Shown here: positions 1 to 64,000 of the stretch, one piece after another
Position numbering within the stretch: the stretch's first letter is position 1
How the letters are laid out: each line of letters starts with the position of its first letter
Assembly (NCBI RefSeq): GCF_004322395.1
Contig: NZ_SCTW01000143.1
Span: 1-64,000, forward strand
Direction of reading: 5' to 3'
Origin: Methylobacter sp.
GTDB lineage: Bacteria > Pseudomonadota > Gammaproteobacteria > Methylococcales > Methylomonadaceae
Length of the DNA: 64,000 bases
The notes under the pieces: generated by a model
The model's input: the letters and a program-made list of their open reading frames with translations, nothing else
Databases searched by the model: none
What the model was told of the DNA's origin: nothing
Program-made: the position numbers and the translations under genes

Positions 1-2047
1 TCAAATCGGCGCCTTCACTGGCATAAACACCAATACCGGAGTAACCTAAATCGGGCCAATAGCGTTGGTAATTCTGCCGGCTCATGGCCAGATGGCCTTG
101 ATCGCCGCTGTAGTCGGCATAAATGGCGATGACTTCAAAAAGCGCCTCGCCTTGATCGGTTTTTAATGGAATTTTTTGGCCTATTTTCACCGCATGATGA
201 TAAGCATAAGGCTCGGTTACGATGACTGTCGGTTGGCTTTCGAACCGGCGCCAAGGATCGTCGTCAACTTTATGTTTAAAGATAAAGCCTTGTTTGGATT
301 TTGTATTTAACTCAAACACCGATATTTTGGTGAGTTGACCAGCAGCAATTGTATTTGTGTGCAACACAGTGCTTAGCATTTGCACGTTGGGGAGTTCAGC
401 CAGTTTTTCCTTCAAGCGATGATCCGCCAAAGCTTTATCCGCTGCCATTTTCTCCCCCGGCAATGAAACATAAAGATCGGCGCGCAAACTGGCTTGCAGC
501 CATTGCTCAACCGTTTGGCGAAAACTGCCTATCATCAAGTCCATCCCTATCGTCGCAGACACCGCAATCATCAATGCAGCTATTGCGATCCCTGTTCTAC
601 TGATTTCGGCCGAGACCATTCGTGGGGGTAAACGCCCCAAAACCCCTAAAAAACGCCCGAATAATTGCTCTATCAGTTTCATGAGCAACAAGGTAACCAC
701 CGGAGTCAGCAAACCAAATCCAAACAGTATCAGGAAAATGCTGCACAAGCCCAAAATGATGCTTTTACCGGAAAAGAATGCCATTGCGAACCCTCCGAGT
801 ATCAATACAATACTGACTAACCCCACTGTTTTGATTAACCGGCGTATGCCCGATTCCAGTTGAGACCTAGCCAATACCTTAACAGGTGACAAACGTGTCG
901 CTTCGAAAGCAGGAGGCAATACCGCCAGCAAGGTAGCGCTTATGCCCAACACTACACCTTTGCCTATTTGTAAAGGCGTAATCGATAAAGAGGCTGTGTC
1001 GATACGAAAATAAATAGCATTAATAGTTCCTGAGATCAAATATAACAAGCCTTGTCCCAGAGCTATGCCGAGCGCGATACCCAATAAAGTACCGGCAATA
1101 GCCAACAAAAAAGCTTCGCCGATAATTAACTTAAAAATCTGCTGCCGGGTTACGCCCAATAAACGCAAACTACCGATTAAACGCCGCCGCTGCATGACCA
1201 GAAAAGTCATCGTATTATAAATTAAAAACATGCCCACCAGCAGCGAAAGTAGGCCTAATGCCTTTAAATCGATGGAAAATGCCCGAGTCATTTCCCTGAT
1301 CGATTCCGCCTGATTATCTATAGACACCAACAAGGCGTAGCCCGGCAAAGCCTTTTGTATAGCCGCCAAAGTTTCAGGTGCATCTTTTTCTATTAACACT
1401 TCAATTGAGCTAAGCCTGCCGAATAACCCCAATACCTCCTGGGCTGTGGCGATGTCGGTGATTATCAGCTTAGCCAACACCTGTTCTGAAACAGCGCCGT
1501 TACCGGGAAGCAAACCGACGATTTTTAATTGTTGCGGGCCTTGGTCGGTAACCACAGATAACTGATCATTGATTTGCAGATGCAGGCGCTGTGCAGTTTT
1601 CTCACTCAGCAGCGCGCTATTCGATTCGGTCATTAACCGGATTAAAATATCCGGGGAAAATTTTTCTTTTTGCTCGTTTTGCCACCCCGAACGTAGCGAT
1701 TTTTCAATGAACGGATCGATACCAATCAACTTAAAACTTTCTTGATCCTGCTTCACCGGCTTTACATAACCGGTTACCACCGGCGATAAATTAGCTATGC
1801 CCTGCTCTACTCTTAATCGGGTATACAGCTTTTCATCAAGCCCTCCATCGCTGGCAATAATGCGATGTGTTGCAGCCCCGGAAAAGGCCTTACCCGCTTG
1901 ATTAAATGATTTAAGCGAGCTTTCCATCGCCAAATCAATAGCTATGACTACGGCCACGCCCAGAGCAATTCCCATTGTAGCTAACACCAGTTGCCACGGA
2001 TGCCGCCATAAAAAATTACGGCTGGCGCGGTTAAGAATTGTGCTCAT
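1..2047 (-). CDS. ABC transporter permease, FtsX/MacB-like (partial, 3' end outside window)
   Basis: Open frame on the minus strand from an ATG at 2045-2047 to the window edge, about 682 codons without a stop, so the C-terminus is missing. The N-terminus reads MSTILNRASRNFLWRHPWQL followed by a hydrophobic segment (LVLATMGIALGVAVVIAI). A periplasmic MacB_PCD-like stretch of about 220 residues follows, then an FtsX core containing LLVGMFLIYNTMTFLVMQRR and GEAFLLAIAGTLLGIALG. Further membrane segments and a second periplasmic portion come next, suggesting the long two-FtsX-domain form. The start overlaps the ATPase stop as ATGA, so the two are translationally coupled. Such pairs export lipids, lipoproteins or peptides; the substrate cannot be read from the sequence. 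Confidence 0.88.
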   Translation of the reverse strand, partial: MSTILNRASRNFLWRHPWQLVLATMGIALGVAVVIAIDLAMESSLKSFNQAGKAFSGAATHRIIASDGGLDEKLYTRLRVEQGIANLSPVVTGYVKPVKQDQESFKLIGIDPFIEKSLRSGWQNEQKEKFSPDILIRLMTESNSALLSEKTAQRLHLQINDQLSVVTDQGPQQLKIVGLLPGNGAVSEQVLAKLIITDIATAQEVLGLFGRLSSIEVLIEKDAPETLAAIQKALPGYALLVSIDNQAESIREMTRAFSIDLKALGLLSLLVGMFLIYNTMTFLVMQRRRLIGSLRLLGVTRQQIFKLIIGEAFLLAIAGTLLGIALGIALGQGLLYLISGTINAIYFRIDTASLSITPLQIGKGVVLGISATLLAVLPPAFEATRLSPVKVLARSQLESGIRRLIKTVGLVSIVLILGGFAMAFFSGKSIILGLCSIFLILFGFGLLTPVVTLLLMKLIEQLFGRFLGVLGRLPPRMVSAEISRTGIAIAALMIAVSATIGMDLMIGSFRQTVEQWLQASLRADLYVSLPGEKMAADKALADHRLKEKLAELPNVQMLSTVLHTNTIAAGQLTKISVFELNTKSKQGFIFKHKVDDDPWRRFESQPTVIVTEPYAYHHAVKIGQKIPLKTDQGEALFEVIAIYADYSGDQGHLAMSRQNYQRYWPDLGYSGIGVYASEGADL

Positions 2048-2727
2048 GACACATACAATGATTTGTTACGAATGGAAAACACCCGGTCAGCCTTACCGAT
2101 GACTTCTTGACTATGAGTCGCCATAATCATGGTTTTGCCCGCTTTCCTGACCAGAATATCCAATAATTCCAATACCTGTTCAGCGGTATCCAAATCCAGA
2201 TTACCGGTCGGTTCATCGGCAAGTATCACATCCGGGTCATGAATCAAAGCCCGGGCTATCGCAACCCTTTGTTGCTCACCGCCGGATAAGCGGTCGGGGT
2301 AACTATGAAATCGATCGGATAACTTTAGCTTTTCCAGTAATTCGGCGACATCATCACGATCCTTACGAGTCACTCGCTTAATTAATTCCAACGGCAACAG
2401 AAGATTTTCTCCAACCGTCAAGGTAGGGATCAAATTATAAGATTGAAAAATAAAACCAATATGATGGCGGCGAAACAAGGTGCGGTCATGTTCGGAAAGA
2501 CCGGTAATATCGGTACCGTTAACGATAATTTTGCCGCTGTCGGGCGGATCAATACCGCTGATAAGATTTAGAAACGTAGACTTACCCGAACCGCTACGAC
2601 CGAGTAAAACAATGAATTCGCCACGGCTGACCTGCATAGTTAATTCGCTGAAAATTACATGCTGCTGACCCGACTCTTGATAACTTTTACTTAAGTGCTC
2701 AATCAATATTGCTGTTTCTGTAGTCAT
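2044..2727 (-). CDS. ABC transporter ATP-binding protein (LolD/MacB-type)
   Basis: A 227-residue nucleotide-binding subunit. Walker A is GRSGSGKST at about residues 43-51, the Q-loop region is IFQSYNLIPTLTVGENLLLP, the signature is LSGGEQQRVAIARAL, and Walker B is VILADEPTGNLD. The H-loop is MATHS. The wording around the Q-loop and the TGNLD extension is typical of the LolD/MacB/FtsE group, which couples ATP hydrolysis to FtsX-like permeases rather than to channel-type importers. It lies directly upstream of the permease with a 4-nt overlap and is probably the first gene of that operon. Family assignment is firm; the cargo is unknown. Confidence 0.93.
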   Translation of the reverse strand: MTTETAILIEHLSKSYQESGQQHVIFSELTMQVSRGEFIVLLGRSGSGKSTFLNLISGIDPPDSGKIIVNGTDITGLSEHDRTLFRRHHIGFIFQSYNLIPTLTVGENLLLPLELIKRVTRKDRDDVAELLEKLKLSDRFHSYPDRLSGGEQQRVAIARALIHDPDVILADEPTGNLDLDTAEQVLELLDILVRKAGKTMIMATHSQEVIGKADRVFSIRNKSLYVS

Positions 2728-3019
2728 AGAGGCTTCATTACAAACGTTCCAAAACTAAAAGAATACAGCAAGTTTTATGGTTGAGGAGTATAAGATTTCG
2801 AACTCCCGCACCCTCATTGCTTCCAGGTAATATAATTTCTATGGCGGGTTTGTTCACGGACCGGCGTTCGACGTTTTTGATTCATAGTTGAGAATTCTCC
2901 TTGCTTAGCAGAGTTCAGCCAATAGGTAACAGCGCTTATTGATTGAAGAAAACGGACTCTCTATCCTACCTGTAAACTGCAAAAAGCGATGTCATTTTGA
3001 ATTTCTCCGGAGAAAGCTG

Positions 3020-3367
3020 ATGAAAACAAAGTTACTAATTACCCTGTTTTTGGTTCTTGGTTTGCTAACCGCTTGCGCCGAAATGAACCCGCAGCAGCCG
3101 CCGGCGAATATGGACCTGGCCTTGCAAGAAGCGAAAACCAAAGAGGATCATGAGAAGCTGGCAGAACACTATGATGAAGCGGCGCAGGACATGCGAGAAA
3201 AAGCTCAGGAATATGCGAAATGTCTTAACCAATATGAGTCAAAAAGCTATCTCTACGGTAGGCAAGCGGAAGATTTAAAAGCGCATGCTCAAAGGCTGGT
3301 TGATGTTTACGAAAAAGCTGCCGATGAAAATTCACACATGGCAAGGATGCATCGCCAAATGGAATGA
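3020..3367 (+). CDS. Small coiled-coil lipoprotein
   Basis: The ATG at 3020 is chosen over an upstream in-frame start at 2939 because it follows a ccggagaaag Shine-Dalgarno-like stretch and opens a classical lipoprotein signal peptide (MKTKLLITLFLVLGLLTAC, lipobox LTAC). The mature part of about 97 residues is charged and predicted helical (EAKTKEDHEKLAEHYDEAAQ, then further repeated A/E/K-rich heptads). It contains a lone internal Cys (AKCLNQ). It resembles other short helical envelope lipoproteins, but I do not recognise a named family. It stands alone between the ABC exporter and the convergent DCC gene. Confidence 0.72.
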   Translation: MKTKLLITLFLVLGLLTACAEMNPQQPPANMDLALQEAKTKEDHEKLAEHYDEAAQDMREKAQEYAKCLNQYESKSYLYGRQAEDLKAHAQRLVDVYEKAADENSHMARMHRQME

Positions 3368-3378
3368 TGCAAAGTTAA

Positions 3379-3750
3379 TCATAGCCGGCCGCTACGACTC
3401 AGCCTTCGGTTAACTTGCCAATGGTATATCTTGGCTAACAACGGACGAATCAGCGGCAACCCGATTAGCCAAGCCAGAGGCTTCAACACAGGCACTTTGC
3501 TCATCAGCAGGATATAAGCATCCATCTCGGAATGAATCCGCTGATTTTCATCCTGAACATGCAGTTCGGTTAACGCCTTGTGCGGATCGATGCCGATTTT
3601 ACGCAGCTGATCTTCCCGGCCGGTGATGTCGATCCAGCAGACGTCTTCACCCGCTTTCCCGGCGAGTTTTTCGTAGGTCGCTCTGTCTTTGACGCATTTT
3701 GGGCAGGCTCCATCGTAATAAACTTTAATTTTGGCTTTATCTTGATTCAT
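3379..3750 (-). CDS. Thiol-disulfide oxidoreductase DCC family protein (DUF393)
   Basis: A 123-residue protein with the family hallmark YDGACPKC near residue 12, the thioredoxin-like CxxC that names the DCC family. The second conserved block, SEMDAYILLMSKVPVLKPLAWL, followed by PLIRPLLAKIYHW, is also typical and gives a hydrophobic C-terminal half. Members are small cytosolic or membrane-associated redox proteins with poorly defined substrates. The gene is convergent with the upstream lipoprotein gene (12 nt apart) and has its own upstream region of about 330 bp. Confidence 0.85.
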   Translation of the reverse strand: MNQDKAKIKVYYDGACPKCVKDRATYEKLAGKAGEDVCWIDITGREDQLRKIGIDPHKALTELHVQDENQRIHSEMDAYILLMSKVPVLKPLAWLIGLPLIRPLLAKIYHWQVNRRLSRSGRL

Positions 3751-4088
3751 ATTTATTGTCCTCCGGTCGGCGATGGCGATCAGGTTCTTAGAATTCGTAT
3801 CGATGAGTCTTATTGAAAATAAGCGTGGAAACTATAGCAGCTAACCTTTTTCTTTCCGATCGGTGGCATTGCACATACGAGTTGAATCTAAGCATGTAAA
3901 CAAAATCAATAGCATCCGTGTCACTACCTATATAAACATCGGCTTCTTGGTCGTAAAGTTCTGGCATTGTTTTATTGTTCCTGAAAGATGGCGGCTGATT
4001 TAGAGACGATCGCATTCTCGTTATCGCTCTCCATTCTGACAATAGCCATGGGCCATCTTTAGACGATGCTATACGGGAGTACAAAGCC
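3751..4088. other. Intergenic region between the DCC gene and aconitase
   Basis: About 340 bp. A 100-codon minus-strand frame (3788-4090) spans most of it, but it has no convincing family match or ribosome-binding site. It also occupies the expected promoter region of the aconitase gene, so I do not call it. No clear terminator or operator is visible. Confidence 0.4.
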
Positions 4089-6026
4089 ATGGGTAAAAAC
4101 GTAACTCAGAAGCTGATCGAAAATCACTTGGCCGAAGGTCGCATGACACCTGGTGAAGAGATTGGCTTAAAAATCGATCAAACACTCACCCAGGACGCAA
4201 CGGGCACTCTGGTCATGCTGGAATTTGAAGCGATTGGCCTTCCGCGCGTACAAACCGAACTTTCCGTCCAGTATGTAGATCACAACCTCCTGCAGGAAGA
4301 CTTTAAAAACCCTGATGACCATCTGTTTTTGCGTAGCGCGTGCAAAAAGTTCGGCCTGTGGTACAGCCGTCCTGGTAACGGCGTGAGCCATCCCGTGCAT
4401 ATGGAGCGCTTCGGCGTGCCGGGAAAAACCTTGCTGGGCTCGGACAGCCATACCTGTGCGGCCGGTTCGTTGGGAATGCTGGCAATCGGTGCGGGCGGCC
4501 TGGAGGTGGCGATGGCGATGGCGGGGGAACCGTTTTACCTGAAAATGCCTAAAGTGTGGGGCGTCAAACTGGTCGGGGAAATGCCAGATTGGGTAAGCGC
4601 CAAAGATGTGATTTTGGAAATGCTGCGCAGGCACGATGTGGACGGCGGGCTTGGCAAGATCGTCGAATATCACGGTCCCGGATTGAGATTCCTGACCGCC
4701 ATGGACCGGCATGTGATCGCTAATATGGGAGCCGAACTGGGCGCCACCACGACGGTTTTTCCATCGGACGATTCGGTCATGGCGTTTTTGAAAAGCCAGG
4801 GGCGCGAGCAAGACTTTCGGGAAATTCTCGCGGACCCGGATGCGGAATACGACGAATACGAGGAAATCAACCTGTCGGAGCTGGAACCTCTGATTGCACT
4901 GCCCAGCAGTCCGGGTAACGTGGTGCCGGTACGCGAGGTGGCGGGCCGGGAAATCTACCAATCCTATATCGGATCATCCGCCAATCCCGGGCTGCGGGAC
5001 TTTGCCATCACGGCCATGATCGTCGACGGCAAACAGACGCACGACCGCGTTTCATTCGACGTCAACCCCACGTCTCGGCAGATATTGGAGAACATGACGG
5101 CAACCGGCATATTGGGAAAGCTGATCCATGCGGGCGCGCGCCTCCACCAAGCAGGGTGCGGCGGCTGTATCGGCATGGGACAGGCTCCGGCTACGGGGCG
5201 CATTAGCCTGCGCACCGTTCCCCGAAATTTTCCGGGCCGCTCGGGCACGAGTGAAGATTTGGTGTATTTGTGCAGCCCTGAAACCGCCGCCGCCTCGGCC
5301 CTGACCGGCGTGATCACCGATCCGCGTACGTTAAGTATGGCGTGCCCCCGTTTCACGGAACCCGAGACCGCGCTCCTTAATACTGAGATGCTGGTCGCGC
5401 CCGCACAGGAAGACGAACCGTATGATTTGGAGAAAGGCCCCAATATCAAACCGCTGCCCCAGTTAGAGCCGCTGTCCGATACGCTCGAAGGGCCGGCGCT
5501 ATTGAAGGTGGGCGATGATATTTCCACGGATGAAATTTTGCCGGCCGGAGCCAAGGTGCTGCCTTTTCGCAGTAATATCCCGGCAATCAGCCGATTTGTT
5601 TTCAGCCCGATCGACGAGACATACTACGAAAGAGCGATGGGCTATCAGAAACAGGGTTCGTTCATTGTTGGCGGCAGCAATTACGGGCAGGGTTCGAGCC
5701 GCGAGCACGCTGCCCTGGCCCCGCGCTATTTGGGAGTTAAAGCCGTAATCGCAAAAAGCTTTGCCCGAATACATTTGCAGAATCTAAGCAACTTCGGCAT
5801 TTTGCCGTTGATATTTGCCAATCCTGATGATTGGAACAAGATCGCTCAAGGCGACCGGCTTTCCATTCCCGATGTGCGCAATGCCATTCGCCAGGGAAAC
5901 AGAATCAAGGTGATCAATCTGACCAAGAACGAGACCTATGAGACCGAACACTCGATGACGCATTTCCAGGTAGAAATGGTGCTGGCGGGGAGCCTGATCA
6001 ATTTGGTTAAGCAAAAAGAGTCGTAA
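4089..6026 (+). CDS. Aconitate hydratase (single-chain, about 645 aa type)
   Basis: Interconverts citrate and isocitrate in the TCA cycle with a [4Fe-4S] cluster. The three cluster cysteines are visible: Cys in GSDSHTCAAGS near residue 122, and the pair in AGCGGCIGMGQAP near residues 356 and 359. The mobile swivel domain follows, with DDISTDEILPAGAK and YGQGSSREHAALAPRYLG, the latter carrying the substrate-binding SSR. The length of 645 residues matches the shorter bacterial aconitase group rather than the roughly 890-residue AcnA/AcnB forms. The gene appears monocistronic. The last ~200 bp of its 3' end are duplicated 2.4 kb downstream (8415-8616). Confidence 0.95.
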   Translation: MGKNVTQKLIENHLAEGRMTPGEEIGLKIDQTLTQDATGTLVMLEFEAIGLPRVQTELSVQYVDHNLLQEDFKNPDDHLFLRSACKKFGLWYSRPGNGVSHPVHMERFGVPGKTLLGSDSHTCAAGSLGMLAIGAGGLEVAMAMAGEPFYLKMPKVWGVKLVGEMPDWVSAKDVILEMLRRHDVDGGLGKIVEYHGPGLRFLTAMDRHVIANMGAELGATTTVFPSDDSVMAFLKSQGREQDFREILADPDAEYDEYEEINLSELEPLIALPSSPGNVVPVREVAGREIYQSYIGSSANPGLRDFAITAMIVDGKQTHDRVSFDVNPTSRQILENMTATGILGKLIHAGARLHQAGCGGCIGMGQAPATGRISLRTVPRNFPGRSGTSEDLVYLCSPETAAASALTGVITDPRTLSMACPRFTEPETALLNTEMLVAPAQEDEPYDLEKGPNIKPLPQLEPLSDTLEGPALLKVGDDISTDEILPAGAKVLPFRSNIPAISRFVFSPIDETYYERAMGYQKQGSFIVGGSNYGQGSSREHAALAPRYLGVKAVIAKSFARIHLQNLSNFGILPLIFANPDDWNKIAQGDRLSIPDVRNAIRQGNRIKVINLTKNETYETEHSMTHFQVEMVLAGSLINLVKQKES

Positions 6027-6121
6027 CTACTTAGCAAATCGAAAATCGCGGAGAGCTTACTCCCTCTCCTGATTGAGCATAGGTATCTACACAACTTTAA
6101 ATAGACGACGTTGCTTTCGCC

Positions 6122-6150
6122 CTCGTTCCCACGTAGCGCGTGGGAACGAG
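6122..6150. repeat. Perfect palindrome (REP-like)
   Basis: Arms 6122-6133 (CTCGTTCCCACG) and 6139-6150 are exact inverse complements around a 5-nt loop. The GTTCCCA...TGGGAAC core recurs at 12998-13023 and 13466-13491, so this belongs to the same dispersed REP-like family. It lies just upstream of the lipoprotein hydrolase start. Confidence 0.8.
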
Positions 6151-6180
6151 ATAAACCAAGCTAAAAAAGAAGGAGAATAC

Positions 6181-8421
6181 ATGGCTTCCCTTTTCCGATT
6201 CGCCCTATCCGGCTGCATAGCGCTATTTCTGCTCAATGGCTGCACCGAGAAGCATCTGACTCCCTATACACCTCATAAAAAGGAGTCCTACACGGTGCGC
6301 GGCCATAATTACACATTCGCCATTTACAACAGCTCCCACCGCCTGTTGACCCACCCGATCGAGGATTTGCTGGTCGAGATGAAGTGGCGGAAAACGCTCG
6401 ATCAGCCTCCCATCAGCGACATTTATCTGATCTCTCACGGCTGGAATTACACCTTGCCGCTGGCCATCGCCAATTACCATAATTACATAGAACGGATCGA
6501 CAAGTTCATGAAGGACGGCAAACCGCTCGCCACCTTTCAGCCATATTTCATCTTTGTAACGTGGACATCGACAACTCGTCCGATCACCAGTATGGCCGAG
6601 GCCATACTGCCGTTCGGGATGGATTCGGCCGTAAAGCCGGTCACTAACCTTATCGATAAGGTCCCGTTGCACATGCTCTCTGCCTGGAAACAAAGCTTGA
6701 ATACGGCGCAAACTGCATTGGGGCCGCAGTATCCGAACGATTATCTGGATAAGGATTGGAAAGACAGCCCTTATGGTTATTATGACACCAACTTGATTCA
6801 AGACGCCGACGCGATAATGGGCGAGGATGTCCCGGTGTCGGCGCTGATTTACCGTTTAATTAAACAAAAGCAAATCCCTCCCATAACATCCGGAACAACG
6901 TTGAAAAAGAGGAAAATGGCGGATCAGGCAGATGGCGACGAAGCAAATAAATCGGTGCCGGACTCCCGTTGCGTGAAACCCGATCCGCTGAATCCGGATG
7001 ATGATGTCTGCGTTTCGTTAGCAAAGACTAAATTACATCTTATTGGGCATAGCTATGGCGCTAAACTGGTGACGATGGCCGGCATGGAAGCGGTAAGACG
7101 ATGGATGTTGGAATCCATTGCAGCAAATCCCAAACAATTTAGTCACCTAGCCAGTTGCAACCAGACCAAGAAAGGTTCGAGCGAATTATTGAAAGATCTG
7201 GCAGTGTGCGACCTTACGGGGCACCGCAAGCCATTCGGAGAACTGGAGGTTGCGTTTAGCGGGCTGCATAAACCGCTCTTATTAAAGGAATGGTACGATA
7301 AAACCACAGAAACACCGATTAATTCGCTGGTGTTGTTTAACCCGGCCTTCCATCCCGGCGAATTATCGTATCCTGTGGATGTTGTTAATTTCGCACCGAC
7401 ACAGACGCTCAGGTTCATCTCCCGTAAAGCCATCGTTTACTCGACCTATGACTATGCGAATGGTGCTTTATTCAGCTTGCGCGAGAATATCCTGAATACT
7501 CAAATTACTCAAATCGGGAATCAGGCAAGCAAAAAACTGGATCAGTTAAGTTATCAAAATAATAATCAGTGGTTGAAGCTGCCGGTAAATCTGTTGCAGT
7601 TAGCGATCGCCCCTGTGGATCTCGGCTATAGTCTCATTTATACCCATGTCGGACTTGTATTTTATAGCCTGGCCAATCTACCGTGGGATTTCTGGCATCA
7701 TGTCCAGACCGGTACGCTGGGCGGTCTTTATCTGCCCCCATCCGGTTCGAGCTTCGGCTGGCAAAGCGTCGCCAAAGGAACCGCCAATGCGGTGGATTAT
7801 TTCTTGCCGACCAACATGTTATATCGGAACGAATCCGAGCAAGGCTTGTTCCGCCTGAACAAGCCGGGTTTGGGCAAAACCGGTCTGAACCATTTGGCCG
7901 AAGGGCGATGGATAGGAGGGAATTTATGGGGACTTGAGGATTATTATTCCTTAAGGGAACCGTTCGGTGAGGTTGAGTGTATCGCTAACAAAAATCCAAT
8001 CGTTTGCCAGAAAGCGCTGATCGATTTAAAAAGCCTAAAAAAACCGCCTTTTGCACCCAATATAGGTCCCTCCACTTTCAGCCGATTTAGCGCCGAACCT
8101 TTTGTTGCGAACATGCCGACGGATTTCAGTTCCGGCGAAGCCTTATGGCAAAGGGAAAAATTCTACTCCTTCGATGCCGGATACGTTTACGACTCCCATA
8201 CTCCTCTAATGGGCGCGCATAGCGACTTACGAAAACCCGAACTGCCGGATCAAGAAAATTGTCAGAACGAATCTTCTGATTGCGAAGAGGTGGAAAAACG
8301 CGATTACACGTTTAATTTTGTATTCAACTTTACCCAAACCAATTTTGAGCGCAAATTTTGCGAGTTGAATCCCAGAGAAATAGAGGAGTTTGGGGTTGTT
8401 TGCGCTTACAGGAAATCCTGA
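6181..8421 (+). CDS. Large lipoprotein with alpha/beta-hydrolase motif
   Basis: Start placed at 6181 because it follows aagaaggag and opens a lipoprotein signal (MASLFRFALSGCIALFLLNGC). An in-frame extension to 6073 runs through a REP-like palindrome and is unlikely. The mature protein of about 730 residues contains an early ISDIYLISHGWNYT block (oxyanion/strand region of an alpha/beta hydrolase) and a nucleophile elbow KLHLIGHSYGAKLV near residue 285, the GxSxG serine motif. The C-terminal half is not recognisable. It probably acts as an outer-membrane or periplasmic esterase/lipase. The reading frame terminates inside a duplicated fragment of the aconitase gene, so the last few residues may not be native. 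The gene looks inserted between two copies of the aconitase tail. Confidence 0.82.
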   Translation: MASLFRFALSGCIALFLLNGCTEKHLTPYTPHKKESYTVRGHNYTFAIYNSSHRLLTHPIEDLLVEMKWRKTLDQPPISDIYLISHGWNYTLPLAIANYHNYIERIDKFMKDGKPLATFQPYFIFVTWTSTTRPITSMAEAILPFGMDSAVKPVTNLIDKVPLHMLSAWKQSLNTAQTALGPQYPNDYLDKDWKDSPYGYYDTNLIQDADAIMGEDVPVSALIYRLIKQKQIPPITSGTTLKKRKMADQADGDEANKSVPDSRCVKPDPLNPDDDVCVSLAKTKLHLIGHSYGAKLVTMAGMEAVRRWMLESIAANPKQFSHLASCNQTKKGSSELLKDLAVCDLTGHRKPFGELEVAFSGLHKPLLLKEWYDKTTETPINSLVLFNPAFHPGELSYPVDVVNFAPTQTLRFISRKAIVYSTYDYANGALFSLRENILNTQITQIGNQASKKLDQLSYQNNNQWLKLPVNLLQLAIAPVDLGYSLIYTHVGLVFYSLANLPWDFWHHVQTGTLGGLYLPPSGSSFGWQSVAKGTANAVDYFLPTNMLYRNESEQGLFRLNKPGLGKTGLNHLAEGRWIGGNLWGLEDYYSLREPFGEVECIANKNPIVCQKALIDLKSLKKPPFAPNIGPSTFSRFSAEPFVANMPTDFSSGEALWQREKFYSFDAGYVYDSHTPLMGAHSDLRKPELPDQENCQNESSDCEEVEKRDYTFNFVFNFTQTNFERKFCELNPREIEEFGVVCAYRKS

Positions 8422-8616
8422 TGATTGGAACAAAATCGCTCAAGGCGACACGCTTTCCATTCCCGATGTGCGCAATGCCATTCGCCAAGGCAATAGAATC
8501 AAGGTGATCAATCTGACCAAGAACGAGACCTATGGACCGAACACTCGACGACGCAATACCAGGTGGAAACGGTGCTGGCGGGTAGCCTGATCAATCTGGT
8601 TAAGGAACATGCATAA
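8415..8616 (+). pseudogene. Duplicated 3' fragment of the aconitase gene
   Basis: About 200 bp nearly identical to the aconitase 3' end at 5820-6026, from the codons for PDDWNKIAQGD through RIKVINLTKNETY and on to GSLINLV. A small deletion after NETY shifts the frame. There is no upstream aconitase sequence, so it cannot be functional. The hydrolase-lipoprotein stop codon is supplied by the first bases of this copy. It marks the right boundary of an insertion or tandem-duplication event behind the aconitase gene. Confidence 0.93.
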
Positions 8617-8632
8617 ATCAATTTAAGCAATT

Positions 8633-8695
8633 ACCATGAAGAGCATGAAGGACATGAAGGATTTAAGTCTTCATGTCCTTCATGCTCTTCATGGT
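8633..8695. repeat. 27-bp-arm perfect hairpin upstream of cysH
   Basis: Arms 8633-8659 and 8669-8695 are perfect inverse complements (unit built from ATGAAGAGCATGAAGGACAT) with a 9-nt loop. It has no T-tract typical of a terminator. Similar short-unit hairpins occur at 38925-38991 and 51043-51093, each with the architecture of two or three short direct repeats per arm. Confidence 0.9.
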
Positions 8696-8755
8696 TTAAA
8701 AATGATAGCAGCGGCGCTCTACATAAGCCCCCCTCCTCATTTGGACAGGAATATT

Positions 8756-9490
8756 ATGGAAACCTTCGATATCCGGCAATTACAAACTGACTTGGCCGAT
8801 AAAAATCCGCGCATCATACTTAAAAAAGCGCTGGAGCTATTCGACAACATTGCCATTGCTTTCAGCGGTTCAGAAGACGTGGCGCTGATCGATATGGCTG
8901 TCAATATCAGGAAAGATATCCAGGTTTTTTGTTTAGATACCGGCCGCTTACATCCCGAAACCTACCGTTTCATAGAAAAAGTCAGAAACCATTACCGGAT
9001 AGACATTGAAATATTATCGCCGGACAAAGACTTGCTCGATAGCCTGGTAAAAAAGAAAGGCCTGTTTAGCTTTTATGTAGACGGCCATCATGAATGTTGC
9101 GGTATCCGTAAAGTTGAATCATTAAAACGCAAACTGCCTCATTTAGATGCCTGGATTACCGGTCAACGCAAAGATCAAAGCCCCGATACCCGGCAGTCTA
9201 TTCCTGAAGTGCAAATAGACAGCGAATTTTCCACCGCCGGACATCCCTTGATTAAATTCAATCCGCTAGTCAATTGGAGCCTGACGCAAGTCTGGGATTA
9301 TATTGAAGCCTATCAGGTTCCTTATAACGAATTACATGAAAAAGGCTTTACCAGCATAGGCTGCGAACCCTGCACCCGCGCTATTTTGCCTCATGAACAT
9401 GAAAGAGCCGGCCGCTGGTGGTGGGAAGCGGGAGCTCAAAAAGAATGCGGTCTGCATGCCGGAAATGTAAAAGATAACAGTACTTCCTGA
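8756..9490 (+). CDS. cysH: Adenylyl-/phosphoadenylyl-sulfate reductase
   Basis: Reduces activated sulfate to sulfite in assimilatory sulfate reduction. The ATG at 8756 (METFDIRQLQ) is preferred over an upstream frame that translates the hairpin repeat. The PP-loop-like IAFSGSEDVALIDMA lies near residue 37. The paired cysteines ECCGIRK (about 114-115) and GCEPCTRA (about 202-205) are the CC...CxxC set that binds a [4Fe-4S] cluster, which indicates the APS-reducing type. The catalytic Cys-containing tail ends in KECGLHAGN. A 54-bp relic of the same gene occurs at 17875-17928. No other cys genes are adjacent. Confidence 0.93.
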   Translation: METFDIRQLQTDLADKNPRIILKKALELFDNIAIAFSGSEDVALIDMAVNIRKDIQVFCLDTGRLHPETYRFIEKVRNHYRIDIEILSPDKDLLDSLVKKKGLFSFYVDGHHECCGIRKVESLKRKLPHLDAWITGQRKDQSPDTRQSIPEVQIDSEFSTAGHPLIKFNPLVNWSLTQVWDYIEAYQVPYNELHEKGFTSIGCEPCTRAILPHEHERAGRWWWEAGAQKECGLHAGNVKDNSTS

Positions 9491-9913
9491 CACTGCTTTG
9501 TAAATCTCCGGACTTGATCTGACAATTGCCAAAATTAGTCTCAACTCCATCAGACATTAATTATCTTAGTTCGACCCTAAAAAGACACTGAGACCAAATT
9601 CTGGGAGACCGCTCACGTCTCAAAACCGGCCATTGAGCTCTCAGTAATCTTGATCGGTGATTGCCTGTCTAAAAACGTGATTATGCCTTGAAACGCCAGA
9701 GCAGCTGACTTTTTTGCCTAGCAATCATAGGTATTTTCACGCATTGTGTATAAATCCAAATACTGTACATTGGAACAACAGTGATCCAATAAATCAATAG
9801 GTTACGATGACGTTTTTTTCATGAAATCAGGTTTTTTTCGAGGTACCCTGTAGCTTTGCAGTGGCGAAAGGGGAATTTCATTTATAAATTTTTTTTCACA
9901 AAGGAGAAACGAT
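9491..9913. other. Intergenic region without recognisable feature
   Basis: About 420 bp between cysH and the SYLF gene. Short frames only; no convincing RNA gene, palindrome or coding fragment. It presumably holds the SYLF gene promoter, but I cannot assign boxes with confidence. Confidence 0.4.
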
Positions 9914-10471
9914 ATGAAACGTACTATAAAAGGCACAATACTGGCAGTGACCATGCTGTTTACAGGACAGGCGCTGGCAGCTTTTACGGCCGCGGATGCA
10001 ACAAAACTGGAAACGGATGCGTCAGCGGCTGTAACACGATTCAAGAGTCAGACCAGTGGGGCGGAAGATTTGCTTAATCACGCTAAGGGTGTTCTCGTCT
10101 GCCCAGAGATTACCAAGGGCGGCTTCATTATAGGCGTTGAGAGCGGAAAATGCGTGATGCAGGTCGGGGGAAAGCCCGTTGAATATTACACCAACCGTGC
10201 CGGGAAGTTCGGTTTACTAGCCGGTATACAGCAGTATTCACTGATTCTGGTTTTCAACGACCAAGCGTCTCTTGACCTTTTCCGGACCGGCAAACGTGAA
10301 TTTGAGATCGGCGTCGATGCTTCCGTGGCGGTGGCTAAAGTAGGAGCTGGCGGTTCACTGGATACCACCAACCTTAAAGGTCCTATTGTTGCATTCACCT
10401 TTGGCGACAAGGGCCTGATGGGGGATTTATCGATAGAAGGGGCGACCTTCAAAAAGCTTCAGGTTGAATAA
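9914..10471 (+). CDS. SYLF (Ysc84-type) lipid-binding domain protein, exported
   Basis: A 185-residue protein preceded by a strong aaaggagaaa ribosome-binding site. It begins with a Sec signal peptide (MKRTIKGTILAVTMLFTGQALA, cleavage after ALA). The mature part has the SYLF order: AKGVLVCPEITKGGFIIGVESGKCVM, then YYTNRAGKFGLLAG, SLILVFND, FEIGVDASVAVAKVG and a final IVAFTFGDKGLMGDLSIEGA block. SYLF domains bind phosphoinositides in eukaryotes; in bacteria they are periplasmic proteins of unclear role. The gene stands alone. Confidence 0.9.
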   Translation: MKRTIKGTILAVTMLFTGQALAAFTAADATKLETDASAAVTRFKSQTSGAEDLLNHAKGVLVCPEITKGGFIIGVESGKCVMQVGGKPVEYYTNRAGKFGLLAGIQQYSLILVFNDQASLDLFRTGKREFEIGVDASVAVAKVGAGGSLDTTNLKGPIVAFTFGDKGLMGDLSIEGATFKKLQVE

Positions 10472-10643
10472 GAACCCATAAGCTATACATGGCCTCTCAC
10501 TAAACGGCAGGTGAAGTTTGGAGGGAGGCTCTTTGATATTAACCAAGAATTCTTTTCTTAATCGCAATGGCATATTTTTCAAAAGCCCGCACTTCTCGAT
10601 AAAACAAGCTAAACGGCCGGGCGGATATTTCGTCTTGGGTTAT

Positions 10644-11933
10644 TCATTTCTGTTCCTGGAACTGGACGATGGGCGCGTTTTCCAGCAGTTTCTGAACCAC
10701 AACCATCAACGGCGCAGGATCGATTGTGTTCATAAACGTGGAATAGGTGAGTAATGCCAGTAAGGAGCGCAGATCACTCGCCCATGGCGGCAGGTAACGG
10801 GCAGGACGGCAAAGCCCCATGGTGGCCAATTCGCACAACGCGGGAATGTCCTGAAGTTCCAATTTTCCGCAGAATAATAGGCGCAAGCAGTCGGATCGTC
10901 CGGCAGAGAAAATCGCACGGATCACAGCGCTCACCTGCAACAGGCCAAAAAGATAAACGACGTCCTTCGTGAACGGCGCCCCGCCGGTGATCACCCCGCC
11001 CCGAAACACGCGCCGGGCATTTTCGAAGGATTGATCGGGATTGCCGATGCGTCCGAGAAAGTAGCCATACACCTGCAAGAAATCGGCGCCATCGATCGCC
11101 ATCTGGATCGCAAACACGCGGTCTGCAAGCCGTCGCAAGCGATCCAGTTCCATGGTGCCGCTGATGATTTCCGCAAACACAGCAAGCCCCTCCTGCGTGC
11201 GGGTGGTGACTGGATGCCCGGCTCCGAGTATCGGCAGGTCGGTCTGAATGCGGCCATTGAGCGATGTGGCCACGTGAATATAAGCCTCGTGATTAAGGAG
11301 CTGCGCCGCATCCCTATCGGTGAAGCGGGCATCGCTACGGATACGGATCTTGTCAGCGGTAGCCAGGGCGTTGGCGGACAGGGTATCTACCAGTGTCACT
11401 TCGGGCGCATCTTCGGCGAAATGCAGGCTCACTGCCGCCCGGATTTCCTTCGCCACGTCCTCGGCGGAAAGATGCGCGGATGGGGCAACACCCAAATCAA
11501 TACGGGCGAGCTGATCGATGACGTCTTGAATGCTCTGCGCGAGCTCCAGCGGAGTGGCGGGAATGTAGCGCAACGGCGCGCTCGGTTCGCCGTAGACCTG
11601 CCGCGAGTTCTCGAAAAACACCGGTGTGCCGACGCCCGCCAGCATACGCGCGCCGGTTTCGATGCTATTCGCCTGCCGCTCCAGCCATAGGTCGATAGTA
11701 GAAACCGGAATAATCATTCGGCGCGCTTCACGAACGATGTCGATGGTGGGTTTCGCATCGAAGCCAGGGTAACTGATCTCCGGCAGTTCTTTGGCGCCTT
11801 TGGCAAAAAAGTCTTGTTTGACTGTGGCAGGCCAGTCGATGGAGCGAAGTATCCTTACGCGGCGAGCCCCATCATAAAGCAGATGGGCCACTTTTTTAAT
11901 GCGATCCTTTTCTTTCTCGATGGTTTTGATCAT
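10644..11933 (-). CDS. DUF1704 / QEGLA-motif protein (MATCAP-like metallopeptidase family)
   Basis: Start set at the ATG at 11933 (MIKTIEKEK), which sits 6-8 nt after AGGAGG; the longer frame begins with TTG inside the Shine-Dalgarno. The 430-residue protein carries LLNHEAYIH (an HExxxH zinc-ligand motif) followed by TRTQEGLAVFAE. That pair is the signature of the DUF1704 family, annotated in bacteria as flavohemoglobin expression-modulating QEGLA motif proteins and related to the eukaryotic MATCAP tyrosine carboxypeptidases. It is probably a zinc peptidase; the bacterial substrate is unknown. It is monocistronic on the minus strand. Confidence 0.88.
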   Translation of the reverse strand: MIKTIEKEKDRIKKVAHLLYDGARRVRILRSIDWPATVKQDFFAKGAKELPEISYPGFDAKPTIDIVREARRMIIPVSTIDLWLERQANSIETGARMLAGVGTPVFFENSRQVYGEPSAPLRYIPATPLELAQSIQDVIDQLARIDLGVAPSAHLSAEDVAKEIRAAVSLHFAEDAPEVTLVDTLSANALATADKIRIRSDARFTDRDAAQLLNHEAYIHVATSLNGRIQTDLPILGAGHPVTTRTQEGLAVFAEIISGTMELDRLRRLADRVFAIQMAIDGADFLQVYGYFLGRIGNPDQSFENARRVFRGGVITGGAPFTKDVVYLFGLLQVSAVIRAIFSAGRSDCLRLLFCGKLELQDIPALCELATMGLCRPARYLPPWASDLRSLLALLTYSTFMNTIDPAPLMVVVQKLLENAPIVQFQEQK

Positions 11934-12099
11934 GGTCGATTCCTCCTGGTTCAACAGTTCAGCTCGATAGCCGTCATACTAGGCTTCTGAATCGAATTGA
12001 ACAAGATATATCCTTAGGCCGCCCTGTTCCGTCCCTGCCGGTATGCCCCCCTGGGATAAAGTTATGTGGAAAGACTGAGCGGAACGTAAGACCCCCTCT

Positions 12100-12218
12100 C
12101 TAGGGAAGCGCTAAACAAATCGATTCCGCTCACGGTTCGACAAGCTCACCACGAACGGAATCAACAACTTGCCGTTCGTCCTGAGCCTGTCGAAGGATTT
12201 AATCAGCGCTTCCCTAGG
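12100..12218. repeat. Short MITE-like element with terminal inverted repeats
   Basis: About 119 bp bounded by the inverted 13-mer CTAGGGAAGCGCT (12100-12112 and 12205-12217). The interior carries two half-sites, GGTTCGACAAGCTCACC and CCTGAGCCTGTCGAAGG, that form a second imperfect dyad. It is non-coding and lies in the 447-bp gap between the DUF1704 and DUF4136 genes. The rest of that gap shows nothing. Confidence 0.75.
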
Positions 12219-12380
12219 TATTTGGAACTATTGCTTGATTAGTTGCCGAAATGTTATCAATAACTAGCAAACAGATTGCAACTAACACGACAGAATTATG
12301 CCCGCTCCTGAACATCTGGGCGAAGAAGCGAAAAACCCGGGAAGATAAAAATTTAATTTGCCAACATTGGAGATAAAACC

Positions 12381-12935
12381 ATGTTCACATCACCACGCGG
12401 ATATTTACTTGCTGTTGCTGTTCTTTTCCTGACTGCCTGTTCCACCGTTTCTGTCACGACCGACTTCGATCATTTAGCCTCGTTTTCTCAATACCACACC
12501 TATGCTCTGGCACCTGACACCGCGAAGCTAGGATTGTCGCCATCGAGTGAAGCCGCTCTTCGTGAAGCCCTGCGCACTAATCTTGCTCGTCATGGCGTTT
12601 CAGAAACAAGCGAAAATGCCGATCTGCATGTCGTGCCTCATGTATCGACCAAGGAAAAACAAGTTGTTTACCAGTCTAGCGATTGGGATTATGACGGTAT
12701 GGCATATGGCTACGGACGTTATGGCATGTGGGCAGGCGCGCCGCGGACCTATACTGATATATCGCAATATACCGAGGGAACCCTGATACTTGATTTCGTG
12801 GACGCCAAAACGCAGAAGCTGGTGTTTCGCGGCACCGGTACCGGCACGGTCAGTGATCCGCAAACCAATGCCGAACGGATCAGGGAAGCCGTGGAAAAAA
12901 TAGTGAAAGATTTTCCCAACACCGTGAAACAGTAA
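12381..12935 (+). CDS. DUF4136 lipoprotein
   Basis: A 184-residue protein preceded by ttggagataaa. The signal peptide ends in the lipobox LTAC (FLTACSTVSV). The mature domain shows the DUF4136 pattern: TTDFDHLASFSQYHTYAL near the start, a helix EAALREALRTNLARHGVSE, a Gly/Tyr-rich loop (YGYGRYGMWAGAP), then EGTLILDFVDAKTQKLVFRGTGTG. The C-terminus is EAVEKIVKDFPN, which is typical of the family. It is an envelope lipoprotein of unknown function, transcribed alone. Confidence 0.9.
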   Translation: MFTSPRGYLLAVAVLFLTACSTVSVTTDFDHLASFSQYHTYALAPDTAKLGLSPSSEAALREALRTNLARHGVSETSENADLHVVPHVSTKEKQVVYQSSDWDYDGMAYGYGRYGMWAGAPRTYTDISQYTEGTLILDFVDAKTQKLVFRGTGTGTVSDPQTNAERIREAVEKIVKDFPNTVKQ

Positions 12936-12997
12936 TTGTTAGCTGCGAGGAAAAAAAGGGCCAGGTTAGAATGGCACTTACTTAATAGATAAGCGCT

Positions 12998-13023
12998 GGT
13001 TCCCAAGCTCCAGCTTGGGAACC
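12998..13023. repeat. REP palindrome
   Basis: Perfect inverted repeat, 12-nt arms GGTTCCCAAGCT (12998-13009) and 13012-13023 with a 2-nt centre. With the copy at 13466-13491 it brackets a decayed RAYT transposase, the usual arrangement of REP sequences with their cognate transposase. Confidence 0.88.
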
Positions 13024-13047
13024 CAGTCTCGGAAGCTCCAGCTTCCC

Positions 13048-13381
13048 GAACAAATCAAACCGTCTTGACCGGCATAATTACGCGCACTGGAATAACGCCA
13101 ATGTTCCGGCTGGTCCACGTAGCCCCGCTTTACGGGATTGTGATGAATGTAATCCAGCTTTTGACGCATAACCACCTCAGATTCGATGATTTGCGGATGA
13201 TTGCCTTCTTCCCAAACCTGATAAGTGGTCTCCTGCTTATGGGCGCGTTTAAAAAACGCCAAGAATCCAGAATGATGTTCACGGTTTCAGGGTGGGTAAA
13301 CAACGGCAGCCAGTGGTTTATCGTTGCAGTCAGGAAGTGTGGGCACGGGTTGCATTGGACGCGGTAGCGGCTTCTGGGCAT
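13048..13381 (-). pseudogene. REP-associated tyrosine transposase (RAYT, Y1_Tnp), internally deleted
   Basis: The N-terminus starts at 13381 with MPRSRYRVQC and continues through HFLTATINHWLPLFTHPE and NIILDSWRFLNA. At about 13250 the frame changes and the sequence jumps to the C-terminal portion (TTYQVWEEGNHPQ, QKLDYIHHNPVKRGYVD, HWRYSSARNYAGQDG). The central part of the family, including the HUH metal site and the catalytic tyrosine region, is missing, so the enzyme is dead. REP palindromes lie on both sides. Confidence 0.9.
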
Positions 13382-13465
13382 GGTTGTGCTCCTTTGTGGT
13401 GAGAGTAGACGAGAAGCTGCGACTGCCATGGATGCAGGAGCAGTTGCCGAGAGCTTCCACGACTG

Positions 13466-13491
13466 GGTTCCCAAGCTGGAGCTTGGGAACC
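13466..13491. repeat. REP palindrome
   Basis: Same 12-nt arms as the 12998 copy (GGTTCCCAAGCT...AGCTTGGGAACC) with central GG instead of CC, i.e. the same sequence in the other orientation. It is preceded at 13436-13453 by a GCAGGAGCAGTTGCCGAG motif that recurs elsewhere in the window. Confidence 0.88.
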
Positions 13492-13586
13492 AGCGGATAT
13501 TTAAAATACATCGTTCCCATACTCCGGCGCTCATCGTTATACACAAGTCCCTGACCTGGCGTTAGACGGGAAACGTGCCGATAGGC

Positions 13587-13619
13587 AGACCTTCCAGGTT
13601 TTTAAAACCTGGAAGGTCT
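13587..13619. repeat. 33-bp near-perfect palindrome
   Basis: AGACCTTCCAGGTTTTT (13587-13603) is followed immediately by its inverse complement (13604-13619). It could cruciform or act as a bidirectional terminator, but lies about 200 bp from the nearest stop codon. Around it are fragments of other dispersed repeats (GTCCTGAGC..., TTTCGTGGACAG), and 13803-13815 carries TGCGTAACATCAG, the terminal repeat of the element at 61694-62150. Confidence 0.75.
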
Positions 13620-13819
13620 AACCGGCAACGTTCCGAACAGGCAGGACGTTTCGAACGGAGCCTGTCCTGAGCATAGGCGAGGGCTTATCTTGGAGTATGC
13701 AAATGAATAGGGTATGACGCTGTCCGCGACAAAACCTACAGCGGGTATTTTTCGTGCCTTTCGTGCCGCCTAGAGGCGCCTACTTTTGGTTTTCGTGGAC
13801 AGTGCGTAACATCAGTTAT

Positions 13820-16800
13820 CTATAAAAAACCAATCTTTTTGTTTTCTAATAAACTTTGAAACTCAAAGGCCGGCAAGGGTTTTGAAAACCAGTAGCCTTG
13901 CCCATAGTCGCAACCCATTTTTATTAAAAGCTGACATTGCTCTTTTGTTTCAACGCCTTCGGCAATTACTTTTAACCCGAGTTTATGGGCCATCGTAATA
14001 ATGGCTTCACAGAGCACAAAGTCGTTCGAATTGTCAGTCAAACCCCGGGTAAACGATTGATCGATCTTCAAATAATCAATATCGAATTTTTTAAGATAAG
14101 ACAGTGACGAATAGCCGGTACCAAAATCATCAATAGAGACTTGAATGCCGGCATCGCGAAAAGCTAACAACTTTTTCGTAATACTCTGAGTCGAATCCAT
14201 CAATAAACCTTCGGTAATTTCGATAACGATGCTTTGGCCGGGAAAATTGGCGCGCCGTAATTCATCTATCCACGATGAAGTACAGTCATTGCTTTCATTA
14301 CGAAATTGGACGGGGGATTTATTAATGCTGATTTGAAAATCCGGATGTAATGTCTGCCGCCAGTCGTTTAATTGCCGGATTACCGTTCGGAATGACCAAT
14401 CTCCAATTCGATTGATTAAGCCGGTTTCTTCGGTTAAAGGAATAAATTCCGCCGGGCTGACCAAGCCGCGTTCAGGATGTTGCCAGCGAATAAGAGCCTC
14501 GGCCTTATATGTCTGGCCATTTTTCAGATCGACAATAGGCTGGTAATAAAGAATGAATTGCTGTTCCTCTACAGCTTTATGCAAATCGTTAATCAAATGC
14601 AAGCGTGTCGTTGCTGCTTGTTGTAACTCGAACGTGAAATAATGATGCCGGTTACGGCCTTCACGTTTGGCCACATACATGGCCTGATCGGCATTTTTAA
14701 TCAGTTCAACTTCATTTCGTGTATCGTTCGGATAGTTTGAAATGCCGACACTGGTCGATATATGGACAACTTCCGCTCCAAGAATAAACGGCTCGGCCAA
14801 CCGTTTCAAAATCCGTTGCGCTATCTGCTCAACGACAGCAGTGTTATTTTCCAAATTGCTCAGAATAATTGTAAATTCATCGCCGCCTAACCGGGAAATA
14901 GTATCCACTTCTCGAACACATTCCTTTAATCTCGATGCGGTTTCTTTCAGCAACAAATCCCCGTTATCATGGCCCAAGGTATCGTTGACCTCTTTGAAAA
15001 AATCCAAATCAAGAAACAATAACGCGAGTTGAGTCCGGTTCCGGTCGGCATGTTTGATTTCCTGGCGCAATTGCTCATGGAACATATTGCGATTTGGCAA
15101 ACCCGTCAAAGGATCAAAGTTAGCCTGTTGCCAAATCGTTTGTTCGGCTTGTTTCTGCTCGGTAATATCGGAGAACATTCCAACATACTGTTGTATTTTC
15201 CCCTGATCATCATAAACCGTGCTAATTGTTAACCACTCCGGATAAACTTCGCCATTTTTGCGCCGGCTCCATATCTCGCCTTGCCAATGTCCGGTTTTAT
15301 CCAGTATTTGCCACATATGTTGATAAAATTTCAAACCATGACGACCCGATTTGAGTAGGCTGGGTTTATTTCCAATAGCTTCCTGCTCGCTATAACCCGT
15401 TAATAGTGTGAAAGCTGGATTGGCGGCAACAATCGTTTTGTTGGCATCGCAGACCATAATCGATTCTGCGCTGGCCCGGTAAACTGTCGCTGCAAGCTGT
15501 AATTGACGTTCAATGCGCTTGCGGTCGGTAATGTTTTCAATGACTAAGATAAAATAATCGGGCGTGCCGCTCGGCTTTTTGATCAAAGATACCGAGAGAT
15601 TAATCCAAATTATTGCCCCTTGCTTGCAAATATAACGTGTCTCGAGAACGCAATTTTGAGTTGTTCCCGTCAGCATTTGCCGCACAGAATCCGAGTCGGT
15701 TGCCAAGTTTTCAGGATAAGTAATATCTTGAACGGTTTTTTGTAACAGTTCGTCATAGGTATAACCCAGCATCGCACATAGCTGACGGTTCACCTTAAGC
15801 CAGTGTCCATCGGGCGTAATCATCGCAATGCCGACGGGGGCTTGCTCAAAGGTCGCTTGAAAACGGGTTTCACTCTCCCAGTATTTCTGATCAAAACGTT
15901 GCCGCTCTTTCAATAGACTGGTGATTCTCGCCATTAAATCGTTCGCGTTGAAAGGTTTGACGAAATAGTTTTGTACGCCGACTTTGAGCAGTTTCAGGCG
16001 CAGCTCGTCATCATCTCTCGCAGTCAGCATGATAATAGGCAAATCGATCAACTCCGGTTTAACGCGCAAAGACTCAACCATTTGTTCGCCGCTCATATCC
16101 GGCATCATGACATCCGTAATGATCAGATCGGGCCGTAGTGCTAAAGCGGTTTCCAAGCCTTGCCGGCCGTTGTTGGCGACTACAACCCGGTATTTTGCAT
16201 TAAGAAGATTTGCCAAATAAGCCGCCATATCCGCATTGTCCTCGACAATCAAGATCAATTGCGTATCGTGACTGACAAAGGCTTCATTCGGTATGGCGGT
16301 TGCGGCATGCAATTCATCCAACGTTTGGCGTTGCAGCAAGGGATCAAGCTTACTTGCCGAACCGGCATCGACTATTGCCGGTGTTTTATCCGCTGTTATT
16401 AACGGCAAACAGATCTTAAATAATGCACCGCCATCGGCCGATGCATCGGTGGCCGTGACCTGCCCATGATGTAATTTTACAAAATCGGCAACAATCGCTA
16501 ACCCCAAGCCTGTGCCGCCGAGTCGTCGCGTAGCACTATCGTCGAGTTGCCGGAAAGGTTCAAAAATGACCGTCCGCATCGACTCAGGTATGCCGGGGCC
16601 ATTGTCTTGAACCAAAATGACCGCTTGCTCGTCCTCCACAAGCAACTCAACACGGATAGCTCCACCGTCTGGAGTAAATTTAATGGCATTGGATAAGAGA
16701 TTCAGCAATATCCGTTGGATTTTTTCAACATCGACTTGCGTATAAAGCGCATCGGGAGCTATAACCGTCAGCGTGATGCCACGATCATGCGCGGAAGACT

Positions 16801-17653
16801 CGAAATTGGAAGCCATTAATCGTACCCAATATGCGAGATCAACGGATTGCAAATACAGTGACATTTGCTGAGCTTCTACTTTGGCAACATCTAACAGATC
16901 ACATACGTGCCGATATAGCAAACGGGCATTGCGCTCAATCATTTCCAGCTCTTGCCGTTTAGCGGGATCAAGATCGCTTTCCGATAAATACTTTGCGATG
17001 GGATTTAGAATCAATGTCAATGGCGTACGCAACTCATGACTTACATTGGCAAAAAAATTCGTCTTTAGCGTGTCGAGTTCTAAGGATTTAGCATAAAGCC
17101 TAGCCAATTCTTCATTGGTCGTTTTCAACTCTGCGCTTGTTGCCGCAACTTCCTGGGCACGCTTAAACAGCTCCATTTCCATTTTGACCGCTTGTTCACG
17201 TAAGCTGTCATTGAGTTTGCCCTGTTCGACCCCTTGCTGCTTAATGCGAACGAACTCGGTAACATCTTCAACACGGTGGATAATGTAGAGAAGTTTGCCG
17301 TCTGCGCCCACTATCGGACAATTCAAAGGACTCCAGTACCGTTCTTCGAAACCGCCACCCAATTGTTCCGGCCTGGGAATGTCGTATTTCTGTACAGGCA
17401 TCGAGTCAGGTTTAAGCGTCTGTAGTACACGTTGCAGCGATGCACGTAAATTGTGTACACCTTCTGCACTCGGATCGCCGGGATTGTCTGGAAATACATC
17501 GAAAATAACTTTGCCTAGTATGTCCTCGCGCAAGGTTAAGGTTGCTTTGGCATAAGCATCGTTTACTGCAACAATTTCAAACGCCGGACTCAATACTAAA
17601 TAAAAGTCAGGTACTGATTCAAACAGGATCCGAAAGTCAGGTATTTGTATCAT
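13820..17653 (-). CDS. Hybrid sensor: PAS-histidine kinase-REC-PAS-PAS-GGDEF-EAL
   Basis: 1277 residues with no predicted membrane segment. Order: PAS (about 10-130), a coiled coil (135-190), HisKA with NVSHELRTPL (His near 206), HATPase with GGTGLGLAIV, and a receiver domain (phospho-Asp near 514 in LIITDVMMPDMSG). Two PAS domains (about 600-845) follow, then GGDEF (RLGGDEF near 921, with an RxxD inhibitory-site motif VREVD just before) and EAL (YKAEALIRWQHP near 1053, with DDFGTGYSSLSYL). All active-site motifs look intact, so one chain could autophosphorylate and both make and degrade c-di-GMP. It is monocistronic. The stop codon lies 5 nt from a TGCGTAACATCAG repeat. Confidence 0.94.
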   Translation of the reverse strand: MIQIPDFRILFESVPDFYLVLSPAFEIVAVNDAYAKATLTLREDILGKVIFDVFPDNPGDPSAEGVHNLRASLQRVLQTLKPDSMPVQKYDIPRPEQLGGGFEERYWSPLNCPIVGADGKLLYIIHRVEDVTEFVRIKQQGVEQGKLNDSLREQAVKMEMELFKRAQEVAATSAELKTTNEELARLYAKSLELDTLKTNFFANVSHELRTPLTLILNPIAKYLSESDLDPAKRQELEMIERNARLLYRHVCDLLDVAKVEAQQMSLYLQSVDLAYWVRLMASNFESSAHDRGITLTVIAPDALYTQVDVEKIQRILLNLLSNAIKFTPDGGAIRVELLVEDEQAVILVQDNGPGIPESMRTVIFEPFRQLDDSATRRLGGTGLGLAIVADFVKLHHGQVTATDASADGGALFKICLPLITADKTPAIVDAGSASKLDPLLQRQTLDELHAATAIPNEAFVSHDTQLILIVEDNADMAAYLANLLNAKYRVVVANNGRQGLETALALRPDLIITDVMMPDMSGEQMVESLRVKPELIDLPIIMLTARDDDELRLKLLKVGVQNYFVKPFNANDLMARITSLLKERQRFDQKYWESETRFQATFEQAPVGIAMITPDGHWLKVNRQLCAMLGYTYDELLQKTVQDITYPENLATDSDSVRQMLTGTTQNCVLETRYICKQGAIIWINLSVSLIKKPSGTPDYFILVIENITDRKRIERQLQLAATVYRASAESIMVCDANKTIVAANPAFTLLTGYSEQEAIGNKPSLLKSGRHGLKFYQHMWQILDKTGHWQGEIWSRRKNGEVYPEWLTISTVYDDQGKIQQYVGMFSDITEQKQAEQTIWQQANFDPLTGLPNRNMFHEQLRQEIKHADRNRTQLALLFLDLDFFKEVNDTLGHDNGDLLLKETASRLKECVREVDTISRLGGDEFTIILSNLENNTAVVEQIAQRILKRLAEPFILGAEVVHISTSVGISNYPNDTRNEVELIKNADQAMYVAKREGRNRHHYFTFELQQAATTRLHLINDLHKAVEEQQFILYYQPIVDLKNGQTYKAEALIRWQHPERGLVSPAEFIPLTEETGLINRIGDWSFRTVIRQLNDWRQTLHPDFQISINKSPVQFRNESNDCTSSWIDELRRANFPGQSIVIEITEGLLMDSTQSITKKLLAFRDAGIQVSIDDFGTGYSSLSYLKKFDIDYLKIDQSFTRGLTDNSNDFVLCEAIITMAHKLGLKVIAEGVETKEQCQLLIKMGCDYGQGYWFSKPLPAFEFQSLLENKKIGFL

Positions 17654-17874
17654 GGGTTAGAACAGCTGATCGCTATGATTAAGGACATCTAAAAATTGCT
17701 ATTTTTAGTATATTCACAAATATAACTCATAGACGGCTTTAGTCTAGAATTTAAAAAATATTTTTTTTAGATCGCTCTTAAAATTATCACGTAAACTTCC
17801 GGCTGAATCAGACTATCAAATTTATGCAAGATTATGATTTACCATTTTTTCAACTGGATCAGCAATGCATTTCG

Positions 17875-17928
17875 AAAACGCAAACTACCTCATTTGGATG
17901 CATGGATTACCGACCAACGCAAAGATCA
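17875..17928 (+). pseudogene. 54-bp relic of cysH
   Basis: 49 of 54 bases match cysH at 9124-9177, encoding KRKLPHLDAWITDQRKDH versus KRKLPHLDAWITGQRKDQ. No flanking cysH sequence is present, and 17654-18032 otherwise holds only AT-rich intergenic DNA. It is a small gene scar from a lost second cysH copy or a recombination event. Confidence 0.85.
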
Positions 17929-18032
17929 TTGTTGACTTCGAGAATTTATTTTTGTTTGCGTTGAATTAGTTTATACGCAAATATACCGACCTAGATAATA
18001 ACTTGTTATGCTTTAAAGCCGAGAAGTAATCT

Positions 18033-18826
18033 GTGGACTTGAGGAAGTCTTTGGTAGAGACAGCTTTAGCATTCCCAATAGTATTTGGAATGTTCCACTT
18101 TTTTATATTCAGCCTTTGGCTGTATTGGCCGATCGCCCCAGAAATTCCGTTGGTTTTATCTAGTGCGATTCTGCTTTTGTGCTATAAACGAATGGAGTCG
18201 TTTGTGCCTTATCCATTGCATAATCGAAATAAGAAAGAGCCGTCTTTGGTGCACAAGTTGATTGAGTTGCCGTTCTGGTATGTAGTTACAGCCTTACTTT
18301 ATTTACATCTGAGCCTAAAGTTTAATATTTCTACACAGCTAGACAAAAATATCGGAAAAGTTCTTCTTTTGGGTTATGGAGCATTTTTTGTAATTGCATT
18401 AACCATTTCCCCTCTGAGCCACTACATTCTAAATTTATTTTCCAGGTTCCTTTCTAAAATCAGAGAAATTCCATTACTTATAGAACGTGTCATATCGATT
18501 TTTTTGTATATATTGGTGTGGCAATATTATTCGCTGCATTATTCAGATATCAGTCTGTTTGGAATCCCGGTGCTTTTGATAGACCCATTGAAACCACGCT
18601 GGATTCCTTTTACTTCAGCGTCGTAACACTTGCTACGGTCGGCTATGGTGATATTCATCCAGTCGGCAGTGTTGCAAAGATACTGGTAATTATTGAAGTC
18701 CTGCTTGGAATTTTGCTTCTCGCAATAATGGTAGGCGCGGCTATTTCTGTAACATTCCATGAAATTAGTAACAAGCTAGAAAAACATAACAATAAAATCC
18801 AGCCGACGCCTGACGGCGACGACTGA
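18033..18826 (+). pseudogene. Two-pore-domain type K+ channel, frameshifted (possibly -1 slippage)
   Basis: Frame 1 (18033-18626) encodes about 155 residues with four hydrophobic segments. At a T7 run (18499-18505) coding continues in the -1 frame: FFVYIGVAILFAALF, then the pore helix and selectivity filter TLATVGYGDIHP and a final membrane helix, ending at 18826 (IQPTPDGDD). One extra T would restore a continuous Ion_trans_2 channel of about 264 residues. The run sits as ATT TTT TTG in frame, a T TTT TTG slippery heptamer, so programmed frameshifting cannot be excluded. A sequencing error or a real mutation is simpler. The 3' end overlaps an attC-like site. Confidence 0.85.
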
Positions 18827-18840
18827 TTTCGACGTTAGGC
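18784..18840 (+). other. attC-like integron recombination site
   Basis: 57 bp. The left end ACATAAC is one base off the R'' consensus RYYYAAC; the right end GTTAGGC fits R' GTTRRRY. Between them AGCCGACGCC and GGCGACGACTGATT form the imperfect L''/L' stem. The order (TAACAAT...GCCGACGC...GCTGATT...CGTTAGGC) resembles known gene-cassette attC sites. The channel gene ends inside it, as expected for a cassette. GTTATGC at 18005-18011 could be the left cassette boundary. No integrase gene is in the window. Confidence 0.6.
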
Positions 18841-18934
18841 TTAAGGTAAGCGCAAACCACATCTAAATTTAACCAAATGGAAAAAATAATGGTTCCAAAA
18901 TTTAATTTGTCTATTTTTGCAGTTTTCATCAGCC

Positions 18935-20398
18935 TCAGAAGGTGAGCGATAATTGCAAGCTGAATATGTTTACGTTACTACTGTAACTTCCTTTGACAGT
19001 GTCCCTCAGTGCAGCGATGGAAGTATCGGTAGTTTTGTTCAGGATGGCATCATCCACGAAGATATGAGTGTAACCTATATCCATACTGCTGGTCGGCGTG
19101 AACTTATAATTCGCGCCTACCGAAAGCCAGATACGGTCATTGTCAGGGTTGCGCGGTGTTAGGAATTGCGAGGAACCTGGATGCTTATCATAGGCCAAGC
19201 CAGTGCGCAATTTAAGGGCATCATTATAGTGATAACTCGCACCCAGTGAGGCGCGGATGGTGTTATCCCAGTTTTGAGGGACGCTGCTCAAACTTTGGCC
19301 TGCTAATGCTCCAGAGGTGCGCATTACCGTCAGGTCCTTAAATTTGCTCCAGTGCATCCATGTGAGATCAGCCATTACATCAAACTGGTCGTTGATTCGA
19401 TGGAAGACGGAGGCAGAGGCACTATCAGGCATGGTTAACTTAGCCTCTACGGAGCTGTTAGCAAATCCGGCCGTGAGAGCAGGCGATAGAGTGAAAGCCG
19501 CAGGTATGTTGTTGAAATCCGCATGGCCTTTCAGTACTAGATTTACTTGCGAGCGATAAGCTAGTGACAGTCGGGTAGCCTGGGTAATCTGAAAAATCGC
19601 CCCTGCGTTCCAGCCATAGCCCCAGTCATCGCCTTTCACACGTGCCAAGCCGTCATTATTTTGGGAGGTCGCGCCTATACCGCAACCTCTCAGTGCATTT
19701 GCACAAATAGTGCCGAAATCAACCGCATTGGTTTGTTCTGCATCCGCGTACATAGCCGAGAATCCCAGGCCTAGGGAAATCTTATCGCTGGCCTTGAAGG
19801 CAATAGAGGGATTTATGTTGATTGTTTTGAGTTCTGAGTTCAAGGCTTGGTATCGTCCTACCCATCCATTGTCATAATTAGTTTTGATGCCGAATGGAGC
19901 ATTAATGCCAACGCCGAACTTCACATTGTTATTGAGCGCCTTGGCAAAATAAATATTCGGTATGAACTCCCAGTCTCCTGCATCGCTACCGTTGCTTCCT
20001 GAAGTGGCTAAGCCACTGGAGCTGTGTGAGCCGCTATTGCTAAACTTCGCTGAAGGACGGATCGCATGTCCCGCCATCACCAACTGGTTGTCAGGTAGAT
20101 AGGTCATGCCTGCAGGATTAAAGAAGATGCTGCCGGCATCCTCCGCGCTGGCTCCACCTCCTGCAAAGGCGTTACCCATTCCGCTGGCGCTATGTTCAAA
20201 CAGCGCAAACCCGCCGGCGGATGCTTTAGCGGGGGCTCCTATCAGCAAGGCAGTTGTGATGGTGCAACCAATATACTTATTTATGCGTCCCCCTTCCCCC
20301 TTGATGTAATGAGTAGGTTTTGTTGATAATTTGTCTAAAAAAATTAATCTATATTTTTCACTATATAACTTAAGTACATGTTGTTTAAGGTATTTCAT
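18935..20398 (-). CDS. fadL: FadL-family outer membrane long-chain fatty acid/hydrophobe transporter
   Basis: Beta-barrel protein ending in a terminal Phe (LQLSLTF). The mature N-terminus GGFALFEHSASGMGNAFAGG is the conserved FadL hatch region. GSIFFNPAGMTYL, FGVGINAPFG and the late DIGYTHIFVDDA strand are family blocks. The first in-frame ATG (20398) gives an atypical 34-residue leader before the signal peptide core NKYIGCTITTALLIGAPAKASA. A ggggaaggggga stretch ends about 5 nt before an ATA codon at IleAsnLysTyr, where a Met would be expected, so the native ATG may have mutated to ATA. Confidence 0.9.
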   Translation of the reverse strand: MKYLKQHVLKLYSEKYRLIFLDKLSTKPTHYIKGEGGRINKYIGCTITTALLIGAPAKASAGGFALFEHSASGMGNAFAGGGASAEDAGSIFFNPAGMTYLPDNQLVMAGHAIRPSAKFSNSGSHSSSGLATSGSNGSDAGDWEFIPNIYFAKALNNNVKFGVGINAPFGIKTNYDNGWVGRYQALNSELKTININPSIAFKASDKISLGLGFSAMYADAEQTNAVDFGTICANALRGCGIGATSQNNDGLARVKGDDWGYGWNAGAIFQITQATRLSLAYRSQVNLVLKGHADFNNIPAAFTLSPALTAGFANSSVEAKLTMPDSASASVFHRINDQFDVMADLTWMHWSKFKDLTVMRTSGALAGQSLSSVPQNWDNTIRASLGASYHYNDALKLRTGLAYDKHPGSSQFLTPRNPDNDRIWLSVGANYKFTPTSSMDIGYTHIFVDDAILNKTTDTSIAALRDTVKGSYSSNVNIFSLQLSLTF

Positions 20399-20508
20399 CG
20401 TAAATTACCGTTATTTACAAGCCAAGGGTGACTTTTCATCATCCGGATGTCACCAGGTCTCCCTTATGTATATTTGCGACAGAATTCTCCTAACACTTAA
20501 TCAGGTTT

Positions 20509-22938
20509 TTACCGTATGGGTAGAGTGAAATAAAAAGTGCTACCTTTTTTAGGTTTACTGTTGAAATACAAAGTGCCTTCATGGGCTTCGATAAGAGAGC
20601 GGCTGATGGACAGTCCCATGCCCATACCTTCTGCCTTGGTGGTGTAAAAAGGCATCAATATTTTTTTTTGTTGTTCTTCATCAAGTCCCAATCCATTGTC
20701 TTTCACGCTGACCTGTATGTTATTATTTTGAGCCAATTGGCTACGGATGATTATGTGGCGTTGCTGAGTTGCGGGTAAGTCTTTTAAAACATCAATGCTG
20801 TTTCGGGTCAGGTTTATAATGATCTGTTCAATCTGTATTTGGTCTACAAAGATCTTCGGCAGGTTGTTTTCCAGATCAAGTGTTAGCCTTATATTGTTTT
20901 GTTTAAGTTCAGCAATACACAGGTCGACAGCATTGCGAATCAAAGCATTAATATCAACAGTGGAACGATGTTTTGCATGAGATTTGACAAATTCCCTCAT
21001 GCGATGAATGATCCGACCCGCCCTTAACGCCTGTTGCTGGGTTTTGTATAAGGTCTCGGTGAGCTTTACCAGATCAGGATCTTCAGTTTTGATCAGGTTT
21101 AAACTGGCTTGCGTATAGCTGGCAATCGCTGACAGAGGCTGGTTGACTTCATGTGCAATGCCGGACGCCATTTCACCCATCAACCCCAGGCGAGTGACAT
21201 GGGCGAGTTCATTGAGATGTTCCTTGTCTTGTTGTTCCTGGTATTTGCGTAAACTCACGTCGCGGACTATATAGGTAAAATAGTGCGCAGTACCGATTAC
21301 AAACTCCGCTGTGGACAGTTCCAGAGGCACCACAAAACCGTTTTTGTGCAGACCTTCAATCTCTTGAATTTGGCCAACACGTTCTGCGGCATGAAGCGAG
21401 CTGGAACTTGGCGATGATGGCATGAGTTTATTAATATTGCCGCCAATAAGCTCTTCCGGTTTATAGCCGAAAATAGTTTCTACTGCAGCATTCGCGGATA
21501 CGATGATGCCGGACGTGCCAAAAGTAATAATGCCTTCCACTGACGCATTAAAAATAGAGTTAAGTTTTTCTTCGATTTGTTTACGCTCAGTAATGTCGTA
21601 CAGTATCACCAAATAAACACCCGTGAGATTGCGATAAATCGTGGCGGCAGAAACTAACACGGTTTTAATGCTATTGTCCTTGCAACGAATAGCCGCTTCT
21701 AAAGGCGCCAAGTCAGACTGTCCCTGTTCGGCTTGTTCCTGTGTCAGGGGACAGGCAGCCTCAACCCAGTGCCGATAATCTGGATCAGGATAGGCTTTCA
21801 GATACCAGTCCGCCAGAGTTGGAATATCCTCTATGCTGTAACCGAAAGTCTGCACGAATGCCGGATTCAGGAAGATGATCTTTAATTGCTCATCAGTCAA
21901 GGCCATTGGTATGGGGGAAATGTCAATAACCAAACGGAATTTTGCCTCACTGGCTTTTAGCTCATCTTCCACCTGCTTGCGCTGACTGATGTCCCGAACG
22001 ATAACAATACCGCCCACAATCTTTCCTATTCCATCACGGGATGGTGCGCAGATCATGTCTATCCATATGCCTGCATCGCTGGAAGTTGGGCAATATTGCC
22101 CTTCGTAAAAGACCGTTTCGCCTTCCAGAGCATTTTTAGCGGCCGAAAGGATGGACTGATCCTTGAATTTTTTCATATCCGAACCGACGATGCCGTCAAC
22201 TGAATTGTGCAGAATATCGGCGAAACGTTCGTTGCAATAAGTAATGACGAGATTCGTGTCGTAATGAAAAATGCCAACTGGCGAATGCTTCAGCAGCAAA
22301 CGATAGCGTTCCTCATTAGTTCGCAGTATTTCCTCGCGAGCAACGGCTTCGAGGCGTAAAACAATGTTCTCAGTGATGCTCCTGTTAATATGCAGTAAGC
22401 TGATGACCATAAAGCTTAGGTACAACATACCTGCCATGCTCATTGCCAAAGACAAGCTATCACCTGCGATAAACAAACGAGTCACGATTGGCAGGAGGGA
22501 TGTCATGGAAAATGTAATTGCACTGATCAGATCAGCCGAAAATGCAACCACGCCGCCAGCTGACAGACCGGCCAGCATAAAAATCAGGAACATCTGATGA
22601 GGCGGATCATTGGGAGGGAACATCAGAAAACCGGCCGCCCCCCATACCACACCGACAGCTAGAACGCCAAGACGAAACCGTACCAACCACACATGAGTAG
22701 CGGTATCGCCATCCAGCGGGGAGCCTTGGTAAGCTTTAACAAGAATCGCCCGTAAAAACGCGACCATCCCGACGAGGGAAAGCCATGCAAGAACCACTGA
22801 AGACGCTATCACTTCGCGCTGCAGATAGGCAAGGATAACTGCGAGTAGTGTGCTGGTAACCAGTGACCGATTGCTCGCAGAAAACAGCTGTCGCAGCTGT
22901 GCTGCTTGTACTGCTGTCTTTTTGTTCGAGTTGTTCAT
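20509..22938 (-). CDS. Membrane-anchored PAS sensor histidine kinase
   Basis: 809 residues. The N-terminal ~190 residues contain about six hydrophobic segments (for example LVTSTLLAVILAYL, GVLAVGVVWGAAGFLMF, MFLIFMLAGLSAGGVVAF). Three PAS domains follow (YRLLLKHSPVGIF, FRLVIDISPIPMALT, LNSIFNASVEGIITF). HisKA contains SGIAHEVNQPLSAIASY (His near 593) and the catalytic domain ends the protein (GLGLDEEQQ, GMGMGLSISRSLIEAH). The HEVNQPL form is typical of FixL/DctB-like kinases. No response regulator is adjacent, so the partner lies elsewhere. Confidence 0.93.
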   Translation of the reverse strand: MNNSNKKTAVQAAQLRQLFSASNRSLVTSTLLAVILAYLQREVIASSVVLAWLSLVGMVAFLRAILVKAYQGSPLDGDTATHVWLVRFRLGVLAVGVVWGAAGFLMFPPNDPPHQMFLIFMLAGLSAGGVVAFSADLISAITFSMTSLLPIVTRLFIAGDSLSLAMSMAGMLYLSFMVISLLHINRSITENIVLRLEAVAREEILRTNEERYRLLLKHSPVGIFHYDTNLVITYCNERFADILHNSVDGIVGSDMKKFKDQSILSAAKNALEGETVFYEGQYCPTSSDAGIWIDMICAPSRDGIGKIVGGIVIVRDISQRKQVEDELKASEAKFRLVIDISPIPMALTDEQLKIIFLNPAFVQTFGYSIEDIPTLADWYLKAYPDPDYRHWVEAACPLTQEQAEQGQSDLAPLEAAIRCKDNSIKTVLVSAATIYRNLTGVYLVILYDITERKQIEEKLNSIFNASVEGIITFGTSGIIVSANAAVETIFGYKPEELIGGNINKLMPSSPSSSSLHAAERVGQIQEIEGLHKNGFVVPLELSTAEFVIGTAHYFTYIVRDVSLRKYQEQQDKEHLNELAHVTRLGLMGEMASGIAHEVNQPLSAIASYTQASLNLIKTEDPDLVKLTETLYKTQQQALRAGRIIHRMREFVKSHAKHRSTVDINALIRNAVDLCIAELKQNNIRLTLDLENNLPKIFVDQIQIEQIIINLTRNSIDVLKDLPATQQRHIIIRSQLAQNNNIQVSVKDNGLGLDEEQQKKILMPFYTTKAEGMGMGLSISRSLIEAHEGTLYFNSKPKKGSTFYFTLPIR

Positions 22939-23142
22939 ATCACTTCTGATTGAATCGTCAGAAACCCTCTAAAGACTAAAATGGGTTTGAGTGAGCATAC
23001 GTCTAAGACGTCGGGATTGTGCACTAAGTTGAGCACTGGATCAGTAAATGATAAAGAATGAGCGTCGGTTTTATCATAAAATTTCATGTTGCTCCACGTC
23101 AAAGTACCAGTTGTCTAATAAGTTATTATCTAACTCTTTATA

Positions 23143-24352
23143 TAGACTATTAATCAGTCATGATGAAGCGCAAGGATAAAGCCGAGCCAGCTTCCGTCGT
23201 GCTTTCTGAGTAGTAAACCGCCAATTGATGGGTGTCGCCTTCACATTACGCTCACGGACATTGGCTTCAACTTCACAACGCAGAGTCTCTTTGTCCGGAA
23301 TGCGTTGCGACAAACAGCTGTTCGATAATACCGCCAGCTCGATTTCCGCACTATTCAGCCAGCTGCCTGCCATGCTTGGGGGTATAGTGGAACTCCAGCC
23401 TCCGCGCCAAGTTGCGTGCTTGCTCGGCGGGGAAAGCCTGATACAAGGACGCCACTTTATGCGTATTGAGGTTGTCGAGCACCACACGGATCACTGACGC
23501 AGCGGGATACAGATCGGCAATCTGTTTCATGCTTTGGGCAAACTCGACTTTAGTGCGCCTATCGGTAATCTCCACGTGGCGGAATCCCTGTTTGGGCTCG
23601 CAAATCATCATTAACTCGCATACGCTTTGCGTTCGTATTCGGTGTCATAGCGGGCCGGTGCACCCGGTTCGACCGGTATCGGTTCTTGCACTTCAGCGAT
23701 GAGCTGCTTGGGACTTTCATCGAAACACACGACCGGACGCGTCGGATCGTAAGGCTCTTCATAAAGGTCAAGGACGTCTTCCATGGCCGCCACGAACTCG
23801 GCACTGACTTCCGGAATGCACCATTCCTGCTTCTGCCAGGGTTTTAGAGTGTTTTTTTAAAAGCCGGCGGATCAGCTCATAGCTGCACGAGGCGGCATAG
23901 CCCAGCTCCACCACTTTGTCTGATAACAGTCTCAAGGTCCAGTGCGAGTGTCCTTCCGGCGCATCGCTGCAGGCGATGGCGATCAGATGGGCGGCTTGCT
24001 TATCCGTTAATTTGGGCGCTTGACCCGGACGAGGTCGGTCTTTCAGGGCCGCTTCAGGCCCCTCTTCCACACACCGTTGCCGGGTTTTTGCCACCCTGGA
24101 CGGAGAGACGTCCAACGCCTGGATAATGTCTTTATCCTGAACACCGGCGGCGGCTTTTAATAGAATGCGAGCTCGCGTTTGCCTGCGAGCGGCACTTTTA
24201 CCTTTATGAATTAAGGCTTCCAACTGAAGCGTTTCTTCGTCGGTCAAATTGACTTTATATTTAATGGCCGGCATGACTCAACCTCGCTACGCTAAAGCTA
24301 ATAGTCATACCATAAATTATCGCTTTGCTTCAACATGACTGACTATTAGGTA
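23143..24352. mobile_element. IS630-like insertion sequence (inactive)
   Basis: About 1.2 kb with imperfect terminal inverted repeats: CTATTAATCAGTCATGATG near 23147 on the left, and the inverse complement CTAATAGTCAGTCATGTTG read from 24349 on the right. TA dinucleotides at 23143 and 24351 fit the TA target of the IS630/Tc1-mariner group. The single transposase frame is broken in three places. Confidence 0.85.
23158..24274 (-). pseudogene. IS630-family transposase, three frameshifts
   Basis: The N-terminal helix-turn-helix part (MPAIKYKVNLTDEETLQLEA, ALDVSPSRVAKTRQRCVEEG) is intact. The frame is lost at an A7 run near 23857. It resumes with LKPWQKQEWCIP and DVLDLYEEPYDPTRPVVCFDE (DDE Asp). 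It is lost again near 23627, and a third time near 23369, where a GGCA duplication breaks YTPKHGSWLNSAEIEL, the motif carrying the last catalytic Glu. No full-length enzyme can be made. Confidence 0.92.
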
Positions 24353-24739
24353 TTTTTAAGCAAAATAATATCTTAGCAATGATAAGCAGATCAACCTGCT
24401 ATGTTTAAAGTCCATGCTGATTTAGAATAGCAGTTGGATTACTTTCTACTTGAAAAAACATTCCCGGTCAAAGACATATTTTTTTCAAAAAATGGCAGCG
24501 TGTTTATTTCAGTTCAAAGTGAAATTGAGCCATCCTTTCCTGATCGTCCGGTTTTGGCCGAAAATACCCATGCATTATCAAGTCAAAAATTGCTAATCAA
24601 TCTCCCCTCTCATGTATTAACAGTATGTATTTCGAACTGAATACACAATATGTAATGTTACCTATAATACTAACTTGAAAAATAGGCTGTTTTTATATAT
24701 TCATAAGGTTTACAGACCTTTCACTAACTGTCCGGTTTT
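24353..24739. other. Spacer between two insertion sequences
   Basis: About 390 bp with no convincing gene. CGTCCGGTTTTGGCC at 24547 resembles the sequences flanking the next IS on both sides (TCCGGTTTTAGCC at 24731, GCCGGTTTTGGCC at 26377), so this may be related target DNA. Confidence 0.4.
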
Positions 24740-24741
24740 AG

Positions 24742-26377
24742 CCCAGACTGTGTCAAAACGCAGAAAGAAATTCCGTCGTTTTCAGCATCCCGCTTTTTTA
24801 AAGCGTGTTCGTGATAATTCCTGATCGGTCTCCTCAAATGGGGTGAATTCCGAAATTAATTATCAGTGTGATGTAAGGGGTTTTATGCTCTTATTGCCTC
24901 CATCATGGCAGCGGTCCCCATTATATTCATGACTCGTTTCATATTATACGCCAGCACATGCAGGCTCATTTCCGTGCTGACATTTTTCAATTGCCTGGTC
25001 AGGAAATGGGTTGCGCCCATCCAGGCTTTGAGCGCAACAAAGGGATGCTCAACCGTCTGACGGCGTATTCTCATGCTATCTGGAGCGTTATCCAAACGAG
25101 TTTGCATGGCCTCAAGAACGTCTTCATGTTCCCATCGACTAACACGTCGATAGGGGCTTGGCGTGCACTTGGTCTTGATCTGGCATTGTTGGCAATGTGA
25201 ACTATAGTAGCGACTCAATTTTAACCCGTGTTCAACCCTGGCAAATCGCCAAATCAGACGCTGTCCCGCAGGGCATACATATTCGTTGGTGTTGGTATCG
25301 TAAATAAAATCGGCCTTATCAAATCTTCCAGCCGCCTTGGCTCCAGAGGTTTTGCATTTGGGAACCAAGGCGGTGATACCGGCTTCATGGCAGGCGAGAA
25401 TTTCTTCGCTCTTGAAATAACCCCGATCGGCAATAACCGTGAGATCTTGAACAGCCATTGCCGTGCGTGCCCGCTTAGCCATCGAAGTCAGCTGATCTCG
25501 GTCAATACCGACTTTGGTTACCTCGTGGGCGACAATCAAGTGATGCTTCGTATCGACTGCGGTCTGAACATTGTAGCCCACAATACCTGTGCCACGAGTT
25601 TTCATCGAACGGGCATCCGGATCAGTCAGGGAAATTTATTTTTCGGGTGTCTTATTGAGCTGGACTTCGATGTCCTTAAGGGCTTTCATCTGCTCTTTTA
25701 GGGCGGCAATCTTATCTTGCAGGCGTTCGGACTTGGCCTTAGCGACAGTGGGCTCTTGCCGGTCGGCTGTGTCGAGAGCGGTGAGATACCGATTGATGCT
25801 CGACTCGATTTCTTCCATCCGCCGCTGCAACTTGGCGCTAGTGAAATTTCGATCTCGATTATTGACTGCCTTGAATTTGCTGCCATCGATGGCAACTAAA
25901 GCTTCTGAGAATAAACCCAGTTGTTGACACAGCACGATAAACTGACGGCAAACGCTTCGAATCGCTTTACCGTTGTCTTTACGGAAGTTGGCGATGGTCT
26001 TGAAGTCAGGTGTCAACCGGCCAACAAGCCACATCAGTTCGACATTTCGTTGCGTCTCTTTCTCAAGTCTCCGGCTGGATTGGATGCGGTTCAGGTAACC
26101 GTAGATGTAAATTTTCAGGAGAATGGCGGGATGATAAGCGGGTCTTCCGGTGACCGCAGGTTCTACACCTTCAAATCCTAACTGGCCTAAATCAAGTTCA
26201 TCAACAAACACATCAACAATACGCACGGGATTGGTATCACTGATATAGTCGTCAATGCTTTCCGGCAATAGCGTGGTTTGTGTACGGCATTCGCCTTCAA
26301 TGAATCGTTTCATCCGCTGGCTCCATCAATATATTGGCGGCTATTATATCAAACACCACGTTTTGACACAGTCTGGG
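24742..26377. mobile_element. IS1182-family insertion sequence (inactive)
   Basis: 1636 bp bounded by perfect 19-bp inverted repeats CCCAGACTGTGTCAAAACG (24742-24760) and its complement (26359-26377). The octamer CCGGTTTT occurs at 24732-24739 and 26378-26385 and may be part of the target duplication, allowing for 2 extra bases on the left. It carries one transposase gene. Confidence 0.9.
24883..26313 (-). pseudogene. IS1182-family transposase with one in-frame nonsense codon
   Basis: A single frame of 476 codons, interrupted only by TAA at 25636-25638. The N-terminal part (MKRFIEGECRTQTTLLPESI, PAYHPAILLKIYIYGYLNRI, LVAIDGSKFKAVNNRDRNF) and the C-terminal part (IVGYNVQTAVDTKHHLIVAH, TVIADRGYFKSEEI, RRQTVEHPFVALKAWMG) both carry the DDE motifs. 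The stop falls where the family has QISLTDPDARSM, so CAA to TAA is the likely change. Otherwise the gene looks fresh. Confidence 0.93.
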
Positions 26378-26570
26378 CCGGTTTTGGCCTTTCACCCCCG
26401 TTCCAATTTCACCTAATTCTTAGCTGTGAACTCAACCCAAATAAAGCAAAGGCTAACCTGGCACAGCCCGAAAAGCTGAAGAATGAAACCGTAGTTATAA
26501 CCGCGCTCCACATTGACCTCATTAAAGTGCCGTATGCGTGATGTCAAGACCAGATCCCATCTTCCTCAGC

Positions 26571-26660
26571 GCAATCGCGCTATGTCGGTAGTGAGCGATC
26601 TCTCCCTCTCCCGAAGGGAAAGGGAACTAACGGCGTTAACTTTTCGTATAGCGCGATTGC
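26571..26660. repeat. MITE-like inverted repeat
   Basis: GCAATCGCGCTAT (26571-26583) and its exact complement (26648-26660) enclose 64 bp containing a short CCCTCTCCC/GGGAAAGGG dyad. It is non-coding. The rest of the 26378-26861 gap shows no gene I can support. Confidence 0.7.
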
Positions 26661-26861
26661 CCTGCTATCTTCCTCGAAGCACTTGGATTCTGAGCGCAAA
26701 TAGTGTTTGGCGTGTCAAAAGGTTTGGTTTATCCTTTGAATCTTCAAAGGGCGAATGATACGGGACGCGGCCTGATTAGCTCTGCCTGGGCAACACTCAT
26801 GCAACACTGCTTTTTTGAGATTTCAACGGCGAGGTCACATGAGCAAAAATTGTATCCCTAC

Positions 26862-27713
26862 ATGAATCGCACCGTTATTGCCGGCGTTTCAGGCATTCGC
26901 CGGTTTGCACTGGTGATGGTTCTTTCTATCGAGGCTTGCGCTATGGCCCATGCGAATCATCCGGTATCCGATCTGGAAGACAGTGTCTGCGGTATCGTGC
27001 GTGAACCGTTGGCTTTTTGGCAATTCCGGCAGGTCGCCGGTGCGCTCGATGCAAGCCGCATCCGGTCGATACGAAACATCGAGCGGCTGTCGTTTACCAC
27101 CCGCGATGGCCGCGAGCTGGGCGGCTATAAGCTTCGCGCCGACAATCCCCAAGGTTATCTGTTGGTGGCTCAGGGAAATGCCGTGCTGGCTGACCAGATC
27201 ATGGGCGTGCTGACATTCTTCCAAGGTTATGGGCTCGATGTCTACGTGTACGACTACCGCGGCTACGGACTTTCCGAGGGCAAGAGCCGTCTCAAGGCCA
27301 TCGTATCCGATTATCGGGAGATCGTCGCCGCCCTTAATGCCCAAGGCTATGGCCGACGCTATCTCTATGGCATGTCAATGGGCGGCGTTATCCTGACCAA
27401 TGCCATCGGTCCAAGCGAGGAGTATGACGCGCTGGTATTGGACTCGCCCCCTAGTCGGATTTCTGGTCTGGGCTGTCCCGAAAATTACGACCCGGTGCGC
27501 AACCTTCCGCAAGACGGTGCCAAGCTCATGCTTATCATCGGCTTGAAAGATCGGGTGGTGCCGCCGGAAGACATAGAGGAGTTATCTCAGGTCTTGGCAC
27601 AGCGAGGCGGTCGGGTGCTGAAATCTCCCGAGTTCGCCCATCCATTGATGGACCTCGACTCGACGATCCTCCGCCGGCGCTTACAGTCTGTCGCGGATTT
27701 TTTGGTGCGATGA
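26862..27713 (+). CDS. Exported alpha/beta hydrolase
   Basis: Start placed at ATG 26862 (MNRTVIAGVSG), giving a Sec signal peptide (RRFALVMVLSIEACAMAHA); upstream in-frame starts add a non-homologous leader. It shows YDYRGYGLSEGKS, the family block after strand 4, then the nucleophile elbow LYGMSMGGVIL (GxSxG). Late come IIGLKDRVVPPED (acid) and EFAHPLMDLD (His). It is similar to YqiK/BEM46-like serine hydrolases. It overlaps the next gene by ATGA, so the two form an operon. Confidence 0.85.
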   Translation: MNRTVIAGVSGIRRFALVMVLSIEACAMAHANHPVSDLEDSVCGIVREPLAFWQFRQVAGALDASRIRSIRNIERLSFTTRDGRELGGYKLRADNPQGYLLVAQGNAVLADQIMGVLTFFQGYGLDVYVYDYRGYGLSEGKSRLKAIVSDYREIVAALNAQGYGRRYLYGMSMGGVILTNAIGPSEEYDALVLDSPPSRISGLGCPENYDPVRNLPQDGAKLMLIIGLKDRVVPPEDIEELSQVLAQRGGRVLKSPEFAHPLMDLDSTILRRRLQSVADFLVR

Positions 27714-28357
27714 ATCCATTCGCGGCGCTTCTGTTTTGCTTGCTGCTATGCTCCGCCTGTACGGGGTCCACGAAGACGCCTTCTTTTTCAGCTGGTTCCG
27801 CTAGGAATGAGTCTCTTGCCTCGATCTATTTGATCAACCACGGCAAGCACACCGGCTTAGTCGTCAGAAAAGCAGACATCCCCTCAAGACTCTGGCCGGA
27901 AAGTAGGGATTTTCCCGATGCAGATTATCTGGAACTGGGCTGGGGTGACCGGGATTATTATCAGGCGGATGACCCCGGTCTTTGGCTGGCCTTGAAAGCC
28001 GCCTTCTGGTCCACTGCCAGCGTGCTTCATGTGGTTGGAGTCAAAGGTTCCGTCGCAGACCGGTTTGCCGGCTACGAATCCATCCGGCTTGAGCTGGCGC
28101 CAGACGTCTTCGCCAGGCTTGTGGATTACATCCATCAAAGCTTTGCCAGAAACGGAGAAACGAAAGCGAGACCGATCGGGCCAGGGTATGGCCTTAACAG
28201 CCTTTTTTATCCCGCCCGAGGAGAATTTCACATTTACAACACCTGCAATGGCTGGGTGTCACGCGCTCTGGAGGCGGCTGGCTATCCCATGGGCGCTTTC
28301 CGCCCGGTCACGGCGGATCAGTTGATGGCAAAGGCTCGCCAATTTGCCGCGCAATAA
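27710..28357 (+). CDS. DUF2459 lipoprotein (TIGR02117 family)
   Basis: 215 residues. The signal peptide ends in lipobox CSAC (LLLCSACTGS). Family blocks: SIYLINHGKHTGLVV, LELGWGDRDYYQ, and FHIYNTCNGWVSRALEAAGYP, whose Asn-Thr-Cys is a probable catalytic-type Cys. The family was first noted near urease genes and is of unknown function; the Cys-His arrangement suggests a NlpC-like hydrolase fold, which is inference. It is translationally coupled to the preceding hydrolase. Confidence 0.88.
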   Translation: MNPFAALLFCLLLCSACTGSTKTPSFSAGSARNESLASIYLINHGKHTGLVVRKADIPSRLWPESRDFPDADYLELGWGDRDYYQADDPGLWLALKAAFWSTASVLHVVGVKGSVADRFAGYESIRLELAPDVFARLVDYIHQSFARNGETKARPIGPGYGLNSLFYPARGEFHIYNTCNGWVSRALEAAGYPMGAFRPVTADQLMAKARQFAAQ

Positions 28358-28368
28358 TGAGTCACGTA

Positions 28369-28445
28369 GGCCGGGCAAGCTGTTTATGCCCGACATTTAC
28401 ACACATCAAAATGTCGGGCAACGAAAAGATGTTGCCCGATCTACG
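28369..28445. repeat. REP-like palindromic array
   Basis: GCCCGACATT and AATGTCGGGC form a 10-bp-arm hairpin, nested inside a larger imperfect dyad (GTAGGCCGGGCAA ... TTGCCCGATCTAC). It abuts the truncated transposase fragment at 28452. Confidence 0.75.
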
Positions 28446-28451
28446 GGGCTG

Positions 28452-28586
28452 CTTAAGCGTATCGGTCATCCAGCCGTAAGCGGCGATCCGGTCCGTCAGC
28501 GTAAACGAAATGGCTTCGTTACTGGAAACAAAGGTTTGCACTTGTGCCAGCGTTTTTAGTCCTTGAGTATGTAAAGTCACGATCAT
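28452..28586 (-). pseudogene. N-terminal fragment of an integrase-type transposase
   Basis: Reads MIVTLHTQGLKTLAQVQTFV then EAISFTLTDRIAAYGWMTDT, resembling the N-terminus of rve-type transposases that start MxVTLYTQGLKTLEQVRAF. It is cut off where the REP palindrome begins. About 45 codons remain. Confidence 0.65.
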
Positions 28587-28747
28587 GCCTCCATGATCTC
28601 AACTTTCGCGCTTTTAGGCTCATCTCACCTTGGAAATACAGCAGTTCGCTCAGGCTCATGTCTCATTGGACAAGGCTCGGCAGTGAACAAAAACGGATTA
28701 ACCGATAAAATGCCCGGCCCTAATTATTTAGCGACCTTTAATAAAAT

Positions 28748-29009
28748 ATGCCGGAAATACAAATTTACACTACCAATATTTGCCCTTATTGTATGATCGC
28801 TAAGCGCCTGCTGGACAAAAAAGGCGTTCACTATACAGAAATCAATGTGGATTCCGAACCCGGCTTAAGGGAAGAAATGATGCGCAAAACGAACCGCAGG
28901 ACGGTACCACAAATCTATATCGGAGATTACCATGTCCGGCGGTTTTGACGAACTGTATGCGCTGGACCAGCAAAAGAAACTGGATGCCTTATTGTCACCA
29001 AGCTCTTAA
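28748..29009 (+). pseudogene. grxC: Glutaredoxin 3 with 1-nt frameshift
   Basis: Small dithiol redox protein; the active site CPYC is in IYTTNICPYCMIAKRLL. TVPQIYIGDYHV should continue GGFDELYALDQQKKLDALL, but an extra C in GTCCGGCGG (about 28935) shifts the frame and ends translation at 28948 as HVRRF. The true C-terminus is intact in the next frame to TAA 29007. The shortened product lacks the GGxDD glutathione-binding motif and the last helix. It is either a real mutation or a base-call error. Confidence 0.9.
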
Positions 29010-29064
29010 AGGCAACGATTTTTCAAGTATTAAACCTTAATACTGATCAACGAGGAGACATCCG

Positions 29065-29451
29065 ATGGATCACTATAAACTGGTTTTACCCCAACATTTA
29101 AATCATTACGGTTATTTATTCGGCGGCAATCTGTTGCAGTGGATCGACGAAATTGGCTATATCGCAGCCAATCTCCAGTTTCCCGGTCATGAATTTGTCA
29201 CGATTGGGCTGGACAATGTGGTATTCAAACAGAGCATCAACCTCGGCTCCATCCTGAAGTTTGAATCGAAATTGATCAAGCTCGGCAACACGTCGGCGAC
29301 TTATAATGTCAAGGTTTCCTGCGAAGATCGCGACACCGGCTGCGTTGCCCATGTTTTTGAAACCAATATCACTTTTGTCAGCATTGACAAGTCCGGCAAT
29401 AAACAACCGATTAATGCCGGCGGTGCGGATCAAGGAACTATTATTCCCTAA
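29065..29451 (+). CDS. Acyl-CoA thioesterase (hotdog fold)
   Basis: 128 residues with aggag ribosome-binding site. The N-terminal YKLVLPQHLNHYGYLFGGNLL then QWIDEIGYIAA is the YciA/Acot-type hotdog helix, with the Asp of WIDEIG as candidate catalytic residue. FVTIGLDNVVFKQSINLGS is the dimer strand. It hydrolyses acyl-CoA; substrate length is unknown. Another family member is at 48065-48562. Confidence 0.85.
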   Translation: MDHYKLVLPQHLNHYGYLFGGNLLQWIDEIGYIAANLQFPGHEFVTIGLDNVVFKQSINLGSILKFESKLIKLGNTSATYNVKVSCEDRDTGCVAHVFETNITFVSIDKSGNKQPINAGGADQGTIIP

Positions 29452-29622
29452 GAAAAAACGGGGTTAAAGAAAAATGGGGTCAGCAGAAAAACGGGGTCTA
29501 CCATTGTATTTTGTAGGTGACACCCTTGTTCAGAATCCGTAGTATATTTTCCTGGCGAGGGTGTGGCTTAAGGGGTCTATGGATAGGGACAGACGAACGG
29601 AATCAACTTATTCAGAGCTGCT

Positions 29623-31083
29623 TTAAGAACGATCGATTCCGGATAAAACCTCTCGATAATCGGCCGGACCGTAATGGGCAAACCATTCCGAAAAACGGTT
29701 CTTTTTGCGGTAGGGATTGATGCCCGCATCTTGCAGCAGCTCGTCGTGATAGTTCCACATGTGCAGTTTGATCACAGTGGCTCGGCTGGAAATAGCCGGC
29801 ATGAAACTGCGCTTCCAGCTTTTTATGGCTTCGATTTCTGCCTGCATCGTTGCGCGATCAGGCAAATGAAACTTGCCTTTGAGCAGGTTGACCAGCCAGA
29901 CGCTCGCAAGATGCGAGGTCAGTGAATTGGAAAACGTTGCAGCCCGACCAATGAATGCCATATTGGACAACTCCGGATGAATGATATGCCGGTAAAGATA
30001 GTTGCCATCATCTTCCTGAGTGGTTTTGAAGGCATCCGGCAGAAAGGTGTACTTGGATTTGTATCCCGTCCCGAAAATCACGATATCGCAATCGAGGTGT
30101 TCGCCGCTCTCAAGCGTCACGCCTTTTTCGGTGAACGATTTGATCGTGGTGCGCCGGTTGTTGATGCGGCCTTCCCGCATCAGCGCATAGACTTGCTTCC
30201 GCGGCAAGAAATCCAGATTGAATATATCGATTTCTATCTGTTCATCGGGTACCGCATCGCAGGCCTTGAGGGAAAACTGAAATTTAACGAGACTTTCGAA
30301 AAAGCGCCAAACCCCGGATACCAGCCAGGGAAAGCGTTCATGCAGAAGCTTGGACCATTGGTTGGGACGTTGATATAGCGGCAGAAAACCGCTAAAAAAG
30401 CGGGTCAGGCAAATTCGGCGGACATCCAGGATATCCAGTATGTCCAGCGGAATGGGCCAATGGGCCTTACGGTAAATCAAATCGATGCGTTTGGCGAATT
30501 TGGCTACCTCACTGGCCACATCCAAGGCGCTTTTGCCAAAACCCACCACCACAGCTTTGCGTCCAATAACCATCGTTGGGCTAACGTATTCTTCCGAATG
30601 AATGATTTCGCCCTTGAATTTGTCCTGTCCCGGAAATTCGGGGATATAGGGATCGAAATAAAGCCCGGACGCCACCACGACAAAGTCGAATATTTTATGA
30701 GTCGATGCGCCTGTGGTTTTATCAGTCACCTGCATGAGCCATCGGCCGTCTTGTTGCTGCTCCAGACGATCAATAACGGTTTTGAAGCGGATTTTGTCGT
30801 ACACGCCAGTGTCTTTGGCATAGTTCTCGAAATAGGCTTGCATTTCCTCGCCGCTGGGAACGCGCGGATAATTGTCCGGAATCGGATAATCGGGGATTTC
30901 GTATAATGACTTAGGGGTCTGCAACCCAAAAGTGTGATAACCGGCTGCCCATACGCCGCCGACGCGCTCGCCTTGTTCGAAGACTTCACAGTCGAATCCG
31001 CCTTGGCTTAATAATCTGGCCGCACCGACGCCGGAAATGCCTGCCCCGATGATGCCAATGGTGTTAATTGTCGTTTGCTTCAT
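29623..31083 (-). CDS. Flavin-containing monooxygenase / FAD-dependent oxidoreductase
   Basis: 486 residues. FAD-binding GxGxxG in TIGIIGAGISGVGAARLL at the N-terminus; NADPH-binding GFGKSALDVASEVA near residue 180; DIVIFGTGYKSKYTF is the FMO ATG-like motif. The fold resembles FMO/Baeyer-Villiger enzymes that hydroxylate N, S or carbonyl carbon. No obvious operon partner. Its upstream region (31084-31603) contains an attC-like site. Confidence 0.87.
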   Translation of the reverse strand: MKQTTINTIGIIGAGISGVGAARLLSQGGFDCEVFEQGERVGGVWAAGYHTFGLQTPKSLYEIPDYPIPDNYPRVPSGEEMQAYFENYAKDTGVYDKIRFKTVIDRLEQQQDGRWLMQVTDKTTGASTHKIFDFVVVASGLYFDPYIPEFPGQDKFKGEIIHSEEYVSPTMVIGRKAVVVGFGKSALDVASEVAKFAKRIDLIYRKAHWPIPLDILDILDVRRICLTRFFSGFLPLYQRPNQWSKLLHERFPWLVSGVWRFFESLVKFQFSLKACDAVPDEQIEIDIFNLDFLPRKQVYALMREGRINNRRTTIKSFTEKGVTLESGEHLDCDIVIFGTGYKSKYTFLPDAFKTTQEDDGNYLYRHIIHPELSNMAFIGRAATFSNSLTSHLASVWLVNLLKGKFHLPDRATMQAEIEAIKSWKRSFMPAISSRATVIKLHMWNYHDELLQDAGINPYRKKNRFSEWFAHYGPADYREVLSGIDRS

Positions 31084-31338
31084 AAATTAAGCCTATACAT
31101 AAAGGGTATTAACATTAGTGGGTTGGGTTGGCTAATGTCAGCCTTGACTTATAAATAATATCATTTCCATAAGAGGAGAATAGGCTTAAATATTTGTACT
31201 TACATAATTTTACATTCACTTTATTATCATTGGAGGGCCTGTCAACTGAAGCAGGATTGGGATTGTGCTATGAGCTTGAGGAAGGACTTATTCAGTAAGA
31301 AAACGGAAAAAACGGGACAGGTCTTGCAATCACGCACG

Positions 31339-31428
31339 GCCTAACATGGCGCTCAACCGGAGCGGCGGTTATAATGCGGTTCTATTTTTTAGCTTTCCGG
31401 GCCCCGCCCGGTTAGCTCCACGTTAAAC
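31339..31428 (+). other. attC-like integron recombination site (solo)
   Basis: 90 bp. GCCTAAC (31339-31345, fits RYYYAAC) and GTTAAAC (31422-31428, fits GTTRRRY) enclose ATGGCGCTCAACCGGAG and CCCGGTTAGCTCCAC, whose complement GTGGAGCTAACCGGG pairs imperfectly with the left arm, as in true attC stems. The interior is a short variable loop. No cassette ORF precedes it within the 255 bp to the monooxygenase start. The rest of the 31084-31603 gap shows nothing except a dyad at 31543-31584. Confidence 0.65.
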
Positions 31429-31603
31429 ATCCGCCTAGTGACTCTTACTTGTCGTTAACAACCAATACCTGTTCGTCTCTTTTTTGGCCGAACTGAGAAC
31501 GTCAGTGTCAGGTTCAATCCAAACAAGTATTTTGAAACTGTCAGATCAAGTTCAGGGTTTTACAACTGATTTTGAACCTGATCTCAAAACACCATAAGGG
31601 CTT

Positions 31604-32938
31604 TCAGCCTGTGTTTCGTTGATCCACTGTTTTGGCCAGCGCTTGCAGTTCGGCAGAAATTATCACCGGGTATTCCGGGGTATTGCCCAATTGACGCAAT
31701 GACATGGGTAAACCGTTTAATTGGCGTCGAGTATATTCCCTGGCCTCAATCAGCGTAGGCTGCTCGGCTACAGTCTTTCCGCTTTGCATAACCGATTGCA
31801 ATAACGGTTGGCCTGCACAAGGCGCATTTTCAACGGTTACGGTATCGCCGGACATCATACCATCCTCACTGTAGTTACGATAAACCTGTTTACGTCCGGG
31901 CCAGGTTGCTTTTCCTTCCGAGCGCTTGCGCCGGGCAATGCCGGCATATTCCTGCAATTTATAGGCGCAGTCGAGATAAGGAGCATCGACTGAGGTATCC
32001 ATGCGAGTGCCGATGCCGAAGCCATCAATCGGGGCTTGTTGAGCCATCAATTCTACAAGTTTATGTTCATCGATATTGCCGCTGGCAAAGATGGTTGCAT
32101 CGTTAAGGCCGCCACGGTCAAGAATTGTCCTGACTTTCCGGGCATGATCGGCCAAATCGCCGCTGTCCAGGCGAACACCTTTGATTTTTACACCTTGCGC
32201 ATGCAAAGCGGCCGCCAGATCGACTACTTTTTGCGCACCGGCTTCGGTATCGTAAGTGTCGATCAAAAACACAACATTATCGGGATTGACCTTGGCAAAA
32301 TCGGCAAAGGCCTGGCTTTCGCTAGGGTAAGCTTGGATAAAAGAATGCGCCATCGTGCCATAAATGGGGATACCGAAACACATCCCGGCCGCCACCGTCG
32401 CCGAACCGGTGAACCCCGCGAGATAACTGGCCCGGGCCGCCAACAGCGCGGCTTCACTGCCGTGCGCCCGGCGCATGCCGAAATCGACCAGCAGTTTGTC
32501 AGGAGCGATAAGTACCGAGCGCGCGGCTTTGGAAGCAATCAAAGTTTGGAAATGCAGTAGATTGATGATCCTGCTTTCGATCAATTGCGCTTCGGGCAGC
32601 GGCGCGGTAATGCGCAATATCGGCTCATTCGCGAAAAACACTGTGCCTTCAGGCATCGCATGAACATCGCCGGTAAATTTTAATGTCGCAAGCCGGTCAA
32701 GCGTTGACGGTTTGAATCGCCCGGTGCTTGTCAGCCATTCAATTTCATCCGAAGAAAATTGCAATTGTTCCAGATAAGTTAAAACCTGGGCCAGACCTGC
32801 CGTAACCAGATAGCCCCGGTTTTCAGGCAATTTTCTGACAAAAAACTCGAATACGGCGAGTTCCTCCATGCTCTGTTCGTAATAGCTTTGAAGCATGGTT
32901 AGCTGGTAGAGGTCGGTAAGCAAGACGCTGTTCGGCAT
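31604..32938 (-). CDS. pncB: Nicotinate phosphoribosyltransferase
   Basis: 444 residues; converts nicotinate, PRPP and ATP to nicotinate mononucleotide in NAD salvage. Conserved blocks: LLTDLYQLTMLQSYYEQ, FEFFVRKLPENRGYLV, VDFGMRRAHGSEAALLAARA (phosphoribosyl-binding), GIPIYGTMAHSFIQAY (family-typical His), and GVRLDSGDLADHARKVR. Its start overlaps the pncA stop as TAATG, so the substrate-producing nicotinamidase is coupled to it. An imperfect dyad at 31543-31584 lies just beyond the stop and may help terminate the operon. Confidence 0.95.
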   Translation of the reverse strand: MPNSVLLTDLYQLTMLQSYYEQSMEELAVFEFFVRKLPENRGYLVTAGLAQVLTYLEQLQFSSDEIEWLTSTGRFKPSTLDRLATLKFTGDVHAMPEGTVFFANEPILRITAPLPEAQLIESRIINLLHFQTLIASKAARSVLIAPDKLLVDFGMRRAHGSEAALLAARASYLAGFTGSATVAAGMCFGIPIYGTMAHSFIQAYPSESQAFADFAKVNPDNVVFLIDTYDTEAGAQKVVDLAAALHAQGVKIKGVRLDSGDLADHARKVRTILDRGGLNDATIFASGNIDEHKLVELMAQQAPIDGFGIGTRMDTSVDAPYLDCAYKLQEYAGIARRKRSEGKATWPGRKQVYRNYSEDGMMSGDTVTVENAPCAGQPLLQSVMQSGKTVAEQPTLIEAREYTRRQLNGLPMSLRQLGNTPEYPVIISAELQALAKTVDQRNTG

Positions 32939-33546
32939 TATCCGATCATGCGCAAGGTAATAGGTATTGCGCCCTTTTCGATCATTTCGTTTATTGCGTC
33001 TTCGCCATCTTGCCGCCGAACGTTAACGGCGCGTATCGCATCTATCAATAAAAATACTGTGTAATGGTAGTTCAGTCCATCGCGAACCGTATTTAAAACG
33101 CAATAATCGGTAGCAAGTCCGCCGATGAATAAACGGCGGATACCCGCATTATCCAGTTGCTGCTTGAAGGTCCGGTTTGAGAAACTTGAATAGCCTTCCC
33201 GTTCAACATCCGTGCCTTTGGAAATAATGTAAGCAGAGATAGGGAGATGCAAATCGGCTGAGAATTCCGCGCCTTTGGTACCGGCGATGCAGTGTTCCGG
33301 CCAAGGGCCGCCTTGCCGGATAAAAGAGCAATGCTTAGCCGGATGCCAGTCGCGAGTTGCAAATACAGGCAATTGACGATTGCTGAATTGATCGATATAG
33401 CCATTCAAGACGGGTATGATTCGATCCCCCTCCTGCACGGCCAGACTGCCGCCGGGCAGAAAATCATTTTGGATATCGCTGATTAATAAGGCATCGCCAG
33501 TGTCCAATTCAACTTTATCTGTGCTGTTTTGCTGTTTATTCATCAT
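32938..33546 (-). CDS. pncA: Nicotinamidase
   Basis: 202 residues; hydrolyses nicotinamide to nicotinate. The cysteine-hydrolase triad is visible: Asp in [18 protein letters not shown], Lys in STIISKGTD-type region ([12 protein letters not shown]), and Cys in [16 protein letters not shown]. The metal-binding region includes [14 protein letters not shown]. It overlaps slipin upstream (ATGA) and pncB downstream (TAATG). Confidence 0.95.
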
Positions 33547-34304
33547 GTGACGCTCCTTTTAGCGCCAACACCCAATGGTCCAAGCAGTTCCATCGGCAAT
33601 GGAAAAACGATGGTATTGGATTTGTCTCCGGCAATCTCCGTAAGCGTTTGCAAGTAGCGCAATTGAATGGCGCTTGGCGACTGCGCGAGAGTTTGCGCGG
33701 CCTCTACCAATTTCTGAGATGCCTGCAATTCACCTTCAGCATGAATCACCTTGGCGCGGCGTTCCCGCTCGGCTTCGGCCTGTCGAGCGATAGCCCGGAT
33801 CATGGTCTCATTCAAATCCATCTGTTTGATCTCTACATTGGAAACCTTGATTCCCCAGGATTCGGTCTGCTGATCCAAAATGGTTTGGATGTCTGCATTG
33901 AGCTTATCCCGTGCAGCCAGCATTTCGTCCAACTCGTGCTGTCCCAACACCGAGCGCAGCGTTGTTTGCGCCATCTGGCTGGTCGCCTCATAATAGTGCT
34001 CAACCTGAATCACCGCCTTTTCCGGCTCGATCACCCGAAAAAAGACGATTGCGCTGACTTTGACCGATACATTGTCCCGCGAAATGACATCTTGAGTGGG
34101 AACATCCATAACGATGGTACGCAAATCCACTTTCACCATTTGCTGAACGATCGGGATGATGAAGATCAAGCCGGGGCCTTTGACTTGGTAGAATCGGCCT
34201 AAAAAAAACACCACCGCCCGCTCATATTCACGCATGATTCGGATACCGCTGATCAGCAGGATGATCACCACCGCCAAGAGTATGCTAAACAGATTTATTA
34301 TCAT
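33543..34304 (-). CDS. Slipin (stomatin/prohibitin family membrane protein)
   Basis: 253 residues. One N-terminal membrane segment ([17 protein letters not shown]), then the SPFH domain: [80 protein letters not shown] charged helical tail ([20 protein letters not shown]) ends in a hydrophobic stretch. Slipins pair with NfeD proteases/OB proteins and organise membrane microdomains; the nfeD gene is directly upstream here, as in many bacteria and archaea. Confidence 0.93.
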
Positions 34305-34349
34305 GGATTAGTCTCCTTTGTCGTTTTGAAATGGGGCGACGATTAAGAA

Positions 34350-34572
34350 TCAATACTGTTGACTTGAGCGTGCGCGCCCCTTCTCCTTCTCCCTCAGGGA
34401 CAAATCCGCCGGGAGCGGATTTGCACTCGCCCGCAGGGTGCCGGACAGGACAGTCCGGCATGATTAGGCTGGGATGAGGGGATTTAAATAAGCTTTTTTC
34501 CATTTGAATTTCCCCTCACCCAACCCTCTCCCTCTGGAGAGGGCTTTGTACTGCTTAAGTCAACAGTATTGA
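34350..34572. repeat. MITE-like element covering the nfeD 3' end
   Basis: TCAATACTGTTGACTT (34350-34365) and its exact complement (34557-34572) enclose about 190 bp made of two CCCTC-rich imperfect dyads. The right terminal repeat is inside nfeD coding sequence, so the element supplies the last codons and stop of nfeD and separates it from the slipin gene. Confidence 0.75.
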
Positions 34573-35932
34573 CAATCAGGGTTAGGCCTTTTACGGCGGT
34601 TACCTTGACCTTTTGCCCATGATGCACGGGCTGTTCGGCATGCGCCGCCCATGCTTCGCTATGAACCCAGACTCTCCCTTCAACGGCAAAGTCTTCCATG
34701 GCGGTTCCTTCGCTGCCGATTAGTTGCTCGCGTCCCGTAACCGCCGGCTTGTTCCGCACTCTAAGCAACAGCCGTGTGACCACGATGCATAATACGGCGC
34801 TACTGATCGCAAAAGCCGCAATCACAGCCGGACTCACTTCCTCCGGCCCTGTAATCCCGGTATCCATAAGAATGATTGAACCGAACACAAACGCGGTTAT
34901 GCCACCGATGCCAAGAATTCCGAAACTCGGTGCGAAGGCTTCGGCAGTCATCAGCCCAAGACCCAGCAGAATCAGGGCCAGACCGGCGTAGTTGACCGAT
35001 AGTGCCTGGAAGGCATAGAGCGCCAACAACAGGCAAATTGCGCCGATAGTGCCGGGCGCAACGGTGCCGGGGTGATAAAACTCCAGGACCAATCCATAGA
35101 TCCCGAGCAACATCAACACGTAAGCGACATTGGGATTCGCGATGGCTGCCAACAGCCGATTACGCCAGTCGGGTTCGACCGGCTCGATCCGGGCGCCTGC
35201 GAGATTCAGTTTTACCGTCTGGCCCAAAACATTTACTGAACGACCGTCGACCTTTTTCAACAGGTCGTCGACATCGCCAGCCAGAAAATCGATAACGTGC
35301 AACGCCAATGCCTCTTCCGCGGACAGGCTGGCCGATTCCCTGACCGCCTTTTCCGCCCATTCCGCGTTGCGGCCTCTCAGATTGGCCAGCCCTCGTATGT
35401 AAGCGGAGGCATCGTTGGTCAACTTCCGCTCCATGACAGAGGCGTTTTCAGGGTTGCCATTTTCAGTTTTGCCTTTGGCTTTCGATGGTTCCTCGTTGAG
35501 GCTGCCGGGCATCGGCATTTTCAGCGGGGTAGCCGCCCCGAGATTGGTACCGGGCGCCATCGCCGCAACATGGCTGGCATAGAGGATGTAAGTTCCGGCA
35601 CTGGCTGCACGAGCACCGCCGGGAGCGACATAGGTCGCGACCGGAACCGGCGATGCGATGATCTTTTTGATGATCTCGCGCATGGCCGTATCCAGTCCGC
35701 CGGGCGTGTCCATGCGCAGAATAATTAGGGAAGCTTTAGTCTCGGCCGCATAATCCAGCGAGCGGGCAACATAGTCGCTGCTTGCCGGGCCAATCGCCCC
35801 ATCAAGTTCCAACTGGACGACATGAATGGAATGGGCGATTCGTTCGGCATCGGGCTCGTTTGCCTTAGCGTACGCTGCCCAAGCGATGGCCGATAACAGG
35901 AAGGCCAAAAAAAACCGGTACTGTATCTTCAT
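34484..35932 (-). CDS. NfeD family membrane serine protease (ClpP-class + NfeD)
   Basis: 482 residues. Signal peptide (FFLAFLLSAIAWAAYAKA), then a ClpP/SPPA-like protease domain with MDTPGGLDTAMREII and APGGARAASAGTYILYASH, where Ser in SAGTYI (near residue 110) is the nucleophile. Four membrane segments follow (VAYVLMLLGIYGLVLEF to FVFGSIILMDTG), and a C-terminal OB-like NfeD domain. Long-form NfeD cleaves stomatin-type partners; slipin is next in the operon. The tail after LTLIVN (SSTKPSPEGEGWVRGNSNGK) is translated from a repeat element and is probably not native. Confidence 0.92.
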   Translation of the reverse strand: MKIQYRFFLAFLLSAIAWAAYAKANEPDAERIAHSIHVVQLELDGAIGPASSDYVARSLDYAAETKASLIILRMDTPGGLDTAMREIIKKIIASPVPVATYVAPGGARAASAGTYILYASHVAAMAPGTNLGAATPLKMPMPGSLNEEPSKAKGKTENGNPENASVMERKLTNDASAYIRGLANLRGRNAEWAEKAVRESASLSAEEALALHVIDFLAGDVDDLLKKVDGRSVNVLGQTVKLNLAGARIEPVEPDWRNRLLAAIANPNVAYVLMLLGIYGLVLEFYHPGTVAPGTIGAICLLLALYAFQALSVNYAGLALILLGLGLMTAEAFAPSFGILGIGGITAFVFGSIILMDTGITGPEEVSPAVIAAFAISSAVLCIVVTRLLLRVRNKPAVTGREQLIGSEGTAMEDFAVEGRVWVHSEAWAAHAEQPVHHGQKVKVTAVKGLTLIVNTVDLSSTKPSPEGEGWVRGNSNGKKLI

Positions 35933-36065
35933 TGGAAATCGACAATGACTATGATTGAAAAAGAGTCACCGCCTGTGCGATGCGCCGAATAATTGGGCTC
36001 CATACGGTAGAATACGCTGTCGCCATTCGGCCTTAAGGCCCTATCGGTGTCGAGTAAATAGCTTT

Positions 36066-36155
36066 TCATGATTGTAAAAATTCTTCGTCCGTCATTTTAA
36101 AATTTTCTTCTATAGCAAATTGCACTTTAGCCTGTAATAATCCTAACGGTTTGTT
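36066..36155 (-). pseudogene. Antitoxin C-terminal fragment (DUF2281/VapB-like)
   Basis: The minus frame ending at 36066 reads KPLGLLQAKVQFAIEEN, FKMTDEEFLQS, which resembles the conserved tail of short antitoxins in VapBC-type modules (KPLGLLKG...DFKMTDEEFL). The frame stays open upstream to about 36300 without an ATG and without the family's N-terminal helices, so it is probably a relic. No toxin gene is adjacent. The rest of the 35933-36504 gap shows nothing. Confidence 0.5.
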
Positions 36156-36504
36156 TTTAAGGATTTTTATTTTTATAGGCAGAAAACAAAGTTCAACGTT
36201 TCTTCGACTTTGTTGAGGGGTAAAGTACGAAAAAGGAGACGCTACCCTTTCCTCTGTATGTACTGCGTAATGAGCAATCAGAGTCGATGCGATTGTTGAC
36301 TATTTATGTTGAGCTAAGTTAGATTTCCCCTGCTTGAGTGGTTATTATTGATTTTTTTGACTTTATATCTATCCGTACCATTGCTTACAACAGGGTGGCC
36401 TTGAGCGAAATGTTAACGGTGAATCTATCGTCAAAAATACATTGCTGAATCGATTTCACCATGGATAATGACTATCGGAAACCTCAGAACTTACATTTCC
36501 CATT

Positions 36505-37374
36505 ATGGCTATATTACAAACTTTAGGCGTAGCGTCGTGTTTGGGCGGGCCAATGCGTTTATGTGGCTATGCGGCAGAAATGCTGCACGATGAGTTTGCC
36601 CGACAAAAACCTGAACAAAAACGCCTGGATCTCCAATGGCATATGATTCATCCTGAAGATCACGGGTCAAAGGAAGAAAAATTATCCGGGCTTAACAAAT
36701 CGATAAGCCGTTTTACCCAACAATGGACAGAACAAAGCCAGCCCTTCCTGGTCATTGGCGGCGATCATTCCTGTGCGATGGGAACCTGGAGCGGCGTATT
36801 GAATGGATTACAGCAACCCGGTAAATTCGGCCTGATCTGGCTGGATGCCCATATGGACGCACATACCTTTGCAACATCTCCATCCGGTAATATTCATGGC
36901 ATGCCGCTGTCTGCGTTGCTTGGTAGAGCGGACACAAGATTGGCGGCGATGTATCCCGGCTCCGCTTTTATCAAACCGGAAAACCTGATTCTAATAGGCG
37001 TTCGGAGCTATGAAGACGAAGAATACGATCTATTAAAACAAGCAGCGGTAGAAATCGTTTTTGCCAGCCAAATTAATAAGCTTGCCCAAGTGTTAATTAA
37101 AGCCATCGATAAGCTCAGTCTGTCTTGCCGAGCTATTGGCATCAGCATTGATTTGGATTTTATAGATCCTGAAGACGCTCCCGGTGTAGAAACTCCTGCT
37201 CCTGGCGGCATTAAAGCCGAACAACTGATCGAAGCGCTTTCACTGATTAATCGGCACCCGAAAATCTGCGGCCTGGAAATCAGCGAGTTTAATCCGGAAA
37301 AAGATTCTAAGAATAAAACTTTGTACTTAATGAAAGATATTATCGAGGCGTTCTATGGAGAAACGTTACAGTAA
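36505..37374 (+). CDS. Arginase/agmatinase family ureohydrolase
   Basis: 289 residues. All manganese-ligand blocks are present: GGDHSCAMG (about 87), DAHMDAHT (about 113-120), SIDLDFIDP (about 214), and the final Glu in GLEISEFNP. Substrate likely arginine, since HTFATSPSGNIHGMPL matches arginases that bind the alpha-amino group, and an ornithine cyclodeaminase-like gene lies nearby; agmatinase remains possible. It yields ornithine and urea. It is convergent with phhB (9-nt overlap of the 3' ends). Confidence 0.9.
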   Translation: MAILQTLGVASCLGGPMRLCGYAAEMLHDEFARQKPEQKRLDLQWHMIHPEDHGSKEEKLSGLNKSISRFTQQWTEQSQPFLVIGGDHSCAMGTWSGVLNGLQQPGKFGLIWLDAHMDAHTFATSPSGNIHGMPLSALLGRADTRLAAMYPGSAFIKPENLILIGVRSYEDEEYDLLKQAAVEIVFASQINKLAQVLIKAIDKLSLSCRAIGISIDLDFIDPEDAPGVETPAPGGIKAEQLIEALSLINRHPKICGLEISEFNPEKDSKNKTLYLMKDIIEAFYGETLQ

Positions 37375-37701
37375 ATCGTCGGTCTTGGCCGCCATAATAA
37401 AATCATTAGCGTGCAGCCCTTTTATTTTGTGAGACCACCAGGTCACTGTTACTTTGCCCCATTCCGTTAAAATTGACGGATGGTGGTTTTCTTGCTTGCA
37501 AAGTTCACCAATTTTGTTGGTAAACGATAAGGCATCTTCAAAATTATTAAATTTGAAGTTTTTTTGTAAGCGCTTGACGCCGTCTATTTCAACAAGCTCC
37601 CAGCCCTGTAATTGCTGCATAAATTCGTCTATTTCCTCCTGAGTAGCCAATGGTGCGCCAACTCTGCATACTTCACATGTTTTACTAGCTAGGTCAGCCA
37701 T
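37366..37701 (-). CDS. phhB: Pterin-4a-carbinolamine dehydratase
   Basis: The start at 37701 (MADLASKTCEVCRVGAP) follows TGGAGA by 6 nt; a longer frame to 37785 has no support. 111 residues with the signature block ENHHPSI (His-His-Pro) and WGKVTVTWWSHKIKGL, typical of DCoH/PhhB. It dehydrates 4a-hydroxytetrahydrobiopterin; in bacteria lacking phenylalanine hydroxylase it may serve molybdopterin or other pterin metabolism. It overlaps the 3' end of the arginase gene. Confidence 0.93.
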   Translation of the reverse strand: MADLASKTCEVCRVGAPLATQEEIDEFMQQLQGWELVEIDGVKRLQKNFKFNNFEDALSFTNKIGELCKQENHHPSILTEWGKVTVTWWSHKIKGLHANDFIMAAKTDDLL

Positions 37702-37856
37702 AGATATTCTCCATTTAAGTTCTAAATCTACCGAATGCGGTTTTTTGAGTGTGTGCAGATTAGAGAAATCAATATCTTGAATCAATAGGTAGTGTCACCA
37801 AGCAGAGAGGGATTATTACATTTGCTGAACTTTGCGAGTTAAATCCAGGCAATATT

Positions 37857-38870
37857 TTAAGAGCTCAACAAGCCAAACAAATCTTTAGGATCGTTAAGTT
37901 CAGGTATTAAAGCCGACTCTGTTCCCAATCGATGTTGTTTCGCCAGTTCATAAACAACCCGAAGTATTGAATAATCTTCCAAAGCAAAGCCGACTGAATC
38001 GAAGAGCGTAATCTCGCGGTCATCCTGCCTTCCAGGCTTATTGTTACAGACCAGCTCCCATAATTCGGCATAGATAAGATCGGCTCCACATTGCTGAACC
38101 TCCCCTTCTACCAGACTTTGCGGTTTAAATTCGACCACCACCTTAACCTGGTTCAGGAACTCGACAGATAGTTCAGTTTTTCCTGGGCTGTCGCCACCTA
38201 TCGCATGAATATATGTCCCAGGTGAAATATCCTCAATTTCAAACAAAGACTGCCGTTTTTTAGCAGCAGTGGCTGTTATCACAATATCGGCATCACGCAC
38301 GGCATCTATGATATTGCTGCAAGGAATTAACCTGAACTTTTGCCCTGCCAGATTTCGTGAGAACTTGACCATAGCCTGCGGATCGGTATCGAAAAAGCGG
38401 ACTTCTTCCAATTGAAAAAAAGCGGCGAATGCCAATACCTGAAATTCCGCCTGCGCTCCGGTTCCAATAATGGCTAACGATTTTGCATCTTCACGGGCGA
38501 GATATTTTGCAGCCAAAACGCCGGTTGCCGCTGTCCTGAATGCGGTTAACAAGGTCATTTCAGTGATCATTAGCGGATAGCCGTTGTCGACATCGCTTAA
38601 CAGGCCTAAAGCGACAACGGTAAGTTTGCCTTTAAGCGGATTACCGGGATAGCCGTTAACATATTTAAATGTATATAGCTGCTGGTCTGCGCAGGGCATC
38701 AATTCAATGACGCCGTCAGGAAAATACATGCCATAACGTGGGGCTAAAATAAACTTGTTCCATCGGCCGAAATCTTGCTCTAACGCGCTGATAATCTGCT
38801 TGAAAAAGTTCTTCAAACCAATGATCTGTATCAGCTTCCGGACGTCAGTAACGCTAAGGATTTTGATCAT
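37857..38870 (-). CDS. Ornithine cyclodeaminase / mu-crystallin family protein
   Basis: 337 residues. The dinucleotide fold begins at KSLAIIGTGAQAEFQVLAF; ITEMTLLTAFRTAATGVLAAKYLAR precedes it, and ITATAAKKRQSLFEIEDI and HAIGGDSPGKTEL are family blocks, with the catalytic Asp in GGDSPGK. It would convert ornithine to proline and ammonia, pairing with the nearby arginase-like enzyme to make an arginine-to-proline route. Other family members are imine reductases or alanine dehydrogenases, so the substrate is inferred from context. Confidence 0.88.
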   Translation of the reverse strand: MIKILSVTDVRKLIQIIGLKNFFKQIISALEQDFGRWNKFILAPRYGMYFPDGVIELMPCADQQLYTFKYVNGYPGNPLKGKLTVVALGLLSDVDNGYPLMITEMTLLTAFRTAATGVLAAKYLAREDAKSLAIIGTGAQAEFQVLAFAAFFQLEEVRFFDTDPQAMVKFSRNLAGQKFRLIPCSNIIDAVRDADIVITATAAKKRQSLFEIEDISPGTYIHAIGGDSPGKTELSVEFLNQVKVVVEFKPQSLVEGEVQQCGADLIYAELWELVCNNKPGRQDDREITLFDSVGFALEDYSILRVVYELAKQHRLGTESALIPELNDPKDLFGLLSS

Positions 38871-38924
38871 TTGCCCATTGCCTGCAATCGGTTAAAAAAA
38901 TCATTACGAACTGATATTAAGCAC

Positions 38925-38991
38925 TGTCCACGAAAAGCACAAAAGACACGAAAGTTATTATATTTCGTGTCTTTTGTGCTTTTCGTGGACA
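38925..38991. repeat. 29-bp-arm perfect hairpin
   Basis: Arms 38925-38953 and 38963-38991 are exact complements (TGTCCACGAAAAGCACAAAA plus GACACGAAA), with a 9-nt loop. It is built from GCAC/ACAC-GAAA units, the same style as the hairpins at 8633 and 51043. The TTTCGTGGACA end also occurs alone at 13792-13802. Confidence 0.92.
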
Positions 38992-39013
38992 ATATTTTTT
39001 ATTATACGTAACG

Positions 39014-39715
39014 TCAGTATTTAACAGCACGCTCAAAATCAGCCAGCCAATCTTTAAAATCGCAGACATAGTTATAGCCGCAGACGGTTTCTAAAGGGCT
39101 TCGGTTAACAATGGTCAATATCCGTTCGGCCTTTTGTAGAGTTTCGGCTTTCGGGCCGTATGGGTTTAAGCGCATTTTCGGGCCGGGCGGAAATGCGTAA
39201 TCGCAGATAAACAATACGTCCCGATAAATATAAAGCGTATAGCCCGGCGTATGACCACCTATGTGATACGCCGCCAACCCGTCAATCACAAAGTCATCGG
39301 TAAAACGTTCATCGACCGGAAATGATTTGATTAAGGGATTTTCTGCGTCTAAAGCGTGCAGATAGACTTTTGCATGCCAGAGCTCGCGGTATTGATTGGA
39401 TGCGCCCATAAAATGCGGGTGCGTAAAAAATATTTTACCCACAGGTTCCAGAGTGCGGTTAAATGCCGAAGGACAGTCAACCCAGACAGCCCCATTTTCC
39501 GTTTCAATCCGATAGGCCGCATGTTCCAGTCCCAGTTTCGGCACTGAAACCAATTGGGTAACACTGTCATTAATATAAGTGCCTGTGACGCGATAGGTTT
39601 TTTCGGCCTCTTCCCAGCTGAGAAATTTATCGCGATCGGCTCCGCAAAAGGGGCAGACATCAGGAGCATCGCCGACCATGTTATAGCCGCAGGTTGTACA
39701 GACCCATTGTTCCAT
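39014..39715 (-). CDS. Rubredoxin-like domain fused to an MBL-fold domain
   Basis: 233 residues. Residues 1-35 form a rubredoxin-type iron centre (WVCTTCGYNM ... DVCPFCGADRD). The rest is a metallo-beta-lactamase fold: IFFTHPHFMGA, HIGGHTPGYTLYIYRD, LFICDYAFPPGP. The canonical HxHxDH motif appears as HPHFMGA, so the second-metal Asp and His are absent, while the later His and Asp remain. It is possibly a redox protein or a single-metal hydrolase; the N-terminal rubredoxin suggests electron transfer. Confidence 0.83.
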   Translation of the reverse strand: MEQWVCTTCGYNMVGDAPDVCPFCGADRDKFLSWEEAEKTYRVTGTYINDSVTQLVSVPKLGLEHAAYRIETENGAVWVDCPSAFNRTLEPVGKIFFTHPHFMGASNQYRELWHAKVYLHALDAENPLIKSFPVDERFTDDFVIDGLAAYHIGGHTPGYTLYIYRDVLFICDYAFPPGPKMRLNPYGPKAETLQKAERILTIVNRSPLETVCGYNYVCDFKDWLADFERAVKY

Positions 39716-39739
39716 TTACGCCCCCTTTTAAAATCAAAT

Positions 39740-40594
39740 TTAAATTGTCGCCCCAAGTTCTGCGTTATTAGGTCGCCCCAAGCCGAATTGCATGAAAAAC
39801 TGACCGGATCCGGGCGGCGAGTCTTGTTCGTAATACTGCGCTTCAAGTATCAGGTTGCCTTCCGGCCCAAGCGTTGACCCGGTCAGTAATGTACGAAAAT
39901 CTTTACCGCCTATTAACTGATGGGTAATGGTAAGGTATAACCTTGATAACTGTTTTTCCCTGATTACAGTGTCCAGCATTTGCGGTCCGGCAACAAGATA
40001 AATAGATTTGTAACCCAATCCGCTTAATTGATGAATCAAAGGCGCGCCGTGAACCGTGTGGTCTTCGCCTGTAAAAAGCATCGGATAGCCTAAGTCTTGC
40101 CAGTAACGAATACGGTTTGGATCGGCATTTTTTCCTGTCGCGATATAAACGGTTTGCGCATGTTTATGCAGGCTGTTGTGGATCGGAAAATCCAGGCTGG
40201 CGCTAGCGATGATCACTGCGGGCTGAGCTTGTAGGCCATTGTTCCGACGCCATTCAGCAAGGTGTTTGTCCTTAACCTGCAATATATTGCCCAGACGTCC
40301 TTCACCCAATGCCCGCATATAGCCGCCATGGGTAATAATGCAATCTGCTTGTGCATGCAGTTCCATGAACAGGCCAAAGTCGGAATCTGTTGTTATATGT
40401 TTGGGAATATAGGTGCGCTGGGCGCTATCTTCTAACGCAATACGCCCATCCAGGCTGGACAGGAAATTGGCGTATACACAAGGCGACCCGGTTGTGCCCT
40501 GTTTATGTAAATCATGATCAAGATATAAATCTTGAAGGGGAACTTCTTTGCAAGGATGAGGATAAAATCGTAATAGATTCTTATGTATAGACAT
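39740..40594 (-). CDS. RibD_C-type (dihydrofolate reductase-fold) reductase
   Basis: Start at ATG 40594 after CGGAGTG; a GTG three codons upstream is less likely. About 284 residues: PCVYANFLSSLDGRIALEDS (substrate loop), ADCIITHGGYMRALGEGRLG, then a C-terminal LYLVAGPQML-type block (IYLVAGPQMLDTVI). It is NADPH-dependent. It is not fused to a deaminase domain, so a role outside riboflavin synthesis is possible. In methylotrophs a DHFR-like enzyme (DmrA) reduces dihydromethanopterin, which is one candidate function, unproven here. Confidence 0.8.
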   Translation of the reverse strand: MSIHKNLLRFYPHPCKEVPLQDLYLDHDLHKQGTTGSPCVYANFLSSLDGRIALEDSAQRTYIPKHITTDSDFGLFMELHAQADCIITHGGYMRALGEGRLGNILQVKDKHLAEWRRNNGLQAQPAVIIASASLDFPIHNSLHKHAQTVYIATGKNADPNRIRYWQDLGYPMLFTGEDHTVHGAPLIHQLSGLGYKSIYLVAGPQMLDTVIREKQLSRLYLTITHQLIGGKDFRTLLTGSTLGPEGNLILEAQYYEQDSPPGSGQFFMQFGLGRPNNAELGATI

Positions 40595-40679
40595 ATCAAT
40601 CACTCCGATAATTATCAGAAAACCCTGCCGCTTATGATGCAGCTGGATTTCATCTCATTAAAGTAATTAGCGGCTTTAA

Positions 40680-40708
40680 AAAAGAGGCGGGATAATCCCG
40701 CCTCTTTT
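40680..40708. terminator. Rho-independent terminator downstream of smbP
   Basis: AAAAGAGGCGGGA (40680-40692), 3-nt loop, TCCCGCCTCTTTT (40696-40708). It is GC-rich with A/T tracts on both sides, so it can work for either strand. It lies 18 bp beyond the smbP stop. Confidence 0.9.
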
Positions 40709-40726
40709 CTTCAAACCTTATCGATA

Positions 40727-41062
40727 TTATTTACTGCTGGCTTTAATGTGTTCTACAGCTGCTTCAGCATGTGCAGTAGCCTGGCCTACATGCCCCATTG
40801 TGCCGTGATCAATGGCTTCTTGCAGCTCTTTAGCACCAGCGTCTAAATGATTTTTTGACACGCCCTTAGCAGCTATGGAAGCAGCCAGGGTATCTTCCAA
40901 TGCTGCTTTTGCATGTTCAACCAAGACTGGAGTATGTCCGGCTTTACCATGAGTTACCGCTGCGTTGGCATGTTCTAACGCGCTTTTACTATCCCCTTGA
41001 GCGAAAACAGAAGTACTCAAAAGAAGTAACAAGCTTGCACATACAAATGCTAATTTTTTCAT
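40727..41062 (-). CDS. smbP: Small metal-binding protein SmbP, periplasmic
   Basis: 111 residues with a Sec signal peptide (LAFVCASLLLLLSTSVFA, cleavage VFA-QG). The mature part is a four-helix bundle with regularly spaced histidines: ALEHANAAVTHGKAGHTPVL, VEHAKAALEDTLA, KNHLDAGAKELQEAIDHG, GHVGQATAHAEAAVEHIKA. This matches the SmbP family described from Nitrosomonas europaea, which binds Cu(II) and other metals. In a methanotroph-like cell it could buffer copper in the periplasm. It is monocistronic, followed by a terminator. Confidence 0.92.
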   Translation of the reverse strand: MKKLAFVCASLLLLLSTSVFAQGDSKSALEHANAAVTHGKAGHTPVLVEHAKAALEDTLAASIAAKGVSKNHLDAGAKELQEAIDHGTMGHVGQATAHAEAAVEHIKASSK

Positions 41063-41389
41063 AATTCTCTCCTCATATTAATTCGATTGTTTATATTTTT
41101 ATTATCGATACTATGTTTTAAAACATTGCGCCTCGACTTTTATATTTTTACCTTATGTAATTTATTTTGCAATACCCGTAAGTTCCGCAAAACTAAATCC
41201 ATTATTAAATGAAACCTGATATTTCAATAAATACAATCTCTTATAATCTGAAAACATTCATACAAATCGGTTTATGAGTGTAATGAGAGATGATTTTCGT
41301 TAATTTCTGCGCTGTTATAACAACAGAAAACCGATTAAAACAAAATAATTGCCAATGACTTGATAAGAAAATAATATCTGAAACAACTT
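41063..41389. other. AT-rich intergenic region
   Basis: About 330 bp between smbP (upstream side) and the AI-2E permease stop. No ORF, repeat or RNA gene recognised. It should contain the smbP promoter, but I cannot place boxes reliably. Confidence 0.4.
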
Positions 41390-42490
41390 TTAATAATTTG
41401 TATTTGGTTCCTTATCGCCGATCCGTGGCCAAGCGGTCAATACTGCCTTGACGACTGTTGCTAATGGAATAGCCAAAAATACCCCCCAGAAACCCCATAA
41501 CCCGCCAAAAAATAAAATAGCAATGATAATAGCGACCGCATGTAGATTAACCGCTTCGGAAAATAGTATCGGCACTAACACAACGCCATCCAGCGCCTGA
41601 ATAATTGAGTATGCAACAACAATGTACATAAACTCATCCCCGCCTAATCCCCACTGAAAAAAAGCAACGCCCAGAACCGGAAAAGTAACCAGCGTTGCGC
41701 CGACGTAGGGAATAATCACCTGTAACCCCATCAAAACAGCCAGTAGCATCGCGTAATTTAAACCCATCGCTGCATAAGTCACATAACTGACCGCCCAGAG
41801 AATAAAAACCTCACCAAATTTACCGCGCACATAATTACCGAGCTGTACATCGACCTCTTCCCAAACACGTACGCTCAAATGCCTGTCTTTAGGCATAAAC
41901 TGCAAGAACCAAGTTATTAACATCTTTTTATCTTTTAAAAAGAAAAAGACCATCATTGGCACTAAGAATAAATAAATCATTACACTGACAAGCCTCACAA
42001 CAGAGGCTGCTGAAAACGACAACACATTTTGCCCATAGGTTAACAATTCCCTCTGTACGGCAAACATCACCTGTTGGATTTTGCTTTCTGAAACCAATTT
42101 GGGATACATTTCCGGTAAGCGCATGATTCCGGCTTGCGCTCTGTTAACTATCTCCGGAATTTGCTGAACAAGTTCGACAGCCTGTTGTGAAACCATAGGT
42201 ATCAAGTAAAACAATAAAAAAACCAAACAAGCCATAAATACTGAAAATACCATATAAACCGCCGGCAAACGCGGTACCCTCTTGCTTTCAGCCATACTTA
42301 TCAAACCTTCCAACAGGTATGCCAGCACGATTGACACAAAAACAGGCATTAACAAATCGGACAATGAATAAATCAGTAAAAAACTGACAATCAGAATAAT
42401 TGCCAGTGCAACAGCCTGTGAATTTGATAAAAAATACTTAAAGGAATCTTTTATAAAACCTAGACTTGCAGGTGAAACTTGAGCTGTCAT
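41390..42490 (-). CDS. AI-2E family transporter (PerM-like)
   Basis: Start set at 42490 (MTAQVSPASLG); the extended frame adds an uncharacteristic basic leader. About 366 residues with seven or eight membrane segments, e.g. AIILIVSFLLIYSLSDLLMP, IVLAYLLEGLI, YMVFSVFMACLVFLLFYLI, and IIIAILFFGGLWGFWGVFLA. A central soluble helix-rich part (VELVQQIPEIVNRAQAGI) and the conserved LQVIIPYVGATLVTFPV block are typical. Family members export autoinducer-2 or exchange ions; the substrate is unknown here. Confidence 0.87.
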   Translation of the reverse strand: MTAQVSPASLGFIKDSFKYFLSNSQAVALAIILIVSFLLIYSLSDLLMPVFVSIVLAYLLEGLISMAESKRVPRLPAVYMVFSVFMACLVFLLFYLIPMVSQQAVELVQQIPEIVNRAQAGIMRLPEMYPKLVSESKIQQVMFAVQRELLTYGQNVLSFSAASVVRLVSVMIYLFLVPMMVFFFLKDKKMLITWFLQFMPKDRHLSVRVWEEVDVQLGNYVRGKFGEVFILWAVSYVTYAAMGLNYAMLLAVLMGLQVIIPYVGATLVTFPVLGVAFFQWGLGGDEFMYIVVAYSIIQALDGVVLVPILFSEAVNLHAVAIIIAILFFGGLWGFWGVFLAIPLATVVKAVLTAWPRIGDKEPNTNY

Positions 42491-42614
42491 TGATAACCGG
42501 GAAATTTGTTTTTGTTTGCGCCATTCTACATCCAAAGAGAACCGAGCAGAAATATAAACTCTTTTATCGCACCGCAGCCTCGGCAATAGCTCCTGTCATT
42601 GCCGAGATACGGCA

Positions 42615-43643
42615 TCAAAGATTGTTAGAGGTAGAATCAGGCCTGGAGCCGTGATCGACAGCGATGCATGAATCAGCATGTGCCGAGGCATAATTCAAGC
42701 AACAGTAAAGAAAAAACTGTACACCAAAAATGAGATTAGCCATCAATAAGTGAATCGGCTGAGCAACCGGGGGCATACCTAATCTATCGAGGCTAATGCC
42801 TGCAATGATGGCTGTGACAACCAGAATAGCCAAGGATAAAGCGATACGCCGTAACGGGCTTTTTCTATCCACAGACCGGACAATCTTCCAGGCCAGCCAT
42901 AGGTTAGTGAATAAAATAACCGATGAGAACGATCTGTGTATGTAAAAGATGACCGGAAAATCGTCACGCCAGTATTGGCGTTCGATATAAGCGTGATTAT
43001 GAGAAATAAAATCTACCGCTTCCCTAACTTGAGTCCCCATAGCCACTTGCAACAAGGTCATGATCATTGCCGCGATTAACACGGTTTTAAATTTGTCCGG
43101 CAGCGCTTGAATATCAATCCGGGCAATGACGTCTCGTTGCGAACGGGCAATGGTATATATAAGTAATGCGACTATAAATAAGGCCAGCAACATGTGTAGG
43201 GTAATCATTAATGGCTTGAGATTGCTTGCTACCACGGTCGAGCCTAACCATCCTTGAAAGCCGACCAGAAAAAACACGCTGACCGCTAGATAAAAAATGC
43301 TTTTGTCGGTTTTAAGATAGATGCGCGATGACCAGGCTGTCAAAAAAATCAGGAAACCAATCGTCACTCCGACCAAGCGGTTGGTATACTCGGTCCAGGT
43401 TTTTACCGGGTTAAACTGGGTATTTTCATAACCGCGTTCTGCATAAATCTGATGGTAATTAGCGGGTAACTGAGATTCATCAGTAGGCGGCACCCATTGC
43501 CCAAAGCAAGTCGGCCAGTCGGGGCAACCCATGCCTGCCCCCGAAGCTCTTACTATCCCACCTACTAAAATGACAAAATAAACGGCGAAAATGGTTATGA
43601 TGCCTAATCGGCGAAAATTCAGAGCTGCTTGTGGATTAATCAT
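42615..43643 (-). CDS. ctaA: Heme A synthase (COX15/CtaA)
   Basis: Start at ATG 43643 (MINPQAALNFRR); an upstream GTG at 43667 is possible. About 342 residues, eight membrane segments. VGGIVRASGAGMGCPDWPTCFGQWVPP is the strongly conserved N-terminal loop. The heme-ligand histidines are in ITLHMLLALFIV, FYIHRSFSSVILF and QPIHLLMANLIFG. It oxidises heme O to heme A for aa3-type oxidases. ctaB and cox genes are not in the window. Confidence 0.92.
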   Translation of the reverse strand: MINPQAALNFRRLGIITIFAVYFVILVGGIVRASGAGMGCPDWPTCFGQWVPPTDESQLPANYHQIYAERGYENTQFNPVKTWTEYTNRLVGVTIGFLIFLTAWSSRIYLKTDKSIFYLAVSVFFLVGFQGWLGSTVVASNLKPLMITLHMLLALFIVALLIYTIARSQRDVIARIDIQALPDKFKTVLIAAMIMTLLQVAMGTQVREAVDFISHNHAYIERQYWRDDFPVIFYIHRSFSSVILFTNLWLAWKIVRSVDRKSPLRRIALSLAILVVTAIIAGISLDRLGMPPVAQPIHLLMANLIFGVQFFLYCCLNYASAHADSCIAVDHGSRPDSTSNNL

Positions 43644-43704
43644 ATAGTTAACGTTTTGAGAGAGCACGCTTCGGACAACTTCACCCGAAATGTCTAAAAA
43701 TAAA

Positions 43705-44679
43705 TTACACTGTTGATAAGGTGATTTTATCTTGGTTATGATTTTTTAGTCTAAGACTATAAGAATTTGTATCGGAAACTTGCAGAACAATAAGCATCTT
43801 GCAACTTTTTTTCCTGCTTTGGGCACACAGCACTTTACCTACACTTTGTTCAACGCCATCGCTGTTGTCAATAATGGCGGAATTAGGCTCAGGAGGCGTT
43901 ATGTCGCCTCCCTCGGCAAGAAACATTTCCCTTTTTGCCTTACCCAGATAATGAGTCCGGGCAACAATTTCCTGACCGGTATAGCAACCCTTGTTGAAAC
44001 TGATTCCGCCCAACTTATCCAAATTGAGCATTTGCGGAATAAACTCTTCCGACGTTTCCGCACTCAGCCAGGGAATTCCTGAGATTATATCGAGATAGCG
44101 CCATTGCGCCGAATCATCCGGCTGGAAGCCTTGATTAACCTGTTTTGTCCAAATGGACTGAGCGTTATCAACCTCGGCAATAATCAGACAGCGATCCTGG
44201 AAATTAACAACGATATTTTCCTGTCGGCTCGTTGCAAAATCAAGTGCTCCATCGGTTTGCGATATGCCGTAAGATAATCCGATTAAACACAGCTCATCCG
44301 AACTGTCCGTTAAAATCACGTCTGACCGTAACACGTACATCTGTAATCTTTTTTTAACTGATGCCAATAATTCGTTGGGCAAAATCATTAAAAAAGCATC
44401 GACACTTTTTACCAGTAAAAAAGTTGTAATCGCCCTGCCCTTGGGATTGCATATTGTGCCCAGACTGCTTTTTATATCGGTAATGTCGTTAATATTGCAG
44501 GTGATTTGTCCCTGTAAAAATTTTGCTGCGTCTTTTCCGGCAACCGACAGAACACCAAGATGTGTAACTGGATAAATACGCTGATTGCCTTCATGCTCAG
44601 GCGATGGAAAAACAATCTCGGCATCATTTTCAAATATGGCGTGTTCAGAGAGCAGAAATTTTTTCCAGTTTGGGTTCAT
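43705..44679 (-). CDS. ygfZ: YgfZ/GcvT-domain folate-binding Fe-S maintenance protein
   Basis: 324 residues. The diagnostic KGCYTGQEIVART motif is present, with the conserved Cys. The N-terminal half has the GcvT-like AAKFLQGQITCNI and LGTICNPKGRAITTFLL. YgfZ supports repair or assembly of certain Fe-S enzymes such as MiaB in E. coli, with tetrahydrofolate. It is divergent from a YgfX-like gene, as in enterobacteria, but sdhE is absent between them. Confidence 0.93.
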   Translation of the reverse strand: MNPNWKKFLLSEHAIFENDAEIVFPSPEHEGNQRIYPVTHLGVLSVAGKDAAKFLQGQITCNINDITDIKSSLGTICNPKGRAITTFLLVKSVDAFLMILPNELLASVKKRLQMYVLRSDVILTDSSDELCLIGLSYGISQTDGALDFATSRQENIVVNFQDRCLIIAEVDNAQSIWTKQVNQGFQPDDSAQWRYLDIISGIPWLSAETSEEFIPQMLNLDKLGGISFNKGCYTGQEIVARTHYLGKAKREMFLAEGGDITPPEPNSAIIDNSDGVEQSVGKVLCAQSRKKSCKMLIVLQVSDTNSYSLRLKNHNQDKITLSTV

Positions 44680-44828
44680 CAGTAAATAAAATAATGGATT
44701 TTAAAGTGCGCTGATTATATCGTTGTTTGAACAAAGATAAAAAACCTGACCGATTCATTTGCGTTGCATTCGTATTGTCTTGAAATACACGTATTATCAA
44801 CAGGAAATAAAATTAAGGAATACCTGGT

Positions 44829-45248
44829 TTGCCAAACAAACACGAACCCTTACTGCTGATAGAACTTAAACCATCCAAGCGATTAAAGCGGTTTCTTGTT
44901 TTTGCATATTTGCTGGGATTAGGGGCAAGCATTGCTAATTCATTGCCGATCGCCGTCCAATTAGCTTTTTTGATCGGGATTTGTCTGCATTTTTGGCTTA
45001 CTCTTAAATGCTTGGAAAATCAGCAATACACCATTAAGCATACTGAAGCAGTGGGATGGGAAGTATCCGAGGGCAATAACCTTGAACCAATTGAAATTCT
45101 GGATTCAACAGTCATCACTATATTCGCGATATTTTTACATTTTAAAAAAGGTGTACGTAGAAAGTCCCTACTTATAGTAAACGATGCTTTAACTGAAGAT
45201 GATTATCGGCGCCTTATCGTTAGGCTAAAAACTGCCGATAAAACATAA
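44829..45248 (+). CDS. YgfX-like (CptA family) membrane protein
   Basis: 139 residues from a TTG start after ttaaggaa; no ATG is available in frame. Two membrane segments near the N-terminus (FLVFAYLLGLGASIANSL, VQLAFLIGICLHFWLTLK), then a beta-rich cytoplasmic part with ILDSTVITIFAIFLHFKK and KSLLIVNDALTEDDYRRLIV, the order seen in YgfX. Its divergent position to ygfZ matches E. coli synteny (ygfZ / sdhE-ygfX), which supports the call. Confidence 0.75.
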   Translation: MPNKHEPLLLIELKPSKRLKRFLVFAYLLGLGASIANSLPIAVQLAFLIGICLHFWLTLKCLENQQYTIKHTEAVGWEVSEGNNLEPIEILDSTVITIFAIFLHFKKGVRRKSLLIVNDALTEDDYRRLIVRLKTADKT

Positions 45249-45260
45249 GCGCAAGCTCAG

Positions 45261-45755
45261 CTAGATTTTTCGGAAGATCGGAATTGATTTTTCAGACGAA
45301 CGCCGCGCCTTAAGCCCCCAGGCCAAGAGATATTCAATTCTGCGGTTTCCACTGCTCAAACGTTTAAAAAGTATTTCAAATAATTCCTTATAAAACAAAT
45401 AACCTTTAGTGGGATGGGCATCCAGATACTCGCCAAGTTTTTCTCCGTTTATTTCCAGTAAACAGCCATCGGTAATAGCTATAACGGAAGCGGTTCGTAC
45501 AGATGACTCATGGAGACAAGTATCACCGAAAAGATCGCCTTTGCCTAAGTCCCCGACTCCCGTTTTTAAATTTCTGCGCTCTTCCAGTTCCACATGCACA
45601 GACACCCGTAATTGACCGCTTTCGACAAAAAACAGGGACTTAGCCACATCGCCTTCCTTAACGATGACTTCATTAGCGTAAAACTTCCAACGTTGCCAAG
45701 CGACCCCTTTTGGAAAGCTTTGGTCATCGATTATTTGTTTGATTAAATTTTCCAA
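45261..45755 (-). CDS. Cyclic nucleotide-binding domain protein (Crp/Fnr-type, no HTH)
   Basis: 164 residues; a single cNMP-binding fold: VIVKEGDVAKSLFFVESGQL, GDLGKGDLFGDTCLHESSVR (phosphate-binding cassette region) and TASVIAITDGCLLEINGEKL. No DNA-binding helix-turn-helix follows, so it is probably a stand-alone sensor or regulatory subunit. Whether it binds a nucleotide is uncertain, because the usual RxA of the cassette reads VRTAS. Convergent with the YgfX-like gene. Confidence 0.85.
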   Translation of the reverse strand: MENLIKQIIDDQSFPKGVAWQRWKFYANEVIVKEGDVAKSLFFVESGQLRVSVHVELEERRNLKTGVGDLGKGDLFGDTCLHESSVRTASVIAITDGCLLEINGEKLGEYLDAHPTKGYLFYKELFEILFKRLSSGNRRIEYLLAWGLKARRSSEKSIPIFRKI

Positions 45756-45829
45756 GACCGTAATCTCTAACTACACAGCAATTATTTAACAAAGTACTCA
45801 GCGTAAGTTAATAGTTAACACAACGCCAA

Positions 45830-48061
45830 TCACTCGCACTCCAAACCATCAACCCGCTGAAAACCGCGGGGTAATGCCGAACCCCTATTAGCGCGGTTGC
45901 CGGAATAATGCTCAATATCCGCGCCTTTAAGCGTTAGCTGCCGTTTACCGGCAATGATTTTCAACTGTCCGTTTTCAGGGATCGCTACCGCTGCGATCAC
46001 ATAATCTTTTCCAGCGTTCAGATCGGCTGTCGGGATTTGAATCAGCTTATTCCCTTTGCCTTTCGCCAAAGCAGGCAACTCAGCCACAGTAAAAATCAGC
46101 AAGCGGCCTTGCAATGTCACAACTGCCAGCAAGTCGGCTTCATTACTTATTTTCGCGGGTTTTAATACCCTGGCGCCGTCAGGTAACGTGATCAGCAGTT
46201 TACCAGCCTTGTTCTTGCTCAACAATTCTTTTAGCTGAACCCGGAATCCATAGCCGAAATGACTGGCAAGCACATACCAGTCGTCAGGTTGGCCTGCCAG
46301 AAGATGTAGGAATAACGAACCCGGCGGCGGATTGAGCCGTCCTGTCAACGGCTCGCCTTGAGTTCTGGCCGACGGCAGATCGTGCGAGGAAGTACTGTAA
46401 GACCGCCCGGTCGAATCGAGAATATAAACAGGCTGCGTCGTCCGGCATTTGACTGCATCCAAAAAACCGTCGCCGGAACGATAATTTAAACTTGCAACAT
46501 CAATGTCATGGCCTTTCGCGGCCCTGATCCAGCCTTTTTCCGACAAGATAACAGTTAACGGCTCGTTGCTTATTAACGCCGTTGTTTCCAGCGCCTGCGC
46601 CGCATCTCTTGCTACAATCGGCGAGCGGCGGTCGTCGCCGTATTTTTCTGCATCGCGCTCCAGTTCTTTCCTGATCAGGCGATTTAGCAAGCGCGGCGAA
46701 CCCAAAGTCTTTTCCAGTGCGGCGCGCTCCAGTTCCAGCTCAGCCTGCTCGCCGCGAATCTTCATCTCTTCGAGTTTGGCCAGATGCCTTAACTTTAATT
46801 CCAATATCGCTTCAGCCTGAATATCGGTAATGCCGAAGCGCTCCATCAGCACCGGTTTGGGATGGTCTTCAGTGCGGATAATTGCAATGACTTCATCGAT
46901 ATTAAGGTAGGCTATCAGCAGACCGTCGAGAATATGCAGCCGTGCCAACACCTTATCCAACCGGTATTGCAGGCGTTTTCGCACGGTTTCGGTACGAAAC
47001 ACCAGCCATTCAACCAGAATATCTCTAAGCCCTCTAACCTTGGGCCGTCCATCCAAGCCTATCATGTTCAAATTGACGCGATAACTTTTTTCAAGATCGG
47101 TCGTCGCAAACAGATGCGACATTACTTCATCCGCATCGATCCGTTTTGAACGAGGAATCACCAGCAAACGGGTCGGATTTTCATGATCCGATTCATCACG
47201 CAAATCTTCGATCATCGGCAGCTTTTTCGCCAGCATTTGCGCGGCTATCTGCTCCATCAATTTAGCGCCGGAAACCTGATGCGGCAGCGCGGTAATCACG
47301 ATATTGCCGTCTTCCTGTTCGTATTTGGCGCGCATTTTGATCGATCCGCCGCCACTGATATACATTTTTTGTATCTCATCGGCCGAAGTGATGATTTCCG
47401 CGTCGGTCGGGTAATCGGGGCCTTTGATATGGGTAAAAAGCGTTTCCAGCGTACTGTCGGGGTCATCCAATAACTGGATGCAGGCATTGGCGACTTCCCG
47501 CAGATTATGCGGCGGTATATCGGTCGCCATGCCGACCGCGATGCCCATGGTGCCGTTCAGCAATATATTCGGCAGCCGCGCCGGCAATAACACAGGCTCT
47601 TTCAAAGTGGCGTCAAAATTATCCGTCCAGTCAACCGTTCCTTGACCCAATTCGCTTAACAAGGTTTGTGCATAAGCGGTCAGACGGGATTCGGTATAAC
47701 GCATCGCGGCAAATGATTTGGGATCGTCCGGCGAGCCCCAGTTGCCCTGCCCGTCAACCAACGGATAGCGATAGGAAAAATCCTGCGCCATCAGCACCAT
47801 GGCTTCATAACAAGCGGTATCACCGTGGGGGTGATATTTACCCAACACATCGCCGACCGTCCTGGCCGATTTTTTAAACTTGGCCGTCGCGGTCAAACCC
47901 AGCTCGGACATTGCATAAACAATACGCCGTTGTACCGGTTTTAAACCGTCTGCAATATGCGGCAAAGCCCGGTCCAAAATGACATACATGGAATAATCCA
48001 AGTAAGCTTTTTCGGTAAAATCCTTTAACGGCAGCTGTTCAAAATTCCCTTGCATGATCAT
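45830..48061 (-). CDS. parC: DNA topoisomerase IV subunit A
   Basis: 743 residues. The N-terminal breakage-reunion domain starts at [20 protein letters not shown]; the [28 protein letters not shown] and [16 protein letters not shown] blocks hold the catalytic Tyr near residue 122. The length (about 750) and weak C-terminal GyrA-box suggest ParC rather than GyrA. It decatenates daughter chromosomes. parE is not adjacent. The start is 3 nt beyond the stop of the thioesterase gene, so the two are probably co-transcribed. Confidence 0.96.
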
Positions 48062-48064
48062 AAA

Positions 48065-48562
48065 TTACAAGCCATCCTTGGGTAAATCCACATGCAAGGC
48101 ACGATTTCTTTCCAGACTTTCCTGGCGCATTTGTTTGCGCATTTGGGCCGCATCATAAAATCTTTTTTCCACTTCGTTATCCAGTTGTAGTCTTGGAACT
48201 TCCACAGTTTTTCCGTTTTCATCCAGCGCTACCATCGTAAAATAGCAGGAGGTCGTATGTCTTTTTTCGTCGGTTCTTAAATCTTCGGCAAAAACCTTAA
48301 CCCCGACTTCCATTGACGAATGGCCGACATAATTAACATGCGCATAAAAGGTGACCAGCTCGCCGACATTGACCTGCTGTTTAAAGAACACCTGATCGAG
48401 CGCAGCTGTCACTACGTATCTTTTACAATATTTTGCCGCGCAGGCATAAGCTACCTGATCCAGCAGCTTCAATAAAGAACCGCCGTGTACGTTGCCGGAA
48501 AAATTGGCCATGTCCGGCGTCATCAATACCGTCATAGTCAGGGATTTTTCTTGTTTGCTCAT
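48065..48562 (-). CDS. Acyl-CoA thioesterase (hotdog, YciA/CTH type)
   Basis: Start at 48562 (MSKQEKSLTM) rather than nine codons upstream. The N-terminal half contains the hotdog helix with the candidate catalytic residue (NVHGGSLLKLLDQVAYACAA), then VVTAALDQVFFKQQVNVGEL and VGHSSMEVGVKV. The charged C-terminal tail (RFYDAAQMRKQMRQESLERN) is characteristic of the cytosolic acyl-CoA thioester hydrolase group. It lies upstream of parC with a 3-nt gap. Confidence 0.9.
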   Translation of the reverse strand: MSKQEKSLTMTVLMTPDMANFSGNVHGGSLLKLLDQVAYACAAKYCKRYVVTAALDQVFFKQQVNVGELVTFYAHVNYVGHSSMEVGVKVFAEDLRTDEKRHTTSCYFTMVALDENGKTVEVPRLQLDNEVEKRFYDAAQMRKQMRQESLERNRALHVDLPKDGL

Positions 48563-48798
48563 TAAGATCTCACTTTCAAAGCCCGACATTACAGGCTGTC
48601 ATTGTTCATGTAATTTTGTAACTGCTCAGCAAATGCCGGTTTTATACATAGAACACGAATGATACTGGTTAAACGGATTTTAATTTTTCCGCCGACCCCG
48701 GAAGCTCCATTTCATCAATGCTTATCAGTCAAATCCATGTCGTACATGTTCTATTTTCCTAACTGTTGATTAGTTACGTAATTTTTATCATAACTTGA

Positions 48799-49035
48799 TT
48801 ACAATTCCTCACCTATCTGTGTTTCCCGGTTTGGAACTTTAGCCAATAAGCGTTGAAAAGCTTGCTCATCAGCCCGTTGCACACGTTGCTGCAAATAATC
48901 CTCTGTTGCTATAGCCGAAACTTTCTCGGCAACCGCGCTGGCGATAAACTGATTGATGGACACCCCTTCTTGCTGGGCCAGCTCTTTAATATGCCGATGA
49001 ACAGAGTCCGGCAGCCGCAAACTTAATGTACTCAT
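48799..49035 (-). CDS. Ribbon-helix-helix antitoxin (HicB/CopG-like)
   Basis: 78 residues: strand STLSLRLPDSVHRHIKELAQ then QEGVSINQFIASAVAEKVSA is a ribbon-helix-helix DNA-binding fold; the C-terminal helical tail would bind the toxin. It starts inside the stop codon of the upstream PIN gene (TAATG). It probably represses its own operon. Confidence 0.87.
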   Translation of the reverse strand: MSTLSLRLPDSVHRHIKELAQQEGVSINQFIASAVAEKVSAIATEDYLQQRVQRADEQAFQRLLAKVPNRETQIGEEL

Positions 49036-49445
49036 TACAAACGTTCCAATAAGGTTTTAGGGACAATAGCCTCAACACCAAACTTATCAATGCCGGCAAA
49101 ATCTTTTAAATTGTAGGTGACAATGGTTTTAACCTTTGCAGTCACTGCTAATTCCAGCACCAAATCATTCTTGGCATCGGGTAAATAAGGCCGCCATAAA
49201 AAATACACTTGTTGAAACCGGCTAAAAACACAGAGGTTATCTAAAACCACATCAATATCCTCATCCCGCAGATTTAGCGCCGTTTGATTACGCCTGATGA
49301 TATCTTCATATTCAAACAATAAAGGCGTCGATAACGCCAGATGAACACGTCCTAGCGCAAGATGCTCCAATATCTTAAAAGACGCGCCGCTTGCCGAAGA
49401 TAAACCGGAAAATAGGATATTGGTATCCATAATAATTTCAATCAT
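49035..49445 (-). CDS. PIN-domain toxin (putative ribonuclease)
   Basis: Start at ATG 49445 (MIEIIMDTNIL). 136 residues with the PIN acidic residues: Asp in IIMDTNILFSGL, Glu in LLFEYEDIIRR, Asp in YLPDAKNDLVLELAV. It matches the 'toxin component, PIN family' (COG1569-like) RNases. It precedes its RHH partner, the reverse of classical vapBC order, and they overlap by 1 nt. Confidence 0.85.
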   Translation of the reverse strand: MIEIIMDTNILFSGLSSASGASFKILEHLALGRVHLALSTPLLFEYEDIIRRNQTALNLRDEDIDVVLDNLCVFSRFQQVYFLWRPYLPDAKNDLVLELAVTAKVKTIVTYNLKDFAGIDKFGVEAIVPKTLLERL

Positions 49446-49734
49446 ACCATATACGGTATCATATAAAACCTTTAATGTAACAAATAATTGCTGTTTTTGG
49501 GGTATGAACAAGCACTTCCCTAATGATTTTTACCCTAAGTTGATACATTGGGGTGAACTACCTGTGACGTTCTCGTTAAAACCCGTAACACTTTTAACTT
49601 ATTGTTTTATTAAGACATCAATGCTGCACAATGAAGTTGCAGGAAATTTGTGATGAGACTAGCATATCAGTTGCCGGCTTCAAATATGAGGCGGTATTTC
49701 ATTTTTCCTTCAACTCAGTTATCGGGAGATCATC

Positions 49735-50004
49735 ATGCCAAATCAAGACGAACATGACAACAGAACCGAACAACCGTTATCTTCACCGGATTTGAATGAT
49801 ACTGAAGAGAGTTTTACAGAGAATGTTGTCGGCACCTTTAAAACACTTTTATTTGCAATAGTTGGCGTGGCGCTGCTTTTAGCTATTTGGGTCTTGCTGC
49901 CCATGTTTCTTACTTATTTATCTGAGGGCGATTATCGCGCTCCGTCACAAATTCACCCAACAGACGCCGCAAGCAAAGGCGACCAAAATCCCTATAAAAA
50001 ATAA
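49735..50004 (+). CDS. Small single-span membrane protein, unknown function
   Basis: 89 residues preceded by cgggag. Acidic, polar N-terminus of about 30 residues, one membrane helix (TLLFAIVGVALLLAIWVLLP plus MFLTYL) and a short polar tail. I do not recognise the family. Followed at once by a terminator hairpin, so it is monocistronic. Confidence 0.6.
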   Translation: MPNQDEHDNRTEQPLSSPDLNDTEESFTENVVGTFKTLLFAIVGVALLLAIWVLLPMFLTYLSEGDYRAPSQIHPTDAASKGDQNPYKK

Positions 50005-50027
50005 GACTTACACGATAAGTTAATGCC

Positions 50028-50063
50028 TACGAACCGGACATTGCCTCTTTTGTCCGGTTCGTA
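50028..50063. terminator. Bidirectional terminator hairpin
   Basis: TACGAACCGGACA (50028-50040) and its complement (50051-50063), 10-nt loop rich in T/C. It lies between the convergent small membrane protein gene and folP and can serve both. Confidence 0.85.
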
Positions 50064-50126
50064 GCTTTTATTCGGATAGCGTTTTTGTTGGATAGAGCGA
50101 TAGCGCAAAATTAAATACCCAATCAA

Positions 50127-50987
50127 CTATCGGCTTTGTTTAATTGCCCAAGCCACATCGGCTGCTTGCCGGTTTTCCTTGACATCATGCACCCGAAACA
50201 TCTGCACACCGGCCATCACCCCTAATGCCGTTGTCACTGCGGTGGCGGTAACCAGTTCCAAAGGCTCGGTTACATCGCAAATCGTTCCCATAAAACGTTT
50301 GCGGCTGGTACCTAACAGAATAGGAAAACCCGTCGCCACCAATGCATCAAGATGAGCCAGCAAATCAAGGTTATCCTGCTTGCGTTTGCCAAAGCCTATG
50401 CCCGGATCGATCGCAATATTCTCTTTTTTAACTCCCGCCTTTAACGCCGCATTAATGCTTTCATTTAGAGCATCAAGCACTTCTTGCACGACATTTTCGT
50501 AATGCGGATTATCCTGCATCGTTTTTGGCGTTCCCTGGCTGTGCATCAAAATAATCGGTACGCCGGTTTTCGCAGCCAACGTCAAGATTGCCGGGTCCGC
50601 CCTGCCCCCTGACACATCATTGATAATATTGGCTCCTGCATTCAGCGCTGCTTTAGCGACCGCGCTCAAGGTCGTATCGATGCTGATCAAAATATCGCCG
50701 GATACACATTGCCTGATGGCTTCAATGATTGGAACGACCCGCTGGATTTGTTCACTAGCCGCGACCGGATCGGATCCGGGGCGGGTTGACTCGCCGCCTA
50801 TATCGATAATATCCACGCCTTCGGACACCATAAGCTCAACCTGTTGCAAAGCCGCATTAATACCCGAGTATTTGCCGCCATCGGAAAAGCTATCCGGCGT
50901 CACATTTAAAATCCCCATAATCAGCGGCCTATTTTGTATGTCGTGAGGTTGCGGGAAACCGGCGCGACGTTTAAATTGACTGAACAT
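50127..50987 (-). CDS. folP: Dihydropteroate synthase
   Basis: Start at 50987 (MFSQFKRRAG) with GAGAG ahead; the longer frame to 51110 translates a hairpin repeat. 286 residues. PLIMGILNVTPDSFSDGG is the first DHPS signature and GVDIIDIGGESTRPGSDPV the second; IAIDPGIGFGKRKQDNLDLL and GTSRKRFMG are also intact. It condenses p-aminobenzoate with the pterin pyrophosphate for folate. It is divergent from the C1 cofactor cluster. Confidence 0.95.
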   Translation of the reverse strand: MFSQFKRRAGFPQPHDIQNRPLIMGILNVTPDSFSDGGKYSGINAALQQVELMVSEGVDIIDIGGESTRPGSDPVAASEQIQRVVPIIEAIRQCVSGDILISIDTTLSAVAKAALNAGANIINDVSGGRADPAILTLAAKTGVPIILMHSQGTPKTMQDNPHYENVVQEVLDALNESINAALKAGVKKENIAIDPGIGFGKRKQDNLDLLAHLDALVATGFPILLGTSRKRFMGTICDVTEPLELVTATAVTTALGVMAGVQMFRVHDVKENRQAADVAWAIKQSR

Positions 50988-51038
50988 TTCGTAACTCTCA
51001 TTAATAACAGGTGAATCGACAAAAGCTGAAAAGAATAT

Positions 51039-51196
51039 CACCACGAAGACACGAAGGACACGAAGATTTATTTCTTCGTGTCCTTCGTGTCTCGGCAATT
51101 GCTCCTGCATTGCTCTACCTCGGCAACCGCTCCATGCGTTGCTCTACCTCCTGCATCCTTGCAGTCGTCCTGTATCCATACAGTCGTTCGTGGTGA
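51039..51196. repeat. Composite palindromic repeat between folP and the C1 cluster
   Basis: Inner hairpin: CACGAAGACACGAAGGACAC... (51043-51066) against CTTCGTGTCCTTCGTGTCT (51075-51093). Outer partners ATCACCACGAA (51039) and TTCGTGGTGAA (51186) enclose a GGCAATTGCTCCTGCATTGC-type segment. It looks like one repeat inserted into an arm of another. The divergent folP and flavoprotein promoters must lie in or beside it. Confidence 0.8.
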
Positions 51197-51364
51197 ATAA
51201 AGATTTTTAATCGCTTGTTTACCAGTATTGTATTCCACGATTAATCTATTTAATTCTTATGCGCCGTCTGTAGATAAACAACATTTCCTAAAAACTCCTG
51301 TCTGCGAAATCGCCATATTGATTCATGTATAATGTCCCCATATTTCCAACTCTAACTAAATTTA

Positions 51365-51901
51365 ATGGATAAGCCACGATTAGCCTGGGCCATTACCGGC
51401 TCCGGCCATTATATAGAAGAATGCCTGGACTTCCTGCTGACTCTGGATGATATTGATCTGTATTTAAGTCAGGCCGGAGAAGAAGTTTTAAAAATGTACG
51501 GAATTAATCTCGACGACGTCCGCAAAAAAATGCCGGTATACCGCGACAAAGCCGCTTCAGCGCCGCCGGTGGGACATTTTTACAAAGGCTATTACCATAC
51601 TTTTGTAATGGCGCCGACCACGTCGAACACGGTTGCAAAATGCGTACTGGGCATTGCCGACTCGCTGGTAACCAATCTTTATTCCCAAGCCGGGAAATGC
51701 AGGGTTCCGAGCATTGTTTACCCTTGCGACATAGCCCCGGAAATGGAAACCACTGCGCCGGGAGGAAAAGTCATGGTTTATCCCCGTAAAATCGATCTTG
51801 AAGGCACAACCAAATTACGCGCATTTGAATACACAAGCGTCGTTGAAAGTGTCGATGAATTGATTGCCACCGTTAAAGAACGGCTAAGATCGTTAACATG
51901 A
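51365..51901 (+). CDS. Archaeoflavoprotein AfpA / dihydromethanopterin reductase-like flavoprotein
   Basis: 178 residues of the flavoprotein (HFCD) fold. LAWAITGSGHYIEECLDFLL is the N-terminal flavin-phosphate site, FVMAPTTSNTVAKCVLGIAD the conserved MAPxSxNT block, and IVYPCDIAPEMETTAPGG carries a probable Fe-S/flavin Cys. Homologues in methylotrophs and methanogens (AfpA, DmrB) handle low-potential electrons or reduce dihydromethanopterin. First gene of a tightly coupled cluster; it overlaps the next by ATGA. Confidence 0.86.
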   Translation: MDKPRLAWAITGSGHYIEECLDFLLTLDDIDLYLSQAGEEVLKMYGINLDDVRKKMPVYRDKAASAPPVGHFYKGYYHTFVMAPTTSNTVAKCVLGIADSLVTNLYSQAGKCRVPSIVYPCDIAPEMETTAPGGKVMVYPRKIDLEGTTKLRAFEYTSVVESVDELIATVKERLRSLT

Positions 51902-53286
51902 GCGAACATATCCTCTTTCTTACCGGCAGGTTGGCGGAAAAACAGCTGCATAGCATCCTTGAAAAAATGCAGCCCGAATTCATCTATACCGTGCATGAAT
52001 TGGGTCTTAAGGTCGCAGCCTTAATGACCGCCGACATGATAGGCCGCCGCCTGACCGACACTTTCGGCGCCGATCGCATACTGGTACCCGGACGCTGCCG
52101 CGGCGACTTGGAAGCCTTATCCAAAGACATGGGCCTGCCTATTGAACGCGGCCCGGAAGAACTCAAGGACTTGCCGATGTTCTTCGGCCAAGCCGCGCAC
52201 AAAATCGATTTAAACAACTACAGCGTCAAAATCTTTGCCGAAATCGTCGATGCGCCCAATATCAGCGTTGAGGAAGCCGTTCAACGCGCCTACTACTATA
52301 AGCAAAACGGCGCCGATGTGATCGATATAGGCTGCCTGCCGAGCACCGATTTTCCGCATATGGAAGACATCATTCGCACCTTGAAACAGGAAGGCTTTAC
52401 CGTCAGCATCGACTCGCTTGAAGCAAACGATTTGCTCAGAGGCGGCAAAGCGGGCGCCGATTACATGCTCAGCCTGCACGAAAGCACATTATGGGTTGCC
52501 GATGAAGTCGCGGCGACGCCGATTCTAATCCCGGAAAAGCATGAAGATTTGGCTTCGCTGGATCGAGCCATCAACGCCATGCAAGCAAAAAACCGCAGCT
52601 TTATCGTCGATCCTATTTTAGATCCGCTGCATTTTGGCTTCACGCAGTCCATTGTGCGTTATCATGAAGTCAGGAAGAACCATCCCGATATTGAAATGAT
52701 GCTCGGCGTCGGCAATATCACCGAACTGACCCATGCCGACACTATGGGCATGAATGCGCTGCTGCTGGGCATCTGCTCGGAACTAAACATCAACAGCATT
52801 TTGGCAACCCAGGTCAGCAAACATGCCTGCCGGGCAGTCAAAGAAGCCGATCTGGCGCGCCGCATCATGTTTGCCGCAAAAGAGCATGACATGCTGCCCA
52901 AACATATCGATCCCGGCTTAATGGCCTTGCATGAAACCTCACCCTTCCCTTATAGTTTGGAAGAAATCAAGGAACTGGCAGGCCAAATCAAAGACCCCAG
53001 CTACCGCGTTCAAATCAGCGCCGAAGGCGTACATATTTTCAACCGCGACGGCATACACAGCGCCACCGATCCATTCGACCTGTTTCCGAATCTGCATGTT
53101 GAAAACGACGGCGGACATGCTTTTTATCTCGGTGTTGAGCTGGCCCGCGCTGAAATAGCTTGGCAACTGGGTAAACGCTATACCCAGGACCAAGCATTGC
53201 AATGGGGTTGCGCAACCGACAGCGCAGAATCTACCGTTGACCTGCATACTTTTAAACCGGCCGGAACCACACTAAAAAAACATTAA
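51898..53286 (+). CDS. DUF6513 / dihydropteroate synthase-related protein of the H4MPT pathway
   Basis: 462 residues. An N-terminal domain (HILFLTGRLAEKQLHSILEK ... IGRRLTDTFGADRILVPGRC) precedes a DHPS-like TIM barrel: YKQNGADVIDIGCLPSTDFP, FTVSIDSLEANDLLRGGKAG, FIVDPILDPLHFGF, MMLGVGNITELTHADTMGMN. The family (TIGR00284) is restricted to methylotrophs and methanogens and is thought to join the pterin to an aniline moiety or a similar step of tetrahydromethanopterin assembly. That role is by family, not shown here. Confidence 0.88.
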   Translation: MSEHILFLTGRLAEKQLHSILEKMQPEFIYTVHELGLKVAALMTADMIGRRLTDTFGADRILVPGRCRGDLEALSKDMGLPIERGPEELKDLPMFFGQAAHKIDLNNYSVKIFAEIVDAPNISVEEAVQRAYYYKQNGADVIDIGCLPSTDFPHMEDIIRTLKQEGFTVSIDSLEANDLLRGGKAGADYMLSLHESTLWVADEVAATPILIPEKHEDLASLDRAINAMQAKNRSFIVDPILDPLHFGFTQSIVRYHEVRKNHPDIEMMLGVGNITELTHADTMGMNALLLGICSELNINSILATQVSKHACRAVKEADLARRIMFAAKEHDMLPKHIDPGLMALHETSPFPYSLEEIKELAGQIKDPSYRVQISAEGVHIFNRDGIHSATDPFDLFPNLHVENDGGHAFYLGVELARAEIAWQLGKRYTQDQALQWGCATDSAESTVDLHTFKPAGTTLKKH

Positions 53287-53293
53287 AACACTA

Positions 53294-54106
53294 ATGATCC
53301 AAGAAACCATAGTCATCACACAAAACAGTTCAGGTCTGGCGCATATTGCACCTATGGGCATTCATGTTATCGCCAGGGATGGTGTGTATGCCACAAGCCA
53401 GTCTGGAACTGGCGTGGCGACCGCCAAGCATGGTGTGTATGCCGAGAACCTGTCGGGAACAGGTTCGGCAATCGCCGCCGCAAGCCAGCCGGGAGCTGGC
53501 GCGGCGACCGAAGAAACACCGGACGAATTCATCATCCTGCCGTTTCGGCCCTCAACCACACTGAACAACCTGCTGGAAAGTAAAACCGCGGTCATCAACT
53601 ATTGCGATGACGTACGAGTCTTTGCCGGATGCCTGACCGGGCGGCGCGACTGGCCATTAAAACCGGCGGAAAAAATAACCGGTCAGGTGCTCAGCTGTGC
53701 GTTAGCTCACACCGAAGTCGAACTGATCCGAGTTGAAGACGACGAGATCCGGCCTAAATTATTCTGTAAAGCCGTACACACCGCCAATCATGCACCTTTT
53801 AAAGGTTTTAACCGAGCCCAATATTCGGTGCTGGAAGCGGCAATTTTAGTCAGCCGGTTAAACATGATTTCGCTGGAAAAAATACAATCGGAAATCGACT
53901 ATCTGCGTATCGGCCTGGAGAAAACCGCCGGGGACAAAGAGCTGGAAGCCTGGGGTTGGTTGATGACCGTCATCGAAAATTATATCGCCGGGGATGATAT
54001 GTTTCCCGAAAACTTGCCGGAAACAGGTTCTGCAATTGCCATAGATGGCGTATATGCTGCAAGCCGGCCGGGAGCAGACGCGTCAAAGACTGAGATCATT
54101 GCATGA
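53294..54106 (+). CDS. DUF447 flavin-reductase-like protein with repeat-derived insertions
   Basis: 270 residues. Core DUF447 blocks: LAHIAPMGIHVIARDG, FIILPFRPSTTLNNLLES, YCDDVRVFAGCLTGRRDWPL, FKGFNRAQYSVLEAAILVSR. The family accompanies H4MPT/methanofuran genes and resembles split-barrel flavoproteins. About 48 residues (DGVYATSQSGTGVATAKHGV ... AASQPGAGAATEE) interrupt the first strand region, and a similar tail (NLPETGSAIAIDGVYAASRP) is appended. Both are translated from palindromic REP-like DNA. Overlaps mfnB by ATGA. Confidence 0.85.
   Translation: MIQETIVITQNSSGLAHIAPMGIHVIARDGVYATSQSGTGVATAKHGVYAENLSGTGSAIAAASQPGAGAATEETPDEFIILPFRPSTTLNNLLESKTAVINYCDDVRVFAGCLTGRRDWPLKPAEKITGQVLSCALAHTEVELIRVEDDEIRPKLFCKAVHTANHAPFKGFNRAQYSVLEAAILVSRLNMISLEKIQSEIDYLRIGLEKTAGDKELEAWGWLMTVIENYIAGDDMFPENLPETGSAIAIDGVYAASRPGADASKTEIIA
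53374..53520 (+). repeat. In-frame REP-like repeat inside the DUF447 gene
   Basis: Three units of about 48 bp, each with GGTGTGTATGC or a GCAAGCC lead and a small palindrome: GCCAGTCTGGAACTGGC, AACCTGTCGGGAACAGGTT, GCCAGCCGGGAGCTGGC. A fourth, diverged copy is at about 54010-54085. Every unit keeps the reading frame. The palindromes resemble the AAGCTGGAGCTT REP core elsewhere in the window. Confidence 0.8.
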
Positions 54107-55152
54107 CCGGAATGCTCGCCAGCGTTAACAGTATAGAAGAAGCTTTATTGGCATTGGCCGCGAACGTCGATATTATTGACTTAAAACAGCCGGCCTTAGG
54201 CGCTTTGGGCGCGCTTGACACTGACTTGGTCAAAAACATTGTCGATGCAATTGACGGCCGCCGTCCGGTCAGCGCAACCGTTGGCGACCTGCCGATGCAG
54301 CCTGAAATTGTTTACTCGGCAGTCAAAGCCATGGCCGAAACCGGCGTCGATTATATAAAAATCGGCTTTTTTCCCGGCGGCGACTGGCAGGGAACTATTG
54401 AAAAACTTGCTGAGCTCCCACGAACAATAAACTTAATAGCCGTATTATTCGCCGATACCCAACCGGATTTTGCCCCCATAGATTCCCTTAAACATATTGG
54501 TTTCAAAGGCGTCATGCTCGACACCATGAACAAAAGCAACGGCTCTTTGACTCAAATCCTGACAAAGGCCGACATAGCGCAATTTGTCAGACTGGCAAAA
54601 GACCGGTCTATGCTCTGCGGGCTGGCCGGTTCGCTCAAACTGGAAGACATAACCGGACTGATGCCTTACCAGCCTGATTATCTGGGCTTTAGAGGCGCAT
54701 TATGTCTGGAACACAACAGAACAGCGCAATTAGGTAGGGAGTTAATTATGCAAATAAAACAGGCTATAGACGATCAAAACCTGCTCCAGTCAGAAAGTAC
54801 TGAGAACCGTGTTTTGATTGCAGATGATAGTGAAATAAACCAATTGATACTGGCTAACATGCTTGAACTTAACGGCTACACCGTTGACGCCGCAGCCGAC
54901 GGTGCGGAAGCCTTGCAATTGATCGGTGAAAATCACTATAAATTCGCACTTATCGACATTAATATGCCGGTCATGTCGGGACTGGAGATGATAAAAATCT
55001 TAAGAACCCAACATAGCCCGCTAAAAGTTGCCGCCATCAGCACTTTTGTTGACGACCATCAAAAAATTGAAGCGCTAACCGCCGGGTTTGATTACTGCTT
55101 AACCAGACCGATTGATGAAGAGCAATTGATGGCGCTGATAAATCTACGCTAG
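54103..55152 (+). CDS. mfnB: (5-formylfuran-3-yl)methyl phosphate synthase MfnB fused to a receiver domain
   Basis: 349 residues. Residues 1-225 form the MfnB/DUF556 barrel: MLASVNSIEEALLAL, VDIIDLKQPALGALGALD (Schiff-base Lys), TGVDYIKIGFFPGGDW, GFKGVMLDTMNK, LCGLAGSLKLEDI and PDYLGFRGALC. It makes the furan precursor of methanofuran from glyceraldehyde 3-phosphate. Residues 235-349 are a complete response-regulator receiver: VLIADDSEINQLILANMLEL, phospho-Asp in ALIDINMPVMSG, Thr/Ser in AAISTFVDD, Lys position replaced by Arg in CLTRPIDEE. Such a fusion is not usual for MfnB. Last gene of the cluster. Confidence 0.92.
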   Translation: MTGMLASVNSIEEALLALAANVDIIDLKQPALGALGALDTDLVKNIVDAIDGRRPVSATVGDLPMQPEIVYSAVKAMAETGVDYIKIGFFPGGDWQGTIEKLAELPRTINLIAVLFADTQPDFAPIDSLKHIGFKGVMLDTMNKSNGSLTQILTKADIAQFVRLAKDRSMLCGLAGSLKLEDITGLMPYQPDYLGFRGALCLEHNRTAQLGRELIMQIKQAIDDQNLLQSESTENRVLIADDSEINQLILANMLELNGYTVDAAADGAEALQLIGENHYKFALIDINMPVMSGLEMIKILRTQHSPLKVAAISTFVDDHQKIEALTAGFDYCLTRPIDEEQLMALINLR

Positions 55153-55315
55153 ACTTATAGATATTGATACAGCTCGTCACCCTGGCAAATCCGCAGTTTT
55201 ATAGCAGGCAGCCCGCATAGCAACGGGGAATGGGAGAGAATTCATGCCACGGCTCTCGCCCGATCTGCCTTTCTTGCCGATGAAACCCGATGAGTAGCCG
55301 AGAATCGCCAACAAC

Positions 55316-55918
55316 TCATTCAATTCCCCTGCCCCATTGCCTTGCATAAAACTGTTCATTCAGTGCTACCCGAGAACGTGGACCTAACTCGGCTTCCTTA
55401 AAATCGTCATCAAGCACATCCACATCGGCCTGATAGCCGACAGCCATCATTGCCATCGGTTTGCAATCGCCCGGAAGATTAAAAACCTCTCGGGCTTTCT
55501 CGGCATCAAATCCGCCCATTTGATGAACAATCAATCCCAACGCAGTCGCCTGAAAACATAAGCTGAGGCTGGCGGCTCCGGTATCATGCATCGCCCAGCG
55601 ATTTGGCTGACCGTTATGACTGAAATTATCCATAGCAACAGAAAGTATCAGAACAGGCGCGTTCTTGGCCCATCGCCTGTTTTTTTCAGCCAGCGTTGCA
55701 AACGCATTTTGCCAACCGGTTTCATCGGTGGTTTTATCACACACTACATAACGCCACGGCTGACCATTAAAACAAGACGGCGCCCAACGCGCAGCTTCCA
55801 GTAGCGTCAGCAGATCATCATGACTCACCGGCTTTTCAGAAGCAAAAGCTCTTGGGCTCCAACGCGCCTGAATAATATCGTGGATTTTTACACGGGTGGG
55901 TGCAGGTTTTTGTTGCAT
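55316..55918 (-). CDS. Nitroreductase family FMN protein
   Basis: 200 residues after a GAGGAGA site. FMN-binding RWSPRAFASEKPVSHDDLLT and EAARWAPSCFNGQPWRYVV at the N-terminus, central HDTGAASLSLCFQATALGL and IVHQMGGFD, late MAVGYQAD. NAD(P)H-dependent reductase; the physiological substrate is unknown. It is convergent with mfnB. Confidence 0.9.
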   Translation of the reverse strand: MQQKPAPTRVKIHDIIQARWSPRAFASEKPVSHDDLLTLLEAARWAPSCFNGQPWRYVVCDKTTDETGWQNAFATLAEKNRRWAKNAPVLILSVAMDNFSHNGQPNRWAMHDTGAASLSLCFQATALGLIVHQMGGFDAEKAREVFNLPGDCKPMAMMAVGYQADVDVLDDDFKEAELGPRSRVALNEQFYARQWGRGIE

Positions 55919-56291
55919 ATTTGTCTCCTCAATCTGGTTAGATAAAAACTTAATACAGTATCAGTGCGCCGTCATGATAATCATGAAGCCCAGGCAAGCT
56001 TGCGGCGGCCTTCCACCTGACTTCAGGCTGAAAGGTAGAAAGGTAGAAAATATTGCAATTTATCTTAACCCACTTCGATGTGCTCCGTTTGAGTAACTTA
56101 CTGTGTTAATAGCTTATAACTCTGTAAGAATTCGTTTACACTCTATTTTTGTCTATACTCACAATGGCGTTAGAGTGGACAGCTGTATTTTTTTGCTTAT
56201 TTCATCCCGGTGTAATTGTCTTCATCTGAAGACGCTTGTAACTGAGCGGCGAATTGGGCATGAGAACTTTACATTGAGGCACTTCTGAATC
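55919..56291. other. Intergenic region between divergent nitroreductase and GGDEF genes
   Basis: About 370 bp that should hold both promoters. A short CCTGACTTCAGG dyad near 56018 is the only structure noticed. No gene supported. Confidence 0.4.
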
Positions 56292-57923
56292 ATGAATGAC
56301 TCTTCATCCAACACTGAAAAGCCGATTTTGTTTGTACGCAATCCACAGTTGGATCAGATGCGAGATCCACTCCCTGCATCGTGGAATAAAGAACTGACGC
56401 CGAAAGAGACTTCGGCGGATTCGGAGATCAATCTTGCTCAATTAATTGACTTTAGCCAATTAAATGATGTGTTTGCAAGCTACCTGGAAGTTATCGGTTT
56501 GCCTGTCTCGATTATCGATTTTAACGGCCATGTCTTAGCTTCCTCAAATTGGCAGCGTATATGTATTGAATTTCATCGTGCTAATCAAGGCACATTAATC
56601 CGTTGCCTGGAAAGTGACACAAACCTTTCGCGTCAAATGCAAGAAGGCAAGGATTACGCAATCTATCGCTGTCGAAACGGACTGACCGATTGTGCTTCTC
56701 CGATCGTTATTGAAGGACAGCACATCGCCAATCTATTCATTGGCCAGTTTTTCCTTAAGCATCCCGACCATAAAGAGTTTGAAGCTCAATGTGCCGAGTT
56801 CGGTTTTGACCATGACGCTTATTTCCAGGCTCTGGCAGAAGTTCCGATTGTTGAAGAACAAAAAATTCCTCATATCCTGAAAATGCTTGTGGGCTTTGCT
56901 AACCAGATTGCGAAACAAAGTCTTGCCGAGCATCGAGCCAGAGTTGCCTATGAGAGTGTTGAGAAACAGGTTATCGAGCGTACCAGGCAACTGATAGAAA
57001 AGGAACTGAAATACAGGCAGTTGTTTGAAAATATGAATAACTGCGTCGCTGTGTATACCGCAGTTGATGATGGGGAAGACTTCATCTTTGTAGACTTCAA
57101 CCATGCTGCCGAGTTGCTGGAACAAAAATCACGCCAAGAGGTCATAGGTAAACGGCTTACGGAATGCTTTCCCGGAATCAAGGAACTCGGGTTGTTAACA
57201 GCATTGCAACGAGTTTGGAAAACCGGTGAGCCGGAACACTTTCCTATCTCGTCATATCGTAACAATCGTATTTCAGGATGGCGGGACAACCGTTTCTATC
57301 GCTTGCTCTCAGGAGAAGTGGTTGCCATCTATGAAGACATTACTGCCCAGAAACAAGCCGAGGAAGAAATCTACAATCTGGCTTATTTTGACCCGCTTAC
57401 CCAATTGCCTAACCGGCGCCTGCTCAACGACCGATTGAGTCAGGCTATGGCAGCAAGCAAACGTAGCGGTTGCTATGGCGCAGTGATGTTTCTTGATCTG
57501 GATAACTTCAAACCGCTGAACGACAAACATGGACACGGCGTAGGCGATTTACTGCTTATCGAAGTCGCTAAACGCCTGAAAGAATGTGTGCGCGAAATGG
57601 ATACTGTAGCGCGTTTCGGGGGAGATGAGTTTGTAGTGATGCTTAATGAGCTTGATGTCGATAAAGCCGAGTCCTATGCACAAGCTCGTATCGTTGCGGA
57701 AAAAATTCTCACGACCTTGTCCGAACCCTACCTACTGGCTATCAAAAACGATGAGCGTGCCGATACAATAATCGAACATCATTGCACTGCAAGTATTGGC
57801 ATTACGTTGTTTATCCATCACGACGAAAACCAAGTTGACGTTATCAAGTTGGCTGACGTAGCAATGTATCAGGCAAAAGATGCCGGGCGAAATTTAATAT
57901 GCTTTTATGATCAGAAAGCTTGA
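56292..57923 (+). CDS. PocR-PAS-GGDEF diguanylate cyclase
   Basis: 543 residues. PocR sensory domain (about 50-210) with the Cys-containing elements RCLESD and CRNGLTDCASPIVIEGQHIA; then a PAS domain (YRQLFENMNNCVAVYTAVDD), then GGDEF at about residue 443 (ARFGGDEFVVML), with RxxD product-inhibition site REMD five residues before. PocR domains bind small hydrocarbon derivatives such as propanediol, so an alcohol or C1 compound is a plausible ligand (inference). It makes c-di-GMP. Monocistronic. Confidence 0.92.
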   Translation: MNDSSSNTEKPILFVRNPQLDQMRDPLPASWNKELTPKETSADSEINLAQLIDFSQLNDVFASYLEVIGLPVSIIDFNGHVLASSNWQRICIEFHRANQGTLIRCLESDTNLSRQMQEGKDYAIYRCRNGLTDCASPIVIEGQHIANLFIGQFFLKHPDHKEFEAQCAEFGFDHDAYFQALAEVPIVEEQKIPHILKMLVGFANQIAKQSLAEHRARVAYESVEKQVIERTRQLIEKELKYRQLFENMNNCVAVYTAVDDGEDFIFVDFNHAAELLEQKSRQEVIGKRLTECFPGIKELGLLTALQRVWKTGEPEHFPISSYRNNRISGWRDNRFYRLLSGEVVAIYEDITAQKQAEEEIYNLAYFDPLTQLPNRRLLNDRLSQAMAASKRSGCYGAVMFLDLDNFKPLNDKHGHGVGDLLLIEVAKRLKECVREMDTVARFGGDEFVVMLNELDVDKAESYAQARIVAEKILTTLSEPYLLAIKNDERADTIIEHHCTASIGITLFIHHDENQVDVIKLADVAMYQAKDAGRNLICFYDQKA

Positions 57924-58076
57924 ATTGACTAACCGGTTTAGTTCGATTTTTGACTGCTGGTTGACAGATAAAATTCGGCAGAGACAGACACAGGTTTTTA
58001 ATGATCGGCTGGTCAATACTTTAAAGCTGTCCTTCAGAAACTGACAGTGATCGGCAACCACGCCCCCATTGTGGAA

Positions 58077-58110
58077 GGTCACATCACATCAAAGGTCACA
58101 TCACATCAAA
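58077..58110. repeat. 17-bp tandem duplication
   Basis: GGTCACATCACATCAAA occurs twice in direct contact (58077-58093, 58094-58110). The 57924-58303 region otherwise shows no gene; an AT-rich stretch precedes the transposase scar. Confidence 0.85.
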
Positions 58111-58303
58111 TGAAACAATAATTTTTTCAGGACTGAGAGCTTGGTAAAGACAGGCTATACTAATGTTATATTTGAACCATTAATTTGCAATTACTCTCTA
58201 GTTTCAGTTGTGGAAATTTCTGTTTAATGGTCTCATAATAAAAATAACCATCAATACTGGAATGATCAGAATCAGGACTTTCGCATCCCTAGCCTAATAG
58301 GTT

Positions 58304-58789
58304 ATGTTAACGGGTATGATAATCCAACAACGCTACGTAGAATACTTGATCAGTACGCCGATCAACTACTTATATGCATCTCTATGCGGTCGAATGGACG
58401 TCCGAACGGCTCCACCAATTCGGCGGCGTCAAACTGAAAAAGTACCGTTCAAGGTCAAATTGTTCAAGCTGATCGCCCCAGACGACGACATTGACTGGCC
58501 CATCACCCATGAGCTGAATGACATGCCCCGGCAAGTCGAAGAATTTCACCGCGAACTCAAACAGTTGACAAGCTCCGAGAAATGCCAATGCCGCAAAGCC
58601 CGTTCTCAGCAAAAATATATCGCTTGCTGCTACACCATCTGGATTTCCTTCAAAGATAAAGCGACCACCCTGAAAAAATCCCTCTATCAAGTCCGAACCG
58701 ACTTGTTTTCCGACTATTTGCGGGCCGAACTGCGGTACCCCCAGCATCTTGCCCTATTTAGGGGAATAGCGAAAGTCCTAAGAATGTAA
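58304..58789 (+). pseudogene. Internally deleted transposase (IS701/IS4-like)
   Basis: Starts with an N-terminal piece (MIIQQRYVEYLISTPINYLY) and then jumps to the C-terminal portion of the same transposase type (EKVPFKVKLFKLIAPDDDID, EEFHRELKQLTSSEKCQCRK, FSDYLRAELRYPQ). About 200 residues with the DDE catalytic core are missing, and the middle reads as noise (MDVRTAPPIRRRQ). It ends 24 nt before the cydA start. Confidence 0.78.
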
Positions 58790-58812
58790 TATCGAACAGG
58801 AGAAACATACCA

Positions 58813-60174
58813 ATGGAAAGCTTACAAGACCCGATGTTTTTGTCACGCTTGCAATTTTCTGTTACCGCCATGTTCCACATTTTATGGCCGCTCACGACCG
58901 TGGGGATATCGCTTATCCTGGTAATTTTTGAAGGACTTTGGCTGAAAACGGGTGATGTCGACCATTATCGGCATGCGCGTTTTTGGGCTCAATTATTTCT
59001 GCTCAATTTTTCGGTGGGCGTTATCAGCGGTATTCCCCTGGAGTTTGAGTTTGGCACCAACTGGTCCCGCTTTGCCATGGTTACGGGAGAATTCTTCGGC
59101 AATATTCTGGGCTACGAAGGCGCTATGGCCTTTATGCTGGAGGCCGGTTTTCTCGGAATTATGCTGTTTGGATGGATGCGAGTTCCCCCAGTCATTCATT
59201 TGTTAGCTACCTGTATGGTAGCATTAGGGGCATCGTTATCTGCCTTTTGGATTATGGTTGCTAATTCATGGATGCAAACACCGGCGGGCATTCATTTGGA
59301 AAACAATAGGGTTGTGGTGGATAGTTATTTTGAAGCGATCTTTACCAAAAGCATGCCATGGGGAGTTTTACACATGTGGTTTGCCTGCGTAACGACCAGT
59401 CTTTTCGTAATCGGTGGCTTATCCGCCTGGTATATTTTAAAAAAAAGAAACGCCGATTTTTTTCTTAAGTCCTTCAAGCTCGCCTTAATTGGCGTGATTT
59501 TTGTGACGCCTGTTCAATTATCTCTGGGTCACGGCAGTGGTCGAGAGATATTTGCAAACCAACCGGCAAAAGGAGCGGCTATCGAAGCACATTGGACTAC
59601 GAATCAGGAAGGCAAAGGTGCTGCCTGGAACCTACTGTCCTGGCCTAACCAAATGGAACAAAAAAACGCTTGGGCTCTTTCAATCCCGAACGGTTTAAGC
59701 GTTCTGGTGACCGGTGATCGGCACGGCCAGGTACAAGGCTTAAAATCATTTCCCCAGGCCGATCAGCCACCCGCTATTCCACTCATTTTCTATAGCTTCC
59801 GGGTTATGGTGGTGATCGGGTTGGTTTTTATGGGACTCATAGTGTGGACATCGGTCGCTTGGCTTAAAGGGCAATTATCAGCCGAATCCATTTGCATTAA
59901 TCGTTGGTTGCTGCGTGCTTGGATAGCTTCAATTCCGCTTGGCTATGTGGCTACCGAATGCGGCTGGATTGTACGGGAGGTTGGCCGTCAGCCCTGGATA
60001 ATTTACGGCCTGTTACGAACCCGCGATGCGGCATCGACGCTACCGGCGTCTGTAGTGGCAGTCAGTCTGGTTACTTTTGTGATTATTTATAGCGGTCTTT
60101 TTATTTTGTTTTTGATATTTGCCGCCCGCATTCTCCAGAAAGGTCCCAATTTGACATTAATGCCGCCATCATGA
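58813..60174 (+). CDS. cydA: Cytochrome bd-type ubiquinol oxidase subunit I
   Basis: 453 residues, about nine membrane helices. Heme-ligand regions: FSVTAMFHILWPLTTVGIS (His), the GEFFGNILGYEGAMAFMLEA helix with Glu residues of the proton path, LHMWFACVTTSLFVIGGL (His) and the quinol-site block GRQPWIIYGLLRTRDA. The Q-loop is short, so this is the CioA-like short-loop type. It reduces O2 to water with high affinity and, in many cells, resists NO, cyanide or sulfide. Preceded by aggagaaac. Confidence 0.95.
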   Translation: MESLQDPMFLSRLQFSVTAMFHILWPLTTVGISLILVIFEGLWLKTGDVDHYRHARFWAQLFLLNFSVGVISGIPLEFEFGTNWSRFAMVTGEFFGNILGYEGAMAFMLEAGFLGIMLFGWMRVPPVIHLLATCMVALGASLSAFWIMVANSWMQTPAGIHLENNRVVVDSYFEAIFTKSMPWGVLHMWFACVTTSLFVIGGLSAWYILKKRNADFFLKSFKLALIGVIFVTPVQLSLGHGSGREIFANQPAKGAAIEAHWTTNQEGKGAAWNLLSWPNQMEQKNAWALSIPNGLSVLVTGDRHGQVQGLKSFPQADQPPAIPLIFYSFRVMVVIGLVFMGLIVWTSVAWLKGQLSAESICINRWLLRAWIASIPLGYVATECGWIVREVGRQPWIIYGLLRTRDAASTLPASVVAVSLVTFVIIYSGLFILFLIFAARILQKGPNLTLMPPS

Positions 60175-60219
60175 GGTGTCATTTGAGTTCACTTGATAAC
60201 GCTTCCGAGGTCACGGGAT

Positions 60220-61233
60220 ATGGACACTGAAATTCATAGCATGCTCGCCAATATCTGGTTTTTTATTATCGGCCTGATGCTATTTTTATATGTCGTTCTG
60301 GATGGCTTTGATCTGGGTGTAGGCATTCTTTCGTTATTTACCAGGATAGACCAACATCGCACCATTATGATGAAAAGCCTTGAAAGTATCTGGGATGCGA
60401 ATGAAACCTGGCTGGTATTACTTGGGGGCGCATTATTCGGCGCCTTTCCTCTGGTTTTTGCCATCACGCTACAATCGCTGTATATTCCGGTCATGGTTAT
60501 GTTGTTTGCCCTTATCTTTCGGGGTGTCGCCTTTGAGTTTCGTCATCATGCCCGCAATAGCGCCCCTTGGAATCTGGTGTTTGGATACAGCAGCTTAGTC
60601 GCGGGGCTTGCTCAAGGGCTTGCTTTTGGTGGCTTGATTAGCGGACTGGGTATTACTGAGGGAGACTATCAGGGCAACATTTGGGAATGGTTTACGCCCT
60701 TTTCGGCACTGGTTGCCTTAGGTGTGGTTAGTGGCTACAGCTTACTGGGCGCAACCTATTTAATGATAAAGACCGAAGGCGCAATGCAGCGAATAAGCAT
60801 TGCTCAAGCCTATATAGCAGCCGTCCTGGAAATAGTTATTCTAATAACGGTAGCCATCTGGGCAGCCCAGCTAAATCCTCATTTTGCAATGCGCTGGACA
60901 GATTCTGAAACAGGCTATTACTTGGATTTTTTTCTTGTTTTAGCAGTCCTTGCTTTTATTATGTTGATGCGGGCTTTAAGGATGCGGTTCGAATTAAGAG
61001 CATTTTTCTGGAGTGTCATTATTTCACTGGCTGCTTTGACCGCAATGACTATCGGCTATTATCCCTATATGATTCCTGCTTCGATAGCATTGACGCATGC
61101 AGCTTCTTCGAGCAGGACATTAATATTTATGCTCTCAACTATCGGTTTTTTGATTCCTGTCATGCTGATTTATAGCGGCTATCAGTATCTTGTTTTTCGA
61201 GGCAAAGTGCAAATTGATAGGCACACAGACTAA
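60220..61233 (+). CDS. cydB: Cytochrome bd-type ubiquinol oxidase subunit II
   Basis: Start at ATG 60220 (MDTEIHSMLANIW) with gagg upstream; a TTG at 60193 is possible. About 337 residues, eight helices. The N-terminal FLYVVLDGFDLGVGILSLF and ESIWDANETWLVLLGGALF GAFP block are diagnostic of CydB. It follows cydA by 45 nt in one operon. No CydX-like peptide is seen downstream. Confidence 0.95.
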   Translation: MDTEIHSMLANIWFFIIGLMLFLYVVLDGFDLGVGILSLFTRIDQHRTIMMKSLESIWDANETWLVLLGGALFGAFPLVFAITLQSLYIPVMVMLFALIFRGVAFEFRHHARNSAPWNLVFGYSSLVAGLAQGLAFGGLISGLGITEGDYQGNIWEWFTPFSALVALGVVSGYSLLGATYLMIKTEGAMQRISIAQAYIAAVLEIVILITVAIWAAQLNPHFAMRWTDSETGYYLDFFLVLAVLAFIMLMRALRMRFELRAFFWSVIISLAALTAMTIGYYPYMIPASIALTHAASSSRTLIFMLSTIGFLIPVMLIYSGYQYLVFRGKVQIDRHTD

Positions 61234-61442
61234 TGCAGAAAGAACGACTGGTTCTATCGCATTATTCAAAAACCTTATCCGATTGGCGATGAAAAATTGG
61301 CCTACTCGCGCTTAACTGATCAATTGGTCATCAGCATTTGACTGGATTCGAAAATCTGGATTGAAGTGCGCCAAGGGATCGGTTTGTGAATGTCGTGGAC
61401 GACTCCCTTGCTGAGGCTGCGCAAACAAACTTAAGGCTAAAC

Positions 61443-61658
61443 CTATCCGAGACGAGAGTTACTGTCTTTTGCAAATAGCAATAACTTATGCTCATTGAAT
61501 TCAAACGAGAAAATAAATGCCTCGCCCAACCATGTCAGAAACAGTAGCAGCCAAGGAAGCCAGTGCTGTCGATAAACTATTTTCTCTTGTATCTCACGGT
61601 CACCCGATTCAATCGGCTGCTCATTTTGACTTAATATATTCTTGAGTTTTCTGTTCAA
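61443..61658 (-). pseudogene. Possible truncated membrane-protein fragment
   Basis: The minus-strand frame has a charged helix (QQKEKARDLNRKLKNILSQ) and one hydrophobic span (HWLPWLLLFLTWLGEAFIFS), stop at 61443. The only internal start is TTG. The frame stays open upstream until it runs into the 457-bp repeat element, which suggests a gene cut by that element. No family recognised. Confidence 0.35.
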
Positions 61659-61693
61659 GTCTCTGGCTTTTTCCTTTTGCTGTTTTTTATATA

Positions 61694-62150
61694 CTGATGT
61701 TACGCAATTAGCCGAATTTAGACTGCATTACTATTTTTTATTATTTAAGGTGTCGCTACCGCGACATTATTTGAATCGGGTTCTCGCACCCGAAAGCGAG
61801 TTACTTTCTTTTGCTTTGCCTCGCAACTGCTCCTGCGTCGCCTAAAGCGCCTACTGTTGGTGCTCTCGATCTCCGTTCCAGACGCGATTCTACCTTCCCC
61901 ATCCATGGGGTCGTACCTCCTGCATGACCCACAAGGAGGTGGGAAATGCAGATATTGCAGGAGCAAATATCTGTCCATGCAGTCGAAAAGAAAGTAACCA
62001 AAGAAAAGGCGGCCTGGTTGCCGCTTGAATCACTCGGCACATCCTTGTGCCTCGCCCTTCGGGTGCGATGCATGCAAATCGGCTATCCTGCCGATTTGTC
62101 CTGTGCTCGGCGCGGCATACGGGGCAAAAAACATCCGTGCGTAACATCAG
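61694..62150. repeat. 457-bp MITE-like element with 13-bp TIRs
   Basis: Perfect terminal inverted repeats CTGATGTTACGCA (61694-61706) and TGCGTAACATCAG (62138-62150). Internal inverted pair GTTACTTTCTTTTG (about 61800) versus AAAAGAAAGTAACC (about 61985). No coding capacity. The TIR 13-mer also occurs singly at 13803-13815. Other dispersed modules (TTGCAGGAGCAAATATC, CTGCATGACCC) lie inside. The 61234-62479 gap shows no other gene apart from a short remnant near 61270. Confidence 0.82.
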
Positions 62151-62479
62151 ATATTAACTTTAACAATACCTAACAACCTTATCTAAATTGACCCGGCCAA
62201 TCCGGCGGGTTATGAGATATCTTTTAGTATTGCCTTTTCAAGTTGAGTACGATGTCCCTGTGTCTAGCCCAGAGACCAATAAGCGGCGCAGTGAACTTAA
62301 CCGTCCATTGAATGAATAAAAGCTCCGGCAACTACTCGACCAATTCGTGGATGTCCGGTACAGAAGAATTTGTAGGGTCGGAACCAGCCTATAATAACTG
62401 TCGCAGTTCGGTCAAAACCCGCTAGCCCACTAAATGTTAGGCATGACTGCATCTATGGCGAACCAGACCGTAAGGCGTT

Positions 62480-63649
62480 TTACAGCGTTGAATACGCCCA
62501 TAAGGCAGCCAAGGAGTCCAGTGAAGCCGGGGCTCGGTGGTAAAAGAATAAAACGCTTAACGTGAATGCGATTATTGATAATATCAGTAATGTCACCGGC
62601 ACTTTTAAATCTATTTGATCAGCAGGAGATGAGTCGGCTTTCCCCATCCTTACTCTGGAAACGTCAGGAACTTCGTTTTTTGTCTCCCTGCTTTTCTGTT
62701 CCGCTTTCCTGGTAATAGACGGTGTGGGTTGTTCTGCTGTTTTAGGAACAGGTTTATCTGCTATTGGCTGTGATTCCTGATTTTTTATTTCTCTTTCTCT
62801 AGTATTTAGCAAACAAATGTAATGAAAAACGTCTGTTACCAATCCCATTCTCTGGGTTGCTTCATAGATATCCCGCGCGTCAACAGCTGGTTTTTCCCGT
62901 TCAAAAGCAACGCTAAATGATTTGTCGCACAATGAATTGATCATACGCGGTGTCCCACCGGCACTAAATGCAATCGAAAGTGCTTCCCAGCCGGTATCTG
63001 AAATGAGGGCGGGGGTACCACCAGCCACCTGAATGCGATGCGAAACATATTTGAGCATTGTATCGACATTCATCGTTCGCAGATTTTCGAGTGTAGCGAT
63101 TCGCTGTTTAAACGGTTTCATCTCAGGCCTGTTTATCTTTTCCATCAATTCTTCCTGACCGAGAAGCAGCAATTGGATGAGTTTAATCGATCCTTCTTCA
63201 AGATTGTTCAGCAAACGGATGCCGTTGATAACATCGTCCGACATCAAATGCGACTCATCCATGATGATCAGGCACTTCTTTCCTTCGGAATTAATCTGTA
63301 AAAGGGCATTTCTGATGTCTCTCATAACAAAGGTCTTCTCAGACGATGACGGCTGTAATCCGAGTTCCTGGGCGAGAAACAGATAGAGGTTAGTGCTGTT
63401 TGCAGGCGGCTCGCCCATCCATATTAATTTGATTTTTTCAGGAAAATCGAATTTTATCATCTGGCTGAGGGTCGTTTTACCGGAACCGATCGGCCCGATT
63501 ACAACGATTAGGCCCCGGCCGCTCTGTAAAGACCCGGATATCTGTTTATGTATATAGGCATGATCTCCATAGCCATAAAAAAACTGTGGATCCGGTACAT
63601 TCTCGAACGGGAGTAAGTTGAGGTTAAAGTGCTCTGTGTACATATGCAT
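62480..63649 (-). CDS. ExeA/MshM-like AAA ATPase with C-terminal membrane helix
   Basis: 389 residues. MYTEHFNLNLLPFENVPDPQ is the classical ExeA opening; Walker A is VVIGPIGSGKTT and Walker B is CLIIMDESHLM; sensor-type GGTPRMINSLCDKS follows. A proline/lysine-rich linker leads to one membrane span near the C-terminus (VPVTLLILSIIAFTLSVLFF). ExeA-type ATPases work with peptidoglycan-binding partners in type II secretion or MSHA pilus assembly; here the upstream gene is an OmpA-family protein, overlapping by 1 nt (TAATG), suggesting a cell-wall-related machine. Confidence 0.9.
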   Translation of the reverse strand: MHMYTEHFNLNLLPFENVPDPQFFYGYGDHAYIHKQISGSLQSGRGLIVVIGPIGSGKTTLSQMIKFDFPEKIKLIWMGEPPANSTNLYLFLAQELGLQPSSSEKTFVMRDIRNALLQINSEGKKCLIIMDESHLMSDDVINGIRLLNNLEEGSIKLIQLLLLGQEELMEKINRPEMKPFKQRIATLENLRTMNVDTMLKYVSHRIQVAGGTPALISDTGWEALSIAFSAGGTPRMINSLCDKSFSVAFEREKPAVDARDIYEATQRMGLVTDVFHYICLLNTREREIKNQESQPIADKPVPKTAEQPTPSITRKAEQKSRETKNEVPDVSRVRMGKADSSPADQIDLKVPVTLLILSIIAFTLSVLFFYHRAPASLDSLAALWAYSTL

Positions 63650-64000
63650 TAACTTTTTCCTTCTTTAGGTTCTTTAGGCAAAAGCTTGACCTCGACTCTG
63701 CGGTTTTTTGCTCTGCCCTCTTTTGTGTCGTTGGAGTCTATTGGGTGGGCGTCGCCATAACCAATTACCGATATTCGTTTTGGCGATATACCTCGAGAAA
63801 TCAATATATCCGCGATGGCTCTTGCCCTGCGTAATGACAAATCCATATTATCAATTTGCCGGTTACCGGTCGGTATATTGTCGGTATGACCTTCAATAAG
63901 GATGCGGCTGCCTTTAGATGCCACTATATCTCCGACAAAATTCTCTATCGTAGATAAAGCAACATCATTTACGCCATTCTTCCCGGGACGAAACGTCCAA
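63649..64000 (-). CDS. OmpA-family peptidoglycan-binding protein (partial, 5' end outside window)
   Basis: The C-terminal ~116 residues are visible, and the frame is open to the window edge. ILIEGHTDNIPTGNRQIDNM, LSLRRARAIADILISRGI and RISVIGYGDAHPIDSND with AKNRRVEVKLLP form the OmpA C-terminal fold that binds diaminopimelate of peptidoglycan. The N-terminus may carry a membrane anchor or MotB-like part, not seen. Translationally coupled to the ExeA-like ATPase. Confidence 0.9.
   Translation of the reverse strand, partial: WTFRPGKNGVNDVALSTIENFVGDIVASKGSRILIEGHTDNIPTGNRQIDNMDLSLRRARAIADILISRGISPKRISVIGYGDAHPIDSNDTKEGRAKNRRVEVKLLPKEPKEGKS

Follow-up and report, generated by a model that had tools for sequence, protein, structure and literature searches.

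Architecture of the mfnB locus

The window analysed here is a stretch of 64,000 nucleotides from Methylobacter sp. (contig NZ_SCTW01000143.1), and it holds a cluster of cofactor genes on the forward strand. A flavoprotein gene (51365..51901, + strand), whose closest models are dihydromethanopterin reductase and AfpA, both below their cut-offs, is followed by a DUF6513/dihydropteroate-synthase-like gene (51898..53286, +; TIGR00284, below its cut-off) and by a DUF447 gene (53294..54106, +). Directly downstream and in the same direction lies mfnB-REC, a fusion gene coding for 349 amino acids (54103..55152, +), whose first 4 nt coincide with the last 4 nt of the DUF447 gene. The surroundings of these genes also showed several minor features. 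Just upstream of the cluster, a 29-base unit is repeated in tandem about twice, with imperfect copies (51091-51150), and downstream, on the same strand, positions 56292-57923 encode a protein with a PocR sensory domain, a PAS domain and a GGDEF domain. The DUF447 gene carries short in-frame repeats of the type 'DGVYA...' (53340-53450 and 54020-54090), and part of the segment 53980-54102 has 8 further partial matches in the genome. At another mfnB locus (L093, about 6390-6490), MfnB contains a 30-residue in-frame insert that reads like the opposite strand of this element. In its behaviour, the 'DGVYA' element resembles an interspersed element inserting in frame into protein genes.

MfnB is the enzyme that starts methanofuran synthesis. 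The frame at 54103-55152 is open over its 349 codons, with no internal stop, and represents the sole PF04476 match in the genome (G000). Its first domain (4HFCP_synth, PF04476; residues 4-218, 54112..54756, +) was recognized by Pfam with an E value of 1.2e-68 and a score of 231.8 bits against a cut-off of 22.4, and it covers positions 1-227 of the 228 of the profile, so that the domain is full-length. The best-scoring NCBIfam model, the PRK02227.1-5 equivalog NF002576, reached 282.4 bits, just below its 297-bit cut-off. Residues D26, K28, K86, D118, D140 and K144 are identical to the aligned residues of the solved MJ1099 protein. We take these six residues to be catalytic, and Lys28 (54184..54186, +), which aligns with the corresponding Lys of MJ1099, to be the one that forms the Schiff base. 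The MfnB chemistry of the fused protein is presumably unaltered. The second domain is a receiver (residues 237-346, 54811..55140, +; Pfam Response_reg, E 2.5e-25, 89.2 bits against a cut-off of 30.2). Between the two lie the end of the MfnB C-terminal helix and a linker (54757..54810, +), and the fusion junction probably falls about here, a placement made by similarity alone, as the similarity to kinase receivers starts at about this segment. In the AlphaFold2 model, which was built from 39 aligned sequences, the C-terminal helix of MfnB (residues 212-230) runs into the linker and the next strand starts from residue 236. The model predicts two well-formed domains (mean pLDDT 91.4, pTM 0.70); a Foldseek search with it matched the barrel to MJ1099 (4rc1, 4u9p) and the remainder to CheY-like receivers.

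These data bear out the sequence-only reading, which had described a complete MfnB directly followed by a receiver in a single frame, with an acidic pair, a phospho-accepting Asp, a Thr/Ser position and an Arg in place of the conserved Lys. We located these residues at D241/D242, at D285 (54955..54957, +), at Ser313 and at Arg335 (55105..55107, +), respectively. A stop codon between the domains was also looked for; the frame proved open across the linker and the same join was found in 12 assemblies, including named-strain records, which refutes the notion that an assembly or frameshift artefact had united two genes. The barrel and its aligned active-site residues are those of (5-formylfuran-3-yl)methyl phosphate synthase (MJ1099; Orf22 in Methylorubrum extorquens). 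However, the solved chain of MJ1099 has 242 residues and one domain, and the fused protein adds the receiver. In the bacterial methylofuran cluster, MfnB is described as Orf22 (PMC8141765).

Distribution and phylogeny of the fusion

Every one of the 23 sampled genomes of the genus carries mfnB, and 12 of them carry the fusion (G000, G001, G006, G008, G009, G010, G011, G012, G013, G018, G019 and G021). Eleven of the fused proteins are full length, and that of G012 is cut by a contig end. The same architecture is found in records named M. tundripaludum SV96, M. tundripaludum OWC-G53F and Ca. M. oryzae KRF1, and the contigs matching mfnB loci stand mostly under Methylobacter. In four other genomes mfnB is followed by a hybrid kinase (G003, G014, G016 and G017), and in one by an orphan receiver (G004). 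Neither kinase nor receiver follows it in the remaining six (G005, G007, G015, G020, G022 and G002, the last of which keeps a relic). The locus of G003 (L096) lies on a short contig, where the kinase match comes in two pieces and reaches the contig end, and it yielded no receiver row; a 69% match to the end of the kinase is found on another contig of this genome.

Outside the genus, 190 of the 201 genomes that make up the family sample gave a PF04476 match. Among the matches listed there, no receiver was present in the frames of at least 330 aa (G193, G087, G057, G055 and G041) nor in the MfnB frames of G188, G052 and G028, a check that passed over some frames of about 290-300 aa (e.g. G105 and G223) and the weakest-scoring family matches. 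The phylum sample gave a match in 13 of 249 genomes, G000 included, and a receiver in 0 of the 11 MfnB frames examined among the 12 other carriers (G231 was left out). In other families of the phylum, MfnB-FolB fusions likewise bear an extra C-terminal domain; this one is dihydroneopterin-aldolase-like and not a receiver. Such fusions are confirmed by Pfam in L147 and L150 and indicated by tail similarity alone in L148 and L151, and in L147 an AA_kinase domain also lies in the same stop-to-stop frame. The sequence-only reading would have been undermined had the receiver-bearing MfnB been common and already described. In the frames examined it was found in one genus, and the literature searched contained no description of an MfnB with a receiver, which is weak evidence of absence as most subscription papers lay outside the search.

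We reconstructed the history of the locus from a tree of 35 rows, some of them partial, for which four proteins of the cluster were concatenated. Besides the fused rows, including the contig-truncated one (G012/L088), it comprises the mfnB loci L090-L111 and L113; G020, whose MfnB is 83% identical to that of L094, was left out. The 12 fused and 5 unfused rows form one clade of 17 (support 100/97). By parsimony applied by eye, this tree fits a single gain of the receiver followed by about two losses, one in L094 and one in the group L090-L093 (99/96). Support is lower for the loss in L094, where the relevant branches have 91/77 and one fork is open. Within the L090-L093 group, mfnB of L091 (G002) is still followed by a relic of the receiver, which is shortened and out of frame. 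The tree of the receivers themselves unites the 11 full-length fused ones in one clade (100/99), within which the nine that bear Arg at the Lys position form a clade of their own (98/99), and it leaves the sister kinase of the fused clade without firm placement. Since the receiver was lost in about two lineages, it appears to be dispensable in them.

The neighbouring hybrid kinase and the probable origin of the receiver

In several relatives that lack the fusion, mfnB is directly followed by a gene for a hybrid histidine kinase with a C-terminal receiver. These kinases share the kinase and receiver parts, and their sensor varies: the layout is NMT1-PAS-HisKA-HATPase-REC in L095, L098 and L101, with an NMT1/THI5-like sensor, and MASE1-HisKA-HATPase-REC in L110 and L113. 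The end of mfnB and the beginning of the kinase gene share 4 nt in L098 and L101. In L058, too, the sequence after mfnB gives a MASE1-type match, though a weak one (33%). Elsewhere in the genome that carries the window, a large protein (L159, 523-5100; G000:C53) shares 61% identity with the L095 kinase over the NMT1-PAS region and ends in GGDEF-EAL, so that this sensor type is paired there with a c-di-GMP output.

The closest receivers that we found for the fused domain are the C-terminal domains of these neighbouring kinases. Identity to the receivers of L095, L098, L101, L110 and L113 is 56-63% by tblastn and 51-60% over the alignment, and it is 61% to the orphan receiver of L097. In L097 the kinase is absent and the receiver persists as a separate frame; as its sister L101 retains the kinase (100/100), this represents a separate kinase loss. 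Recruitment of another receiver from the same genome was considered and rejected, because the other receivers of G000 reach 38% identity at most among the matches listed.

We also searched for the kinase itself. The kinase core and receiver of L095, used as a query, recovered itself in G017 and detected matches of 64-71% identity in the 5 further genomes that bear the kinase (6/6), and the next-best matches in these genomes were 40% identical or less. Among the fused, loss and orphan genomes (19 in all, several of which are 80-90% complete), no candidate scored among the matches to E 1e-60 exceeded 42% (0/19; 9 genomes had a match at this threshold and 10 had none); in the larger genomes, the scoring covered part of the initial candidates. 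A kinase merely relocated within these genomes was rejected on the same grounds.

The fused receiver is thus closest to the kinase receivers, it occupies the same gene position, and the kinase appears to be gone. That the kinase receivers are the closest found and that the kinase has no orthologue-like match in the 19 genomes searched argues for a deletion that began at the 3' end of mfnB and stopped in the linker ahead of the receiver; its length would be about 2.6 kb if the layout of L098 is taken and 3.7 kb with that of L095. On these comparisons, we consider it very probable that a single deletion joined mfnB to the receiver of the neighbouring kinase. The ancestor would have had mfnB followed by a gene for a hybrid histidine kinase of the NMT1-PAS-HisKA-HATPase-REC type. 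Some 2.6-3.7 kb would then have been deleted in frame, taking away the mfnB stop and the whole kinase up to the linker that precedes its receiver; by this single event, at the base of a Methylobacter clade, the receiver would have become the C-terminal domain of MfnB.

Changes in the receiver and their possible meaning

For the receiver alignment, the residue counts and the dN/dS analysis we used 11 of the 12 fused genes, leaving out the truncated L088; kinase receivers and MfnB were aligned separately. The acidic pair (DD), the phospho-acceptor position (D) and the Ser position are invariant in 17/17 alignment rows. The switch position (K-3) is Tyr in 6/6 kinase or orphan receivers, and Cys (10) or Ser (1) in 11/11 full-length fused proteins; in the window it is Cys332 (55096..55098, +). 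Positions 247, 260 and 296 separate the two sets likewise. Further changes are shared by the same 9 of the 11 fused proteins, in which Asn to Ser at DD+1, Ala to Thr at T+1, Tyr to Phe at T+2 and Lys to Arg at K occur all together. The two others, L060 and L089, retain Lys at K, Ala at T+1 and Tyr at T+2. This pattern suggests that the active site was altered in two steps, the switch Tyr changing first, and the surrounding shell and the Lys following in most lineages. Seven positions have no residue common to the Lys-type (8) and Arg-type (9) receivers. Four of the seven fall in a set of 11 active-site positions out of 114 (P 0.0015), or 3 of 6 when K, which defined the groups, is set aside (P 0.009); the set consists of landmark positions and their neighbours and was drawn up after the alignment had been seen.

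With Arg335 at K, the protein of the window lacks one of the five canonical receiver residues (DD, D, T/S, K). The term pseudo-receiver has been used for receivers in which any one of the five is absent, and Arg is given as a common replacement at K (PMC12632262). This term fits the Arg-type proteins and not L060 and L089. Cys332 also departs from the aromatic residue (Tyr/Phe) at K-3, a feature that is common in bacteria and not strictly defining. According to the same source, changes at DD, T or K need not abolish phosphorylation (PMC12632262). In CheY, the K109R protein is reported to be still phosphorylated with its response abolished, and K102R to block signalling in CsrR (PMC3203184). 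The T+1 residue is described as governing access to the phosphorylation site, where Thr or Ser would, in the case of a fungal receiver, likely retard phosphorylation, and K-3 as linking this site to the output face (PMC8510515).

The fused receiver is under purifying selection. The median dN/dS was 0.162 for the receiver and 0.152 for MfnB over 55 non-independent pairs of the 11 fused genes, with a median of 0.46 of synonymous sites differing. The median ratio of receiver to MfnB distance was 1.13 among fused proteins (55 pairs), 0.83 among kinases (10 pairs) and 1.36 between fused proteins and kinases (33 pairs). Relative to MfnB, the fused receiver thus evolves faster than its counterpart in the kinases, so that some relaxation is likely. 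Taken together, the low dN/dS and the raised distance ratio therefore point to a constraint that is strong yet eased or shifted.

What the receiver does on MfnB can be read in several ways. The one we place first, with about an even chance of being correct, is that it is a pseudo-receiver whose role does not depend on phosphorylation, that is, a module for interaction, assembly or stability. Without its kinase, the receiver would lose the aromatic switch first; the changes in the active-site shell and from Lys to Arg would come next in most of the species seen; and a folded module would be kept on MfnB, acting without phosphorylation. Against this reading, Asp285, the acidic pair and Ser313 would be unneeded by a purely structural domain and are nevertheless invariant. 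Also against it count the retention of Lys in L060 and L089, the loss in about two lineages and the faster relative evolution. These last two points, together with the decaying relic of L091 and the loss of Lys and of the switch residue, would agree with the receiver being a passenger, a useless leftover of the deletion whose sole requirement is a fold that does MfnB no harm. We regard this as unlikely, since purifying selection speaks against pure junk, with a dN/dS close to that of MfnB at a median synonymous difference of 0.46. Moreover, 12 of the clade's 17 rows retain the receiver even though a single stop codon would suffice to remove it, and its changes cluster at the active site while DD, D and Ser stay invariant.

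Phosphorylation-dependent control, or recruitment by a histidine kinase, had been proposed from the sequence of the window and has become less likely. It would require another histidine kinase to act on Asp285, with the receiver switching the activity or assembly of MfnB. The invariant acidic pair, Asp and Ser agree with such control, as do the two fused proteins with canonical K, T+1 and T+2 and the many receiver-bearing frames of the genome (58 matches, mfnB-REC included). In addition, receivers on metabolic enzymes are a known theme (PMC5847659), and the tolerance of phosphorylation to substitutions at K noted above also agrees with it. However, no orthologue-like kinase was found in the 19 genomes, the K-3 switch is lost in 11/11 proteins, K-to-R and T+1 Ala-to-Thr occur in 9/11, and the equivalent Lys-to-Arg proteins of CheY and CsrR gave no response (PMC3203184). 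As kinase, switch and Lys are lost, classical phospho-control is disfavoured in the Arg-type proteins, and overall we consider it improbable. We also consider it improbable that the receiver is a new, built-in regulator of methanofuran synthesis acting without phosphorylation, for example by sensing redox through the Cys that replaces the switch residue in 10 of the 11 full-length proteins, or by binding a ligand or partner. Our order of preference has the pseudo-receiver first, then the passenger and then phospho-control.

The pseudo-receiver proposed here differs from other domains of that name in that it retains the Asp, sits on a cofactor enzyme and has Lys-bearing fusions surviving beside it (L060 and L089). 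Compared with the mfnB-linked hybrid kinase of unfused Methylobacter (g1), Crenothrix and a further genus (g15), the fused protein has a similar receiver at the same gene position. However, it is without sensor, HisKA and HATPase, its switch position no longer bears Tyr, and in most of the fused proteins the Lys is replaced as well. Other receivers have been described on metabolic enzymes, and in archaea each of these has a narrow phyletic range (PMC5847659). The fusion described here resembles these response regulators with enzymatic outputs in joining a receiver to a metabolic enzyme and in its narrow phyletic spread. In contrast to them, the enzyme comes first, and the receiver, mostly without its Lys, was apparently taken from a neighbouring kinase by deletion.

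The locus thus presents a gene fusion that probably arose by deletion of the middle of a neighbour, and that equipped an enzyme of the cofactor pathway of formaldehyde oxidation with a signalling domain. The presumed ancestor kinase, an orphan receiver (L097), Lys-type fusions, Arg-type fusions and a relic (L091) coexist in one genus, and therefore the path between them is testable by ordinary biochemistry in organisms that are not pathogens. If the receiver has indeed become a regulator acting without phosphorylation, the surviving Lys-type and Arg-type fusions would show how a canonical receiver turns stepwise into a pseudo-receiver after the loss of its kinase.
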